Positions 1-64,000 of a DNA stretch of 64,000 nucleotides are shown here, in pieces. Made by a program: the position numbers and the translations under genes. The notes beneath the pieces were generated by a model. It was not told where the DNA came from and searched no databases. It saw only the letters and a program-made list of their open reading frames with translations. This DNA comes from Halosimplex rubrum. GTDB taxonomy: Archaea; Halobacteriota; Halobacteria; Halobacteriales; Haloarculaceae. Numbering within the stretch: position 1 is the stretch's first letter; each line of letters starts with the position of its first letter. Location of the stretch: the NCBI RefSeq assembly GCF_013415885.1, contig NZ_CP058910.1, forward strand, positions 930,001-994,000, given 5' to 3'.

Positions 1-1695
<1,695 letters not shown>

Positions 1696-1828
1696 AATCA
1701 TACGCACTGCGACTCGCTGAACGAGTCCAGGCGCAATCTGGATCGCACGTATCACACGGTTCCTATCGACCACCGATACTGGTATCCGAACGCGGTGTTC
1801 GGACGCGGTTCGATTCCGCGGATCGGCG
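1696..1828 (+). other. 23S-5S spacer with processing hairpins
   Basis: The spacer holds a short hairpin (GACTCG ... CGAGTC, about 1711-1727) just after the 23S end. Before the 5S gene there is a second hairpin (CCGAAC-GCGGT-GTTCGG) followed by CGCGGTTCGATTCCGCG. That last element is a perfect 5-bp stem with a TTCGATT loop, the shape of a tRNA T-arm. No complete tRNA can be folded around it. It is either a processing signal or a degenerate tRNA relic. Confidence 0.5.
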
Positions 1829-1950
1829 TTAGGGCGGCCATAGCGGCGGGGCGACACCCGTACCCATCCCGAACACGGACGTTAAGCCCGCCTGCGTTCC
1901 GGCGAGTACTGGAGTACGAGAGTCTCTGGGAAACCTGGTTCGCCGCCTCC
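1829..1950 (+). rRNA. 5S ribosomal RNA
   Basis: The 122-nt sequence starts TTAGGGCGGCCATAGCGG and ends GGTTCGCCGCCTCC, so the terminal stem (GGCGGC/GCCGCC) closes. The conserved loop-C/D blocks CCCGTACCCATCCCGAACAC and the loop-E/helix-IV block TACTGGAGTACGAGAGTCTC are present, as in other haloarchaeal 5S genes. It lies 130 nt after the 23S 3' end in the standard archaeal order 23S-5S-tRNA-Cys. Confidence 0.97.
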
Positions 1951-1987
1951 ACTCATTTCTGGCCATCCCGGCCAGGTTCATCACCCT

Positions 1988-2017
1988 CGACCAGTCTCAT
2001 CGCTGGTCGGGGGTTTT
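1988..2017 (+). terminator. Hairpin plus T-run after 5S rRNA
   Basis: A 7-bp perfect stem, CGACCAG (1988-1994) with CTGGTCG (2003-2009), is followed by GGGGTTTT. It resembles a transcription terminator or processing hairpin between 5S and the downstream tRNA. tRNA-Cys follows 110 nt later, so termination here is probably partial or the tRNA has its own promoter. Confidence 0.5.
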
Positions 2018-2126
2018 CGTCATTTATTACCGAGTGCCGACAGTGTCGATCGGGTTCCCGGAAGCGACCGACGGACGGGCCAGAATCCGATGGGCTTAAG
2101 CGACGCAGGCGGATACTATCGGACGC

Positions 2127-2202
2127 GCCAAGGTGGCAGAGTCCGGCCGAACGCAGCGGCCTGCAGAGCCGCCCATCGCCGGTTCAAATCCGGCCCTTGG
2201 CT
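2127..2202 (+). tRNA. tRNA-Cys (GCA anticodon)
   Basis: The cloverleaf closes fully. The acceptor stem pairs GCCAAGG (2127-2133) with CCTTGGC (2195-2201), with discriminator T. The anticodon stem is GCGGC/GCCGC around loop CTGCAGA, giving anticodon GCA. The T-arm is GCCGG-TTCAAAT-CCGGC. CCA is not encoded. tRNA-Cys after 5S is a usual end of haloarchaeal rRNA operons. Confidence 0.97.
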
Positions 2203-2220
2203 CTCACACGATACCCTAAA

Positions 2221-2247
2221 GCCCAAGACGACCTTCTCTTGGGTTTC
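2221..2247 (+). terminator. Terminator of rRNA operon / tRNA-Cys
   Basis: CCCAAGA (2222-2228) pairs with TCTTGGG (2237-2243) across an 8-nt loop and runs into TTTCTT, 20 nt after the tRNA 3' end. Confidence 0.65.
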
Positions 2248-2590
2248 TTACTATCCCAGAGCCAAATTTTTAGATACTGACAGAAGTATGTGAGGGACAG
2301 CTTTGACTTCACGGAGTGGCAGCCCCATCGAATGAAGTCGGACCGCGAAACAGCGCACGGGTATCGGCGTGCGATCATTCTCCCAAGTGTCTTGATTCTC
2401 GATGTCTAAGGGCTCTCTGAGGAGGTCTAGGAGTTGCACGGACACTTCTCGCTACGACCTCCTCGCTTCTCAAACTCGCTGAACTAGACAGTGCCACTCC
2501 ACGAGGTTGGTTCCTTACACCGTAAATGAACAAGAAGAAAAACGGGTCTGCGAACTGTTCAATGAGCCCTGTTGCTGCTAACGTACAACC
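2248..2590. other. Gap of transposon-like debris, no gene recognised
   Basis: No convincing coding frame is present. A 9-bp inverted repeat, GAGGAGGTC (2419-2427) with GACCTCCTC (2456-2464), is the clearest structure. Reverse-strand frames give short basic peptides that might be relics of an insertion sequence, but I could not assign a family. The stretch lies directly before a disrupted flavoprotein/TnpB chimera, so it is probably part of the same rearranged region. Confidence 0.4.
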
Positions 2591-3193
<603 letters not shown>

Positions 3194-3195
3194 CC

Positions 3196-3244
3196 GAATC
3201 CCCAACGGAGGAATCCTCGCGCTTCAGCGCGGGGAGGATGTCAA
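3196..3244 (+). mobile_element. IS200/IS605 (IS1341-type) right end hairpin / omega-RNA 3' end
   Basis: Directly after the tnpB remnant lies ATCCTCGCGC-TTCA-GCGCGG-GGAGGAT (about 3213-3239), an imperfect hairpin, followed by GTCAA. This hairpin-plus-short-tail layout is the usual right end of haloarchaeal IS1341-type elements. In TnpB systems this end forms the 3' part of the guide (omega/re) RNA, and the guide would then be the flanking sequence from about 3245. The left end is not visible. Confidence 0.7.
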
Positions 3245-3330
3245 TGAGCGACCGGCGGAGAATCTGTGGGGACGCTCGAAGCCGCCGATCGCGCCTCTGG
3301 ATTCATCAGACAGACGCCCGTAGGTACCGT

Positions 3331-3972
3331 ATGGACGACCGACAAGGGCCATCATATCCGCTGTTCGCTGCGATATACGACCCGGCGATGGCAGTCGTCG
3401 AGCGAACGCTACTGCGCCCTCATCGAAGCTATTTGGTCGACGATATCCACGGTGCGGTCCTCGATATCGGTGCCGGAACTGGAGCTATGTTCCCGTACTT
3501 CGACGCCGTCGCCGATGGGAACGTCTCGTTTCACGCGATCGAACCCGACCCGCACATGCGACGACAGGCAAGCGAGAAGGCGGTCGAGTTGGAACTCGAG
3601 ATCGACCTCCGGGCAGCGGGCGCCGAATCGCTCCCGTACGAGGACGACTCGTTCGACGTCGTGATCGCCTCGATGGTGTTCTGTACGATCCCGGATATCG
3701 AGGCGGCGCTCTCGGAGGTCGCCCGCGTGCTACGGCCCGGCGGCGAGTTCCGCTTTTTCGAACACGTACTGGACGACGGGTGGCGTGCTCGCGTCCAGTC
3801 GCTTCTCGCACCGGTCTGGAAGCGGGTCGCGGGCGGCTGTCACCTGACGAGACAGACTGCGTCCGTGTTCGCCGCCGACCGATCGTTCGACGTCGTCGAA
3901 CTCGATCGGATGAACCTCGGTGTGACGCCGATACGACCGTTCGTTCGAGGCCGATTGCGGAAACGAACGTGA
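3331..3972 (+). CDS. Class I SAM-dependent methyltransferase (UbiE/Coq5-like)
   Basis: The 213-aa protein has the Rossmann methyltransferase fold. Motif I is VLDIGAGTGAMFPYF (about residues 43-57). The acidic ribose-binding position lies in HAIEPDPHM. Motif post-I/IV is EDDSFDVVIASMVFC, and LSEVARVLRPGGEFRFFEH is the methyltransf_11 signature. The substrate is unknown; the family modifies lipids, quinones or small thiols/metalloids. ATG at 3331 is chosen because upstream sequence in the same frame runs into the transposon right end. It converges with the next methyltransferase on the minus strand, and the genes do not overlap. Confidence 0.85.
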   Translation: MDDRQGPSYPLFAAIYDPAMAVVERTLLRPHRSYLVDDIHGAVLDIGAGTGAMFPYFDAVADGNVSFHAIEPDPHMRRQASEKAVELELEIDLRAAGAESLPYEDDSFDVVIASMVFCTIPDIEAALSEVARVLRPGGEFRFFEHVLDDGWRARVQSLLAPVWKRVAGGCHLTRQTASVFAADRSFDVVELDRMNLGVTPIRPFVRGRLRKRT

Positions 3973-4028
3973 ACGAGAGGTAGTCGGCACCACTCCTCAC
4001 GCTGCCGGCTCGTACCCTTCCCCGGGCT

Positions 4029-4589
4029 TCATGTAGCTGTGGCGACCAACAGGAACGTCTCTGGCCGAACGGCCTCGTGCTCGATGTGGAACCCGGCGTT
4101 CGACAGTGCGTCTGCCGCTTCCGTGGCAGTGAACCGCTCATCGAGGGGTGGGCCGGCCTCCTCGGTCCCCGTCGCACTCCAGTCGACGATGACGAGTCGC
4201 TCCTCGGGCGCGAGGACACGATCGATCTCGGCGAGCGCGTCGTCGCTGGCGAACTCGTGGTAGGTCATCGTCGAGAAGGCGGCATCGATCGAATCCGCGT
4301 CGACCGGCAGGTCGCTCACCTCGGTGGTGAAGAGGTCGACGTTCTCGGGGAGGCCCCTCTTGCGATAGTAGTCGTGCATCGCCTCCTGCACGTCGACGCC
4401 GTACACGGTCCGCGCGTGGGGCGCTACGTCGTCCGTGTAGAATCCCGTGCCGCTCCCGAGATCGACGACGGTCTCGTCGGACGAGAGGTCGAGCGCCCAG
4501 AGCAGTTCCTCGGCCGAGAGAAACCGGTATCGCCGCTCGGCCCGTTCGAGTTTGTCGGCCCGGGACGCGTCGAATGTGTGATGGCCCAT
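4029..4589 (-). CDS. Class I SAM-dependent methyltransferase
   Basis: The 186-aa methyltransf_11-type enzyme starts MGHHTFDAS. Motif I is VVDLGSGTGFYTDDVA and the ribose-binding acid lies in TVYGVDVQEAMHDYY. DADSIDAAFSTMTYHEF and IDRVLAPEERLVIVDWS complete the core. The opening HHTF(D) and the HEF motif occur in a haloarchaeal group of unknown substrate, sometimes found near redox or metal genes. ATG at 4589 is preferred: the open frame extends upstream, but that part has random composition. It ends 56 nt from the convergent methyltransferase. A TATTGT half-site (4627-4632) lies upstream between it and the divergent DsbA-like gene. Confidence 0.85.
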   Translation of the reverse strand: MGHHTFDASRADKLERAERRYRFLSAEELLWALDLSSDETVVDLGSGTGFYTDDVAPHARTVYGVDVQEAMHDYYRKRGLPENVDLFTTEVSDLPVDADSIDAAFSTMTYHEFASDDALAEIDRVLAPEERLVIVDWSATGTEEAGPPLDERFTATEAADALSNAGFHIEHEAVRPETFLLVATAT

Positions 4590-4697
4590 GCCCGCAATAT
4601 CGTTGTCGCCGGGAAAGACTCTTCCGTATTGTACTGCGCCTACGCCGGTACGTAGTCGTAAAACCCTTCGGTCACCCTCATGTACGCCTGTGTATTG

Positions 4698-5435
4698 ATG
4701 GAAACAGAGAACAATATTACGGGGCGGCGAGCACTCCTCGCCGGTGGTGGAACCATCGCGTTCGGTGGTGCTGTCGCGTATTTTGCGTCGCGCTCCGAGT
4801 CGGGCGGACAGGAATACGTCCCCGACACCTTTCACACGAGCGAGGAGACGACGGGATTCGGGGTGGAACTCGCGGGTCGACCGATCGCCGGCGACGCCGA
4901 CGCCCCGGTCGACATCTACTACTGGACTGACTACCTGTGCCCGTTCTGTAAGCAGTTCGAGACGGAGACACTCCCGGACGTTGGGCTCGACTACGTCGAC
5001 GCTGGCCAAGCGCGAATAATTACCCTCTCATATCCGAACATCGGCGAGTACTCCACTCCGTCAGCGGTCTGGGGCCGTTGCGTCTGGGAGCAAGTCGCCG
5101 ATACCGACCCAGCTGCCTTCTGGCGGTGGCACGGCGCGGCCTTCGACGCCCAGTCGGAGTCAGGACACGATTGGGCGGACGAGGAACGGTTCACGAGCAT
5201 CACCGAACAGACGGAGGCTGTCTCCGTCGCCGACGTAGACGCTTGTCGACAGGACCGCGGCGATGCGATCCGCGAATCCATCGACACTGACATCGCGACG
5301 GCGCAGTCGGCCCGAATTCAGGGGACGCCAGGATTCGTGCTCTACAACCGCGAGAGCGACGTCGCCGGAAAGATCGTCGGTGCACAACCCTACGACAACT
5401 TCGCCGACGCACTCGATCGAGTTAGAGAGGCATGA
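4698..5435 (+). CDS. DsbA-like thiol-disulfide oxidoreductase, membrane-anchored/exported
   Basis: The 245-aa protein has an N-terminal G-R-R-A-L-L-A-G-G-G segment and one hydrophobic stretch (about residues 10-30), a Tat-type signal or anchor. A thioredoxin-fold domain follows, with C81-P-F-C84 in YYWTDYLCPFCKQFE and the cis-proline loop GTPGFVLYN. The long helical insertion between them is typical of DsbA/DSBA-like and Thioredoxin_4 proteins. It probably forms or isomerises disulfides outside the membrane. ATG at 4698 fits better than 4680, since the signal then starts nearer the N-terminus. Its last four bases overlap the next gene (ATGA at 5432). A TATTGT half-site lies 60-70 nt upstream. 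Confidence 0.82.
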   Translation: METENNITGRRALLAGGGTIAFGGAVAYFASRSESGGQEYVPDTFHTSEETTGFGVELAGRPIAGDADAPVDIYYWTDYLCPFCKQFETETLPDVGLDYVDAGQARIITLSYPNIGEYSTPSAVWGRCVWEQVADTDPAAFWRWHGAAFDAQSESGHDWADEERFTSITEQTEAVSVADVDACRQDRGDAIRESIDTDIATAQSARIQGTPGFVLYNRESDVAGKIVGAQPYDNFADALDRVREA

Positions 5436-5977
5436 CAGAGACGGATTCAGCAGTCCATCCTGCGTGGCTTCGTGATCTCCGCGATGCACTCGTATATCCG
5501 CTCACGTCGAACGGGCGGTTGCTTACCACCGGCGTCGCAACGGGTGTAACCTACGTCATACTGGTACTGAGTGCGTTTCCGCAGTTTTCAGTACAGGTGC
5601 TTACCCGAGACCCGACCGACCTCGCGTACGCCGTGACGGCCCTCACGCGGGAGGTGTTCCTCGGAACCGGATGGTTGGGTATCGGACTCGTCGCCGTCTA
5701 CGCGCTTTTGACGGGCGTCGCCGTGACGAACGCCGTTGCCCTCATCCGGCGCGCCCGGCGCGCTGGCGCGTCGACGCTCGCCGGGATCGTTCCGGGCCAG
5801 CTCGCCGCCGGTTGTGCGAGCTGTGGCGCAGGTGTCCTCGGGGCGTTGGGCTTCGTCGGCGCGATGGCGGCGCTCCCGTTTGACGGAAACCTGCTCCGGA
5901 TCGGTGGTATCGCCCTCCTCGCCATCTTCCTCGGGCGAGCCGGCGATCCGCGAACCTGTTCGATCGATCCAACGTGA
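5432..5977 (+). CDS. Multi-pass membrane protein with CASCG motif, partner of DsbA-like protein
   Basis: The 181-aa protein has about four transmembrane helices (near residues 30-50, 75-100, 115-145 and 150-165). A Cys pair C128-A-S-C131 sits in QLAAGCASCGAGVLGALGF at the start of a helix. The overlap with the upstream DsbA-like gene (ATGA) points to translational coupling. By position and Cys pair it may re-oxidise or reduce the DsbA-like protein, a role like that of DsbB/VKOR, but it is not a recognisable DsbB or VKOR. I cannot name a family with confidence. Confidence 0.75.
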   Translation: MTETDSAVHPAWLRDLRDALVYPLTSNGRLLTTGVATGVTYVILVLSAFPQFSVQVLTRDPTDLAYAVTALTREVFLGTGWLGIGLVAVYALLTGVAVTNAVALIRRARRAGASTLAGIVPGQLAAGCASCGAGVLGALGFVGAMAALPFDGNLLRIGGIALLAIFLGRAGDPRTCSIDPT

Positions 5978-6215
5978 CCATGCGATCGAACAATCGACGA
6001 CGGTTGATCGGGACGCTGGACGCAGTGCGCAGACGAACGAACGTCGCTCGTCGACGGGAGGTGGGCCGGTGACCGAACGTCCACGCCTGGGATACGACCG
6101 GATCGATTCGGCATTTCCGTCCGAGTCCTCGATCTATTGAGTGGTATTACCGCTCGGTCCCGCTTGTTCTTTTGGGGTCGCTTCCTCGGAACGGTAGAAC
6201 GTATATCCACCCGGA
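5978..6215. other. Intergenic region between CASCG protein and GDH (convergent)
   Basis: Only very short frames (23-30 codons) are present, with no recognisable domain or ribosome-binding site. I see no repeat or RNA structure. Confidence 0.5.
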
Positions 6216-7511
6216 TTACGGCCAGAGCCCGCGACTCTCGTGAGCATCGGCGATCCGCGAAAGTCCGACGATGTACGCGCCTTGCCGCCAGGTCGCATCG
6301 TGGGCTTCGAACTCTTCTCGGACGGCGTTCCACGCGGCGACCATCTCAGCTTCGAGCTCGTCGTTGACCCGGTCGAGCGACCACGCGCGCCGATTGATGT
6401 CCTGTAGCCACTCGAAATAGCTGACCGTAACCCCACCGGCGTTGGCGAGAATATCGGGGATGACGGGGATTCCCCGCTCGGCTAAGATCGAATCGGCAGC
6501 GAACGTGATCGGCCCGTTGGCCCCCTCGACGATGAGGGCGGCCTGGATGTCGCCGACGTTGTTCTCGGTGATGACGTTTCCGACGGCCGCGGGGATCAGG
6601 ACGTCGACGTCGAGTTCGAGCACGTCCTCGTTGCTGATCGTCTCGTCCGCGTACTTCGTGACGGCTTCGGGTTCCTCGTCGTGGGTCGGGATAGCGCGGG
6701 TGTCGACCCCGTCCGGATCGTAGGCCGCACCGTTCACGTCGCTCACGGCCACGATGGTCGCTCCCCAGTCGTCGAGCAGGCGGGCCGCATTTGCGCCGAC
6801 GCTCCCGAAGCCCTGGACGGCGACTGTCGTCTCTTCGAGCGGGAAGTCGTAGTACTCGCAGGCCTCGCGAGTGATGATGGCGACGCTTCGGCCGGGTGCT
6901 TCCTCTCGCCCTTTACTCCCGCCGATGACCGGTGGTTTCCCGGTTACCACGCCAGGAGTCGTCTCGGCTTCCTGGACGCTATAGGCGTCCATGATCCACG
7001 CCATCTCCTCGGAGCCAGTCCCCATGTCCGGCGCCGGAATGTCGGTCATGGGACCGATAACGTTGCGGAGTTCGTTGGTGAACCGGCGCGTCAAGCGTTC
7101 GACCTCGTCGTCACTCAGATCCTTGGGATCGACGACGACGCCGCCCTTCGCGCCGCCGAACGGGAGGTCCATGACTGCACACTTCCAGGTCATCCACATC
7201 CCTAACCCGATACACTCCTCGCGGGTGACCCCCGGATGATATCGCAGGCCGCCTTTATACGGCCCACGGACGCTATCGTGCTGGGCCCGAAATCCCTGAT
7301 ACATTTCGACGGAACCGTCGTCCCGTTTTAGGGGAACTGTTACTTCGTGGACTGCTGCGGGATAATTGAGGCGTGTGACAACGTTTGGATCGACGTCGAT
7401 GAACGCGGCCGCTTCGTTGAGCTGATGCCGGGCAGTATCGAGCGCTGATTCCGGAGCTTCGTCCTGTCGTGCGTCTACATCCTCCGCTGTCGATGGGGTA
7501 TCGGAAGCCAT
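6216..7511 (-). CDS. gdhA: Glutamate dehydrogenase (NAD(P)+)
   Basis: The 431-aa protein is the usual length for hexameric archaeal glutamate dehydrogenases. Visible signatures are the substrate-binding [11 protein letters not shown], the catalytic-lysine motif [29 protein letters not shown], and the dinucleotide fold [17 protein letters not shown]. The C-terminal [14 protein letters not shown] is the standard Glu/Leu dehydrogenase stretch. It interconverts glutamate and 2-oxoglutarate plus ammonia. The start [11 protein letters not shown] at 7511 fits the family; the frame stays open further upstream but overlaps the zinc-ribbon gene. Haloarchaea usually have several paralogues, and cofactor specificity cannot be read here. 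Confidence 0.95.
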
Positions 7512-7530
7512 GGTGGGGAGTTCAGTAGGG

Positions 7531-7686
7531 TTATTCGAGGGACTTCGCCCGGTTCTGGAACTCGCCGCCACACTCACAGGCGCCGGGGTGAGAGTCCGCC
7601 TCGACGATGGTGCCACACTGGAGACACTCGTACTTCGACGGCGACGTCGGGTCGTTCTCGTGCTCGTAGTCTTGGCCTTGTGGCAT
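7531..7686 (-). CDS. Tiny zinc-ribbon (rubrerythrin/rubredoxin-like domain) protein, 51 aa
   Basis: This frame is below usual length limits but clearly real. It runs [12 protein letters not shown], then [10 protein letters not shown] and G-A-C-E-C-G-G-E-F. The two CxxC/CxC knuckles (C21, C24, C37, C39) make a rubredoxin-like metal site. Such acidic 50-60-aa zinc ribbons are common in haloarchaea and are often annotated as rubrerythrin-like. It lies 19 nt upstream of the glutamate dehydrogenase start on the same strand, so the two are probably co-transcribed. Function unknown; it may bind zinc or transfer electrons. Confidence 0.85.
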
Positions 7687-7869
7687 ACGATACACTTGTG
7701 GCGCCAGCGGTAAGTATTAATCGTAATGAGAATATAAGGGGCATTAGATACCACACGATCCGTCAGGAACGGGTCCCCCTCTGGATCCTCCCTGTCGAGG
7801 TACGCGTCCCCTGTATCGAACGGTCCCTCGTTCGCCCACACGGAGGGAACTCGACCGGGGAGACGACTG

Positions 7870-7959
7870 CTACGGAGAGACGGACAGTCCGTCTTCGGCC
7901 ACGATCACTTCGCCGATGTCCGCAAGCTCGATCTGGCTCGGGTCGATTGGGAGCACCAT
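7870..7959 (-). CDS. Possible 29-aa mini-protein behind a perfect operator
   Basis: The frame [20 protein letters not shown]... ends in TAG at 7870. It is acidic and has haloarchaeal composition. It lies 12 nt from an exact copy of the window's shared TTGT-N9-CCAA element, in the same orientation as in front of the thioredoxin genes. It could be a genuine microprotein or the surviving 5' end of a deleted gene. No homologue is recognised, and coding status is uncertain. Confidence 0.35.
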
Positions 7960-7971
7960 TAATGTATTATA

Positions 7972-7988
7972 TTGGGAATATAATACAA
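7972..7988 (-). promoter_or_regulatory. TTGT-N9-CCAA element (shared operator)
   Basis: On the minus strand this reads TTGTATTATATTCCCAA, exactly the 17-bp pattern found before thioredoxin and tusA genes. It is followed by TATAATAC and the mini-ORF start. Confidence 0.6.
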
Positions 7989-8118
7989 AGTATCTTTGGA
8001 TAAGATCGAGGGAAAGGGTGGTAACAGGAATCAGGATAGCCACACCACATTCTGGGCTAATGTAGTATTGTGGTATTTGGGAACATCTTAAATCTTCTCT
8101 GTCACCGTAGTCTCTGAT

Positions 8119-8538
8119 ATGATGGCCACCTCCGTGCGTGAGGATCTTGAGCGCGACCTGGGATGTCTCGACCTCCTGGGATGCGTTCACGGACTCAACG
8201 AGCGGGATCAGACGGTCTTCCGCCTGCTACAACAGGCGGAAGAGAGACTCACCGTCGATGACGTAGCAGACCGATTGGATTGTGAGAGATCTACGGCGTA
8301 TCGCTCGATTTCCCGGCTTCACGAGGCTGGCGTCGTCGTACAGGAGCAAGTAAACTACGAGAACGGTGGGTACTACTACGTGTATCGTCCGCGGACACCC
8401 GAGAAAATTGCTCACGATATGCAGCGGTTGCTCAACGACTGGTATGCGGATATCGGACAGCTCATTCAGGAGTTCGAAGATCGATATAGTCGGGACTCGG
8501 ATAGCCGAGAGAACCAGCCGCTGCAGTCCTGTTCCTGA
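8119..8538 (+). CDS. TrmB-like winged-helix regulator 1 (candidate thiol sensor)
   Basis: The 139-aa protein starts MMATSVRED. An N-terminal helix carries C16 and C22 in G-C-L-D-L-L-G-C-V-H-G-L. A TrmB/MarR-type winged HTH follows (about 35-100): LTVDDVADRLDCERSTAYRS is the recognition unit and VNYENGGYYYVYRP the wing. A C-terminal helix (HDMQRLLNDWYADIGQLIQE) probably dimerises. It is a close paralogue of 23104-23508. It is transcribed alone, 84 nt before a thioredoxin operon that carries the shared operator. A TrmB-family redox regulator, OxsR, is known from Haloferax volcanii; whether this is an orthologue I cannot test. Confidence 0.85.
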   Translation: MMATSVREDLERDLGCLDLLGCVHGLNERDQTVFRLLQQAEERLTVDDVADRLDCERSTAYRSISRLHEAGVVVQEQVNYENGGYYYVYRPRTPEKIAHDMQRLLNDWYADIGQLIQEFEDRYSRDSDSRENQPLQSCS

Positions 8539-8570
8539 CCCAATTCACTCACTTCCATCACAAAATAGTA

Positions 8571-8587
8571 TTGTTCAATATCCACAA
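8571..8587 (+). promoter_or_regulatory. TTGT-N9-ACAA element before thioredoxin operon
   Basis: TTGT (8571-8574) and ACAA (8584-8587) are 9 nt apart, preceded by AGTA. AATTAAAG (TATA-like) follows within 10 nt, about 27 nt before the ATG at 8623. Confidence 0.65.
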
Positions 8588-8622
8588 AACAATTAAAGCG
8601 GCGCGATTCTAACGAGCAATTA

Positions 8623-9036
8623 ATGGCTGAAGATATTGAAGAGATCCGGCGACAGAAACTGGCGGAGCTTCGAAATCGGACTGAAACGGACGGTACTGAG
8701 GAGTCTGCCTCGACGATCCCGTCCGAACCGGTCCAGATCAACGGTAGGCCCGAGCTATCCGAAACTGTCACCGAGTACGACCTCGTGCTAGCCGACTTCT
8801 ACGCCGACTGGTGTGGTCCGTGCCAGATGCTCGAACCAGTCGTCGAAACGATCGCGGCCGAGACCGGTGCGACTGTAGCGAAGATCGATATCGACGCGAA
8901 CCAGCAACTCGCCGCCGAGTACGATGTTCGGGGCGTTCCGACGCTCGTTCTGTTCGCCGACGGACAGCCGGCGGAACGACTCGTCGGAATGCAGGACGAA
9001 GCTCAGCTTCGCTCCGTGATCGAAACCCACGCGTGA
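8623..9036 (+). CDS. Thioredoxin 1
   Basis: The 137-aa protein has a charged N-terminal extension (about 45 residues, MAEDIEEIRRQKLAELRNRT) before a canonical thioredoxin domain. The active site is C64-G-P-C67 in FYADWCGPCQMLEP and the cis-proline is in VRGVPTLVLFADG. It should be a cytoplasmic disulfide reductase for target proteins. The extension resembles the DNA-binding PDCD5 opening (EEIRRQKLAEL), so a fused helical arm is possible. It is followed after 7 nt by an unknown gene. The shared operator and a TATA-like box lie upstream, so expression is probably controlled by the TrmB-like proteins. Confidence 0.93.
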   Translation: MAEDIEEIRRQKLAELRNRTETDGTEESASTIPSEPVQINGRPELSETVTEYDLVLADFYADWCGPCQMLEPVVETIAAETGATVAKIDIDANQQLAAEYDVRGVPTLVLFADGQPAERLVGMQDEAQLRSVIETHA

Positions 9037-9043
9037 ATCACCG

Positions 9044-9457
9044 ATGACCGATGGATTCGCTGACGCGGATAACCGCCTCTCGGAGGACCGCCCGCTTGGG
9101 GATATCGCTGGCTCCCTCGAATCGACACTGAAGGCTGATCTCGGTGAGACGCTGGTCGGCCTGGCTTCCTACGAGGATGGCGAGTACGATGTCCTATACC
9201 GAGACGAGGCGGCATCCTCACAGTACTCTGCGTCGGACATCCGGACGATTCTAAAGCACATTCAGCTGGAGGCGATCGGCACTGCAGTCTACGAGGAGTC
9301 CCACGGAGAGCCGTTGCATGCGACCGTTCGCGTTTACGATACGCTGGTCACCATTGCCGTACCAGTCGAGGGGACGACCGGGCTCGTGGTCGTGGTACGG
9401 AATGATGGATCGCACGATCCGTATTCAGCGATCGAGACAGTCAGACACGCGGTATAG
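9044..9457 (+). CDS. Hypothetical protein co-transcribed with thioredoxin 1
   Basis: The 137-aa acidic protein has no membrane segment and no cysteine. The pattern LGETLVGLASYEDGEYDVLYRD plus hydrophobic strands in VRVYDTLVTIAVPVEGTTGLVVVV suggests an alpha/beta sensory-like domain similar to small haloarchaeal proteins of unknown function. It starts 7 nt after the thioredoxin stop, so it belongs to the same operon and probably the same stress or redox response. No biochemical role can be assigned. Confidence 0.75.
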   Translation: MTDGFADADNRLSEDRPLGDIAGSLESTLKADLGETLVGLASYEDGEYDVLYRDEAASSQYSASDIRTILKHIQLEAIGTAVYEESHGEPLHATVRVYDTLVTIAVPVEGTTGLVVVVRNDGSHDPYSAIETVRHAV

Positions 9458-9492
9458 ACGTTGCAAAGGGTGTTTGTACTTCCAGAGGCGCG

Positions 9493-10182
9493 GTGTTCAG
9501 ATAAGGTTTGAAAGGTGAGGCGTAGCGTTTTCTGAGTGATTCATGCCCGAAAACGCTAGCCTCGGCGGTAATCTGGACCAATTCGACTTAGATTTTGTGG
9601 AGCGGGAAGCGACACCGCGACTGTTGATGAAGCTGAGTATTCAGTTGCATCTGGCTAGATTCTCACTTTCGAATACTGTTTCTGTTCTTGGGGTATTCGG
9701 TGTCAAACGTGCTCGTTCAACTGTTCATAATTGGGTTCACAAGGCTGATTTACAGCCCGAAGGTGGACACTCACCGGATCACGTCGCGGTTGACGAAACC
9801 GTGATCCGACTCAACGACGAGCAGTATTGGCTGTACGCTGCTGTCGATCCGGAAACGAACAAACTGCTGCATACAAAGCTGAGACCAGCTACAACGAAGG
9901 TGCTTGCTCAGTTATTTCTCGCCGAGCTCAGCGAGAAACACGACGTTGACGACGCCGTGTTTCTCGTCGATGCCTCCAAATCGTTACAAACTGCGTGTCA
10001 CCGACATGGCTTCGATTTCAGATACGAAAAACATGGAAATCGGAACGCTGTTGAACGTGTCTTCAGAGAAATAAAGCGGCGAACTGTACGATTCTCAAGT
10101 TGTTTCAGCAACGCCGACGCAGAAACAGCCGACGATTGGCTCAAATCGTTCAGCTTCGCATGGAATCAGCTTATCTGAACAC
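9493..10182 (+). mobile_element. IS6-family insertion sequence (complete)
   Basis: The 690-bp element is bounded by perfect 13-bp terminal inverted repeats: GTGTTCAGATAAG at 9493-9505 and CTTATCTGAACAC at 10170-10182. It contains one transposase gene filling almost the whole length. The flanking octamers GAGGCGCG (left) and GATGGGCG (right) differ at two positions, so there is no clean 8-bp target duplication. That suggests an old insertion or a recombination between copies. It sits after the thioredoxin 1 operon and does not break a visible gene. Confidence 0.88.
9543..10178 (+). CDS. IS6-family transposase
   Basis: The 211-aa protein has an N-terminal HTH region (about 25-65: LHLARFSLSNTVSVLGVFGV) and an rve/DDE catalytic domain. 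The first Asp is in HVAVDETVIRLNDEQYWLYA, the second in FLVDASKSLQTACHRHG, and the Glu in HGNRNAVERVFREIKRRT. Length and domain order match haloarchaeal IS6 members. The frame is intact and the stop lies inside the right inverted repeat, as is usual. The second Asp is followed by ASKSLQ rather than the common GAxWLQ, so activity is likely but not certain. Confidence 0.9.
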   Translation: MPENASLGGNLDQFDLDFVEREATPRLLMKLSIQLHLARFSLSNTVSVLGVFGVKRARSTVHNWVHKADLQPEGGHSPDHVAVDETVIRLNDEQYWLYAAVDPETNKLLHTKLRPATTKVLAQLFLAELSEKHDVDDAVFLVDASKSLQTACHRHGFDFRYEKHGNRNAVERVFREIKRRTVRFSSCFSNADAETADDWLKSFSFAWNQLI

Positions 10183-10234
10183 GATGGGCGCGCTCCGGGT
10201 AAGACTTAGGGTTCTGTATTGTGTATAGTTGTGT

Positions 10235-10453
10235 ATGGAGAACAATATCGGTGCCACAGACAGACTGATCCGGATCACCGTCGGCATCGCACTCGCGGCC
10301 GTGGGACTCGCGTCGCTCGGTGACCTGCTCGGCTTCGGTGTGACGGTCGGCACGGTTCTGACGCTGCTGGGCCTCGTGCTCGCCGGGACCGGGATCGTTC
10401 GGGTCTGTCTCCTGTACCGCCTGCTGGGTGTGGACACGTCGAGGTCCCGCTAG
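10235..10453 (+). CDS. YgaP-type (DUF2892) small membrane protein
   Basis: The 72-aa protein MENNIGATDRLIRITVGIAL has two transmembrane helices (about 14-32 and 38-60). The opening N-x-G-x-x-D-R-x-x-R is the signature of the YgaP transmembrane domain (DUF2892), which in bacteria is fused to rhodanese. Here it stands alone beside thioredoxin and sulfur genes. The start is ATG at 10235. Upstream lies the tandem half-site TTGTGTAT-AG-TTGTGTAT (10219-10236), which runs into the start codon. That is unusual and could be a direct repressor site. The next gene starts 2 nt after the stop. Confidence 0.8.
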   Translation: MENNIGATDRLIRITVGIALAAVGLASLGDLLGFGVTVGTVLTLLGLVLAGTGIVRVCLLYRLLGVDTSRSR

Positions 10454-10455
10454 GG

Positions 10456-11049
10456 ATGGATCGGTTCCAGAACACCGGACAGCCCGACTGGGACTGGTGG
10501 AGCAGACTCTGGCCGACGCCCGGTGCGACGCTCCGGAAACTCGGTCTCGCGTCCGGCGAGTCGGTCGCCGAGGTCGGCTGTGGGAGCGGCTACTTTGCCC
10601 TTCCAGCCGCCCGTATCGCCGAACCTGAGCCAGTGTACGCGATTGACTTGGACGCGTCATTGCTCGACGAACTCGATAGTCTCGCCGAACAGCAGGACAT
10701 CGAGAACGTCGTCCCGATCCACGGCGACGCCCGGAACCTGACCGGCGTCCTCCCCGAACCAGTCACCACGCTCGTCGTGGCAAACACGTTCCACGGCGTC
10801 GACGACCAGGCGGGATTGGTCGAACAAGCGTTCGAAGCCATCGAGTCCGGCGGGCGTCTGATCGTCGTCAACTGGCACGAGCGCCCGCGGGAGACGACGA
10901 CTGTCGGAGGTGACCCTCGGGGACCCCCGACGGGGCTTCGGATGACGCCAGAAGAGACCGAAGCTGCCGTGCTCTCGACGGCCTCCTTCGAGCGTGACCG
11001 ACAGGTCGAGCTACCCCCGTACCACTACGCGCTCGTATTCGAGCGGTAG
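10456..11049 (+). CDS. Class I SAM-dependent methyltransferase
   Basis: The 197-aa enzyme starts MDRFQNTGQPDWDWW. Motif I is SVAEVGCGSGYFALPAA and the acidic loop is VYAIDLDASLLDEL. Motif IV is TLVVANTFHGVDDQ and a late strand is GGRLIVVNWHERP. The layout is that of the UbiE/ArsM-like group, without a visible metalloid cysteine set. It is separated by only 2 nt from the YgaP-like gene and is probably co-transcribed with it. It resembles the methyltransferase at 4029-4589 in the closing VNWHERP/VDWSAT strand. Substrate unknown. Confidence 0.85.
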   Translation: MDRFQNTGQPDWDWWSRLWPTPGATLRKLGLASGESVAEVGCGSGYFALPAARIAEPEPVYAIDLDASLLDELDSLAEQQDIENVVPIHGDARNLTGVLPEPVTTLVVANTFHGVDDQAGLVEQAFEAIESGGRLIVVNWHERPRETTTVGGDPRGPPTGLRMTPEETEAAVLSTASFERDRQVELPPYHYALVFER

Positions 11050-11106
11050 TCGGGCGACCCTCCCTGTGGTTTCCCGATTGCCACCCAGTCTAGGGTGGCA
11101 TAGACG

Positions 11107-11162
11107 AGTTCACAAGGTGGTTGAATTCAGAACTACCGAGGATGAATTCCCTGCTCAGTGCG
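11107..11162 (+). repeat. Inverted repeat flanking doxX, left copy
   Basis: About 55 bp beginning AGTTCACAAGGTGG. It recurs in reverse complement at 11869-11923 with clearly over 80 percent identity by eye. The pair encloses the DoxX gene. Confidence 0.75.
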
Positions 11163-11220
11163 TATGCATACTTAGCGCCGACACTCTGTTCGAAAGCGAG
11201 TCGAAGGTGCGAAAACGGCC

Positions 11221-11787
11221 CTACCCAAGGAGATACCGAGTCCAGGGATATCGTTCGACGAGCGGCTGCCCATTGATTTCGTACTGTTCGATATAGGCGT
11301 CCACCCCGAGGATACGGCCGGCACCGAAGGCGGCGACCGAGAGGAACACGAGCATGTACGCGAAATCCCCGTTGATGTAGCCGTGAGCGATATCCCAGTT
11401 TCCGAGGTAGAACATCAGCATCATGAACGCGCCCCAGAACGCAGCGAGGCGCGTGAGTGCACCGAACAGAAGCCCTAATCCGATAAATACCTCCCCCCAT
11501 GGGACAGCAATATTTACGAAGTCTACGAACCACGCAGTGTCACCCATCGTAACAAAGAGGTCGGCAACGGGACTTCCGTTGGCTGGTGGCGCGTTCTGCA
11601 AGTATCCCGACGCGCTAAAGCTCCCGGATAAGATCTTTTCAAAACCACTCTGGAAGAATGCCAATCCCATCATCAGTCGCAACGCGAGGATAAACCACAC
11701 ACTCAGCGTATGAAGTCGTCCATTTGCTGTGAATCCAGCAACCGTACTTTGAAGTTGTACCTCTTGAGAGGACATACTGAGATCCAT
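11221..11787 (-). CDS. DoxX/DoxD family membrane protein
   Basis: The 188-aa protein has four predicted transmembrane helices. The DoxX hallmark is in the first helix (LRLMMGLAFFQSGFEKILSG), then GEVFIGLGLLFGALTRLAAF and ILGVDAYIEQY at the C-terminus. The DoxD group includes the quinone-binding subunit of archaeal thiosulfate:quinone oxidoreductase, and other DoxX proteins act in redox homeostasis or sulfur stress. Beside the SQR-like and TusA genes a sulfur role is plausible but not shown. The whole gene lies between two 55-bp inverted repeats. ATG at 11787 is used; ATG at 11775 is an alternative. Confidence 0.82.
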   Translation of the reverse strand: MDLSMSSQEVQLQSTVAGFTANGRLHTLSVWFILALRLMMGLAFFQSGFEKILSGSFSASGYLQNAPPANGSPVADLFVTMGDTAWFVDFVNIAVPWGEVFIGLGLLFGALTRLAAFWGAFMMLMFYLGNWDIAHGYINGDFAYMLVFLSVAAFGAGRILGVDAYIEQYEINGQPLVERYPWTRYLLG

Positions 11788-11868
11788 ACATAGCCAACTG
11801 GTAAAGAGTCTTCGTCACTTAGAACGCCCGTGCCAGACTTCTGCGGTACCGCTGTTGTATCTCTAACC

Positions 11869-11923
11869 GTACTGAGCAGGTGATTCATCTCCAGTAGTTC
11901 TGAAACCAGCCACCTTGTGAACT
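11869..11923 (-). repeat. Inverted repeat flanking doxX, right copy
   Basis: Reverse-complement partner of 11107-11162. The best-conserved cores are AGTTCACAAGGTGG, TTCAGAACTAC and CCTGCTCAGT. It lies 80 nt upstream of the DoxX start. Confidence 0.75.
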
Positions 11924-11970
11924 GTTCTGTGACCGCTTCACCCACCCATCTTCCCTACGGATTTTCAGAA

Positions 11971-11987
11971 TCTTGGAATCCATACAC
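11971..11987 (-). promoter_or_regulatory. TTGT-N9-CCAA element before tusA-sqr operon
   Basis: The plus strand reads TTGG-N9-ACAA, that is TTGTGTATGGATTCCAA on the minus strand. It is 45 nt before the GTG start at 12032. The orientation is reversed relative to the gene, unlike the thioredoxin promoters. Confidence 0.55.
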
Positions 11988-12031
11988 AATACTAATACTG
12001 TCCGTTCCCAACTGTCGCCTGTGAGATACCC

Positions 12032-12268
12032 GTGACTGACATCGAGCCTGACGGTACGGTCGACGCCAGAGGCGCAACCTGTCCCGGTCCACTGATGGAC
12101 CTCATCGGAAAGATCCGGGGCGCTGAGTCGGGGGACGTGATCCGACTCCTGAGCGACAACGAACAATCGCTCACCGACGTGCCCGAGTGGGCCGAGGAAG
12201 CCGGCAACGAACTACTCACGGTCGAGGAACGCGACGACTACAACGCGTTCTACGTGGAGAAAGCATGA
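12032..12268 (+). CDS. tusA: TusA-family sulfur carrier 1
   Basis: The 78-aa protein has the TusA/SirA fold with the persulfide cysteine C17 in DARGATCPGPLMDL (CPxP motif at the start of helix 1). TusA proteins carry sulfane sulfur as a persulfide between enzymes. The gene starts with GTG at 12032. It overlaps the SQR-like gene by four bases (ATGA), so carrier and oxidoreductase are translationally coupled. This suggests that sulfur released by sulfide or persulfide oxidation is handed to TusA. The shared operator lies 45 nt upstream. Confidence 0.92.
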   Translation: MTDIEPDGTVDARGATCPGPLMDLIGKIRGAESGDVIRLLSDNEQSLTDVPEWAEEAGNELLTVEERDDYNAFYVEKA

Positions 12269-13410
12269 CCGAGCACGTCGTCATCGTCGGTGGCGGGACC
12301 GGCGGGACCGTCCTCGCGAACGACCTCGCGGACCGACTCGAACCCGAACTCGACGCCGGCGACGTCCGCGTCACGCTGGTCAACGACGACCCCGACCACG
12401 TCTACAAACCGGTCTGGCTGTACGTGCCGTTCGGCCAGCGCGAGCTAGACGACGGACGCCGCCGGCTCGCTGACCTCGTCGATGACGCAATCGATCTCCG
12501 GATCGGCCGCGTGTCCGACATCGACACCGAGTCCCAGCGGCTCCAGTTCCACGGGAGCGCCCCGTCCGTCGGCTACGATTACCTCGTGCTGGCGACCGGG
12601 TCGACGCTAGAGCCCGACCAGATACCTGGCCTCACGGAGGACGGTCACAACTACTACAGCGAGTCGGGCGCGACCGAACTGCGCGACGAACTGCTCTCGT
12701 TCACCGAGGGCGACCTCGTGTTGAGCGTGATCGGAACTCCGCACATGTGTCCGGCTGCGCCACTGGAGTTCGTCTTCATGGCCGACGACTGGCTCCGCGA
12801 GCGCGGTCTCCGGGAGGACGTCGACATCACGTACACGTACCCGATACAGCGCGTCCATGGCAACCCCCACATCGCCGAGTGGGCTCGTCCCATCATGGAG
12901 GAACGGGACATCCAGGTGGAGACGTTCTTCAACGCCGAGTCGGTCGACCCGGAGACGGAGACGATCACGTCGATGGAGGGGACCGAACTCGACTACGACC
13001 TGCTCGTGGCCATCCCGCCCCACCGCGGTATCGACCTGATCGAGGAGGCGGGGCTCGGCGACGACGGCTGGGTCGACGTCGACAAGCACACGCTGGAAGC
13101 CGAGGCCGCCGAGAACGTCTACGCGCTCGGGGACACCGCCGACACCGGCGTCCCGAACGCGGGCAGCGTCGCACACTACCAGGCCGGCGTCGTCGGCCAG
13201 CGCCTCGCCAGCGAGATTCGGGGCCGCCCGGCGACGGCGACCTACGACGGGAAGACGCTGTGCTTCATCGAGACGGGGATGGACGCGGCGTCGTTCGTGG
13301 AGTTCGACTACGAGAATCCGCCGTCGCCGGCGCCGCCCTCGGAGAAACTCCACTGGTCGAAGCTGGCGTACAACGAGTCGTACTGGCTGACCGCTCGAGG
13401 ACTGCTCTGA
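12265..13410 (+). CDS. SQR-like FAD-dependent oxidoreductase
   Basis: The 381-aa flavoprotein has an N-terminal FAD fold, HVVIVGGGTGGTVLAND. The middle NAD/quinone-side domain carries GYDYLVLATGS, and ENVYALGDTADTG is the second FAD motif. Two cysteines stand where sulfide:quinone oxidoreductases have their redox pair: C162 (GTPHMCPAAPLEFVFM) and C333 (TLCFIETG). The third SQR cysteine is absent. The C-terminus EKLHWSKLAYNESYWLTARG resembles the amphipathic membrane-binding end of SQRs. It probably oxidises sulfide to persulfide/polysulfide with quinone as acceptor. A flavocytochrome-like or other disulfide reductase role is the alternative. Confidence 0.88.
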   Translation: MTEHVVIVGGGTGGTVLANDLADRLEPELDAGDVRVTLVNDDPDHVYKPVWLYVPFGQRELDDGRRRLADLVDDAIDLRIGRVSDIDTESQRLQFHGSAPSVGYDYLVLATGSTLEPDQIPGLTEDGHNYYSESGATELRDELLSFTEGDLVLSVIGTPHMCPAAPLEFVFMADDWLRERGLREDVDITYTYPIQRVHGNPHIAEWARPIMEERDIQVETFFNAESVDPETETITSMEGTELDYDLLVAIPPHRGIDLIEEAGLGDDGWVDVDKHTLEAEAAENVYALGDTADTGVPNAGSVAHYQAGVVGQRLASEIRGRPATATYDGKTLCFIETGMDAASFVEFDYENPPSPAPPSEKLHWSKLAYNESYWLTARGLL

Positions 13411-13412
13411 CC

Positions 13413-14039
13413 ATGTCCGAACAGGAGAACTCCGACCAGTCCGAGCTGGAGGCGGCGATCGAACAGAACCCCGAGGCAGTCGCCGAGTTCGTGGAGCACC
13501 TCGACGCCGTCAACGAGCTACTGGACGTGCTCTCGCTGGGCGAGAGCGCGCTCGACGACGAGATGGTCCGCGAGCTCTCGGCGACGGGGTCGACGCTGGC
13601 GGAGTCCGCCGACGGGCTGGCGACCGACGAGACCGCGGCGCTGGCCGAGACGGTCGGGGAGAACGGCGACGAACTGCGTGAGGCACTCGACACGTTGCTC
13701 GCGCTCCAGCGCAGCGGTACGCTCGACGAACTGGCCGAGATCGCGGAAGTCGGGTCGCTGGCGACTGCGGCACTCGACGACGAGATGGTCACGTCACTGG
13801 CGGGCACCGGCGCCGCGCTTGGCGAAGTCGCGCAGACGGCGTCCGACGACGACACTCGTGACGGCATCGAAACGTTGTTAGAGAGTGTCGGTGAAGCGGA
13901 GCGGAACTCACCCGAGCAGGTCGGAGCCGTCGGCCTGGTTCGCGGATTACGTGACCCGGATGTCCAGTACGGGCTGGGCTACCTGCTGGCGCTTGCAGGC
14001 GCGCTCGGCCGTGCGCAATCTACCGAGAAGTCGTACTAA
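13413..14039 (+). CDS. DUF1641 protein, partner of SQR-like flavoprotein
   Basis: The 208-aa, very acidic, all-helical protein has two similar halves: LDVLSLGESALDDEMVRELSATGSTLAE and LAEIAEVGSLATAALDDEMVTSLAGTGAALGE. This is an internal duplication typical of DUF1641. The C-terminal LVRGLRDPDVQYGLGYLLALAGALG is the family's conserved tail. DUF1641 genes are often next to SQR-like flavoproteins or formate dehydrogenase subunits and are thought to be accessory proteins. It begins 2 nt after the flavoprotein stop, so the operon is tusA-sqr-DUF1641. Confidence 0.85.
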   Translation: MSEQENSDQSELEAAIEQNPEAVAEFVEHLDAVNELLDVLSLGESALDDEMVRELSATGSTLAESADGLATDETAALAETVGENGDELREALDTLLALQRSGTLDELAEIAEVGSLATAALDDEMVTSLAGTGAALGEVAQTASDDDTRDGIETLLESVGEAERNSPEQVGAVGLVRGLRDPDVQYGLGYLLALAGALGRAQSTEKSY

Positions 14040-14106
14040 TCGGTCCCTTCGGGTCGGGCCACTCTCCCAGTCGATGTAGACGGGGGAGTGACCGATCCAA
14101 GTTATA

Positions 14107-14123
14107 TTGTGCAATCGACCCAA
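14107..14123 (+). promoter_or_regulatory. TTGT-N9-CCAA element before thioredoxin 2
   Basis: TTGTGCAATCGACCCAA matches the shared pattern exactly. TATTAAA begins 4 nt later, about 30 nt before the ATG at 14157, which fits a leaderless transcript. Confidence 0.7.
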
Positions 14124-14156
14124 GACTATTAAACAGCCGGTGCGTAGCGTCTCGTA

Positions 14157-14495
14157 ATGGCAACACAGACAGCGGAGACGGACAGCGTGGTTTCGCTCGG
14201 TGAGGACGACATCGAAGCGGTCGTCGAGGACAGTCGCGTCACGCTCGTGGAATTCTACACGGAGTGGTGTGGCACCTGCAAACGGATGGAGCCGGTTCTC
14301 GAGACGATCGCCGTAGACACGGACGCGACGATCCTGACGGTCGACATCGAATCCAATCTCGAAACCGCGATCGAGTACGGTGCCCAGAACACGCCCACCT
14401 TCGTCCTGTTCGTCGACGGGCAACCGGTGAAACAACTCCGTGGCGGCCAGACCGAACAGTCACTCCGAGAACTGATCGCCCGGTACAGTGACTAA
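14157..14495 (+). CDS. Thioredoxin-like protein 2 with C-G-T-C active site
   Basis: The 112-aa protein is a single thioredoxin domain. The active site is C38-G-T-C41 in FYTEWCGTCKRMEP, with Thr replacing the usual Pro. The cis-proline sits in AQNTPTFVLFVDG. The changed CxxC should alter redox potential, perhaps towards a persulfide or specific partner rather than general reduction. The shared operator and a TATA-like box lie directly upstream. A class V aminotransferase follows after 15 nt, so the pair is probably one operon. Confidence 0.92.
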   Translation: MATQTAETDSVVSLGEDDIEAVVEDSRVTLVEFYTEWCGTCKRMEPVLETIAVDTDATILTVDIESNLETAIEYGAQNTPTFVLFVDGQPVKQLRGGQTEQSLRELIARYSD

Positions 14496-14510
14496 TTTGC
14501 GGAGGATGAG

Positions 14511-15629
14511 ATGAACCCTAGAGAACTCCGCGCCGATACGCCCGCCCTGCACGAGGACATCTACCTGAATTTCGGTGCTCACGGCCCGAGTCCACGGTAC
14601 GTCGTCGAGGCCGCAGACGAGTTCGTGCAGTCACACGAGTACGATACGAGTACTCGAAACGACCCCTACGAGGTGGCCTTCGACACCTATGACCGCGTGC
14701 GGGAGCGTGTCGCCACCTTCGTCGGTGCGGACACCGACGAGATCGCACTCACGGAGAGTACGACCGCGGGTATCAACGCCGTCGCGACCGCCATCGACTG
14801 GGGGCCCGGCGATACTGTCGTTCGGACCGACCTCGAGCATCCAGCCGGGACGCTCCCGTGGCAACGCCTCGAACAGGAGGGCGTCGAGGTTCGCGTCGTC
14901 GAGACCGAGGACGGCCGCGTCGATCTCGACGCCTTCGCCGAGGCCGTCGCCGACGCGCGTCTGGCGTGTTTCAGCGCGGTGACCTGGACGCACGGTACCC
15001 GGTTACCCGTCGCCGACCTCGTCGACATCGCCCACGAGGCCGGCGCGTTCGCGCTCGTCGACGCCGTGCAAGTGCCGGGACAGCTCCCCCTCAATGTCGG
15101 CGAGTGGGGCGCGGACGCCGTCGCGGCGGCCGGCCACAAGTGGTTGCTGGGGCTGTGGGGCGGCGGCTTCCTCTACGTCGACCGCAACGCCGCTGAAGCT
15201 CTCCAGCCCACCACAGTTGGCTACCGAAGCGTCGAAACCCCGACTGCAGATCCCTACGAGTTCGCGCCCGGCGCCCGACGATTCGAGGTCGGGTCGTCGA
15301 ATCCGGCTCCACACGTCGCCCTGGCCGAGGCCATCGATGCGATCGGTGAGGTCGGTGTCGACCGTATCGCCGACCGGAGCCAGAAATTGGCCGGCCATCT
15401 GGCTGATGGCGTCCCTGACGACAGGCTTCTCAGTCCTATGGACCCCGAGTCGGGACTCGTGACGATCGACGTCGACGACCCCGAAGCGACGGTGGACCGA
15501 CTCGCGTCGGAGGGGATCGTCGTTCGTGCCCTGCCAACGCCGGACGCCGTCCGCGCGTCGGTCCACGCGGTCAACACGCACGCAGAAATCGAGCGGCTGC
15601 TGGACGCCCTCGAACCGGAGTGGAACTGA
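14511..15629 (+). CDS. Class V aminotransferase (cysteine desulfurase-like fold)
   Basis: The 372-aa PLP enzyme has the class V pattern: ALTESTTAGINAVATAIDW binds the cofactor phosphate, FALVDAVQVPGQLPL contains the PLP-ring aspartate, and AAAGHKWLLGLWGGG carries the Schiff-base lysine K210. There is no cysteine in the C-terminal loop where SufS/IscS have their persulfide cysteine. Direct desulfuration like NifS is therefore doubtful, and a C-S lyase or aminotransferase activity on a sulfur amino acid is equally possible. Coupling with the CGTC thioredoxin supports a role in sulfur mobilisation. Confidence 0.85.
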   Translation: MNPRELRADTPALHEDIYLNFGAHGPSPRYVVEAADEFVQSHEYDTSTRNDPYEVAFDTYDRVRERVATFVGADTDEIALTESTTAGINAVATAIDWGPGDTVVRTDLEHPAGTLPWQRLEQEGVEVRVVETEDGRVDLDAFAEAVADARLACFSAVTWTHGTRLPVADLVDIAHEAGAFALVDAVQVPGQLPLNVGEWGADAVAAAGHKWLLGLWGGGFLYVDRNAAEALQPTTVGYRSVETPTADPYEFAPGARRFEVGSSNPAPHVALAEAIDAIGEVGVDRIADRSQKLAGHLADGVPDDRLLSPMDPESGLVTIDVDDPEATVDRLASEGIVVRALPTPDAVRASVHAVNTHAEIERLLDALEPEWN

Positions 15630-15753
15630 CGCGAACGCCGTTCTCTGCCGTACCACGCTCCGATGTCTCTCGGACTGTGTGTAGAAAGTGGACGTCGCTG
15701 CTGGAGTAGCCGTCCGTGGGATACTGCGTATCAGAGAGAATTGACGGCCTACT

Positions 15754-15975
15754 TTACTCGACCTGTACGCGACCGTTCTCGTCGACGACGACGTCGTGAC
15801 CACGATACGCGAAACGAATCTCGAGGGCAGACGTTGCCGAATCCTCGATCAACGTTTCGAGCGCATCCGGGTCGGTGACTTCGGCTAGCGGCGGGTCGAG
15901 TGTGACGGGCTCGACGCCCTCTTCCTCTGCGACGGTATCGACGATCTGGGGGATAGGGTCTTCGAGTTCATTCAT
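15754..15975 (-). CDS. HalOD1 output-domain protein
   Basis: The 73-aa protein consists only of a halobacterial output domain 1. It has the pattern I-V-D-T-V-A-x-x-E-G-V, L-D-P-P-L-A-E-V-T-D-P-D-A-L-E and a closing strand pair HDVVVDENGRVQV. HalOD1 occurs alone or attached to signal-transduction proteins; its action is unknown. It is the third gene of the minus-strand tusA-dsrE2 operon, starting 6 nt after dsrE2. This ties an otherwise signalling-type domain to sulfur relay genes. Confidence 0.85.
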   Translation of the reverse strand: MNELEDPIPQIVDTVAEEEGVEPVTLDPPLAEVTDPDALETLIEDSATSALEIRFAYRGHDVVVDENGRVQVE

Positions 15976-15981
15976 CGAAGG

Positions 15982-16578
15982 TTAGACGAGAAGTTGGATG
16001 TCGGCGTCGGCCATGTCTTGGAGGGCGGTGGCGGCGCCGACGCCCGTGGTGACGCCGTCGTAGAAGTCGTCCTCGTCGTAGTCCATCAGGTCGATAGTCA
16101 TCTGACAGGCCTGGAACTCCACGCCCATGTCGAGGCTCGTCTCGAGGAGCTCCTCGATGGTGGCGGTGTCGTTGTCGTCGATCTTCTTCTCCATCATCTT
16201 CGTCGTCACGCGGTCCATCCCGGGGAGGGCGGCGACCGCGTTGGGCACGGGCATGTTGGGGTTGCCGACCGAACTCAGCTTGAGGTTCTTCGAGCGCTCC
16301 TCGTGGAGGATGTCCAGTCCCCAGAACGTGTGGAAGACCGTCACCTCGTAGCCGAACGCGGCGGCGGTGCTGGCGAGGATCAGCGGCGGATAGGCCATGT
16401 CCAGTGTCCCCTTGGTCGCGATGATGGACATCTTCTTGCCGGCGTCCTCGTCGCTCGCCTCGGCGAGCGATTCCTCGAGCTCCTCGACGCGCGCGGCCAG
16501 CTCCGCGCGGGAGGGCGCGTCACTTTCGGCCGCGTCGGGAGCGTCTTCGGCTGTCGTGTCTGACGTGTCCGTGCTCAT
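15982..16578 (-). CDS. DsrE/DsrF-like family (DsrE2) sulfurtransferase
   Basis: The protein is about 198 aa. An acidic, coiled N-terminal arm (first 50 residues) precedes the DsrE2 domain: KKMSIIATKGTLDMAYPPLI, FGYEVTVFHTFWGLDIL, and the conserved cysteine C158 in EFQACQMTIDLM. A central loop, NMPVPNAVAALPGMDRVTTK, is the family's membrane-like segment. DsrE2 proteins work with TusA and rhodanese in persulfide transfer. The gene follows tusA 2 directly: a GTG start at 16584 would overlap the tusA stop (GTGA), and ATG at 16578 is the alternative used here. Confidence 0.9.
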   Translation of the reverse strand: MSTDTSDTTAEDAPDAAESDAPSRAELAARVEELEESLAEASDEDAGKKMSIIATKGTLDMAYPPLILASTAAAFGYEVTVFHTFWGLDILHEERSKNLKLSSVGNPNMPVPNAVAALPGMDRVTTKMMEKKIDDNDTATIEELLETSLDMGVEFQACQMTIDLMDYDEDDFYDGVTTGVGAATALQDMADADIQLLV

Positions 16579-16580
16579 CT

Positions 16581-16826
16581 TCACTCCGTCTTGCGCACGT
16601 AGTGTTTGTACACGTCACCGCTCTCCTCCTGTGCGAGTAGCTCGACGCCGTCCGTGCCGTCGGCCCAGCCGTCGATGTCGCTCATACTGCCCGAGTCGGT
16701 CGCGAGTACCTCCAGGACCTCGTCGGCGTCGAGGTCGTCGATGGCCGATTTGGTCTTGACGACCGGCATCGGGCACGATGCACCTTTCACGTCGAGCGTC
16801 TCCGCGATGTCGTATTCTGCACTCAT
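16581..16826 (-). CDS. tusA: TusA-family sulfur carrier 2
   Basis: The 81-aa TusA-fold protein has the persulfide cysteine C18 in VKGASCPMPVVKTK (CPMP variant). It differs from the first TusA (CPGP) and is paired with DsrE2 instead of SQR. The two carriers therefore probably serve different donors. The first gene of a minus-strand operon tusA-dsrE2-HalOD1, it is divergent from the rhodanese-MBL operon. The shared operator lies 27-43 nt before its start. Confidence 0.93.
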   Translation of the reverse strand: MSAEYDIAETLDVKGASCPMPVVKTKSAIDDLDADEVLEVLATDSGSMSDIDGWADGTDGVELLAQEESGDVYKHYVRKTE

Positions 16827-16852
16827 TGTTGTGTCCGCTCCGTTGGTCTGTC

Positions 16853-16869
16853 TTGGAGCTAATGCACAA
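16853..16869 (-). promoter_or_regulatory. TTGT-N9-CCAA element before tusA 2
   Basis: Read on the minus strand it is TTGTGCATTAGCTCCAA, preceded by AATA, in the same orientation relative to the gene as at the thioredoxin promoters. Confidence 0.65.
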
Positions 16870-24104: not shown

Positions 24105-25145
24105 ATGACGGAGGAGATACGAGACCTCGTCATCGCTGGTTCGGGTGTCGCCGGCCTCTCGGCGGCCGTCTACGCCGCCCGGGCTGACCTGGAACCGCTC
24201 GTGCTCGAGGGTGACGAGCCGGGCGGCCAGCTGACGCTCACGACCGATGTCGAGAACTACCTCGGGTTTCCTGAAGGCGTCGGCGGCATGGAGCTGATCC
24301 AGCGCGGCAAGGAGCAGGCCGAGCAGTTCGGCGCCGAGTTCCGGCACGGCAGCATCGGGTCTGCAGAGCTGGACGGACAGCCGTTGGAGCTGTCACTGTC
24401 GACCGGCGAGACGCTCCGGACTCGCGCACTGATCGTCGCGACGGGTGCGAGCGCCCGCTGGGTCGGCGCCGAGGGAGAAGACGAGCTGATGGGTTACGGT
24501 CTCTCGACGTGTGCGACCTGCGACGGTGCGTTCCACCGCGGCGACGACGTCCTCGTCGTCGGCGGCGGCGACAGCGCGATGGAAGAGGCCCTCTTCCTCG
24601 CGAAGTTCGCCGACTCCGTGACCGTCGTTCACCGCCGCGACGAACTCCGAGCCTCGGAGATCATGGCCGACCGAGCTCGCGGCGACGAAGACATCGAGTT
24701 CGCCTGGAACACGGAACTCGCGGCGATCGACGGGTCGCAGGAAGAAGGCGTGACCGGTGCGACGCTCGTCTCTCACACAGACGGCTACCCTGCCGAGAAG
24801 TACGAAGCCGGTGACGACGTCGAAGTCCAGGAGGTCGACGTCGGCGGCGTCTTCTACGCCATCGGCCACGAGCCCAACACCGACTTCCTCCGCGACACGC
24901 CAGTCGCCCTCGATGATGCCGGCTATGTGCGAACCACCAGCGTCGGCGACGCGTGGGCGACGACGGCGACGGCCGCCGACGGCGTCTTCGCGGCCGGTGA
25001 CGTGATGGATCGCGAGTACCAGCAGGCGGTCACTGCTGCCGGCATGGGAAGCATGGCCGCCCTCGATACAGAGGAGTGGCTCGAATCAGTAGAGGCGGTG
25101 TCGGCCGACAGTACTGGATCGATCGCGACGGAGGCCGACGACTGA
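24105..25145 (+). CDS. trxB: Thioredoxin-disulfide reductase
   Basis: The 346-aa flavoprotein has an FAD motif, DLVIAGSGVAGLSAAVYAARA, and the redox-active C136-A-T-C139 in GYGLSTCATCDGAFHRGDD. VLVVGGGDSAMEEALFLA begins the NAD(P)H domain, VTVVHRRDELRAS gives the positively charged NADP-type loop, and GVFAAGDVMDREYQQAVTAAG closes the FAD site. It reduces thioredoxin with NAD(P)H. It is co-transcribed with thioredoxin 3 and an unknown 123-aa gene, under the shared operator. Confidence 0.95.
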   Translation: MTEEIRDLVIAGSGVAGLSAAVYAARADLEPLVLEGDEPGGQLTLTTDVENYLGFPEGVGGMELIQRGKEQAEQFGAEFRHGSIGSAELDGQPLELSLSTGETLRTRALIVATGASARWVGAEGEDELMGYGLSTCATCDGAFHRGDDVLVVGGGDSAMEEALFLAKFADSVTVVHRRDELRASEIMADRARGDEDIEFAWNTELAAIDGSQEEGVTGATLVSHTDGYPAEKYEAGDDVEVQEVDVGGVFYAIGHEPNTDFLRDTPVALDDAGYVRTTSVGDAWATTATAADGVFAAGDVMDREYQQAVTAAGMGSMAALDTEEWLESVEAVSADSTGSIATEADD

Positions 25146-25516
25146 TGGGATCGACAGAGAGACGCGACGTCAATACGACGGACCCTGCCACTGTTGAGGA
25201 TCAGGCGGATCGAGTCCTTGTCTCGTTTCGTTCACCCGAGACAGATCCCGACGAAGACGACGACTGGTGGATCGCCGATAGCGAGTGGTTGCGGGAGAAC
25301 ATGACCGAACACACGTACCGTCGGTACCTCCGATGGACTCACGCTGGCCCGGTCTCTGTCGGCGACGAGTGGGACGAGTTCGTGAACTGTGGCTGTGCGA
25401 GCCCGGAAGACGTGATCCTTCGCGTCGAGAACGTCGCAGGCGGAACGGCGATCGGTTCGGAGACGACGATGGAAGTGGTTCCACGCAAGGATGTCATCGA
25501 AGCCGACATCGAGTAG
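25145..25516 (+). CDS. Hypothetical protein co-transcribed with trxB
   Basis: The 123-aa acidic soluble protein starts MGSTERRDVNTTDP. A middle part, DDDWWIADSEWLRENMTEHTYRRYLRWTH, is helical. Two near-adjacent cysteines (FVNCGCASPED, C-x-C) could bind metal or act as a redox pair. The start overlaps the trxB stop region (TGATG at 25144-25147), so expression is coupled to thioredoxin reductase. No family recognised. A redox partner or target of the thioredoxin system is a reasonable guess from position only. Confidence 0.72.
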   Translation: MGSTERRDVNTTDPATVEDQADRVLVSFRSPETDPDEDDDWWIADSEWLRENMTEHTYRRYLRWTHAGPVSVGDEWDEFVNCGCASPEDVILRVENVAGGTAIGSETTMEVVPRKDVIEADIE

Positions 25517-25580
25517 ATAGAGACTGACACCTGCTAGTGGGCTGTTTTGCTTACTGTCGGTTTTTAAACCACCGTCAATC

Positions 25581-26504
25581 TCACATGAACAGTGCCGGGA
25601 TCGTATTCCGGAAGATATTGAGTGAGATGACGAACAGCAGCGCGACGACGAACCAGTTGAACTTCTCCTCGTCGACTTCGAGACGGCGGAGGTACGTCCC
25701 GAGAAGCAGGCCGACGATAGTGACAACCGCGATCACCGACCCGAGCCACAGCCGATAGGTCGTCAGCAGGTCTGTGAACAGCGCCATCTGGATGATTCGG
25801 ACCGTGAAAATGGCGCCGAGGACCATCGAGAGGCCACCGATGTACCGTTCGGTGTCCCGCTCGAACGTGTGGAAATACGCCGGGAGCAGCGGGCCGAGGT
25901 TCGCGACGGCCAGGAGGAACCCCTCAAGGAACCCCGCGACGCTGAGCCCAAGCGGATTGTGCGTCCTCTCGACGGTGACGAAGTCCTGGACGACCTGGAA
26001 GACGACGTATCCGAAGATCACGAGGCCGATGAGGAACGGAACGATCGGACCCGTGCTAAATTCGGCGAGGAACACGACTCCGATTATCGAGCCCACGGTG
26101 GCTAGAAGAACGAGAACCCATTCCTCGCGGAGGAAGGTCAGACCGGTGTTGGTCTCTCCGATCTGGAACATATTGAGCATCCACGGCGGAATAGCCAGGA
26201 CGACGACTGCAAAGGTCGGATCGATCACGGAGGCAAAGATAGGTGTCGTAATGAGTGCATAGCCGAAGCCCACCATCCCTTTGACGACACCAGCGATAAC
26301 TGCAACGAGAATGAATGCCGCCAACAGTGTGAGCGAAATATCGGCTTGCAGGCCCTTGCTGAGATTATCGAACCCCGGGAAGAAGACGATAGATCCTGCC
26401 ACGACAGCAAGCGTCGCGAAAACCATCATCACCTCGCGGTACTGGAACTCGAGAAAGTTCGAGACAAACTGTTTGACGTCTATTCGTGACTCTGGATTAC
26501 TCAT
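25581..26504 (-). CDS. TauE/SafE-family exporter 2
   Basis: The 307-aa membrane protein has eight or nine helices. The glycine motifs of the family are GVVKGMVGFGYALITTPIFA in the first half and GFLEGFLLAVANLGPLLPAYF in the second, more diverged than in exporter 1. A first helix (about 25-50) precedes the core. Probably an anion/sulfite-type exporter of a different specificity. It is convergent with the trx operon. MSNPESRID at 26504 is the best start; the stop is close to that operon's end (64 nt). Confidence 0.85.
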   Translation of the reverse strand: MSNPESRIDVKQFVSNFLEFQYREVMMVFATLAVVAGSIVFFPGFDNLSKGLQADISLTLLAAFILVAVIAGVVKGMVGFGYALITTPIFASVIDPTFAVVVLAIPPWMLNMFQIGETNTGLTFLREEWVLVLLATVGSIIGVVFLAEFSTGPIVPFLIGLVIFGYVVFQVVQDFVTVERTHNPLGLSVAGFLEGFLLAVANLGPLLPAYFHTFERDTERYIGGLSMVLGAIFTVRIIQMALFTDLLTTYRLWLGSVIAVVTIVGLLLGTYLRRLEVDEEKFNWFVVALLFVISLNIFRNTIPALFM

Positions 26505-26903
26505 AGGTACCACCGTTCAGGCGAATCCGAATTCAACACTTACGGGAGAGAACCATCTCGAGACGTATCCCCGTCCTCTTCACGGCGATATCCACGGCTA
26601 CTTGGGTTCCGTCAGGTCGGCAAATATATCGATATTATCCGATTGGGCCGCTCAATACCCCGTTCAGTTCATTTCCGATGGTGTCTTAGTTCGGGGAAAT
26701 CTTTGCGGGTGAAAATCAGATGACTTCGGGCACATAGTATACTACGGTGTTGGATATTAACCACATTACTCCTCAGAATCGTAAGCTGAGATTGCCCTAT
26801 CTCTTCGATTCGAAGGCGCGCTCACACAGTGGTGATCGGGAGTAGCATCGCGAATTCGATCACGCAGGCGTGGGAATCCGCACCTCGGTGCGTACTCGTT
26901 GGC
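26505..26903. other. Intergenic region upstream of TauE 2, no gene
   Basis: The 399-nt region is AT-richer than the genes. The plausible coding frames are short and unlike haloarchaeal proteins. A near-match to the shared operator (TTGG-N9-ACAT, 26750-26766) lies 246 nt upstream of the TauE 2 start. This is too far for a simple promoter element unless the transcript has a long leader. Confidence 0.45.
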
Positions 26904-27257
26904 TCACTCCGACCGTTCGAGTCTCTCGCGGCGGGATTCGAACTCTTCGTCAGTGAGGTCTCCACGAGCGTATGCCGCGCGGAGCTCCTCCATCGCGGGA
27001 TTTCGAGACGTCTGCGTTTCGCTCATGCGCCGGAAGACGAGGTAGCCACCGCCGAGGAGGACGAGGAGGAAGATGAGCGGGACGAGCATCCCGACGAACG
27101 GCCACCACCCGCCAGTACCGCCATACTGGCCCATCATCCCGCCGTACCCCATCATCCCGCCGTACCCCATCCCCATTGTGAGCAACGGAAGCAAGATGAT
27201 CGCTCCGAGGATCAGGAGAACGATGGTCGTGGTGTCGAGCTGGTTCGATGAAGACAT
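26904..27257 (-). CDS. SHOCT-domain membrane protein with Met/Gly-rich loop
   Basis: The 117-aa protein has a hydrophobic helix (about 10-30), then a repeat-like Met/Gly/Tyr stretch, GMGYGGMMGYGGMMGQYGG, a second helix (about 52-74), and a C-terminal SHOCT motif, AMEELRAAYARGDLTDEEFE. SHOCT regions are short helical tails that aid oligomerisation. The methionine-rich loop between the helices could bind copper(I) or another soft metal. It starts 5 nt after the DUF302 gene's stop, so both form one minus-strand operon. Confidence 0.85.
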   Translation of the reverse strand: MSSSNQLDTTTIVLLILGAIILLPLLTMGMGYGGMMGYGGMMGQYGGTGGWWPFVGMLVPLIFLLVLLGGGYLVFRRMSETQTSRNPAMEELRAAYARGDLTDEEFESRRERLERSE

Positions 27258-27262
27258 CGAGA

Positions 27263-27679
27263 TCAGGCCTCCGACTTGGATCCTAGTTCGTCGGTAACGG
27301 CCGAGAGAACACGCTCGAAACGCTCGTTGACCTCAGTCGCTATCGAGTCGAGCGCATCGTTGTCCGCGATGCCGACCAATTGCTTTGGATCAACGGCACT
27401 CACGACGATCTCGCCGTCGTCGGTTTCGTAGACGATAACGTTACACGGGAGGAGTGCGCCGAGAGCGATTTCTTCGGTCAGTCCCTCGTATGCCAGGGGT
27501 GGATTGCATGCACCGAGAATGCGGTATCGGCGGAATTCTTCGCCGAGTTTCTCCTTGAGTGTCGCCTGGATGTCGATGTCACAGAGGACGCCGAATCCTT
27601 CGTCTTTGAGCGCAGCAATCGTCGTGTCGACGACGTCGTCGAACTCACCGGTGACTGAGGTCTGTATTGTGTATCCCAT
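27263..27679 (-). CDS. DUF302 protein
   Basis: The 138-aa soluble protein matches the DUF302 domain: FDDVVDTTIAALKDEGFGVLCDIDIQATLKEKLG, then YRILGACNPPLAYEGL and LPCNVIVYETDDGEIVVSAVDP. The conserved cysteine in the GACNP turn is present. DUF302 proteins are frequently neighbours of sulfur, copper or cytochrome genes, but their activity is unknown. It is the first gene of the operon with the SHOCT protein. TGTATTGTGTAT near its start is within the coding region and is not counted as an operator. Confidence 0.88.
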   Translation of the reverse strand: MGYTIQTSVTGEFDDVVDTTIAALKDEGFGVLCDIDIQATLKEKLGEEFRRYRILGACNPPLAYEGLTEEIALGALLPCNVIVYETDDGEIVVSAVDPKQLVGIADNDALDSIATEVNERFERVLSAVTDELGSKSEA

Positions 27680-27889
27680 GGAATATCATACCCCGTCCAC
27701 GGGGTTAACGGTTGGGTGCCGCAACGGTGGGCGTTGGGGATGTGGTGCATTGGTTGGAACAGCAACTGTTCCGGTCATCCGGTGCGTTCGCAGTGCCCCG
27801 GACGCGGGTTGATGCGTGTGGCGACACAACTGGCGGGCGTGGACGCCGACGAACCGTCGCGGTGGGGCCCTTCTCGTCACGGCGCGCCG
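27680..27889. other. Intergenic region between DUF302 and BtuF-like genes
   Basis: It contains two compact hairpins, ACCCCGT-CC-ACGGGGT near 27690-27706 and GGAACAG-CAA-CTGTTCC at 27756-27772. Either could end transcription of the BtuF-like gene on the minus strand. No gene recognised. Confidence 0.45.
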
Positions 27890-28831
27890 TCACGCCGACG
27901 GTCCTTTCCGTCTCGGGGCGTCGACCGGCAGTTCGCGAGCGACGGAGTCGGGTGGCGCGTCGAACAGTTCGGGGTGGAGGAGCCCGGCGAGGTGTTCGAG
28001 CGTATCGACGAGTCTGGGGCCGGGGCGGTTGACGAAGTGGTGGCCGTCCATCGCGTAGGCCCGCTCGGATTCGACGGCGGTGAGGTCCGCGAACCCCGGC
28101 CGGCCGGTCAGGTCGTCGACGGTGTCGAGCGTCTGGTCGAGCCCGCAGCCGCAGGGCGCGGCGACGGCGACATCGGGGTCGGTCTCGCGGACGCTGGCCC
28201 ACTCGCGCGGGGTCGAGCGGTCGCCGGCGTCGGCCATCGGATAGCTGGCGCCCGCCGCTTCGACCAGTTCGGGCATCCAGTGGCCGGCGACCATGACGGG
28301 GTCGAGCCAGTCGAAGACGGCGACGCTCGGCCGCTCCTCGGGAGAGATCGAGTTCGTTCGCTCGCGGACGGCCGCGACGCGCTCGCGCAGGTCCGCGACT
28401 AGCTCGGCGGCCCGCCCCTCGCGGTCGAACACCTCCCCGAAGCGCTCGACGTCGGCGTAGAGGTCGGCGAGTCCGTGAACGTCCGTCGTGAGTACCTCGG
28501 CGTCGAGACCCGCTTCGGCGATGGCCTCCTCGACGAGTAGCGTGTCGACGGCGCACACGTCGCAGACGCCCTGAGTGACGACCACGTCGGGGTCGGCCGC
28601 GCCGAGGGCGCCGAGGTCGATCTCGTAGACGCCGCCGTGTTCCCGCTCGGCCTGCGCGACCTGTTCGTTGATCGCGGCGCTGGACTGGTCGGGGTCGACC
28701 CGCGAGCGGTCCAGCGTCGGGAGGTCGGCGGCCTCGGGCGGCCAGTCGCACTCGTGGGAGACGCCGACGGGTTCGACCCCGAGGGCGTAGCAGATCTCGG
28801 TGGCCGACGGCAAGAGGGAGGCGACGCGCAT
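27890..28831 (-). CDS. BtuF-like cobalamin/heme-binding protein (periplasmic-binding fold)
   Basis: The 313-aa protein is the TroA/BtuF helical-backbone binding fold: MRVASLLPSATEICYALGVE, VGVSHECDWPP, PDVVVTQGVCDVCAVD, VFDWLDPVMVAGHWMPELVEAAG and AYAMDGHHFVNRPGPRLVDTLEHLA. It has no signal peptide or lipobox, so it is cytoplasmic. This haloarchaeal and bacterial group is annotated as cobalamin-binding protein, yet the lack of export makes classical vitamin B12 uptake unlikely. No transporter genes are adjacent. Function remains open. Confidence 0.82.
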   Translation of the reverse strand: MRVASLLPSATEICYALGVEPVGVSHECDWPPEAADLPTLDRSRVDPDQSSAAINEQVAQAEREHGGVYEIDLGALGAADPDVVVTQGVCDVCAVDTLLVEEAIAEAGLDAEVLTTDVHGLADLYADVERFGEVFDREGRAAELVADLRERVAAVRERTNSISPEERPSVAVFDWLDPVMVAGHWMPELVEAAGASYPMADAGDRSTPREWASVRETDPDVAVAAPCGCGLDQTLDTVDDLTGRPGFADLTAVESERAYAMDGHHFVNRPGPRLVDTLEHLAGLLHPELFDAPPDSVARELPVDAPRRKGPSA

Positions 28832-28895
28832 ACCGGAGACTGGGGACGGTCGGACGTAAAACCACGCGTCGTCCCTAAAGCACCAGTGATAACCC

Positions 28896-29561
28896 TCAAC
28901 TGCCAGTAAAAGCTACAGCCTCAACTGAATCAACAGACGTATTTTCAATGATCAACTTCTGACGGTTTCCGTTTGCTAAGTCGTCAAGATCTGTCGTAGC
29001 TAATTCTGTCTCGTCTGAGGTCCTTTCTCCCAGGTCATGCGCATCTACACAGACCCAGTAGTCTTCTTCTTTGTCCTCTCGAATGCTCCGGAGGCTTTCT
29101 TCTAGGTCTGGATAATCTTCCTCTCTTGTCCAGATCTCAACTAACTCATCAAATTCATCCTTACGGCTGCTCACATGGGATTCCATTCCTCGAGCAAATT
29201 CACGGAGGTCGTCAACGACATCCCTTGGATTAGCAAATTGCTTTCCTTCGTAGTAGTGCTTCAGGTATTTCCAAGCATCATTGGATCTTCTATCGAGGCG
29301 ACGACGAACCTCTTGCAGATCCATTGGACCCATTTCAGAATCATAATTCTGTTCGATATACCGGACATGTTTTAGGACTGCAGTCCGGTGAGCTTGGATT
29401 TTCTCACGTTTTTTCGCTGCGTAAATTGATTCAATATCTTCTGTTAGATAGAACTCTCTCGCCTCGTCTTCGAGATATTGCCTACATAACCGGTGGTGAA
29501 GATCAACAGGGAAACAAAAACCGAGTACGAGTCCTTTGTCTAAAAAGGCGTTATCTGTCAT
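28896..29561 (-). CDS. PIN-like nuclease domain protein (AT-rich cassette, gene 2)
   Basis: The 221-aa protein has a PIN-type beginning, FLDKGLVLGFCFPVDLHHRL, with an acidic residue (D8) at the metal position. The helical middle part (YAAKKREKIQAHRTAVLKHV) follows. The C-terminal part is typical, YWVCVDAHDLGERT then ETELATTDLDDLAN with two or three more acidic positions. This fits a metal-dependent ribonuclease of the VapC type but larger. Base composition is visibly more AT-rich than the neighbours, as in transferred genes. It follows gene 1 after a single base. Assignment is by eye, so moderate confidence. Confidence 0.6.
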   Translation of the reverse strand: MTDNAFLDKGLVLGFCFPVDLHHRLCRQYLEDEAREFYLTEDIESIYAAKKREKIQAHRTAVLKHVRYIEQNYDSEMGPMDLQEVRRRLDRRSNDAWKYLKHYYEGKQFANPRDVVDDLREFARGMESHVSSRKDEFDELVEIWTREEDYPDLEESLRSIREDKEEDYWVCVDAHDLGERTSDETELATTDLDDLANGNRQKLIIENTSVDSVEAVAFTGS

Positions 29562-29562
29562 C

Positions 29563-30489
29563 TCACTCGTTTGCTCCAGTTAGAATAACCTCATCGTAGC
29601 TTTCAGCGAGTTCGTAGAAAATATCGCTTGTCGGGCGCTCGTCAATCAACCCTTGACGAACCGATTCCAGCCTTGTATCTAGTTCCTGAATCTGACTTGG
29701 CCGTTCGTTTCTCCAATCTTCCAAGCGGTCTTCCGGGATATTCTGACGGTACTTAAACCTTAACGTAACTTGGCTGAGTTTCTCGATGAAAAACTCTAGG
29801 AAGGCAAGTTGCCTTCCTGGATGAGAGTCCTCTTCAACAAGCATCCGCATTGTGTCATCCCACGTTAAATAATACTCGTAGAGTTCATCATACTCGTCTT
29901 CAGGGTAAGCAAGAAACATTTCGTCAAGGAATAATTCCGTCTGTGAGGGCCCTTCCATGAACGCATCTAACGATTGAATACCCCCTTCTCGGGCTTGAGA
30001 CTCAGCTGAAAGATGCCACCTGAGATCGCTGTATTTCTCAATGAACCCTTCGTGCGCATATTCTCGATACTGAAGCTGTTCAAGTTGTTTTCTGGTCTTC
30101 TGGCCGTGTTCCTGTACAACAGAATTTGCTGCTGAGAAGATCGCGTTCTTAAGATCCTCTTCAAGATCGAAATCTGCTTCACTAACTTGATTTGCGGGAT
30201 AGTATGCTTGTCCCTGCTGATGATTAGCACTCGGTGAGAAAATTACGGACTGATTTATTGAATGTTCTTCAACCACCTCACCGTATTTATACCAATGGCG
30301 AGGAAATCCAATATTGATCTCGAATTCTTCAATTAGTTTTCGATCGGTGAGGCAAGACAGTTTGAAGAATTTTGTTCTTCCAGTTTCTTGATTGTCTTGC
30401 TCTCGCCGCTCCATAAGAACCCGATATATGAGGTACTCAGACGCTCCCAAATTATATTCGCTGCCCTCCGATCCGTCTGAGTCTGACAT
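29563..30489 (-). CDS. Hypothetical protein, partner of PIN-like gene (AT-rich cassette, gene 1)
   Basis: The 308-aa protein has no recognised domain. It is charged and mostly helical, with Tyr/Glu-rich stretches such as PEDEYDELYEYYLTWDD and a conserved-looking block, FKLSCLTDRKLIEEFEINIGFPRHWYKYGEVVEE. That block resembles a start of a winged-helix or nucleotide-binding regulatory domain. Codon use is as AT-rich as gene 2. ATG at 30489 is chosen; a GTG at 30537 would extend it by 16 residues. Position upstream of a PIN-like nuclease suggests an antitoxin-like or targeting role, unproven. Confidence 0.65.
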   Translation of the reverse strand: MSDSDGSEGSEYNLGASEYLIYRVLMERREQDNQETGRTKFFKLSCLTDRKLIEEFEINIGFPRHWYKYGEVVEEHSINQSVIFSPSANHQQGQAYYPANQVSEADFDLEEDLKNAIFSAANSVVQEHGQKTRKQLEQLQYREYAHEGFIEKYSDLRWHLSAESQAREGGIQSLDAFMEGPSQTELFLDEMFLAYPEDEYDELYEYYLTWDDTMRMLVEEDSHPGRQLAFLEFFIEKLSQVTLRFKYRQNIPEDRLEDWRNERPSQIQELDTRLESVRQGLIDERPTSDIFYELAESYDEVILTGANE

Positions 30490-30691
30490 ATATTCGGGTC
30501 TTTCTCCCGTCTTATCTGAACATACCCGGTCAGCCACTAAAGTGTATGCGGATTTGATAGCATAAAAAGGACCGATCAGCCAGATTATTACGAGTTAAAT
30601 CGGATGTGCTTGATTCCACAGGGTATTCGTCCGTGTGTCCCTCTCCCAGCGAAGGGAAAGGTATAGCAACGTCGCTGTCCGACGTACGCGC

Positions 30692-33478
30692 ATGACCGCC
30701 GGGACCGGAGAGTACGACGAGCGAGAGCGGGGGTTCGACCACGCGGAGATCGAACCCCGGTGGCAGCGCACGTGGGACGATGAGGGTGTGTTCCGCATCC
30801 CCGACGACGCCGAGGACCCCGAGTACGTCCTCGCGATGTTCCCCTACACGTCGGGCGACCTCCACATGGGCCACGTCCGCAACTACACGATCACGGACGC
30901 CTACGCCCGCTTCGAGCGGATGCGCGGCGAGCACGTCTTGCACCCGATGGGGTGGGATTCCTTTGGCCTCCCGGCCGAGAACGCCGCCGAGGAACGGGAC
31001 ACCAACCCCCGCGACTGGACGATGGACTGCATCGACACGATGAAATCGCAGTTCCGGTCGATGGGCTTTGGCTACGACTGGGACCGGGAGATCACCACCT
31101 GCGAGCCGGAGTACTACCGCTGGAACCAGTGGCTCTTCGAGCGGTTCCGCGAGGCGGGGCTCGTCGAACGGCAGGCCGCCGAGCTGAACTGGTGTCCCTC
31201 CTGCGAGACGGTGCTGGCCGACGAGCAGGTCGAGGAGGCGGAGACTCCGAAGGAGTCTCCCGGAGGCGGCGGAGCCGCCGGAGACGGCGCCGAGATCTGC
31301 TGGCGCTGTGACACCCCCATTGACCACCGCGAGATGGACCAGTGGTTCCTGACGATCACCGACTACGCCGAGGAGCTGCTGGAAGCGCTGGACGACCTGG
31401 AGGGGTGGCCCAACAACGTCCGCGAGATGCAGCGCAACTGGATCGGCCGCCAGGAGGGCGACTCCGTCGAGTTCGAGCTGACGACGGGCGACACGGTGGA
31501 GATCTTCACCACCCGCCTCGATACGATCCACGGCGCGACCTTCTTCGCGATGTCGCCCGGCCACGAGGTCGCCCAGGAACTCGCCGAGGAGGACGACGAC
31601 GTGGCCGAGTACGTCCACCGCGTCGAGGGCGCCGACGAGGACGAGGTCGACGAGACCTCCGGCGTCTTCACCGGCGAGTACGCGACCAACCCCGCGACCG
31701 GCGAGGAGATTCCGGTGTACGTCGCCGACTACGTGCTCGAGGACGTGGGCACCGGCGCGCTGTACGCCGTCCCGGCCCACGACGAGCGCGACCACGCCTT
31801 CGCCGAGGAACACGACATCCCGATCGAGCAGGTCGTCGAGCCGAAACCCGACGCCGACGTCGACCCCGAAGACGTGGACGTACAGGAGGCGGCCTATCCC
31901 GAGGACGGGGTTCTGGTCGGCAGCGGCGAGTACGACGGGCTGACGAGCGAGGAGGCCCGCGAGACGTTCGTCGAGGTCTTCGACGGCGAGCACCGCGTCG
32001 AGTACCGCCTGCGCGACTGGGGCATCTCCCGCCAGCGCTACTGGGGCACCCCGATCCCGATGATCCACTGCGACGAGTGCGGTTACGTCGAGGTGCCAGA
32101 GGAAGACCTGCCCGTCGAGTTACCGGAGTTCGTCCAGACGACGGGCAACCCGCTGGACGCCGCCGAGGAGTGGAAGGCCGTCGAGTGTCCCGACTGCGGC
32201 GGCCCCGCCGAACGGGAGACGGACACGATGGACACCTTCGTCGACTCGTCGTGGTACTTCCTGCGGTTCCTCTCGCCCGACCTCGACGACGCCCCCTTCG
32301 ACGGCGAGCGCGCCAGCGACTGGATGCCCGTCGACCGCTACGTCGGTGGCATCGAACACGCCGTCATGCACCTGCTGTACGCCCGCTTCTTCACGAAGGT
32401 GCTCGACGACATCGACCTCTTCGAGGGCGCCCCCGCGAGTGACGCGAGCGGGGGCTCGCCGGAACGGAGCTCCGACGGTGTGCGCGAGCCGTTCGCGAAC
32501 CTCACTAACCAGGGGATGGTGCTGGGCGAGGACGGCAACAAGATGTCCAAGTCCGGCGACAACGGGGTCTCGCCGACGGAGATCGTCGAGGCGTACGGCG
32601 CCGACACCGCCCGCCTGTTCATCATGGAGGCCGCCCAGCCCGAGAAGGACTTCGCCTGGAGCCCCGAAGGTGTGCAGTCGGCCCACCAGTTCCTCCAGAA
32701 CCTCCACGGCCTCGCGGCGGAACTCGCCGAGTCCGACGGCGACGGGGCGACGGGCGACGACCCCGTCGCGGCCTACGTCGACCGCGAGACCGACGCGGCC
32801 GCCGCGCGGGCCACCGCGGAGTTCGAGGACTTCCGGTTCAACCACGCGCTGCAGGCGGTGCGGGACCTCGTCTCGCTGCTGCGCCGGTACCACGAGCGGG
32901 CGGACGCCGACGCCGCCGTCGTCGAGCGCGGCGTGCGCACGGTCGTCAAGCTCCTGGGGCCGGTCGCGCCCCACGTCGCCGAGGAGGTCTGGGGCCTGCT
33001 CGGTGGCGAGGGGCTGCTCGCCGAGGCCGAGTGGCCCGAGGCGGCCCTCCCCGAGGACTACGACGTGGCCAGCCGCCTCGTCGAGGACACCCGCGAGGAC
33101 GTGCGCGACATCGTCGACACCGTCGGCATCGAGGACCCCCAGACGATCACGCTCGCGGTCGCCCCCGAGTGGAAGACGCGCGCCCACGAACTCGCCCGTG
33201 ACTCCGAGGCCGACAACCTCATCGGCGACCTGATGGGCCACGACGAGATCCGCGAGCGGGGCGACGCCGCCGCCGACTTCGCCCAGGACCTCCAGGCCGA
33301 GCGCGAGGCGCTCTCGGAGGTGCTCGCGCCCGAGGCGGAGAAAGCCGCCCTGGAGCGAGCCGCGTGGCTGATCGAGGAGGAGTTCGAGGCTCGCGTGGTC
33401 GTCCGGTCGGCCGGGGACGCCGACGGCGACCTGGCGGGGAAGGCCTCGCCAGGTCGGCCGGCGATCGACATCGAATAG
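30692..33478 (+). CDS. leuS: Leucyl-tRNA synthetase
   Basis: The 928-aa class I synthetase has the HIGH motif in TSGDLHMGHVRNYT (about residues 57-60) and KMSKS in GNKMSKSGDN (617-621). Tryptophan/zinc and editing (CP1) segments include HEVAQELAEE and TGALYAVPAHDERDHAFA, and QRYWGTPIPMIHCDECGYVEV is the bacterial-type signature. The C-terminal anticodon-binding region follows. ATG at 30692 is the family start. Two short, very GC-rich in-frame insertions with internal palindromes (31235-31296 and 32429-32485) are unusual for this gene and are reported separately. Confidence 0.97.
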   Translation: MTAGTGEYDERERGFDHAEIEPRWQRTWDDEGVFRIPDDAEDPEYVLAMFPYTSGDLHMGHVRNYTITDAYARFERMRGEHVLHPMGWDSFGLPAENAAEERDTNPRDWTMDCIDTMKSQFRSMGFGYDWDREITTCEPEYYRWNQWLFERFREAGLVERQAAELNWCPSCETVLADEQVEEAETPKESPGGGGAAGDGAEICWRCDTPIDHREMDQWFLTITDYAEELLEALDDLEGWPNNVREMQRNWIGRQEGDSVEFELTTGDTVEIFTTRLDTIHGATFFAMSPGHEVAQELAEEDDDVAEYVHRVEGADEDEVDETSGVFTGEYATNPATGEEIPVYVADYVLEDVGTGALYAVPAHDERDHAFAEEHDIPIEQVVEPKPDADVDPEDVDVQEAAYPEDGVLVGSGEYDGLTSEEARETFVEVFDGEHRVEYRLRDWGISRQRYWGTPIPMIHCDECGYVEVPEEDLPVELPEFVQTTGNPLDAAEEWKAVECPDCGGPAERETDTMDTFVDSSWYFLRFLSPDLDDAPFDGERASDWMPVDRYVGGIEHAVMHLLYARFFTKVLDDIDLFEGAPASDASGGSPERSSDGVREPFANLTNQGMVLGEDGNKMSKSGDNGVSPTEIVEAYGADTARLFIMEAAQPEKDFAWSPEGVQSAHQFLQNLHGLAAELAESDGDGATGDDPVAAYVDRETDAAAARATAEFEDFRFNHALQAVRDLVSLLRRYHERADADAAVVERGVRTVVKLLGPVAPHVAEEVWGLLGGEGLLAEAEWPEAALPEDYDVASRLVEDTREDVRDIVDTVGIEDPQTITLAVAPEWKTRAHELARDSEADNLIGDLMGHDEIRERGDAAADFAQDLQAEREALSEVLAPEAEKAALERAAWLIEEEFEARVVVRSAGDADGDLAGKASPGRPAIDIE

Positions 33479-33567
33479 GCGTCCCACGGGCGGTCGGCGG
33501 GACCGACCCGCGCGGCCGCCGCTCGACTGTCTTCCGTGAGGTGTCGGTGAGGAGTCGCAGCGGTCGG

Positions 33568-33894
33568 TTACAGGTGTTCGACCAGGTCGAGCGAGCCGGC
33601 GGCGTCGTCGGTCAGCCGGACCGTCTCGTCGTACTCGACGAGGCCGGCGTCTCCGAGCTTCGGCAGGTGGACGTGGTGGAGCGCGATGCGGGCGTCCTCC
33701 CGGGTGAGGTCGTCGTTCCACTCGGCGAGCGCGCCGGCGAGCGGGTCGAGGGCGGGCGGCGTCTCCCGCTGGGCGAGATGCGAGAGGACGAACCGGCGGT
33801 TCGCGTCCGAGAGGACGGCGAACAGTTCGTCCGTCTCGGCGGTCGAGGTGGCGTCGGGGGCCGGCTCGAGTGCCTCGTGGTGGTTTCGTCCCAT
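33568..33894 (-). CDS. Winged-helix DUF7344-type regulator
   Basis: The 108-aa protein contains LFAVLSDANRRFVLSHLAQRETP, the DUF7344/ArsR-like recognition region, then LTREDARIALHHVHLPKLGDAGLVEYD as the second helix and wing. Small haloarchaeal DNA-binding proteins of this group probably regulate nearby or global targets. It is on the same strand as the large bat-like regulator, 55 nt behind it. It may be co-transcribed and act in the same pathway. Confidence 0.85.
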   Translation of the reverse strand: MGRNHHEALEPAPDATSTAETDELFAVLSDANRRFVLSHLAQRETPPALDPLAGALAEWNDDLTREDARIALHHVHLPKLGDAGLVEYDETVRLTDDAAGSLDLVEHL

Positions 33895-33949
33895 CTGTAT
33901 CGATCCATACCCCCCTACGGTATTCAGTGACGTGGCTAAACGGTTAGTG

Positions 33950-36016
33950 TCACTCGTCGCTCCCGTCGCCGAAGCGGGCGGCGAGCAGTTTCCGTTCGGC
34001 GACCCGGAGGTGCTTGTGGAACGTCGGCGCCGAGACGCCGAGCGACTCGGCGACCTCCTCGCCGGTGGACTCGCGGGGCCACTGGAAGAAGCCGGCGTAG
34101 TAGGCGGTCTCGATGGCCGTCCGCTGGCGGTCGGTCAGGTCGGCGTCGAACGACGGCGCCGAGGCGACCGAGTCGGTCTCCGAGCGCGAGCGGTCGCGCT
34201 GGGCGCGGACCTCGATCCCGTCGAACGCCTCGCGGAGCGCCTCGACGACGGCGCGCACGTCCGCCGAGACCGGGAGCTCGGCCACCACCTCGCACTGCCC
34301 GTCGACCGCCGAGGCCGACCGGACGGCGCCGCCGTGGCTCGCGACGACGCCGAACGCGCTCCCGGCGTCGAGCGTCGCCTCCAGCAGCGACTCCCCGTCG
34401 GGCCCGACGCTGACGACGCGGGCCGACTCGACGCCGGCGAACCCGTCGGCGAACCCGAGCACCTCGTCCGGGTCGGCTCCCGCGACGGTCAGGTAGTAGC
34501 GGAAGGTCTCGTCGGCCTGGACGGTCGCCCCCTCGAAGTCCACCTCGCAGTCCAGCGCGGCCGACAGCGCCGCGAAGAAGTGCCGGTCGTCGTCGACCGC
34601 CAGCCGGAGCTCCGTCACGCGCTCGGCCACGAGCGCCTGCCGGGTCGTCACCGCGTTGATGGCGTGGCCGATCGTTCCCCCGAGTTCGGCGAGCACGTCC
34701 TGTTCGGTGTCGTCGAAGGCGCCCGGTTCGTCCGCGTAGACGGTCAACACGCCGTATATCGTTCCGTCGTACACCAGCGGGACGCTGGCCGCCGAGCGGA
34801 TGCCGTGGGCGGCCGCGGCCGCGCGTACCTCTTCGAAGGCCGGGTCCGTGTCCACGTCGTGGGTGACCTGCACCGACCGCGAGCGGATCGCCCGGCCCGC
34901 GGGACCGGTGCCGTTCGGCTCGGCCGACCGCGTGACCGTGATCGCGTCGAGGTAGTCGGCCACGTCGCCGCCGTGGGCCCGCGGGGTCACCTCGTCGCTG
35001 CTGGCGTTGACGTCGCCGATCCAGGCCGAGCGGTAGGGGTCCGCGGCCGCCAGCGCCTCGCAGACCGCCTCGTCGATCTCCCGGCGCGTGGTCGCCTGCA
35101 CCAGCGCCTGGTCGATCCCCCGGATGACGGCGTTGATGCTGTCGAGCCGTTCGAGCTGTTCGTTCTGCTCGCGCAGCCGACGCTCGCGGGCCTTCTGATT
35201 GGAGATGTCCTCGACGACGACGACGACCCGGTCGCCGCCGTCACCGTCGGTCAGCGGCGCCGCGCTGACCCGTACCCAGACGCGCGAGCCGTCCGTCCGT
35301 TCGACCCGCTGTTCGACCTCGGTCACCGGTCGCCCGGAGTCGCGGGCGATCTGGAACACCCGCTCGTCGGGCGGGACCGACTCGCCGTCTGCGTCCAGCA
35401 GCCGCCAGGCGTCGGTCTCCCGGGAGTCGCCGATCACGTCCGCCGGGTCGGCGCCCAGGATCTCGCCCGCGCGGTCGTTCATCCGCTCGATGACGCCGTC
35501 CTCGGAGAGGACGACCAGTCCCGTCGGGACCGTCCGCAGGAGCTGCTCGGTCAGGTCCCGCTCGCGGCGGCGCTCGACCCGCTCGGCGTGGCGGTCGGAC
35601 ACGTCGCGGACGACGGCGGTCAACAGCCACGCCCCGTCGTCGCGGTGGGCGCGCAAGGAGAGCTCGATCGGGACGAGCCGACCGTCGCGGTGGCGGCCGA
35701 CGGTCTCGATGCCCTCCCACTCCGACGGCGGTGCCGGCGCCGACTGCAACGCCTCGAAGGCCGCCCGGATGCGCGGGCGCTGGTCCTCGGGCACGAACGC
35801 CGTCACCGACCGCCCGATCATCGTCTCGGGGTCGTACCCGAACGTCTCCTCGATGGCCGGGTTGGCGAAGACGATCCCGCCCGTCTCGTCGACGGTCACG
35901 ATCGCGTCCGACGCGCTCTCGACGAGCGTCCGGAAGAACGACTCGCTCGCCACGACCGACGAGTCGTAGGCGCAGTCGCCCCCGGACCGCGCGTTCCCCC
36001 CCTCTGTCCGTGTCAT
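33950..36016 (-). CDS. PAS-PAS-GAF-HTH regulator (bacterio-opsin activator type)
   Basis: The 688-aa soluble protein has two PAS domains, about 15-135 (SASDAIVTVDETGGIVFANPAIEETFGYDPETM) and about 145-265 (VIERMNDRAGEILGADPAD). A GAF domain follows (about 285-430, QDVLAELGGTIGHAINAV at its end), then the BAT-type ligand region. The C-terminal HTH_10 (about 620-680) reads LTDRQRTAIETAYYAGFFQWPRESTGEEVAESLG. It senses light, redox or small ligands and controls transcription; the actual signal is unknown. There is no kinase or transmembrane region. Confidence 0.93.
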   Translation of the reverse strand: MTRTEGGNARSGGDCAYDSSVVASESFFRTLVESASDAIVTVDETGGIVFANPAIEETFGYDPETMIGRSVTAFVPEDQRPRIRAAFEALQSAPAPPSEWEGIETVGRHRDGRLVPIELSLRAHRDDGAWLLTAVVRDVSDRHAERVERRRERDLTEQLLRTVPTGLVVLSEDGVIERMNDRAGEILGADPADVIGDSRETDAWRLLDADGESVPPDERVFQIARDSGRPVTEVEQRVERTDGSRVWVRVSAAPLTDGDGGDRVVVVVEDISNQKARERRLREQNEQLERLDSINAVIRGIDQALVQATTRREIDEAVCEALAAADPYRSAWIGDVNASSDEVTPRAHGGDVADYLDAITVTRSAEPNGTGPAGRAIRSRSVQVTHDVDTDPAFEEVRAAAAAHGIRSAASVPLVYDGTIYGVLTVYADEPGAFDDTEQDVLAELGGTIGHAINAVTTRQALVAERVTELRLAVDDDRHFFAALSAALDCEVDFEGATVQADETFRYYLTVAGADPDEVLGFADGFAGVESARVVSVGPDGESLLEATLDAGSAFGVVASHGGAVRSASAVDGQCEVVAELPVSADVRAVVEALREAFDGIEVRAQRDRSRSETDSVASAPSFDADLTDRQRTAIETAYYAGFFQWPRESTGEEVAESLGVSAPTFHKHLRVAERKLLAARFGDGSDE

Positions 36017-36163
36017 TTCTCGGCCGCTACTGGTCGCCCCGCCCGTAAATATGTCAGGTTATTAACTGGTATGCGAGCGTGACGGAGACGCACGTACTCG
36101 GTCAGTGTGCGGGACGTAGTCGGGTTGACGACCGCGGCGAGCGCCCCGTTCGCGCCGGGGCGG

Positions 36164-36856
36164 TCAGGCCGAGGAAGCCGAAGAGGCGGCGGCGTCCCCT
36201 GTGGGTTCCTCGACCGCTTCGGCGCCGGCGGCGTCGGCCGCGCGTTCGGCGTCACTGGTCACCTGCGAGCGCTGGGGGGCGATGACCGTCTCGCCGCCGT
36301 AGAGGCGGTGGCCCACGTCGACGGTGAGGTCGTCGGGGCCGTACTCGGGCGGGAACACCATGTCGAAGCGGCTGCCGAAGGAGATGTGACCGATGCGCTG
36401 GCCGCGGGCGACCGCCTGACCGGGGTCGACGTAGGAGTAGGTCCGGCGGGCGAACGTGCCGGCGATCTGTTCGAGGGTGTAGTCCTCGAACTCGAAGCGC
36501 AGCCGCTCGTTCTCCTCGGCGTCTTTCGTGAACGCGAGCTTGTTCGCGCCGGGGACGTGCTCGACGTTCGCGACGGTCCCGTCCATCGGCGCGCGGTTGA
36601 CGTGTACGTCCCAGCCGCTCATGTAGATCCCCAGCCGGAGTCCGTCTTCCTCCTCACGGATCACAGTCACCTTGCCGTCCGCGGGGGCGACGACGCCCTG
36701 GGGCGGCACGACCCGCGCGGGGTCGCGGTGGAAGTATATCACGCCGACCGCGGCGACGACGCAGGCACCGCTCGCGACCCGCGAGAACGGAAACAGGACC
36801 GCCCCGACGACCACGGCCAGCAGCGCGTATCTCAGACTGCCGTTCGCGACGCTCAT
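36164..36856 (-). CDS. asd: Archaetidylserine decarboxylase (phosphatidylserine decarboxylase family)
   Basis: The 230-aa protein has two N-terminal hydrophobic helices (about 8-45) and the PSD domain: VVAPADGKVTVIREEEDGLRLGIYMSGWDVHVNRAPMDG, and the self-cleavage site region GHISFGSRFDMVFPPEY, in which a Gly-Ser pair gives the pyruvoyl cofactor. It converts archaetidylserine to archaetidylethanolamine in the membrane. The C-terminus is an acidic Ala-rich tail. ATG at 36856 is chosen, since upstream sequence in frame overlaps the next gene (bcp) with nonsense composition. Confidence 0.92.
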   Translation of the reverse strand: MSVANGSLRYALLAVVVGAVLFPFSRVASGACVVAAVGVIYFHRDPARVVPPQGVVAPADGKVTVIREEEDGLRLGIYMSGWDVHVNRAPMDGTVANVEHVPGANKLAFTKDAEENERLRFEFEDYTLEQIAGTFARRTYSYVDPGQAVARGQRIGHISFGSRFDMVFPPEYGPDDLTVDVGHRLYGGETVIAPQRSQVTSDAERAADAAGAEAVEEPTGDAAASSASSA

Positions 36857-36969
36857 TGCCGGTAGTCCGATCCCTTCCGGTGATAAGCCTTCTGAAGGGA
36901 CCGGTGGTCGGCCGCTCGGTCGACGGCCGGGAGCCCGTCGCTCGTCAGTCGGCCGACGGCCGGCCCCGG

Positions 36970-37425
36970 TCAGTCCTCGATCGAGACGACCCCCGTCTCG
37001 ACCAGGTCGGCGAGCACGTTCCGGGCGTGACCCTCGGGGTCGACACCGGTGTAGGTCGCCTGGACAGACCCGTCGACGACGACGAACGTCGTCCGACTCG
37101 CGACGCCCCGCGAGCGTTCCACGTCGAAGGCGTCGACGACCTCGCCGTCGGGGTCGGCCAGCAGGTCGAACTCGATCCCGTACTCGTCGGCGAACGCGGC
37201 GTGGGAGTCGACCCCGTCGACGGAGACACCGTAGACGGTCACGCCCGCGTCGCGGTAGCTCTCCAGTTCTGTCTGGAACTGCTCGGCCTCGGTCGTGCAA
37301 CCGGGCGTGTCGTCTTTCGGGTAGAAGTAGACGACCGAGACGCCCGCCCAGTCGGGTTCGACCGTCTCGCCGTCCTGGTTCGGAGCCGCCACCTCGGGCG
37401 CGGGGTCGCCGGGTTCGAGTGCCAT
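36970..37425 (-). CDS. bcp: Peroxiredoxin (BCP/AhpC-TSA)
   Basis: The 151-aa thioredoxin-fold peroxidase starts MALEPGDPAPEVAAPNQDGE. The catalytic cysteine C43 sits in YFYPKDDTPGCTTEAEQF, the conserved P-x3-T/S-x2-C peroxidase motif. DGVDSHAAFADEYGIEFDLLADPDG is typical of BCP. No resolving cysteine is visible, so it probably uses thioredoxin directly as 1-Cys enzyme. It sits outside the sulfur island but may be a client of its thioredoxins. Confidence 0.93.
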   Translation of the reverse strand: MALEPGDPAPEVAAPNQDGETVEPDWAGVSVVYFYPKDDTPGCTTEAEQFQTELESYRDAGVTVYGVSVDGVDSHAAFADEYGIEFDLLADPDGEVVDAFDVERSRGVASRTTFVVVDGSVQATYTGVDPEGHARNVLADLVETGVVSIED

Positions 37426-37504
37426 ACCGGCGACTCGGGCGGCCGGCGAAAGCCGTTTGCGGTTCCGGTGGCGATCGACCCGTCGAGCGCAGGGTCGACC
37501 CCGA

Positions 37505-37909
37505 TCAGTTCACCGGGATGTCGGTGCCGTCGTCGTCGCCCGTCGTCTGTTTGGGGAGCGTGACCGTCAGCACGCCGTTGTCGTAGCTGGCGCTGGCCTC
37601 GGACTCGACGACCGGTTCGGGCAGCCCGACTCTGCGGGTGATCGACTCGCTGTGGCGTTCGCGGGTGACGTAGCGGTCGGCCTCCTCGACGGCCTCGGTC
37701 TCGCGGCTGGCCGACAGAGACAGGGTCGTCGAGTCGGTCAGCTGCACGTCGATGTCCTCCCGGTCGTAGCCGGGCAGGTCGGCGACGACGGCGAACGCCT
37801 CGCCGGTGTCGGCCACGTCGACCGCCAGGTCGCCCGACGGTTCGAGCCCGCCGGTCATCACGTCGATCAGTTCCTCGATGTCGCCGAACGGGTCGGTTGA
37901 TCGTGTCAT
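37505..37909 (-). CDS. Hsp20/alpha-crystallin small heat-shock protein
   Basis: The 134-aa protein has a short N-terminal arm and the alpha-crystallin domain (about 38-130): DLAVDVADTGEAFAVVADLPGYDREDIDVQL, SASRETEAVEEADRYVTRERHSESITRRVGLP, and the closing A-x-Y-x-N-G-V-L-x-V/L-x-L-P motif (ASYDNGVLTVTLPKQ). An ATP-independent holdase chaperone. ATG at 37909 (MTRSTDPFGD) gives the usual length. The next gene, a histidine kinase, is divergent. Confidence 0.95.
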   Translation of the reverse strand: MTRSTDPFGDIEELIDVMTGGLEPSGDLAVDVADTGEAFAVVADLPGYDREDIDVQLTDSTTLSLSASRETEAVEEADRYVTRERHSESITRRVGLPEPVVESEASASYDNGVLTVTLPKQTTGDDDGTDIPVN

Positions 37910-38063
37910 GTCACTCGACGGTACGTCCCCGCGCGTCTTAAGCCGCGCGTCCGCGACGGCCCCTCGTCCCCGGCGAACGAGCCGACCCACGGTCGGGACG
38001 GGTTCACCTACGGAGTGAAAGACACCGGGCGCCTTTTCCGTGCCAGCGGCCGAACTGTGATCG

Positions 38064-39980
38064 ATGACCTCGCGCGACCGAGTCGGGAGCGGCGGCGGTG
38101 CCCCGCCGTCCGACCGTCCGGAGCCCCCCACCGGACCGGCGACGGACCTCCCCGACGAGTACGAGACCCTCTTCCGGACCGTCGACGACGCGGTCTTCCT
38201 CGTCGAGGTCGGCGGCGAGGACGCGACCGACGCGTTCCGATATCGCCGCGTCAACCCCGCCTACGAGTCGCTGACGGGTCTGTCTCCGTCCGAAATCCGC
38301 GGCGAGACGCCCCGGGAGGTGTTCGGCGAGTCCCTCGGGAGCGACATCGCCGCGGAGTACCGCCGCTGCGTCGAGACGGGCGAAACCGTCGAGTACGAGG
38401 AGACCCTCCCGCCGTCGGCCGGCGGTCGGACGTTCGAGACGAAACTGACGCCGGTCCGCGCCGACGACGAAGTGACGCGGATCGTCGGCATCTCGCGGGA
38501 CATCACCGAGCGGCGCGAGCGGGCGCGCGAACTCGAACGGAACCGTGACCTCCTCTCGAAGACCGAGCGGCTCGCGCGCGTCGGCGGGTGGGAGCTCGAT
38601 TGCCGAACCGAGACGCTCCGCTGGACGGACGGGACGCGGTCGATCTTCGACGTCGACGGCGGGTACGAACCGACGCTCGCCGACGCGATCGAGTTCTATC
38701 ACCCCGAGGACCGCTCGCGGATCCGACGCCTCGTCCGCCGGTGCCGGGAGACGGGGACGCCCTACGACGTGGTGCTCCGGGCGCACACCGACGCGGGCGA
38801 GGAGCGGTGGGTCCGCTCGTTCGGAGAGACCGTCGCCGCGGACGGCGAGACCGCCGCCGGCGACGCGGCCGACGCCGAAGCCCCGGGAAGCAGCGACGCG
38901 GTCGCGGTGCGCGGCGCCGTGATGGACGTGACCGAGCAGCGGTCTCGCGAGCGCGACCGACGGGTGTTCGAGAAGGCCGTCGAACAGGCGGGCCACGGCA
39001 TCGTGATCACCGACCGCGAAGGCACGATCGAGTACGTGAACCCCGCCTACGCGGCCGACACCGGCTACGACCGCGCGGAGGCCGTCGGGCTGAACCCGCG
39101 GATCGTCAAGTCCGGGAAACACGACCGGGAGTTCTACGAGGACCTGTGGGAGACGATCCTCGCGGGCGAGACCTGGGAGGCCGAGATCGTCAACCGCCGC
39201 AAGTCCGGCGAGTTGTACCACGTCGACCAGACGATCGCCCCGATCGCCGACGACGGCGAGATAACCCACTTCGTCGGCATCGAATCGGAGACCACGGACC
39301 GACGGCTGCGCGAACAGCGACTGAACGTCCTCAACCGCGTTCTGCGACACAACCTCCGGAACGCGATGACGGTCGTCCGCGGACACGCCTCGGTGCTCCG
39401 GAGCGAACTCGACGACGACGACCTCCGGTCGCACGCGACGACCATCGAGGAGTGGGCCGACGACCTGACCGCGATCGGCGAGAAGGCCGCGACGGCCAGG
39501 TCGCTGTTCGAGCGCGAGCGCGACTCCGACGCCGTGCGCGAGGTTCGCGAGACGCTATCGACCGTCGCGAGCGAGTTCGCGGAGCGATACCCCGACGCCG
39601 AGATCGCGGTCGACGCGCCCGCGGGGCTCCGGGTCAGAGCCGACGACCGACTCTCCGTCGCGCTCCGCGAAGTCGTCGACAACGCGCTGGCCCACCACGA
39701 CCGGACCCCGCCGGCGGTGACGCTCGAAGCCGAGTCCACCGGCGGAGCGACGAACTGGGCCGATATCGTCGTCGCGGACACCGGGCCGGGCCTCCCCGAG
39801 TCCGAGCGCGCGGCGATCGAGGCCGGCGAGGAGACGCAGGTCACGCACGGGACCGGGCTCGGCCTGTGGCTCGCCCGCTGGGTGGTCGCGGGGTTCGGCG
39901 GCGAGCTGTCCATCGAGGACAACGACCCCCGGGGGACCGTCGTGCGGCTCAGGCTCCCGACACCGGCCGACGGGACGTAG
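38064..39980 (+). CDS. Soluble PAS-type sensor histidine kinase
   Basis: The 638-aa protein has three PAS domains: about 30-150 (LFRTVDDAVFLVEVGGED), about 165-300 (ARVGGWELDCRTETLRWTDGT) and about 310-425 (AGHGIVITDREGTIEYVNPAYAADTGY). The histidine is in LNRVLRHNLRNAMTVVRGHA. The HATPase domain has VDNALAHHD (N box), VADTGPGLPESE and HGTGLGLWLARWV (G boxes). It has no membrane segment, so it senses a cytoplasmic signal, probably redox, oxygen or light through a PAS ligand. No cognate response regulator is adjacent. Confidence 0.94.
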   Translation: MTSRDRVGSGGGAPPSDRPEPPTGPATDLPDEYETLFRTVDDAVFLVEVGGEDATDAFRYRRVNPAYESLTGLSPSEIRGETPREVFGESLGSDIAAEYRRCVETGETVEYEETLPPSAGGRTFETKLTPVRADDEVTRIVGISRDITERRERARELERNRDLLSKTERLARVGGWELDCRTETLRWTDGTRSIFDVDGGYEPTLADAIEFYHPEDRSRIRRLVRRCRETGTPYDVVLRAHTDAGEERWVRSFGETVAADGETAAGDAADAEAPGSSDAVAVRGAVMDVTEQRSRERDRRVFEKAVEQAGHGIVITDREGTIEYVNPAYAADTGYDRAEAVGLNPRIVKSGKHDREFYEDLWETILAGETWEAEIVNRRKSGELYHVDQTIAPIADDGEITHFVGIESETTDRRLREQRLNVLNRVLRHNLRNAMTVVRGHASVLRSELDDDDLRSHATTIEEWADDLTAIGEKAATARSLFERERDSDAVREVRETLSTVASEFAERYPDAEIAVDAPAGLRVRADDRLSVALREVVDNALAHHDRTPPAVTLEAESTGGATNWADIVVADTGPGLPESERAAIEAGEETQVTHGTGLGLWLARWVVAGFGGELSIEDNDPRGTVVRLRLPTPADGT

Positions 39981-39982
39981 CG

Positions 39983-40792
39983 TCAATCCAGCACCGTCTC
40001 GCTGTCGTAGGAGCCCAGACGGCGGACCCACCCCTCCTCGGCGATGGCCTCGATCTCCGCCAGCGCCTCCTGGGTGCGCTCCTCGTAGAGGCCCGCCTCG
40101 ACGTCGATGTGGAAGACGTAGTCGCCCAGCCGCTCGCCGCTGGGCCGCGACTCGACGCGCGTGAGGTTGATGTCGCGGTCGGCGAACGGTTCGAGCAGTT
40201 CCAGCAACAGCCCGGGGTAGTCGACGTTCGGGTAGACGATGAAGGAGGTCTTCGAGCCGGCCTCGCCCCGCTCGCTCGCGGGCGCGACGACGAGGAAGCG
40301 GGTGGCGTTCGACGACTGGTCCTGCACGTCCTCTGCGACGACACTGAGGTCGCCGTCGGCCGCGTTCTGCGGGTGGCCGATGGCGGCGACGCTCGGGTCC
40401 TCGCGAGCGCGCTCGACGCCGGCGGCGGTCGAGGTCATCGACTCCAGCGTCGCGCTCGGGTAGTTCTCGTCGAGGTACTCGCGACACTGCGCGAGCGCCT
40501 GGGGGTGGCTGGCCACCACGTCGAACTCCGGCCCCTGCGCGATGAGCGCGTGGCGGATGGGGGTGATGAGTTCGCGGACCGCGGCCACGTCGAACTCGGC
40601 GAAGGCGTCGAGCGACTCCGTGACCGGTCCCTCCGTGCTGTTCTCGACGGGGACGACCCCGCGCTCGTACTCGCCGCTGGCGACCGCCTCGACGATGGCC
40701 GTCTTCGAGTCCGTGAAGACCACCTCGTCGGCCACCGCCTTCGCCGCCCGGTGGGAGTACGTCCCCGCCGGACCGAGCGTGAGTGCTTCCAT
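39983..40792 (-). CDS. pheA: Prephenate dehydratase
   Basis: The 269-aa protein has a PDT domain that starts MEALTLGPAGTYSHRAAKAVADEVVF. Motifs GVVPVENSTEGPVTESLDAF and NATRFLVVAP (TRF catalytic motif) follow. The C-terminal ACT domain (about 185-265) has the phenylalanine-binding ESRPSGERLGDYVFHIDVE. It converts prephenate to phenylpyruvate in phenylalanine synthesis and is feedback-inhibited through ESRP. It is a monofunctional enzyme of standard length. The stop is only 2 nt from the histidine kinase stop (convergent). Confidence 0.95.
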   Translation of the reverse strand: MEALTLGPAGTYSHRAAKAVADEVVFTDSKTAIVEAVASGEYERGVVPVENSTEGPVTESLDAFAEFDVAAVRELITPIRHALIAQGPEFDVVASHPQALAQCREYLDENYPSATLESMTSTAAGVERAREDPSVAAIGHPQNAADGDLSVVAEDVQDQSSNATRFLVVAPASERGEAGSKTSFIVYPNVDYPGLLLELLEPFADRDINLTRVESRPSGERLGDYVFHIDVEAGLYEERTQEALAEIEAIAEEGWVRRLGSYDSETVLD

Positions 40793-41154
40793 TACCCCTC
40801 GATTCGCCGGTCGCCCTGAAAAGCCTCGTGGTCGCTAGCAGTGGTTCTCTCGGTCGGTTCGGGCTGGAAGGACTCTGCGGTGGGATCGACCGCTTCGAGT
40901 ACCACTACCGCAAACAGCCTGAAAGCCCCCGTCCGCCCCTTTCATTCCCACCCGTGTCGGCTGGCCGGTCAGTCTGAGCGGATGGGAATGAAAAGGGCGA
41001 CGCGTTCGACGAAGCCCGGAGCCTCAAGCACCGCAGGCCGGAGGCCGACGAGCGCAGAGCGTTCCGCGCGAGTCGAACGCGTCGGGACTTTCACGTTGTT
41101 CGCGGTTCCGGTTCGAGTAGCGGTTTCCTCCCAGTCACGTACCCCAACAGCGAC
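40793..41154. repeat. Intergenic repeat-like element with 16-bp hairpin
   Basis: The 362-nt gap contains GCCCCTTTCATTCCCA (about 40934-40949) and its near-perfect inverse TGGGAATGAAAAGGGC (about 40983-40998), making a long-stem hairpin. The sequence around it (CTACCGCAAACAGCCTGAAAG, slightly upstream) resembles intergenic elements that I recall recurring in many haloarchaeal genomes, sometimes misannotated as genes. No convincing protein is encoded. Confidence 0.55.
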
Positions 41155-41439
41155 TCACTCCTCGGCGGCCTCGACCCGGCCGGCGTACTTCTCCAGTTCC
41201 GAGGCGAGTTCGCGGGCCTGGGCGGCCGACAGTTCGACGTGGTCGGCGTGGGCGGTCACCTCCTTCAGGTCGGTGTTGTCCATCTCGACCTGGAGTTCGA
41301 CGTGATCGGGGTCGTCGCGGCTGTCCGTCGTGACGTTCAGGACGGAGAGCGCCTCCGTCTCGAAGCCGTGACCCTCGACGCGGCCGTCGAGTAGATCGAA
41401 GGTCGTGTAGGCGTTGACCTTGAGGATGCGGTCGACCAT
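41155..41439 (-). CDS. DUF6360 small haloarchaeal protein
   Basis: The 94-aa protein MVDRILKVNAYTTFDLLDGR has an alternating strand pattern (VEGHGFETEALSVLNVTT, DHVELQVEMDNTDL), then a C-terminal helix, LSAAQARELASELEKYAG. This matches the small conserved haloarchaeal DUF6360 group. It has no cysteines and no membrane segment. Function unknown. ATG at 41439 is preferred; eight residues upstream in frame are not conserved-looking. It lies 93 nt behind the nitrite/sulfite reductase on the same strand. Confidence 0.8.
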   Translation of the reverse strand: MVDRILKVNAYTTFDLLDGRVEGHGFETEALSVLNVTTDSRDDPDHVELQVEMDNTDLKEVTAHADHVELSAAQARELASELEKYAGRVEAAEE

Positions 41440-41531
41440 ACCGTCGGTCGGCGGGCCAGTCACTTAAGCGACGCCGACTGGATGCGTCACCGCGCGAGAA
41501 TACGGAACCGACGAAGTCGAGAATCGACGGG

Positions 41532-43307
41532 TCAGTCGTCGGCGGGCGCGAGCGACTCGCCGTCGCCGTCGGTCGGCGCGGGCGAGTCGCCCATGTCGTC
41601 CTCGTCGGCGTAGGGGTACCACGTCATCTTCGTGTTGTGCATGTACGGGTCCTCGTAGGAGGTTTCCTCGGCCTCCGCGAGGTCCTGGAGCGTCTCCTCG
41701 TCGCGCTCGGCGACGAAGTCGCGGAACGTCTGGCCGTCCGCTCGTTCGTCCTCGAAGGTGGCGAGCAGGTTCTCGACGTAGCCCGGCACCTCGTCGGCGG
41801 GGACGCGCATCTCGACCCAGTCGGCGAACTGCGGGTCCTCCCCGAGGCCGCCGCCGAGGCCGATGTCGAGGGCCTCGACCGGCTCGCCGTCCTTGCGCGT
41901 CTTCATCCCGCGCAGGGAGATGTCGGCGATCTGCGGCTGGGCGCACGAAGCGGTACAGCCCGAGAGGTGGATGTGGAAGTCCTCGACGCCCTCCGGGAGG
42001 GAGACGTTGTCCTTGAGCCAGCGGGCGTAGCGGACCTGCCGGTTCTTCGTCTCGACGATCGAGAGCGAGCAGAACTCCGTGCCCGTGCAGGCGATGGAGC
42101 CGCGCATGAACGGATGGGGGTCCGGCGAGTACGTCTCCAGCAGCGGCTCGTCGAGGAACTCGTCGAGTCGGTCGCTGTCGACGTCGGTGACGATGATGTT
42201 CTGACGCTGGGTCAGCCGCACCTCACCGGAGCCGTACTCGTCGGCGAGCTCCGCGAGTTCGTACACGTCGTCGACGCCCATCCTGCCCACAAGAACGTCG
42301 AGGCCGACGTAGTAGTTGCCGTCGGGCTGTTCGTGGACGCCCACGTGGTCGCCGTGTTCCTCGCCGCCGGCGTTGTACGTGTAGGACTCGCGCATGTTCT
42401 CGCCCGCGGTCTCCAGCTCGAAGTCGACGAACTCCTCCTGGAGCACGTCGCGCATCTTCTCGGGCCCCCACTCGTCCATGAGGAACTTGATGCGGGCGTT
42501 GAAGCGGTCGTCGCGGTCGCCGTACTCGCGGAACAGCGCGGACATGCCGGCACCGATGTCGGCGGCCTGCTCGGGCGGCACCCACACGTCGATCGAGCGG
42601 GAGAAGCGCGGTTCCTTCCGGGAGAGTCCGCCGCCGACGCGGATGTTGAAGCCGAGTTGCTCTTCGCCGTCGACCTCCTTCGTCGCCGGCTCGTAGGCGA
42701 GGTCGTTGATGTCGCCCTGGCCGCAGCCCTGGTCGCAGCCGGTGACGGCGACCTTCCACTTGCGCGGGAGGTTCGAGAAGTCGTCGTTGCCCTTGAAGGT
42801 CTCGTGGAGCTCCTCGGCGACCGGCCAGGCGTCGATGTGCTCGTGTTTGTCCTTGCCGGCGACGGGACAGCCGACGATGTTTCGCCACGAGTCGCCGCAG
42901 GCCTGCTGGGTCCCCAGGTCGTTGGCTTCGAGCTTCTCGAAGATCTCCGGCACGTCCTCGATCTTGATCCAGTGGAGCTGGATCGACTGGCGGGTCGTCC
43001 AGTCGCAGTAGGCACCGCCGAACTCCGGGTTGTCGACCGGGCCGCGGGCATACTCGTCGGCGATCTCCGCGACGACCTCCAGCTGGCCGGGCTTCAGGAC
43101 CCCGTTCGGTGTCCCGATGCGCATCATGAAGTAGGACTCCTGTCCCTTCCGCTGGTGGTACAGCCCCCACCACTTGAACCGCTCGAACCAGGCGTCGTGC
43201 TCGTCCTCCGGGATGGCGTCCCATCCCTCCTCGGCGAACTCCATCAGGTGTTCGCGGATCTCCGACCCGTAAATCTCGCTCTTCCAGTTCTCTACTTTCG
43301 TCGGCAT
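41532..43307 (-). CDS. Ferredoxin-dependent nitrite/sulfite reductase (siroheme, 4Fe-4S)
   Basis: The 591-aa protein has the duplicated NiR/SiR fold: YCDWTTRQSIQLHWIKIEDV as the first ferredoxin-like half motif, GDSWRNIVGCPVAG, and VRLTQRQNIIVTDVD in the second half. The iron-sulfur/siroheme cysteines are in IACTGTEFCSLSIVE and HLSGCTASCAQPQ (C-x5-C ... C-x3-C). Haloarchaeal relatives are annotated as assimilatory nitrite reductase. No nitrate reductase or nitrate transporter is adjacent, so sulfite reduction is a real alternative. It would produce ammonium or sulfide. The acidic C-terminal tail is typical of halophiles. Confidence 0.93.
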   Translation of the reverse strand: MPTKVENWKSEIYGSEIREHLMEFAEEGWDAIPEDEHDAWFERFKWWGLYHQRKGQESYFMMRIGTPNGVLKPGQLEVVAEIADEYARGPVDNPEFGGAYCDWTTRQSIQLHWIKIEDVPEIFEKLEANDLGTQQACGDSWRNIVGCPVAGKDKHEHIDAWPVAEELHETFKGNDDFSNLPRKWKVAVTGCDQGCGQGDINDLAYEPATKEVDGEEQLGFNIRVGGGLSRKEPRFSRSIDVWVPPEQAADIGAGMSALFREYGDRDDRFNARIKFLMDEWGPEKMRDVLQEEFVDFELETAGENMRESYTYNAGGEEHGDHVGVHEQPDGNYYVGLDVLVGRMGVDDVYELAELADEYGSGEVRLTQRQNIIVTDVDSDRLDEFLDEPLLETYSPDPHPFMRGSIACTGTEFCSLSIVETKNRQVRYARWLKDNVSLPEGVEDFHIHLSGCTASCAQPQIADISLRGMKTRKDGEPVEALDIGLGGGLGEDPQFADWVEMRVPADEVPGYVENLLATFEDERADGQTFRDFVAERDEETLQDLAEAEETSYEDPYMHNTKMTWYPYADEDDMGDSPAPTDGDGESLAPADD

Positions 43308-43394
43308 TCTTGTACAGGCCCACGCCCTCCGTTCTTAAAGGCACGCGTATCTCGACAAGTGCCCCCACCTCTCCCCAGAAGAGGATATTGTTGC

Positions 43395-43736
43395 CTACTC
43401 TTCCGGCCTGGCGAGGCGGTGTCGTCTGTCCGGGACGTGGACGCTCGTAACGTCGACGGCGGAGAATTCGCCCGTCTCGGGGTCGATGACGCGGCCGACG
43501 GTGATCCAGTCGGTGACGGCTTCGGTCCCGCAGGTGATACAGCGGCCGGCGACCCTCGCCTGGACGTCGGGGTGTTCGACACCCACCTCGGTGAACCCCT
43601 CGACGAGGAAGTCGGCGATCTCGCAGGAACAGACGTCGTGGCGGGCGAGCGGCCAGAGATCGCTGACGTTGATCCGCCGCTCGTCGTTGACGCTGATCCA
43701 GGCACCGTCGTCGAGCTGGTGAACGTCGGTCGTCAC
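43395..43736 (-). CDS. Hypothetical protein with zinc-type cysteine motifs
   Basis: The 113-aa protein starts with GTG at 43736 (TTDVHQLDDGAWISVNDERR). Two cysteine groups could form a metal site: HDVCSCEIADF (C-x-C) and RVAGRCITCGTEAVTDW (C-x2-C). The rest is strand-rich. Longer frames upstream have random composition. It lies 87 nt upstream of the nitrite/sulfite reductase start on the same strand, so the two may be co-transcribed. Conserved haloarchaeal proteins of this shape are of unknown function. Confidence 0.72.
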   Translation of the reverse strand: MTTDVHQLDDGAWISVNDERRINVSDLWPLARHDVCSCEIADFLVEGFTEVGVEHPDVQARVAGRCITCGTEAVTDWITVGRVIDPETGEFSAVDVTSVHVPDRRHRLARPEE

Positions 43737-43982
43737 TTCCTGTAGGTCGGTCCCGAGCGACCCAGAGGCTGTCGGCCCGCACAACACTCGCCGCGGGCTG
43801 CGACGCCGGGTCGTGCCGCGGCCGACCGCTCCGTCGCGGTGGCGGCTCGTCGACGCGGTCGGTCCGAACGGGCGCGTCCGAGATAGGTGAAGGGATTGCC
43901 GGTACGCCCAAGCCCGGGTAGCACTTACGGGAGCGCGACGGGTTAAGGGAGTCCGGCGTATACGGAGGTGTACGACGAACCG

Positions 43983-44120
43983 ATGACCCAGACGACAGAC
44001 ACCCACGACGACGAAGCGCCCGAGCCGGACACCAGCCACCTCGACGACGTCGACGACGGCTGTGGCTGCGCCGAGGTCTGGGAGCACCTCTCCGAGGAGC
44101 GCGCGGAAGCGTCCGACTGA
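43983..44120 (+). CDS. 45-aa acidic protein with C-G-C motif
   Basis: The frame MTQTTDTHDDEAPEPD... continues DDVDDGCGCAEVWEHLSEERAE and ends at TGA 44118-44120. It is very acidic, with a CxC pair followed by a short amphipathic helix. Tiny proteins of this pattern recur in haloarchaea and are conserved enough that I consider this real. Probably metal-binding. It is divergent from the cysteine-motif gene at 43395-43736 and 131 nt before the DUF7119-type gene. Confidence 0.7.
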   Translation: MTQTTDTHDDEAPEPDTSHLDDVDDGCGCAEVWEHLSEERAEASD

Positions 44121-44251
44121 CGACCCGCGGACCGAAGCGCCGCTCTCCGACGAGCGGGCCGAACACGGGCGTCCGCGACCGCCGCGCACACGTGCGTCGC
44201 CCGTGCCAACAGACGGGAACCTTTTGAGAGACCGTTCCAAAGGAGGAAGTG

Positions 44252-44923
44252 ATGAGTCACGAGGGGCCAGGCGATCCGCCGACCGACCGCGAGTCGCCGG
44301 TCGGCGCGCCGGTCATCCGGGGGGACCCGAGCGTCACCGGCCAGCGGCCGGAGGAGGCCGTCGAGTTCGACCCCGACGACCCCGAGAGCCTCGAAACCGC
44401 CGCACAGACCGTCCGAAAGTTCGCCGGCGACGCCGCCGGCGAGGCCGACACCGTCTTCATGCTCCGGGGGGCCGCCGCCTGCGCCGCGCTGGTCCGCGGC
44501 GAGGGGTCGTACAAGGCCGCCGCCAAGCGCGCCGGCGGCGAGGCCACCGTCGCCTTCATCCGCAAGTGGTCCCGCGTCCACGACCTGCCCCGCTCGATCC
44601 GCAAACACGTCGCGATGGGCGAGATCGCCCCCACCGCCGCCAAGCACATCGCCCGCGTCGCCGGCGCCGCCCGCCTCCAGCTCGCGTGGGCCGTCCTCGA
44701 CCACGACATGACCGTCCGCCAGGTCCGATCGGTCGCCAGCGACGTCAACGACGGCGTCTCCGTCGAGGACGCCCTCGCCGTCGAAGGGATCATCCTCGGC
44801 GAACTCACGATGGAACTCCCGCCCGAGATCTACCGGGAACTCCGCAGACGCGCCGCCCTGGAGGACGTCGACCCCGACGAGATCGTCGCGACCGCGCTCG
44901 AACGCCGCTTCGAGCAAGGCTGA
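44252..44923 (+). CDS. DUF7119-type haloarchaeal protein (helix-turn-helix-like)
   Basis: The 223-aa protein has a disordered N-terminal 40 residues and a helical body: AAQTVRKFAGDAAG, RGEGSYKAAAKRAGGEATVAFIRKWSRVHDLPRSIRKHVAMGEIAPTAAKHIARVAG. This resembles a ParB/KorB-like DNA-binding HTH. The tail MELPPEIYRELRRRAALEDVDPDEIVATALERR is of ribbon-helix-helix type. A strong ribosome-binding site (AAGGAGG, 44240-44246) fixes the ATG at 44252. Possibly a DNA-binding housekeeping protein. tRNA-Lys follows 40 nt downstream. Confidence 0.82.
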   Translation: MSHEGPGDPPTDRESPVGAPVIRGDPSVTGQRPEEAVEFDPDDPESLETAAQTVRKFAGDAAGEADTVFMLRGAAACAALVRGEGSYKAAAKRAGGEATVAFIRKWSRVHDLPRSIRKHVAMGEIAPTAAKHIARVAGAARLQLAWAVLDHDMTVRQVRSVASDVNDGVSVEDALAVEGIILGELTMELPPEIYRELRRRAALEDVDPDEIVATALERRFEQG

Positions 44924-44963
44924 TCGTAAGTACTTAACCGAAAACTCCCGGAGAGGATAACGC

Positions 44964-45037
44964 GGGCCGGTAGCTCAGTCAGGCAGAGCGTCTGGCTTTT
45001 AACCAGATGGTCGGGGGTTCAACTCCCTCCCGGCCCG
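44964..45037 (+). tRNA. tRNA-Lys (TTT anticodon)
   Basis: The acceptor GGGCCGG (44964-44970) pairs with CCGGCCC (45030-45036), with discriminator G. The anticodon stem TCTGG/CCAGA holds loop CTTTTAA, anticodon TTT. The T-arm is GGGGG-TTCAACT-CCCTC-like with one wobble. CCA is not encoded. The last 22 nt are repeated exactly downstream at 45135-45156. Confidence 0.95.
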
Positions 45038-45134
45038 CTTTTGCGAGGAACGAACGTGACGAGCAAAGCGGCTAGTGGAGTTGAATCCGGGGAGTCGCAG
45101 CGGTCGAGCGAAGCGAGGCCGACCGTCTCCACTC

Positions 45135-45156
45135 GGTTCAACTCCCTCCCGGCCCG
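45135..45156 (+). repeat. Exact 22-bp copy of the tRNA-Lys 3' end (att-like)
   Basis: GGTTCAACTCCC...CCGGCCCG repeats tRNA bases 45016-45037 exactly, 119 bp downstream. Duplication of a tRNA 3' end is the usual trace of tyrosine-recombinase integration. Only 97 bp lie between the copies, so any element has been lost. Confidence 0.85.
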
Positions 45157-45238
45157 TTCTCGCGACATCGTAGCACCCGACGAGCGGCCGGCACCGCGAA
45201 CCAAGAGACTTACCACGGAGAGCCGCGAGAGGTGGTGT

Positions 45239-45445
45239 ATGAACGCCACGAACGACACCTCGGACCGACTGGAGCCGGTCGGCATCGCCGTCGGCGTCCT
45301 GCTCGTGCTCGTCGCCGTCGGGACGCTCGTCGGCGCCCCCTGGACGACGAAAGGCAGCGTGGCCGCCTCGGCGCTGCAGGTGGTCGGTGCCGTCGGCACC
45401 GCCGCCCTCGGCGCCGTCCTCGTCTGGATCAGCCGCACCGACTGA
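45239..45445 (+). CDS. Small two-helix membrane protein
   Basis: The 68-aa protein MNATNDTSDRLEPVGIAVGV has two hydrophobic helices (about 14-34 and 43-63) separated by APWTTKGSVAAS. It has no conserved polar motif. ATG is at 45239 with an upstream GGTGGT. Small haloarchaeal membrane proteins of this shape are common and of unknown function. It lies just after the att-like repeat. Confidence 0.65.
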   Translation: MNATNDTSDRLEPVGIAVGVLLVLVAVGTLVGAPWTTKGSVAASALQVVGAVGTAALGAVLVWISRTD

Positions 45446-45553
45446 CTCCGCCTCCGTTCTCGTTCGCTCTCCACACGTCCGACAGCACCGGCGCTGTCCC
45501 GTCGAGCGCGCTCGCAAAAACGTCTCGCCCGAAAGCGACCGCGCCGCGGACGG

Positions 45554-46615
45554 TCAGCCCCGGACGGGCAGGTACGCGATGGCGACCAGGAGGATCGCGG
45601 CGAGGAGGCTGAGCTGCGCGACGCCCCACAGGCCGTTCATCCGGTCGTTGTAGGAGCTGATCTCGTTTTCCTGCGCCCGGTAGTCGCCGTAGCGCTCGCC
45701 CGTCTCCATGAAGTACACCGACGAGTTGTCCGGGAAGTGCGCGAAGTACTGCGTGTCCGCGACGGTGAAGTTCCCGCCCTCGGAGAAGCCGACGGTGGCG
45801 GTGTTCTGGCCGGGCCGCGTGAGTTCGACGCTGGTGTTGGTCACGGCGTCGACGGTCGTCTCGTTGCCCTGGTAGGTCAGCGTCTCGCCCTCGGAGACGG
45901 TGTGGCGCTCGACGGGCGGGAAGTAGTCGTCGAGGGGGACGTTCGTCTCGTTCGCGCGGTAGGTGACCTTCCGCGTGCCGTTCTGCGTGATGATCTCGTC
46001 GTACAGCGCCGGGTCGTCGGCGACCATCGCCTCGAGGTCGCGCTGCTCGACGAACGTCGCGTCGGTCGGCTCCGTCACGTTCTCCGTCTGGACGACGAGC
46101 AGGTACGGCCCGCCCCAGACGACCGTCGCGGCCTCGCCCGTGACGCTCGTGACCGTCGCCTCGCTGCCGTCGACGGGGATCGAGTCACCGACGGCGTAGC
46201 TCTGGTTCATCGAGGCGTTGTTCGCGAGCGCGAGCGTGAACGACCCCGCGCTCTCGTTGACGCTGACCTCGTACTCGCTGCCGTTGTACTGGGTCGTCGA
46301 GCCGGCCTCGAAGACCCGCTCCATGCGGGCCGACTGGTCCGACCAGCGCACGTCGGTCACCGGGACCTCGGTGCCGTTGTCGACGGTCGTCGAGACGACG
46401 GCCGACTCGTTGACCCACGCCAGCTCGCCGCTGCCGGCGTCGGCCTCGGCGACGGTCCACGTCCGGTCACCGAACGCCACGGTGTCCCCCGCGGAGTACG
46501 CGGTGTCGCCTTGCAGTGAGATCGTCGGTTCCTCCGCCGTCTGGATGAGGCCGTACGCCCCGGCCCCGATGACGAGGAAGAACACGAAATAAATCGCCGC
46601 GGCTCGTCGTTGCAT
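45554..46615 (-). CDS. Hypothetical exported beta-rich protein with terminal membrane anchors
   Basis: The 353-aa protein has an N-terminal hydrophobic helix (about 7-26, AIYFVFFLVIGAGAYGLI) and a C-terminal one (about 325-350, QLSLLAAILLVAIAYLPV). The large extracellular middle is Thr/Asn-rich with many N-glycosylation-type sites (N-x-S/T) and repeated short beta patterns: YSAGDTVAFGDRTWTVAEAD, YNGSEYEVSVNESAG and YAVGDSIPVDGSEATV. This indicates tandem domains of about 55 residues. Probably a surface or envelope protein. Family not recognised. Confidence 0.78.
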   Translation of the reverse strand: MQRRAAAIYFVFFLVIGAGAYGLIQTAEEPTISLQGDTAYSAGDTVAFGDRTWTVAEADAGSGELAWVNESAVVSTTVDNGTEVPVTDVRWSDQSARMERVFEAGSTTQYNGSEYEVSVNESAGSFTLALANNASMNQSYAVGDSIPVDGSEATVTSVTGEAATVVWGGPYLLVVQTENVTEPTDATFVEQRDLEAMVADDPALYDEIITQNGTRKVTYRANETNVPLDDYFPPVERHTVSEGETLTYQGNETTVDAVTNTSVELTRPGQNTATVGFSEGGNFTVADTQYFAHFPDNSSVYFMETGERYGDYRAQENEISSYNDRMNGLWGVAQLSLLAAILLVAIAYLPVRG

Positions 46616-46810
46616 ACCCGGGTGGTCGGGCGCCCCCGCGTATAATGATTACCAATTCCGCCGATACGGCGGCGTCTGTCCTCCCCTCGGACCGACCGAC
46701 CCTGCCGTCACGCGGGCCGGTTCGGGGACGGGCCCGCCGTAGCCGGGACCGGTTGGACGCCCGACCGACCAAAACCCCCTTTTCGATCCACACGGTACCG
46801 GCCCACACAG

Positions 46811-48106
46811 ATGGTCCCCGACTCCGACCTCCCCCGCCGACAGTTCCTTCGGACCGCCGTCGCGCTGGGCGGCGCGAGCGCGCTCGCGGCCTGCCAGGAG
46901 CGGACCGACGGCGACGCCGTCCCCGCGGGCGACCCCGAAGCCAAGCCCCCGCGCCAGCACGCCTGGCGCGACCACGTCCCCCACGACGACAGCGGCAACT
47001 CCCTGCTCCCCGAACACCAGGTCCTCCTGTACGTCGAGTTCGACGGCGACGGTCCCCCGGACGCGGACGCTCGCTCGACGCTCGACGCCGCGCTGTCGAC
47101 GCTCGACCGCGCCTACGAGTGGAGCGCCGACGGCCTGCTCCACACCGTCGCCTACTCCCCCGCCTACTTCGACCGCTTCGAGGGGAGCCTCCCCCCGTCG
47201 GTCGACCTCCCGCCGCCCCGCGCGCTCTCGGACTTCGAGGACCCGACGTTCGACACCCAGGACGCCGTCGTCCACCTCGCGAGCAACCGCGCGGACGTGG
47301 TCCTCGAAGCCGACGAGGCCCTGACCGGCGACCGCGACTCGGCCAACGGCGAACCCGTCGACGCGCGCCTGACCGACATCGCGACCGTCGACTCCCGCCG
47401 TACCGGGTTCGTCGGCGCCGGCCTCCCCGCCGAGCGCCAGGACGCCGCCGGCATCCCCGATTCGAACCCCGTCCCCGCGGAGTCGCCGCTGTTCATGGGG
47501 TTCAAAGCCGGCTTCCTCGGCAACCAGGCCAGCGAGGACTACGTCACTATCGACGAGGGGCCGTTCGCCGGCGGGACCACGAAGGTGATCGCGAACCTGC
47601 GCCAGCGCCTCGACGACTGGTACGGCGAGCAGGACTACCCCCAGCGCGTCGCCGAGCTGTTCAGCCCCGCCCACGCCGAGAACGACCTCGTCGAGGGCGT
47701 CGGCACGAACCTCGGCGACGACAGCGGGATCGACCGATTCCTCGACGATGTCGAGGCGCAGGCGAGGGCCACCGGTCGCGTCGGCCACGCTCAGAAGGCC
47801 GCGCGAGCCAACCGCGACGAGGAGGGCAACGTCCGCCTCCTGCGGCGCCACTTCGAGTCGACCGACGACATCGGCTCCGAACAGGCCGTCGCGAGCCTCC
47901 ACTTCCCGTCGCTCCAGCGCCGCATCTCGGCGTTCGAAGCCGTGCGAGCGGCGATGAACGGCACCGACATCACGGCCGCCACGCCGGCCGTCCGCCAGCG
48001 CGTCAACAACGGCATCCTCGAGTACATCTTCGTCCGCCGCCGGGGGAACTTCCTCGTCCCGCCGCGGCGCCACCGGGCGCTGCCGACACCCCGACCCGAG
48101 GGGTAG
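46811..48106 (+). CDS. Tat-exported DyP-like/DUF7405 protein
   Basis: The 431-aa protein begins with a twin-arginine signal, LPRRQFLRTAVALGGASALAAC, whose final Cys suggests a lipoprotein. The mature part shows patterns seen in Dyp-type peroxidases and their haloarchaeal relatives: ESPLFMGFKAGFLGNQ, HAENDLVEGVGTNLGDDSG, SLHFPSLQRRISAFEAVRAAM and GILEYIFVRRRGNFLVPP. Conserved histidines (AHAEND, LHFPSL) could bind heme, but the canonical GxxDG motif is not obvious. An extracytoplasmic redox role is plausible. ATG at 46811 is the only start that keeps the signal peptide. Confidence 0.8.
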   Translation: MVPDSDLPRRQFLRTAVALGGASALAACQERTDGDAVPAGDPEAKPPRQHAWRDHVPHDDSGNSLLPEHQVLLYVEFDGDGPPDADARSTLDAALSTLDRAYEWSADGLLHTVAYSPAYFDRFEGSLPPSVDLPPPRALSDFEDPTFDTQDAVVHLASNRADVVLEADEALTGDRDSANGEPVDARLTDIATVDSRRTGFVGAGLPAERQDAAGIPDSNPVPAESPLFMGFKAGFLGNQASEDYVTIDEGPFAGGTTKVIANLRQRLDDWYGEQDYPQRVAELFSPAHAENDLVEGVGTNLGDDSGIDRFLDDVEAQARATGRVGHAQKAARANRDEEGNVRLLRRHFESTDDIGSEQAVASLHFPSLQRRISAFEAVRAAMNGTDITAATPAVRQRVNNGILEYIFVRRRGNFLVPPRRHRALPTPRPEG

Positions 48107-48160
48107 CGGACGGTCGCGGCGGTCGCAAACGGGCCGGATCGGACGGGAGACCCGAACGGC

Positions 48161-48544
48161 TCACACCGCAGCGACGGCGGCCAGGCCGACGTAGACGTTG
48201 GTCACCACCACGGCGATGCCGAGGCCGATGACGCCGAGGAACCAGGCGCGCCAGCCGGGGACGCGTTCGACGACCGTCCGACACTCCAGCAGGACGACGC
48301 CGGCGTACAGCACGACGGCGGCCTTCAGCGCGACCACCAGCAGCGGGTGATGTATCAGCAACAGACGGATCCACGGGTTTGCCTCCAGCGAGGGACCGGC
48401 GAAGGCGGCCGCCACCAGCGTCGACACGGCGTCGCCGAAGCCCCAGATGATCACCAGCGACAGCACCAGCTCGACGTATCCGGGCATCTCCAGCCGTATC
48501 TCCGAGCAGTCCAGCGCTTCGCCGATCGTCTCTGCCTCTGACAT
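48161..48544 (-). CDS. DUF5658 membrane protein
   Basis: The 127-aa protein has three helices (about 28-50, 62-82 and 100-122). The DUF5658 signature is IIWGFGDAVSTLVAAAFAGPSLEANPWIRLLL, in which an early aspartate and a later N-P are conserved. The remainder is LKAAVVLYAGVVLLECRTVVERVPG. ATG at 48544 is the probable start and removes 25 unlikely residues. Function unknown; such proteins are common singletons in haloarchaea. Confidence 0.85.
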   Translation of the reverse strand: MSEAETIGEALDCSEIRLEMPGYVELVLSLVIIWGFGDAVSTLVAAAFAGPSLEANPWIRLLLIHHPLLVVALKAAVVLYAGVVLLECRTVVERVPGWRAWFLGVIGLGIAVVVTNVYVGLAAVAAV

Positions 48545-48656
48545 TCGACCAGGAGCGACGGGACGCTCCACTCCCACGTCGCGACTACCCGCTGATAAAT
48601 CCTCGCGACGGAGTATCACCGCTGAGATTCAGGATATGTGACGTGAACGGGACCGG

Positions 48657-49472
48657 TCAGTCGGCGGGGACGGCGCAACTCTCCGAGTACTCCACCTCGT
48701 CGACGGAGTCGATGGGGTCGTCGCCGCAGACCGGACAGGAGGGGTTCGGTCGGACGGTGACCTCCTCGAAGGTCATGTCGGCGGCGTCGTAGACGACCAT
48801 CCGGCCGTCCAGCGACTCGCCCACGCCGACGAACTGTTTGACGGTCTCGGTGGCCTGGATGGCGCCGACCGTACCCGGGAGGACGCCGAGCACGCCCGTC
48901 GTCGCGCAGTCGGGGACGGCGCCCTCGGGCGGCGCCTCGGGGAACAGACAGCGGTAACACGGCCCTTCGCCGGTGAAGGCGGTCACCTGGCCCTCGAAGC
49001 GGTAGATGGCCCCGTGGACGAAGGGGACGCCGGCGAGCGTGCAGTAGTCGTTGATCAGGAATCGAGTCGGGAAGTTGTCCGAGGCGTCGACGACGAAGTC
49101 GTAGCCGTCGACGAGGTCGGCGACGGTGTCGGGCGAGACGGCGACCTCGTGAGGTTCGGCGGTCACGTCGGGGTTCAGCTCGCGGACGAACTCGGCAGCG
49201 CTGTCGACCTTGGGGCGGCCCACGTCGTTGTCCCCGTGGACGACCTGGCGCTGGAGGTTGGAGCGCTCGACGGTGTCGTGGTCGGCAATCCCGATGGTAC
49301 CGACGCCGGCGGCGGCGAGGTACTGGAGGACTGGCGAGCCCAGTCCGCCGGCGCCGACGACCAGCACCGCGGCGTCGAGCAGGCTCGCCTGGCCCTCGGG
49401 TCCCACCTCGTCCATGATGATGTGCCGGGAGTACCGGTCGAGTTGCTCGGGGTCGAGATCCGGCCCTGCCAT
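48657..49472 (-). CDS. ubaA: UbaA-type E1 ubiquitin-like activating / sulfur-transfer enzyme
   Basis: The 271-aa MoeB/ThiF/HesA protein starts MAGPDLDPEQLDRYSRHIIMDEVG. The ATP/Rossmann loop is VLVVGAGGLGSPVLQYLAAAGVG. The catalytic region is FVVDASDNFPTRFLIN with YCTLAGVPFVHG. Zinc cysteines are GPCYRCLFP and NPSCPVCG. The active-site cysteine region is VPDCATTGVLGVLPG. It adenylates and thiolates small ubiquitin-like proteins (SAMPs) in haloarchaea and serves tRNA thiolation and molybdopterin synthesis. It links functionally to sulfur supply. Confidence 0.93.
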   Translation of the reverse strand: MAGPDLDPEQLDRYSRHIIMDEVGPEGQASLLDAAVLVVGAGGLGSPVLQYLAAAGVGTIGIADHDTVERSNLQRQVVHGDNDVGRPKVDSAAEFVRELNPDVTAEPHEVAVSPDTVADLVDGYDFVVDASDNFPTRFLINDYCTLAGVPFVHGAIYRFEGQVTAFTGEGPCYRCLFPEAPPEGAVPDCATTGVLGVLPGTVGAIQATETVKQFVGVGESLDGRMVVYDAADMTFEEVTVRPNPSCPVCGDDPIDSVDEVEYSESCAVPAD

Positions 49473-49559
49473 GCCCCCGAGTACCGGGTCGAACGGGTTA
49501 AGCGACGCGCTCTCGTCCACCGACAGAAGACTTATCGGACGGCCGTCACCACTCGGGGT

Positions 49560-50165
49560 ATGGCGCCCTCCACGCCGCTCGTCCGCCCCTCCGAGTACTT
49601 CGGCCGCTACGACCGCCCGTCGATGACCGCCGCGTTCGCGATCGTCCTCGTCCAGGCGACCGGGACCGCCATCGCGATGTGGCTGTTCCTCCAGCGGGTG
49701 GTCGCCCACGTCGACGCCCCGCCCGAGGAGAAAGCGCAGGTCCAGGGCGCCGTGACCGGCGCGATCGTCGGCACCTTCGTCGCCATCTTCGCCGGGTGGT
49801 TGCTGCTCGCCGCCCTGTTACACCTGTTCGTGTGGCTCGCCGGCGGCCGGCGGACGTTCGGGACCACCCTCGCGGTCACCGGCGAGGCCGAGATCGCCGG
49901 GGTCGTCATGCTTCCGGTCACGACCGTCGGGCTGATCGGCCTGCTCGGGCAGGCGCCGAGCGACCCTGCGGCGTTCGTCGACTTCTTCGAGCGGGCGGCC
50001 TCGTTCAGTTCGCCCGTCCTGCTGGTCTCCAGCCTGCTCGGCGCGCTCTGGACGGCCGCGATCCAGGGCTACGGCCTCGCCGTCGCCCACGACCTCCCCG
50101 TCGAGAAGATGCTCGCGCTCGCGTTCGGTATCGGTATCCTCGGGTTCCTGCTGAACCTGGTCTGA
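49560..50165 (+). CDS. YIP1-family membrane protein
   Basis: The 201-aa protein has five helices. The Yip1/YIP1 pattern is LVRPSEYFGRYDRPSMTAAFAIVLVQATGTA at the N-terminus, then GWLLLAALLHLFVWLAGGRRTFGTTLAVTGEAEIAGVV and the closing GLAVAHDLPVEKMLALAFGIGILGF. In archaea these small integral membrane proteins have no defined function. ATG at 49560 fits the start (MAPSTPLVRP) better than upstream in-frame codons. It is divergent from ubaA, with 87 nt between. Confidence 0.85.
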   Translation: MAPSTPLVRPSEYFGRYDRPSMTAAFAIVLVQATGTAIAMWLFLQRVVAHVDAPPEEKAQVQGAVTGAIVGTFVAIFAGWLLLAALLHLFVWLAGGRRTFGTTLAVTGEAEIAGVVMLPVTTVGLIGLLGQAPSDPAAFVDFFERAASFSSPVLLVSSLLGALWTAAIQGYGLAVAHDLPVEKMLALAFGIGILGFLLNLV

Positions 50166-50206
50166 ACGCTGATCGGGTCCGGCCGGCGGGGTCGGCCCGC
50201 GGCCGC

Positions 50207-51178
50207 TCACCCGTCGATCAGCCGGTCCATCTCGCGGTTGATGTCGCTCACCTGGTCGGTCTGGTCGTCGGCCTCCTCGGCGATGTCGGCGGTCGAACCG
50301 GCGATCTCCTCGGCGGCACCGGTGGCCTGGTCGACCATGCTTGCCACCTCCTCGGTGGAGGCGGCCTGTTCGTCGGTGGCCGCGGCGACCTCCTGGATGC
50401 CGTCGTTGACCTCCTCGACGGCCCGGTGGATGTCCTCCAGCACCTCGATGGCGTCCTCGACCATGTCGATGCCGCGCTCGATCTGCTCGCTGGACTCCTC
50501 GATGGTCTCGACGGCGTTGCTCGTGTCGTTCTGGATGCCCGCCACCATCTCCTCGATCGTCCCGGCCTGGGACTGGGACTCCTCCGCGAGGCTCTTGACC
50601 TCGTCGGCGACGACGGCGAACCCTTCGCCGGCCTCGCCGGCGCGAGCGGCCTCGATGGAGGCGTTGAGCGCGAGCATGTTCGTCTGGTCGGCGATGTCGT
50701 TGATCACCTCGACGATCTCGTCGACCTCGCCGACGCTGTTCTGGATGGTCAGCACGTCGTCGGCGACGCTCTCCGACGCGTCGTGGATGTCCTCCATCGC
50801 ATCGGAGATGTCGGTCGCCGACTCCCGTCCGTCCTCCGCGAGTTCCCGCGCCGTGGCGCTGGCCGAGGAGACCTCCTCCGAGGAGGAGGCGATCTCCTCG
50901 ACGGCGGCGCTGAGGTTCGACACCTCGTCGGCCACTTGAGACATTCCTTCGTGCTGCTCGGCGGCGTGTTCGCGGATCGCGTCGATCTCCTCGGCGATCC
51001 CGATCGAGGAGTCCTGTAGCTCCGCCAGCGAGGTCTGGATCTCGCTGGCCGCCGCCGAGTCGTACCCCTGGTTCCGGTCGATCCCTTCGCCGATCTCCTC
51101 GTCGATGTCCTTCTCGATGTCCTCGTCGAGTCCGCTCTCGGCCGCCAGATCTGTGGTCTCGTTACCGGTTCCTGCCAT
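50207..51178 (-). CDS. Soluble methyl-accepting chemotaxis transducer
   Basis: The 323-aa, all-helical coiled-coil protein lacks transmembrane helices and any recognisable sensor domain. The MCP signalling tip is strictly conserved: INDIADQTNMLALNASIEAARAGEAGEGFAVVADEVKSLAEES. Methylation-type regions flank it (AVEEIASSSEEVSSAS and AATDEQAASTEEVASMV). The N-terminal 75 residues are acidic and short, so the signal must come from a partner. It couples to CheA/CheW in motility or another output. Confidence 0.94.
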   Translation of the reverse strand: MAGTGNETTDLAAESGLDEDIEKDIDEEIGEGIDRNQGYDSAAASEIQTSLAELQDSSIGIAEEIDAIREHAAEQHEGMSQVADEVSNLSAAVEEIASSSEEVSSASATARELAEDGRESATDISDAMEDIHDASESVADDVLTIQNSVGEVDEIVEVINDIADQTNMLALNASIEAARAGEAGEGFAVVADEVKSLAEESQSQAGTIEEMVAGIQNDTSNAVETIEESSEQIERGIDMVEDAIEVLEDIHRAVEEVNDGIQEVAAATDEQAASTEEVASMVDQATGAAEEIAGSTADIAEEADDQTDQVSDINREMDRLIDG

Positions 51179-51283
51179 GCTATCGGAGCGGAGGAACAGT
51201 CCGGCAAAAGCGTTCGCCCGCGATTCTCCCGCGTGAGAACGCCAGTGGAACCGAGTCGATACGACGCCGGTCGATCGCGGACC

Positions 51284-52804
51284 TCAGAGGTCGTAGAGGT
51301 CGCCGAACTTCGACTCCGCGTAGTCGAGGAAGTAGTCGGCGGTGAAGCCCTCGCCGGTCGCCTCGGCGACGAGGTCGTCGGTCTCGTAGCGACAGCCGTG
51401 GCGGTGGACGTTCTCGGTGAGCCACTCGCCCAGCGGGTCGAACTCGCCGGCCCGGACCTTCCCGTCCAGGTCGTCGATGGCCGCCTCGGCGCTGGCGTAC
51501 AGCTGGGCCGCGAGGACGCTCCCCAGCGAGTACGTCGGGAAGTAGCCCAGCGAGCCGTGGGTCCAGTGGATGTCCTGCAGACAGCCCTCGCTGTCGGTCT
51601 CGGGCCGCACGCCGAGGTACTCCTCCATCTTGTCGTTCCACACGCCCGGCACCTCCTCGACGTCCAGGTCCCCGGAGATGAGATCCCGCTCGATCTCGAA
51701 CCGGAGGATGATGTGCATGTGGTAGGTGAGCTCGTCCGCTTCGACGCGGATGCGGTTGTCGGGGTAGATCCGGTTGGCGGCCTCGTAGAACTCGCGGGGC
51801 GAAGCGTCGGTCCCCAGTCTCTCGTTGACGGTGTCGGTGAAGTTGTCCCAGAAGGGGCGCGAGCGGCCGACGTGGTTCTCCCAGAGCCGGGACTGGGACT
51901 CGTGGACGGTCAGGTCACGGGACTGGCCCAGCGGCGTCCCGTAGTGTTCGCGCGGCAGGCCCTGGGTGTAGGTGGCGTGGCCGAACTCGTGGATCGTCGA
52001 GCCGATGGCGCCCATCGGGTCGGCGGGGTCGAACCGCGTCGTCACGCGGGCGTCGAACTGCGTCCCCGTCGAGAACGGGTGGGCCGCGGTGTCGAGCCGT
52101 CCGTGCTCCCAGTCGTAACCCAGCTCGTCCAGCGCCGCCCGCACGGTCTCCTCCTGGGCGTCCTCGCCGTACTCGCCGCCGGCGAACGGGTCGGCCAGGT
52201 CCGCGTCGCTGTCCTCGATCTCGTCGATCAGCGGGACGAGTTCGTCGCGCAGCCGTTCGAGCACCCGCTCGGCCGTATCGAGGCCCAGATAGGGTTCGTA
52301 CTCCTCGAACAGCACTTCGTACGGATCGCGGTCGGGGTCGATCGCCTCGGCGTAGTCCCGTTTGAGCTCGATCATCGTCTCCAGGGTCGGGGCGAAGGCG
52401 TCGAAGTCGTCCTCGGCCTTGGCCTCCTCCCAGACCGGCAGGGCGTTCGACGCCGTCTCGGAGATCTCCGTCACCAACTGTTCTGGCACCTCGACGGCCC
52501 GGTCGTGCTCGCGGCGGACCTCGCGGACGACGGCCTCCCGGCCGCCCGACAGATCGGCGTCGTCGAGGGCGTCGAGCCACTCGCCGACCCGCTCGTCGGT
52601 CAGCTTCTCGTGGGTGACCGCCGACAGCGCCGAGGACTGCTTCGAGCGGGCTGGCGTGCCGCCCTCGGGCATCGTCACCTGCTGGTCCCAGCCCAGCACC
52701 CCGCCGGCGTCGTTGAGGTAGGTCAGTTGCTTCACGTGCTCCTCGAAGGCCGGGTAGGGCTCCGGTGCGGACTCGGGCTCCGACTCGGGGGATTCCGTCG
52801 TCAT
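51284..52804 (-). CDS. M32-family metallocarboxypeptidase
   Basis: The protein is about 506 aa. The zinc site is H-E-F-G-H in STIHEFGHATYTQGLP (about residues 270-276), with the downstream E in HESQSRLWENHVGRS. Other family marks are VLGWDQQVTMPEGGTPARSKQ near the N-terminus and YFPTYSLGSVLAAQLY. Hydrolyses C-terminal residues of peptides in the cytoplasm. The usual M32 length is about 500. ATG at 52804 follows a GTG at 52807; either may be used. Confidence 0.96.
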   Translation of the reverse strand: MTTESPESEPESAPEPYPAFEEHVKQLTYLNDAGGVLGWDQQVTMPEGGTPARSKQSSALSAVTHEKLTDERVGEWLDALDDADLSGGREAVVREVRREHDRAVEVPEQLVTEISETASNALPVWEEAKAEDDFDAFAPTLETMIELKRDYAEAIDPDRDPYEVLFEEYEPYLGLDTAERVLERLRDELVPLIDEIEDSDADLADPFAGGEYGEDAQEETVRAALDELGYDWEHGRLDTAAHPFSTGTQFDARVTTRFDPADPMGAIGSTIHEFGHATYTQGLPREHYGTPLGQSRDLTVHESQSRLWENHVGRSRPFWDNFTDTVNERLGTDASPREFYEAANRIYPDNRIRVEADELTYHMHIILRFEIERDLISGDLDVEEVPGVWNDKMEEYLGVRPETDSEGCLQDIHWTHGSLGYFPTYSLGSVLAAQLYASAEAAIDDLDGKVRAGEFDPLGEWLTENVHRHGCRYETDDLVAEATGEGFTADYFLDYAESKFGDLYDL

Positions 52805-52919
52805 CACCCCACGGTAACGGCCCTGTCCGTATCAAAACACGGGTGATCTGCCGGCCGGCGCGACCGACCGGTCGGCCGGCGACTCGGCGCTTCGGTCGCG
52901 CCCGTACGGACGGCTCGCA

Positions 52920-53576
52920 CTACTCGCCGGCGACGAATCCGGAGAAGACGCGCGACTCGATCTTCCGGAGGTGTTCGCCGACGGTGGCGGGCGACACGTC
53001 CAGATCCGCGGCCAGGTCGTCGTGGGTCGCCTCGCGGGGGTTCTCGTAGTAGCCGGCCCGCACCGCCGTCTCCAGCACCTCCCGCTGGCGGGCGGTCAGC
53101 CGACCGAACAGCTGGCGGACGCCGGGGTCGTACTCCCCGGTCTCGACGACTTCGACGCTCACTTCCTCGGGGATGCCGTCGAACGCGCCGGCGAACGCGG
53201 AGGCGTCGCCGACGAGCGTGACGACGGTCGCGCCGTCCGGTTCGGACTCGATGGGCATCTCGACGATCAGCTCCGAGCTGCGTCGGTACTGCATGAGCCG
53301 CCGTATCAGGTCGTCCAGCTCGAAGTGCGCGTACGCGAACCCCCGGTCGGCGCCCGTCGTCGTGTACTCGATGACGTGCGGCGACTCGCCGAGGATCTCG
53401 CTGTAGCGGTCGAGCCCCGACCGGATCTCCGACAGCGAGACGCCCGTGTCGCCGTCGATCAGCTCCAGCTGGTGGATCGGCCCCGTCGTGACCGCCGGCT
53501 CGTCGGCCACGACCGCGCTCAGCGGGTGGAACGCTTCGCCTTCGACGTGGGTCACCCGCACCGTCACGTAGCGCAT
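52920..53576 (-). CDS. Bacterio-opsin-activator-type HTH_10 regulator
   Basis: The 218-aa protein has a BAT-type ligand/association domain (about 1-150: MRYVTVRVTHVEGEAFHPLS ... YTTTGADRGFAYAHFELDD). The C-terminal HTH_10 domain (about 160-215) has LTARQREVLETAVRAGYYENPREATHDDLAADLDVSPATVGEHLRKIE. It is a single-input DNA-binding regulator; the signal and targets are unknown. ATG at 53576 gives a compact family-length protein. A long in-frame extension upstream is of random composition. Confidence 0.92.
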   Translation of the reverse strand: MRYVTVRVTHVEGEAFHPLSAVVADEPAVTTGPIHQLELIDGDTGVSLSEIRSGLDRYSEILGESPHVIEYTTTGADRGFAYAHFELDDLIRRLMQYRRSSELIVEMPIESEPDGATVVTLVGDASAFAGAFDGIPEEVSVEVVETGEYDPGVRQLFGRLTARQREVLETAVRAGYYENPREATHDDLAADLDVSPATVGEHLRKIESRVFSGFVAGE

Positions 53577-53778
53577 ACCGACCACCAGACGCCCCCGACG
53601 GAAAACATTCACGTATAAACCCACCTCGTATGACTGGCAACAGCGATAGGGGGGAAGAGTCCCAACCGACTGCTGCTGGACGGGCACGGTCACGGCGGTC
53701 CCGGGCGCTCGTCCCACGTCGCCCTGAATCACTCTCCCTCTCCCGGGCCCGTCGTTCCCTCGCTGACGCCACCCGCGC
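53577..53778. other. Intergenic region, nothing recognised
   Basis: The roughly 200 nt between the HTH_10 regulator and the next minus-strand gene show no RNA, repeat or plausible small gene. Confidence 0.5.
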
Positions 53779-54561
53779 TCAGCGGTCCGCCGTCTCGTAC
53801 TCGCGCTCGTGACCCCGCTCGCCAGCCGCGGCGTCGTCGCGGTCGCTCCGGTCGTCGCGACTCTCGACGGCGTCCGCCCGGTCGGCGGGCCCCCGTTTCG
53901 GGTCGACGCCGTCCACCTCGCCCTCGTCACCGCCGAGTTCGAGGGTGAGCGGGCGGGCGATCCGTCGGGCCAGCCCGGCGAGCCGCCCCGTCAGTCCCCC
54001 GTCGTCGGGGTCGACGGCGCGGAGCGCGCTGCCCTCGCGGACGACGACGCCCCGGGACCGGAGCTTCGCGACCGCCGCGTCGATGGCCTCGTCGTCGGCG
54101 TCGAGCGCCTCGCACAGTTCCCGTCGCGTCCGCGGGCCGTCGTCGAGGGCCTCGCGGACCCGCCGGCCGACGTAGTCGTGGTACACCTCGCGGCCGGTGG
54201 GCTGGCTCTCGGTCGCGCCCTCGTGGCGGACCGTCTGGACGGCGTCGAGGACGAACCAGGCGCCCACGAGCAGGAACGCGACCGGGAGCGCGGCGACGTT
54301 CGGATCGCCCAGCAGGGCCATCGCGGCGCCGCCGACCAGCGCGTAGACGCCGAACCCCGCGTTCCTGACCGACTGGCGCACGTCGTACACGTCGGTGACG
54401 AGTTCGGACAGCCCGAAGATCCCCATCGAGACGGTCGTCGTGACGAACTGCGCGGGGGAGGGGTCGAGGAGGTAGTAGAGCACGCCGCCGGCGACGAGCC
54501 ACTGGGCGACCGCCCTGAGCGTCACCTGCTCCCGGAGGGCCTCGCGGAGGGTCGCTGCCAT
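53779..54561 (-). CDS. Membrane protein with C-terminal winged-helix-like region
   Basis: The 260-aa protein has four hydrophobic helices (about 18-30, 36-55, 70-85 and 90-110: VAQWLVAGGVLYYLLDPSPAQFVTTT and LPVAFLLVGAWFVLDAV). A soluble wHTH-like domain follows (about 130-185: YVGRRVREALDDGPRTRRELCEALDADDEAIDAAVAKLRSRGVV). A disordered, highly charged tail ends it. Possibly a membrane-tethered DNA-binding protein; family not recognised. It is on the same strand upstream of the HTH_10 regulator. Confidence 0.75.
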   Translation of the reverse strand: MAATLREALREQVTLRAVAQWLVAGGVLYYLLDPSPAQFVTTTVSMGIFGLSELVTDVYDVRQSVRNAGFGVYALVGGAAMALLGDPNVAALPVAFLLVGAWFVLDAVQTVRHEGATESQPTGREVYHDYVGRRVREALDDGPRTRRELCEALDADDEAIDAAVAKLRSRGVVVREGSALRAVDPDDGGLTGRLAGLARRIARPLTLELGGDEGEVDGVDPKRGPADRADAVESRDDRSDRDDAAAGERGHEREYETADR

Positions 54562-54694
54562 CGGCGTCGTGTTCGCCCACCGAACGGATAGACTCGTCGG
54601 AGTCCGCCCCGCGTCAGTCGTCGGCGCTGGTCGCGCCGCCCGCGGCGTCGCGGCTCGCGGGTCACTTCGTTCCCCGCTCGCTCCACCGAGGCGC

Positions 54695-56083
54695 TCACTC
54701 AGTTCGCGCCTCGCTCTCCAGCCACTCCGGGTCGACCAGCGGCGTCCCGTCGGCCGCCGGGCCGAGCTGTGGCCCGTGGGGCCCGTCCTCGGGGTCGAGG
54801 CGGCGGCGCTGGCGGTAGTCCGTCGACCGCTCGACGGGGACCCGGCCGATGGCGTCGATCATCTCGACGTACTCGTCGAACGAGCGGACCTCGCCGTAGG
54901 CCCCGCCAGCCCGCTTGGTGATCTCCTCGCTCAGGATGGTGCCCATGAAGTCGTCGGCGCCACACGAGAGCATCTTCAGTCCCTGTTCGTCGCCGTACTT
55001 CACCCACGACGACTGGACGTGTTCGACGTTGTCGAGGAAGAGCCGCGAGACCGCGATCAGCAACTCGTCCTCGTCGGTCGTCGCCCCCGTCTCGACCATC
55101 CCCTCCTCGTAGAGCGGGGTCTCTTGATGGACGAAGGATAGGGGGACGAACTCCGTGATCGCGTCGGTCCGCTCCTGAAGCTCGCGGATCCGTTTCAGGT
55201 GCAGCACTCTGTGCATCTCGTTCTCGACGTGGCCGTACATGATCGTCGCGGTCACGTCGAGGCCGACGTTGGCGGCGGCCTCCATCGCCTCGAGCCACTC
55301 GTCGGTGCCGATCTTCCCGGGGCAGATCACCTCTCGGACCTCGTCGACGAGGATCTCCGCCGCGGTGCCGGGCACCGAGTCCAGTCCCGCGGCCTGCAGG
55401 CGGCCGTACACCTCCTCGTAGGACCAGTCGGTGCCGCGACGGCCGTGATAGGCCTCCTCGGGCGTCATCGAGTGGACGTGGACGCCGTCGACGCTCATCG
55501 CGTCGATCTGCTCGCAGTAGGTGCCCGGGTCCACGTCGTACTCCGCGGGCGACCGGTAGTTCAGGTCGCCCCGGTCGCTCGATTCGAGGACCTCGCGGTG
55601 CTCGTCGTCGAGCGCGAACGCCGGGTGCAGGCCCGAGACGGAGGTGACCTCGTAGATGCCGCGTTCGACGGCCTCGCGGACGATATCCCGGGACTCGGCG
55701 GGCCGCTTGGTGAACCCGCCGTGGGACTCGTCGTTGGCCGAGCGGAACCGCTCGGAGCGGTCCTTGAAGTTACAGAACAGACAACCGGTGTTGCAGGCGG
55801 TCGTGACGTTGTTGTTGAGGTTGGCGACGAAGGTCACTTCCTCCCCGACGACCTCGGCCCGGCGCCGGTCGGCCGCTTCGAGGACGAGTTCCTTCCGTTC
55901 GCGGTCGATCCCGGGGCTCCCGGTGCCCGTCGTCAGCAGCTCGACGCCGTCGTCGACGGAGAGGCGCTCGCCGTCCCGGGCTTTCGCCAGCGCGGTCTCG
56001 AACGACCCGTCGGTCTCGGGGACGCGGTCGAACCCGAACTCCCCTCTGGGCACATTCGGCCGCGACTCGCCGACGCCTGTCAT
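54695..56083 (-). CDS. cofH: FO synthase subunit CofH (coenzyme F420 biosynthesis)
   Basis: The 462-aa radical-SAM enzyme has the 4Fe-4S triad C-x3-C-x2-C in TTACNTGCLFCNFKDRSE. ESRDIVREAVERGIYEVTSVSGLHPAFALDD and MSVDGVHVHSMTPEEAYHGRRG are typical of CofH, and LHLKRIRELQERTDAITEFVPLSFVH is typical of the CofG/CofH group. With CofG it makes the deazaflavin FO from tyrosine and diaminouracil. CofG is not in the window. Length and core are normal. Confidence 0.95.
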   Translation of the reverse strand: MTGVGESRPNVPRGEFGFDRVPETDGSFETALAKARDGERLSVDDGVELLTTGTGSPGIDRERKELVLEAADRRRAEVVGEEVTFVANLNNNVTTACNTGCLFCNFKDRSERFRSANDESHGGFTKRPAESRDIVREAVERGIYEVTSVSGLHPAFALDDEHREVLESSDRGDLNYRSPAEYDVDPGTYCEQIDAMSVDGVHVHSMTPEEAYHGRRGTDWSYEEVYGRLQAAGLDSVPGTAAEILVDEVREVICPGKIGTDEWLEAMEAAANVGLDVTATIMYGHVENEMHRVLHLKRIRELQERTDAITEFVPLSFVHQETPLYEEGMVETGATTDEDELLIAVSRLFLDNVEHVQSSWVKYGDEQGLKMLSCGADDFMGTILSEEITKRAGGAYGEVRSFDEYVEMIDAIGRVPVERSTDYRQRRRLDPEDGPHGPQLGPAADGTPLVDPEWLESEARTE

Positions 56084-56171
56084 TGCACGCTACCACAGCA
56101 TCCACCGGTATAAGCGGCCGGGAACCGGCCGATGGCCCCGCTGTCCGTGACGACGAGGCGTCGACCCTCGG

Positions 56172-57203
56172 TCAGCCGGCGGTGTTCGGCAGGAACGCGA
56201 CCGCGTCGGTGGCCGCCTCCAGGACGACCCAGACGACGAACAGGGCGTAGGCGACCAGCAGAGCCACCGACTCGGGCGTCGAGAGCGCGAGGTCCGTCCG
56301 GAGCGCGGTGAAGAGGAGCACCGTCGCCAGCGTCAGGACGGCGAACATCGGTACGGCGAGTTCGAAGTTGAACGCCCACGTGCCGGCGATCAGGACGCCG
56401 ACCGGGATGGCGACGAGCAGGTCGAAGGTGTTCGATCCGAGGACGTTCGCCAGCGACGCCACCCCGCGGTCGTCCCGGGCGGCGCGGACGCTCACCAGCG
56501 CGTCGGGTAGGCTCGTCGCCGCGGCGGCGACGGTCACGCCCATGATGAACTCGCCGACGCCGACCGCGGCCCCGATCGCCTCCACCGCTCCGACGAGTTC
56601 GTGGACCGCCACGAGGATCACGGCGAGTCCCGCGAGCAGGTAGGCCCACTGGCGCCGGGCGTCGATCCCGTCCGCGGCGTCGGGGTCGGCGACGTGGTCG
56701 GCGGTGTCCTGAGCCTGGATGAAGATGTAGAGTCCGTACAGCGCCAGCGGGATGGCCGCCAGCGAGCGGTTCATCTCCCCCGAGATGAACTCGGTCCCGT
56801 CGACCGGATAGTAGATGACCGCCATCGCGAAGGTGATCACCAGCGCCGACACCGCCAGCATGTAGAACTGCGCCTCCTTGTAGACGAGCGTCCGGTTGGC
56901 CTCGATGTCCTCCCCCGTCGAGATACCCGCGACCGCGGGGATCACGAGGACGTTGAAGATCGCCGACCCGACGATCGCGCCGGTCCCGAGCCCGAGCGCG
57001 CCGCCGAGCGCCGAGACCACCACCGTCGCCAGCTCGGGAAAACTCGACCCGACTGCCGCGACGATCGACCCTTGGACGACCTGCGGGAGCCCGTAGTACT
57101 CCGAGAGTCGTTCGCTCGCCGACTCGAGCCAGGAACTGCCGAGCCAGACGGCACCGGTCGTGACGACGACGATACCGACGGCCAGCCCGACGGATTCGAC
57201 CAT
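56172..57203 (-). CDS. Sodium/calcium exchanger-type cation antiporter (CaCA)
   Basis: The 343-aa membrane protein has ten helices in two inverted halves. The alpha-1 repeat is QGSIVAAVGSSFPELATVVVSALGG and the alpha-2 repeat is IMGVTVAAAATSLPDALVSVRAAR, the GxSxPE / TSLPD signatures of Na+/Ca2+ exchangers. A central cytoplasmic loop (about 170-195) is acidic. Extrudes Ca2+ or another cation against Na+, reasonable in a halophile. ATG at 57203 (MVESVGLAVG) is chosen over in-frame upstream codons. Confidence 0.92.
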   Translation of the reverse strand: MVESVGLAVGIVVVTTGAVWLGSSWLESASERLSEYYGLPQVVQGSIVAAVGSSFPELATVVVSALGGALGLGTGAIVGSAIFNVLVIPAVAGISTGEDIEANRTLVYKEAQFYMLAVSALVITFAMAVIYYPVDGTEFISGEMNRSLAAIPLALYGLYIFIQAQDTADHVADPDAADGIDARRQWAYLLAGLAVILVAVHELVGAVEAIGAAVGVGEFIMGVTVAAAATSLPDALVSVRAARDDRGVASLANVLGSNTFDLLVAIPVGVLIAGTWAFNFELAVPMFAVLTLATVLLFTALRTDLALSTPESVALLVAYALFVVWVVLEAATDAVAFLPNTAG

Positions 57204-57334
57204 CGGGCGCAACTGTCGGCCCGACCCGCATAGACGTTTGGGCGGCCGGCCGGGCTCCCGGCGAGGCCGGAGCGCCGCGACGGCGCGGCCGCGAGTGAGA
57301 AACGACTTTGCCGCGGGGGCGAGAGGCTCCGGCA

Positions 57335-58387
57335 ATGACCTCTGTGAAGGAGTTCCGGGTGGGCGAGCCCGCCGCGGCCGACGAGCTGGGCCGCGGCGCG
57401 TTCGTCTTCACCGACGACTACTCGGTGTTCGACTGGGGGAAGATGCCCGACGAGATCCCCGACAAGGGGTGTTCGCTCTGCACGATGGGCGCGTATAACT
57501 TCGAACTGCTCGAATCCGAAGGGGTGCCCACCCACTACGAGGGCGTCGCCACCGACGCGACCGACGGCGCCGTCTCGCTCGACGAGGCGCTCGACTCCGG
57601 CGCGGCGCCCCGCGAGATGGTCATCGAACTCACGCAGGTGCCCGACCTCCCCTTCGAGGGCGACGACACCGAGGACCCCAGCGGCTACGACTACGACGCA
57701 TACCACGCCGACGCCGGCGAGAACTACCTCGTCCCGCTGGAGATCGTCTTCCGAAACCGCGTCCCCGTCGGCTCCTCGCTCCGCAAACGCACCGACCCCG
57801 CCGACCACGGCCTCGACTTCGACGCCTGGCCCGACGAGGCGGTCGACCTGGACGACCCCGTCGTCGAGTTCTCCACCAAGTACGAGGAACAGGACCGCTA
57901 TCTCTCCCGCGCGGAGGCCGACCGCATCGCCGGGTCGGCCGATGTCGCCGACCTCGAATCGGTCGCCCGCGAAGTCAACCGACTCGTCACCGACCGCGCC
58001 GCCGACGCCGGGCTGACCCACGAGGACGGCAAGATCGAGTGTCTGTACTACGAGGGCGAGATCCGCGTCGCCGACGTGGTCGGTACCTTCGACGAGAACC
58101 GCTTCGCCTACGGCGACCAGCAGGTCTCGAAGGAGGTCGTCCGCCAGTATCACAAGCGCACCCAGCCCGAGTGGGTCGAGGCGGTCTCCGCGGCCAAGGC
58201 CGAGGCCGACGAGCGCGGCGTCGCCGACTGGAAGTCGCTGTGCGAACGCGAACCGGAACCGCTCGACGAGCGCGTCGTCGCCGCCGCCCGCGATCTGTAC
58301 TGTGCCGGCACGAACGCCTACGTCGGCCGCGAGGTCTTCGATGCGCCCTCCCTCGACGCGGCGGTCGAGAGCGTCCGGGACCTCTGA
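57335..58387 (+). CDS. purC: SAICAR synthetase (phosphoribosylaminoimidazole-succinocarboxamide synthase)
   Basis: The 350-aa enzyme starts [42 protein letters not shown], the SAICAR synthetase ATP-binding beginning. [20 protein letters not shown] is the CAIR-binding signature and [13 protein letters not shown] a later ATP-grasp-like element. It is longer than bacterial PurC (about 240) because of acidic archaeal insertions. It catalyses step 7 of purine synthesis. The start matches the family. Other purine genes (purU, purS, purQ) follow within 5 kb. Confidence 0.94.
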
Positions 58388-58403
58388 CTCCGGCTCGAAA
58401 CCG

Positions 58404-58790
58404 ATGACGGCACAGCCGGGCTCGGAGCGGCGAACGACCCGTCCGCCGGAGACGGACGGCCGGTTTTCCGTCCCGCTCCGAGGTGTCGACGTCGACCCCG
58501 AAACCCGCTGTGTCCACTACGACGACGCGGTCGACGTGGTCGCGCTCCGATTCCCGTGCTGTGACCGCTACTATCCCTGTTTTCGCTGTCACGACGCGGT
58601 GACCGACCACGACCCCGAACGCGTCCCGCGCGCAGCGTTCGGCGAGCCGGGGGTCCTCTGCGGCGTCTGCGGTACGGCCCTCTCCGTCCGCGAGTACCTC
58701 GACTGTGACGACACCTGTCCCGAGTGCGGCGCGTCGTTCAACCCCGGGTGCCGTCGCCACCGCGACCGGTACTTCGCCGTCGGGGAGTGA
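58404..58790 (+). CDS. CHY zinc finger protein
   Basis: The 128-aa protein carries the CHY-type cluster: RCVHYDDAVDVVALRFPCCDRYYPCFRCHDAVTDH, then a second knuckle, GVLCGVCGTALSVREYLDCDDTCPECG and GCRRHRD. Many Cys and His residues suit two or three zinc ions. CHY fingers occur in eukaryotic ubiquitin ligases (RCHY1) and in archaeal proteins of unknown role. ATG at 58404 begins 16 nt after the purC stop, so co-transcription is likely. Confidence 0.9.
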   Translation: MTAQPGSERRTTRPPETDGRFSVPLRGVDVDPETRCVHYDDAVDVVALRFPCCDRYYPCFRCHDAVTDHDPERVPRAAFGEPGVLCGVCGTALSVREYLDCDDTCPECGASFNPGCRRHRDRYFAVGE

Positions 58791-58973
58791 CCCCGAGCCG
58801 GGCGTCGGCCGAGCAGTCCACCGCCGACACGCGCGAGCCGTAGCTTCAAGTACGGGAACGGGACCAGCCGGTCCCGTGACCTGAGTTCCGTCGCGGGGCG
58901 CTCCGCGGGAGCGCGACACGCCGCCCCGCGAGCCGTCCGTGTCGCCTGTTCGCGAGAGAAGCGGGAGCGACCG

Positions 58974-59966
58974 TCAGTCGTCGGCCTCGGCTTCCGGTTC
59001 GTCCTCGCCCTGCTCGGCGACGTACTCGCCGAGGCCGTCGATCGGCCGGTCGGGATTGGCCTGGTCGAGGTCGCGGGGCGCCCCCAACTGCGCGTCGATC
59101 GCCTCGGGGTCCCGGAGCTTCGTCCGCCCGCGGTGGACGGTCATCTCGTCGTTGAGGTGCAGGTCGATGGCCTCCAGCAGCGCCTCCGCTTCGAGGGGCT
59201 GGCCGATCTCCTGGAGCTCCTCTTCGGTGGCGTCGTCGGGGACGTTGAACGCCCGCTGTGTGATGATCGGCCCTTGGTCCAGATCCGTGGTCACGTAGTG
59301 GGCGGTGACGCCCGCGATGCGGACGCCCTCCTCGATGGCCTGCATGTACGCCGACGCGCCGGGGAACGCCGGCAGTAGCGACGGGTGGACGTTGATGATG
59401 CGGTCCTCGTAGCGGAAGACGACGTCCGGGCTGAGGATGCGCATGTACCGCGCCAGCACCACGAGGTCCGTGTCGTACTCCGCCAGCAGGTCGAGCAGCT
59501 CGCCCTCGTCGGGCGTGCCCTTCTCGTCGCCGATGTCGTGGAAGGGCACGTCGTACTTCTCGGCGAGCGGCTGCAGGTCGGAGTGGTTGCCGATGACGAC
59601 CTCCACGTCGGCGCCCAGATCTCCGCTGGCCCACGCCTCGAAGATCGCCTCCAGGCAGTGCGATTCCTTGGTGACGAGGACGGCGATCTGCTGGGTCTCT
59701 CGATCGTCGGGGAACCGGACCTGCACGTCGACGCCGAGGTCGTCGCCGAGGTCGTGGAGCTTCTCCCGCAGGGTCTCCTCCTTGACGATCATCTCGGAGG
59801 TGTCGACTCGCATCGTCATGCGGAAGACGCCCTCGCGGACCGCCTGATCTAAGTCCTCGATGTTGATGTTGCGCTCGAACAGCGTCGAGGTGATCTCCGC
59901 GATGAGCCCCGTGTCGTCGTCGCCGACGACGACGATCTCGGTCAGATCGCTGGTCACGGCGACCAC
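58974..59966 (-). CDS. purU: Formyltetrahydrofolate deformylase (PurU-type)
   Basis: The 330-aa protein has an N-terminal ACT domain (about 8-85: EIVVVGDDDTGLIAEITSTLFERNINIEDLD) and a C-terminal formyltransferase-fold domain (about 95-290). The latter has ADVEVVIGNHSDLQPLAEKYDVPFHDIGDE, the active-site YMRILSPDVVFRYEDRIINVHPSLLPAFPGASAY, and VTAHYVTTDLDQGPIITQRA. Hydrolyses 10-formyl-tetrahydrofolate to formate, which PurT or PurP can use. It starts with GTG (59966), and a GTG at 59957 is possible. The tail is acidic. Confidence 0.93.
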   Translation of the reverse strand: MVAVTSDLTEIVVVGDDDTGLIAEITSTLFERNINIEDLDQAVREGVFRMTMRVDTSEMIVKEETLREKLHDLGDDLGVDVQVRFPDDRETQQIAVLVTKESHCLEAIFEAWASGDLGADVEVVIGNHSDLQPLAEKYDVPFHDIGDEKGTPDEGELLDLLAEYDTDLVVLARYMRILSPDVVFRYEDRIINVHPSLLPAFPGASAYMQAIEEGVRIAGVTAHYVTTDLDQGPIITQRAFNVPDDATEEELQEIGQPLEAEALLEAIDLHLNDEMTVHRGRTKLRDPEAIDAQLGAPRDLDQANPDRPIDGLGEYVAEQGEDEPEAEADD

Positions 59967-60163
59967 CGACGGGACGCCGACGAACGAGTGTGCGAACGGA
60001 CAGTCATCGGGTAACGCTGACGGGCGTCTGTGCCTAAAGCGTTCTCGTCGCTCGCCGTCGCCTCACACGGATCGGCCGCTCCGGGCGGTCCGCCGATATC
60101 AACGATGGATCGCGTACGCAGAGAATTATAACCGTGGAGTCGAAAAGACCGTCAGAGACGGAC

Positions 60164-61129
60164 ATGCCCGAACTGATTGTGTTGTGCGTCGACGCCGACG
60201 AAACCGAGTGCGCGGCTACGCGCCAGGCTCTCGTCGCGGACGGCGAAGTCGAGGTGACGGTGGCCGATTCGGTCGCTGCGGCGGGCGACGCCCTCGAAGC
60301 GGGGGGCGTCGACTGCGTCGTCACCGACTACGACCTCCCGGACGGGACCGGCCTCGATGTCGCCGCGCGGGTCCGGGAGACGACGCCCGACACGCCCTGT
60401 ATCCTCTTTACCGACGCGTCGCCCGACCGGATCGACACCGCCGACCGCGAGGACGTGGTCGTCGAGTACCTCCCGCGGGCCACCCCCGACGCCCGAGAAG
60501 CGTTAGCTCGCATGGTCGGGAACCTCGTCAGCCAGCGCACGCAGGTCGGTTACCCGCTCCCGACGCGGGAGGACGAACGACTCGCCGCGCTCGAACAGTA
60601 CGACCGTCCGGGCATGGCGGCCGCCGACGCGTTCGACCGGCTGACGGCGCTCGCCCGCACGCACTTCGACGTGAACGTCGCCTTCGTCGGCGTGATCGAC
60701 GCCCACGAGGAGCGCTTTCTCGCCTGCGCGGGCGCCTCCTGGGAGACGCTCTCCCGCGAGGACTCGATGTGTACCCACACGATCCTCCGGGACGATCTGA
60801 TGGTCGTCGAGGACACCCACACCGACGACCGGTTCGCCGACAACGACCGCCTCGACGAGCTCGACATCCGCGCCTACGCCGGCGTCCCGCTGGAGACGCC
60901 GCGCGGCGCGACGATCGGCGCCTTCTGCCTCACGCACGACGAGCCGCGCTCGTTCACCGGCGACGAACTCGTCGACCTACGGCGATTCGCCGCCGAGGCG
61001 ATGGACCAACTCGAACTGCGTCGCCAGCTCAACGGGTCCGGAGACGACCACGGGACGGACGGAGACGAGCGCGACGCGATCGAACGCACGGGGACGGGGT
61101 CCGGAGACGACGGCGGTGATGGGCCGTGA
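60164..61129 (+). CDS. Response receiver-GAF protein
   Basis: The 321-aa protein has an N-terminal receiver domain (about 1-115): LIVLCVDADETECAATRQAL, phospho-Asp in VDCVVTDYDLPDGTGLDV, and ILFTDASPDR. A GAF domain follows (about 155-300): FDRLTALARTHFDVNVAFVGVIDAHEERFLACAGASW and VPLETPRGATIGAFCLTHDEPRSF. No output kinase or HTH domain. Receives phosphate from a histidine kinase elsewhere and integrates a small-molecule signal. Its stop overlaps the GTG of the next gene (GTGA at 61126). Confidence 0.92.
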   Translation: MPELIVLCVDADETECAATRQALVADGEVEVTVADSVAAAGDALEAGGVDCVVTDYDLPDGTGLDVAARVRETTPDTPCILFTDASPDRIDTADREDVVVEYLPRATPDAREALARMVGNLVSQRTQVGYPLPTREDERLAALEQYDRPGMAAADAFDRLTALARTHFDVNVAFVGVIDAHEERFLACAGASWETLSREDSMCTHTILRDDLMVVEDTHTDDRFADNDRLDELDIRAYAGVPLETPRGATIGAFCLTHDEPRSFTGDELVDLRRFAAEAMDQLELRRQLNGSGDDHGTDGDERDAIERTGTGSGDDGGDGP

Positions 61130-61788
61130 GCCTGCAGGAGCCGACGTACACGTTCGAGAACCTGCCCCTGCGAGGTGTCGAGACGGGGACCAACATCCTC
61201 GTCACCGGGCCGGCGCTGGGCGGTATCCGCGAGCTGACGATGCGGATGCTCCTGCGCCGGCACTCCCGCGAGGGGACGCTGTTCATCGCCGCCGACGTCG
61301 ACGGCCGCGAGACGCTGTCGGGCTACGAGGCGCTCGGGGGGGACCTCGACTTCGCGCGGGTCGGCGTCGTCGACTGTACGGAGAACGGGGCGGACGACGA
61401 GAGCTGCAACGTCCACGCGGTCGGGAGCCCGGCGGACCTGACCGGCGCGGGCATCGAGTTCTCCTCGCTGTACGAGCGGATCCACGAAAACGGCGCCGCG
61501 CGGGTCCGCACCGGCGTGTACACGCTCTCTCCGTTCGTCGTCTACGCGCCCGCCAAGTCCGTGTTCCGCTTCGTCCACACGCTGACCGGCCGCATCCGCG
61601 CCGCCGACGGCCTCGGCGTCTGCGCCATCGACCCCGACGCCGTCGACGACCAGACCCTCTCGTCGATCGCCCAGGCGTTCGACGGCCAGGTCGAACTCCG
61701 CGAGGTCGACGGCCAGCGCGCCATCCGCGTCCGCGGGCTCCCCGACCAGCCCGACGGCTGGCAGCCCGTCGAGTTCGACACCGCCTGA
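61126..61788 (+). CDS. RecA/KaiC-like regulatory protein without Walker A (DUF7504 type)
   Basis: The 220-aa protein, GTG start at 61126, begins LQEPTYTFENLPLRGVETGTNILVTGPALGGIRELTMRML. Here a KaiC-like P-loop position carries GPALGGIRE without the lysine. The rest matches the RecA superfamily core: RHSREGTLFIAADVDGRETL, VVDCTENG, and EFSSLYERIHENGAARVRTGVYTLSPFVVYAP. Members regulate taxis or transcription as partners of receiver proteins. The coupled translation with the receiver-GAF gene supports a two-protein module. Confidence 0.83.
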   Translation: MSLQEPTYTFENLPLRGVETGTNILVTGPALGGIRELTMRMLLRRHSREGTLFIAADVDGRETLSGYEALGGDLDFARVGVVDCTENGADDESCNVHAVGSPADLTGAGIEFSSLYERIHENGAARVRTGVYTLSPFVVYAPAKSVFRFVHTLTGRIRAADGLGVCAIDPDAVDDQTLSSIAQAFDGQVELREVDGQRAIRVRGLPDQPDGWQPVEFDTA

Positions 61789-61870
61789 CCGCCCACGCCC
61801 GGGGTCGCCACGCGGCTCCGACCGGGGCGAGTCAAAACCGTTTTCTCCCGGCGCCGCCGCCACTCAGGTG

Positions 61871-62122
61871 ATGACTGCCTACACCGCGACGGTCGAGGTC
61901 CGCCTGAAACACGGCGTGCTCGACCCGGAGGCGGAGACGACCGGCCGCGCGCTCGAACGGCTCGGCTTCGAACTCGAGGAGCTGCGGGCCGCCGACCTGT
62001 TCGAGGTCGACCTCGACGCCGAGAGCGCCGACGGCGCGGCCGAGCGCGCCGGCGAGATGGCAGAGCGCCTCCTCGCCAACCCGACCATCCACGACTACGA
62101 GGTCACCGTCGAGGAACGATGA
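61871..62122 (+). CDS. purS: Phosphoribosylformylglycinamidine synthase subunit PurS
   Basis: The 83-aa protein MTAYTATVEVRLKHGVLDPEAETTGRALERLGFELEELRAADLFEVD shows the whole PurS fold, including the conserved beta strand with K-x-G-V-L-D-P and the C-terminal LLANPTIHDYEVTVEE. PurS bridges PurL and PurQ in FGAM synthase. ATG at 61871 is preceded by in-frame GTG. purQ follows at 62178, as usual. PurL is not present in the window. Confidence 0.95.
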   Translation: MTAYTATVEVRLKHGVLDPEAETTGRALERLGFELEELRAADLFEVDLDAESADGAAERAGEMAERLLANPTIHDYEVTVEER

Positions 62123-62177
62123 CCGTCGCCGCCTCGTCGACGCCGACGCTCGGATCGCACACCGGGGGGTGCTCGCC

Positions 62178-62855
62178 GTGACCGTCGCCGTCGTCCAGTT
62201 CGGCGGGTCCAACTGCGACCGCGACACCGTCCAGGCGCTCGCCCATCTCGGCATCGACGCCGACCTCGTCTGGCACGAGGACGGCCTGCCCGAGGAGACG
62301 ACCGGCGTCGTCCTCCCCGGCGGCTTCTCCTACGGCGACTACCTGCGGGCCGGCGCGATGGCCGCCCGCTCGCCCGTCATGGACGAGGTCCGCGAGGCCG
62401 CCGACGCCGGCACGCCCGTTCTCGGCATCTGCAACGGCGCACAGATCGGCTGCGAGTCGTCGCTCACGCCCGGCGCCTTCACCACCAACGAGAGCGCCCG
62501 CTTCCAGTGCGAGCGGGTCACCCTCCGCGTCGAGAACGCCGACACGCCGTGGACCGAGGGCTTCGACGAAGGCGAGGTCGTCGAGTTCCCCATCGCCCAC
62601 GGCGAGGGTCGCTACGAGATCGACGACAACCGTCTGGACGAACTCGAAGCCGACGGCCGGGTCCTGTTCCGCTACTGCGACGAGGACGGGAACGTGACTC
62701 CCGAGGCCAATCCCAACGGCTCGAAACACAGCGTCGCGGGCGTCCTCGGCGACCGCGACTCCGTCGCCGTCCTGATGCCCCACCCCGAGCGCGTCTCCCT
62801 GCCCGACATCGGCTCGACCGACGGCCAGGGCGTCCTTCGCGCGTTCGGCGAGTAG
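62178..62855 (+). CDS. purQ: Phosphoribosylformylglycinamidine synthase subunit PurQ
   Basis: The 225-aa class I glutamine amidotransferase has VAVVQFGGSNCDRDTVQAL and VVLPGGFSYGDYLRAGAMAA. The nucleophile region is LGICNGAQIGCESSLTPGAF (Cys in GICNG). The histidine-glutamate pair is in VLMPHPERVSLPD. It supplies ammonia to PurL. GTG at 62178 gives the family start (MTVAVVQFG). Spacing to purS is 55 nt. Confidence 0.96.
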   Translation: MTVAVVQFGGSNCDRDTVQALAHLGIDADLVWHEDGLPEETTGVVLPGGFSYGDYLRAGAMAARSPVMDEVREAADAGTPVLGICNGAQIGCESSLTPGAFTTNESARFQCERVTLRVENADTPWTEGFDEGEVVEFPIAHGEGRYEIDDNRLDELEADGRVLFRYCDEDGNVTPEANPNGSKHSVAGVLGDRDSVAVLMPHPERVSLPDIGSTDGQGVLRAFGE

Positions 62856-62858
62856 CTC

Positions 62859-63068
62859 TCAGTCGTCGTCGCTCGCCCGCTCTCCGGAGTCGCGCTCCTC
62901 GCGCAGCTCCTCGACCTCGGCCTCCAGGTCCTCGATCCGTTCGTCGTCCCCGGAGTCGGTGACTCGACGGACGAGGTAGACGACACCGCCGATCACGCCG
63001 GCGACGATACCGAGGTTCACCAGGATGACGACCAGCTCCGTCAGTCCGAGGACCAGCGGGGGGACCAT
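62859..63068 (-). CDS. Small membrane protein with C-terminal coiled coil
   Basis: The 69-aa protein MVPPLVLGLTELVVILVNLG has one or two hydrophobic segments (about 5-35). A charged, heptad-like tail follows: RIEDLEAEVEELREERDSGERASDD. Haloarchaea have many such small proteins, and none has a known function. It is convergent with purQ (3 nt between stops). ATG is at 63068. Confidence 0.65.
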   Translation of the reverse strand: MVPPLVLGLTELVVILVNLGIVAGVIGGVVYLVRRVTDSGDDERIEDLEAEVEELREERDSGERASDDD

Positions 63069-63141
63069 ACCGGCGATCTGTTGGGTGCGCGACTTGTCTC
63101 TGTGGGGTCGGCGCGGCGTCCCTCGCCGCGGCTCCGACGGC

Positions 63142-63705
63142 TCACTCCCTCCCGAGCGCCAGCGCGGCCTCGTACACTTCGCGGGTGTGGTCGGGATTGA
63201 ACACGTCCTCGAGCAACGACCCCAGCCAGGCCGCTTCGGTGATCTCCTCGTCGGGGTCCCCCAGGTCGCCGCCGTCGGCCACCGCCGGGTCGGTCGCGCG
63301 ACACAGGAAGTGGACGAACGCCATCTCGACGCGGCGGTCGTCGTCCCCGTCGCGCTCGCCGACCCCGCCGCCGGCGGCGGCCTCGCGGACGACGCTCTCG
63401 TCGACGCCGACGGGTCGCACGGGCTCGACCGCGACCCCGGTCTCCTCGCGCACCTCCCGGACGACCGCGTCGGCCAGCCCCTCGCCGTCTTCGACCGCGC
63501 CGCCGGGGAGTGTCCACTCCGTGGGATACGCCTCGTTACGGATGGCCAGCAGGCGCCCGCCGTCGAGGACGACGCCCGCGACGCCCCAGCCCGACCGGAA
63601 CACCTCGGCGTCGCGCAGTTCGTCGAACCGCCCGGGGTCGACCGCGTGGCGTTCCCGCCGGACGACGAGGTCGTCGTAGCGCCGGCGCGGGTCGGTCCGA
63701 TCCAT
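63142..63705 (-). CDS. Nudix hydrolase
   Basis: The 187-aa protein has a complete Nudix box: GGAVEDGEGLADAVVREVREETGV (G-x5-E-x7-REUXEE-x-G-U). WGVAGVVLDGGRLLAIRNEAYPTEWTLP precedes it and RRVEMAFVHFLCRA follows. Hydrolyses a nucleoside diphosphate linked to another moiety. Substrate unclear; some haloarchaeal relatives are ADP-ribose pyrophosphatases or MutT-like. ATG at 63705 is chosen, discarding an upstream extension into a different composition. Confidence 0.92.
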   Translation of the reverse strand: MDRTDPRRRYDDLVVRRERHAVDPGRFDELRDAEVFRSGWGVAGVVLDGGRLLAIRNEAYPTEWTLPGGAVEDGEGLADAVVREVREETGVAVEPVRPVGVDESVVREAAAGGGVGERDGDDDRRVEMAFVHFLCRATDPAVADGGDLGDPDEEITEAAWLGSLLEDVFNPDHTREVYEAALALGRE

Positions 63706-63921
63706 GGCGTCTGGTTGCCCCTTCCGGTCGATAATCCCATCGGATCGCGACACCCGCGGGTCGTCGGCCGAGATCAGAACAACCGGATCTCCGCTATCGG
63801 TCACTCGACGAGCACGGTTCACCGGCACGGGTCGAGGGGCTGGGCGAGCGCTGCGGACTCTCGCACTCGCAGGCCGAGTCGGCGAACCGGTGGACGACGG
63901 ACCCCGGAACGGGAGCGACGG

Positions 63922-64000
63922 TCAGTCGCGCTGTTCTTCGCTGAGCATCAGGTTGCGCAGCACGTCACCGTAGGCGGGCCGGGTCACCAGCACGCCGATG
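63922..64000 (-). CDS. C-terminal end of a protein extending beyond the window
   Basis: The last 25 codons of a minus-strand gene are visible, ending VLRNLMLSEEQRD with a TGA at 63922-63924. The haloarchaeal composition is convincing. Too little is present to identify the product. Confidence 0.6.
   Translation of the reverse strand, partial: IGVLVTRPAYGDVLRNLMLSEEQRD

Follow-up and report, generated by a model that had tools for sequence, protein, structure and literature searches.

Two adjacent genes next to leuS in Halosimplex rubrum, here called A and B, are best read, with moderate confidence, as a type II toxin-antitoxin-like unit in which A restrains the RNase B. The copy in the window (the whole 64,000 nt stretch of DNA analysed) stands alone, and relatives of the pair are built into defence loci, which in a sister branch mostly encode a short Argonaute. 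Toxicity of B, binding by A and an antiviral effect are inferred.

A foreign two-gene cassette in the leuS spacer

The insertion has the following parts:

29563..30489, minus strand: gene A, ORF of 308 aa, predicted antitoxin-like partner, co-occurring with B (model pLDDT 87)
28896..29561, minus strand: gene B, ORF of 221 aa, PIN fold with helical insert, predicted RNase (pLDDT 92.3)
28832..30691, no strand: intergenic spacer between leuS and a binding-protein gene, with the insert; six of the seven congeners compared have an empty spacer of about 130-143 bp

A is encoded first, and a single base (29562) lies between its stop codon and the ATG of B. The G+C content is 0.447 for A and 0.444 for B, versus 0.658 in the flanks (a sliding profile was also run). 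An initial annotation, made from the sequence alone, had described two genes one base apart with a base composition unlike that of their neighbours, located next to the core gene leuS. Both claims held (44-45% versus about 66% G+C), and comparison with congeners shows that the cassette is an insert in the leuS spacer. The binding-protein gene beside the insert belongs to PF01497. In 6 of 7 Halosimplex congeners it points away from leuS across a spacer of 136-149 bp, counting both start codons, versus 1866 bp in the window. Conservation of the flanks with the congeners reaches up to about 28867 and resumes from about 30630. Neither A nor B was present in any of the seven congeners, and no convincing terminal repeats or target duplication were seen around the window insert. 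The low G+C content, together with near-identical copies of the pair across families, demonstrates horizontal transfer; the window cassette is a horizontally acquired, foreign two-gene unit.

The seventh congener (G089, locus L146, 5569-6306) has another insert in its leuS spacer. It consists of a 129 aa ORF, followed by a PemK/MazF-like protein that matches PF02452 over almost its full length (E 0.00036, just under the curated cut-off). The 129 aa ORF has no Pfam match, and its winged-helix look was judged by eye only. Because L146 has this other, PemK-like insert there, the spacer probably takes in toxin-antitoxin-like modules.

A and B are inherited together

In a family survey of 146 genomes, A was found in nine and B in the identical nine. 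The nearest copy is on a plasmid of Halobacterium hubeiense, with 78% identity for A and 71% for B. A profile survey of 391 Halobacteria genomes matched B in 33 and A in 51. Co-occurrence elsewhere, which the initial annotation had named as a check, held: the genes are adjacent in all 35 aligned Halobacteria pairs, always with A first and with a gap of -4 to +20 bases. The trees of A and B agree, with a distance correlation of 0.92 (best of 2000 permutations 0.27) and 18 of 31 splits in common. Since the trees agree and near-identical copies of the pair occur in three families, we conclude that the pair moves as a unit, and many copies are on plasmids. Values of dN/dS were 0.05-0.26 for both genes in the clusters that allowed an estimate; between the window and the Halobacterium hubeiense plasmid relative, dS was saturated. 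The pair thus meets the type II toxin-antitoxin criterion of an adjacent, co-inherited and horizontally mobile gene pair.

Solo A genes without B exist in Halorussus-type loci, and broken pairs also occur. The solo A genes (L023 7980-8909, L024 7992-8942, L086 9859-10746, L087 9668-10594) have a divergent or shortened C-terminus, and two of them adjoin a Rieske-domain gene and ABC transporter genes. A search for B remnants next to solo A genes gave only weak, scattered matches. A virus origin of the pair was rejected: phage records held no B relatives, and viral contigs, queried with single sequences, held no relatives of A or B.

B has a PIN fold, with altered active-site residues in the window branch

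VapC was the top structural match of the B model (Z up to 12.6), and PIN proteins filled nearly all top rows. The fold test for the PIN superfamily is therefore met, and some relatives of B match PF01850 (best E 0.001). B has a PIN fold, as predicted by the model. Failure to predict a nuclease fold had been named beforehand as a refuting result; the PIN fold was predicted with high confidence. The statement that B is larger than VapC also held, as its 221 aa include a long helical insert. Protein-only RNase P was considered as the identity of B and rejected (fold match Z 8.7 versus 12.6 for VapC; family matches absent).

The positions of the active site were read from alignment columns:

29538..29540, minus strand: D8 codon, invariant PIN acid
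29424..29426, minus strand: codon 46, encoding I; the DT branch has E here, the second catalytic acid
29061..29063, minus strand: D167 codon, invariant, likely third-motif catalytic acid (inferred from position)
28989..28991, minus strand: D191 codon, the fourth acidic site, where many relatives have N

Among these four site residues, D8 and D167 are invariant in 35 aligned homologues. T at residue 9 goes with E at position 46 in all rows except one with a gap, while in the window branch K9 (N in one neighbouring protein) is paired with I or V at position 46. The rows with K9 form a single branch with support 94. Of the acidic active site (D, E, D, D/N), the window protein keeps D8, D167 and D191 and has I for E46; the E is kept in most other branches. 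The PIN-type arrangement of acidic residues claimed earlier held and was corrected in part: the second acid is replaced by I46, and the third is likely D167 rather than D173 of the DAHD motif, as inferred from invariance and from the position at a helix start. It is likely that B cuts RNA; this is inferred, as there are no RNase or toxicity data. Since I stands at position 46 in place of the expected catalytic E, and K at position 9 in place of T, the RNase activity of the window B is uncertain.

A carries a remote Panacea-like domain

Two parts can be distinguished in A:

30055..30450, minus strand: Panacea/SocA-like N-terminal domain, residues ~14-145, by hhalign against PF13274 proteins, with weak fold matches to DarG and LmuC
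29566..30054, minus strand: helical C-terminal part, residues ~146-308, by secondary structure of the model; proposed to bind B, as inferred by analogy to helical extensions of PanA (PMC10440598)

In the model (pLDDT 87), the N-terminal part is mixed and the C-terminal part helical. Comparison of the A family with eleven PF13274 proteins of the same phylum by hhalign gave a probability of 94% over 120 columns with a score of 57.2; 150 column shuffles scored at most 15.5, the reversed profile 13.7 and unrelated families at most 18. The close half and the distant half of the A family each match the PF13274 profile separately. Neither the window A nor any scanned family member matched PF13274 by the Pfam cut-off. 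This profile comparison shows that the N-terminal domain of A is distantly related to Panacea/SocA (PF13274, DUF4065), a remote relationship below the level of Pfam. The initial annotation had recognised no relatives of either gene; searches of A and B against Pfam, PADLOC, NCBIfam and PHROGs likewise gave no match above noise, and the remote relationships to Panacea (A) and PIN (B) were found.

Foldseek aligned residues 13-154 of A best to the antitoxin DarG (E 0.035, Z 7.5) and to LmuC, a Lamassu protein. The scores are weak, and this likeness is possible and no more than suggestive. A sequence search for a solved Panacea structure gave nothing useful. Panacea domains are known as antitoxin domains in which neutralisation of the toxin is often the task of additional helices or domains, and the core was proposed as a sensor (PMC8832971, PMC10440598). 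The division of labour inside A that we propose below is based on this published work.

Relatives of the pair at Argonaute and other defence loci

In a distant sister branch, A is 13-19% identical to the window A, and the pair is usually placed back to back with an operon of two genes, which encode a short Argonaute and a REase-APAZ-type partner. The short Argonaute was identified by PADLOC (pAgo_I, E 9e-131) and by the PDB argonaute 9qbp (E 6e-85), and its partner by PADLOC (Aga_REase_Archaea, E 2e-112); the partner proteins of PDB entries 9om4 and 9qbl matched the latter less strongly. Among 341 genomes, short pAgo_I was present in 29, distant A in 33 and both in 28 (Fisher p 8e-35; this value overstates independence, since genomes are related and copies move horizontally). 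The distance from pAgo to A was 1.55-3.2 kb at 28 places. The layout pAgo, REase-APAZ, divergent A, B was found at 24 loci, with B in all 24; a few have a pAgo that is split or truncated where the contig ends.

Four-gene Argonaute loci (24): L089-L091, L094-L097, L100-L102, L212-L221, L225, L227, L228, L231

Four annotated plasmids (L240-L243), including pNG600 of Haloarcula marismortui, confirm this layout; on them the Argonaute, nuclease-APAZ and A genes are labelled 'hypothetical protein', as is B wherever its annotation covers the whole gene. A is absent from two short pAgo loci, L226 and L229. Two further loci have an AfAgo-like protein in place of the short pAgo (L092 5120-10509, L093 4941-10391), and at L099 (5981-14245) the pair lies within a DISARM operon, in the order DrmE - A - B - DrmA on one strand. 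The sister branch is thus linked to short Argonaute and DISARM. As for the window copy, its genome gave no match to pAgo_I, and the criterion for a short pAgo component, a site with pAgo and an APAZ-type protein, is met at the 24 sister-branch loci but not by the window copy.

In the close branch, two pairs (L110, L112) are in a DUF499/DUF1156 island and one is beside a BrxX-like methyltransferase (L108 11259-15350); by sequence reading, many others adjoin housekeeping genes. Neighbourhoods were called with a rough gene caller, and some neighbour names rest on sequence reading alone.

At L092 and L093, A-B is followed by the AfAgo-like Argonaute, split into 331-332 aa and 436 aa, and by a 432-438 aa protein without a PADLOC match. 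The loci L220, L225 and L230 are decaying, with pAgo, REase-APAZ or A split or truncated and B still open, an observation that bears on the guard role considered below.

Proposed function and alternatives

In the reading we prefer, the cassette would have been acquired horizontally as a two-gene toxin-antitoxin-like unit. Free B, a PIN-fold ribonuclease, would cut cellular RNA and arrest growth; A, encoded first, would bind and restrain B, most likely via its helical C-terminal part (there is no complex model), and the Panacea-like N-terminal domain would have a sensing or regulatory role. B might then be released by viral infection or when a linked element is lost. RNA cleavage, toxicity, neutralisation by A, the roles within A and the trigger are all inferred. 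Several points speak against a toxin-antitoxin reading: A exceeds the usual size of an antitoxin, some A genes occur without B, the window branch has I46/K9, the Panacea match is remote, and there is no experiment.

The pair could instead be an addiction or guard module of the CreTA kind, which arrests cells losing a linked element (plasmid, Argonaute or DISARM) and is not itself antiviral, the window copy being stray or domesticated. Many plasmid-borne copies, the back-to-back position with the Argonaute operon, the CreTA precedent in haloarchaea (PMC9458426, PMC8501985) and the open B at loci with a broken pAgo or REase gene fit this view. We nevertheless consider it unlikely: L220 and L225 survive with a broken pAgo and intact A and B, where a strict guard should kill, and many copies adjoin housekeeping genes. 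It is less probable still that B, with A as specificity factor, is a non-toxic processing enzyme maturing certain RNAs, e.g., Argonaute guide RNAs. The near-obligatory short Argonaute link in one branch and the existence of RNase P-like processing enzymes among PIN proteins support this idea. However, for several copies, the window copy among them, Argonaute is missing from the surroundings or the genome, DISARM is associated too, there is no Argonaute-specific constraint, and Panacea is an antitoxin domain (PMC8832971).

We give as little weight to the possibility that B of the window branch is no longer a nuclease, A-B having evolved from a toxin-antitoxin module into a pair that regulates or sequesters. 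The loss of E46 together with T9K in one monophyletic branch is in favour; D8, D167 and, in the window, D191 are retained, however, and in one cluster of the branch purifying selection acts on both genes. A bolder reading, which we can neither favour nor discount, takes the Panacea-like/PIN pair as a standing part of haloarchaeal short-Argonaute immunity (guard, second effector or guide-RNA maker) in an undescribed four-gene defence system, with the window copy as a stand-alone offshoot with a remodelled PIN site.

The initial guess of a toxin-antitoxin or antiviral system is supported, with toxicity, neutralisation and antiviral effect inferred only; it is strengthened by the Panacea-like A, the PemK-like module of the congener and the association of sister-branch pairs with short Argonaute and DISARM loci.

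Comparison with known systems

Like PanAT (Panacea, PF13274), A-B consists of two genes, one with a Panacea-related domain and an extension; in both, the partner varies between lineages. A-B differs in that the domain of A is too divergent for Pfam and the partner is a PIN protein, which was not found as a named partner in the Panacea literature searched (supplements excluded). With VapBC it shares a small adjacent gene pair and a PIN fold with the D8/D167 positions. However, B has 221 aa with a helical insert, A is a Panacea-like protein of 308 aa and not of the short DNA-binding VapB type, and the second acid is lost in window-branch B. The VapBC criterion, a VapC-sized PIN toxin with a short VapB-type DNA-binding antitoxin, is not met. 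Short Argonautes with a nuclease-APAZ partner (SPARDA type) are back to back with sister-branch A-B in Halobacteria, but the two-gene systems described for them do not include A-B, and the window copy lacks an Argonaute. CreTA, known in haloarchaea, is likewise a toxin-antitoxin-like unit beside a nucleic-acid-guided defence locus; CreTA itself is RNA-based and Cascade-controlled, whereas both A and B are protein-coding, without data on a control link.

In the open-licence literature (supplements excluded), neither a PIN protein as partner of Panacea nor the position of A-B beside Argonaute was found to be reported, and prior mention is possible. Nor was the family or its Argonaute link found described, supplements and most subscription journals being outside the search; the pair may be a so far undescribed module for growth arrest or defence. 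Of the new points, the association of the sister branch with short Argonautes is the strongest. Should A and B function in the proposed way, the Panacea antitoxin family extends to PIN partners in a form that domain models miss, and nearly all haloarchaeal short Argonaute loci gain a toxin-antitoxin-like partner. A-B with Argonaute would then offer a directly testable example of guided immunity linked with a toxin-antitoxin-like unit made of proteins.

Relatives of B in methanogens

Relatives of B in Methanobacteriaceae, the family of a Methanobrevibacter MAG, match it by hhalign with 99.8% over 198 columns, helical insert included; window-type and methanogen B proteins are clearly one subfamily. 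Some B match was obtained in 61 of 139 Methanobacteriaceae genomes, many of them partial. The comparison gave no support for homology between the helical half of A and the helical partner in methanogens (P 0.33, within the shuffle range). In 25 of 27 loci read, the methanogen B directly follows this helical protein, mostly of 160-210 aa and without a Pfam match, and there are up to several B relatives per genome (L002 5816-6971; L152-L181).
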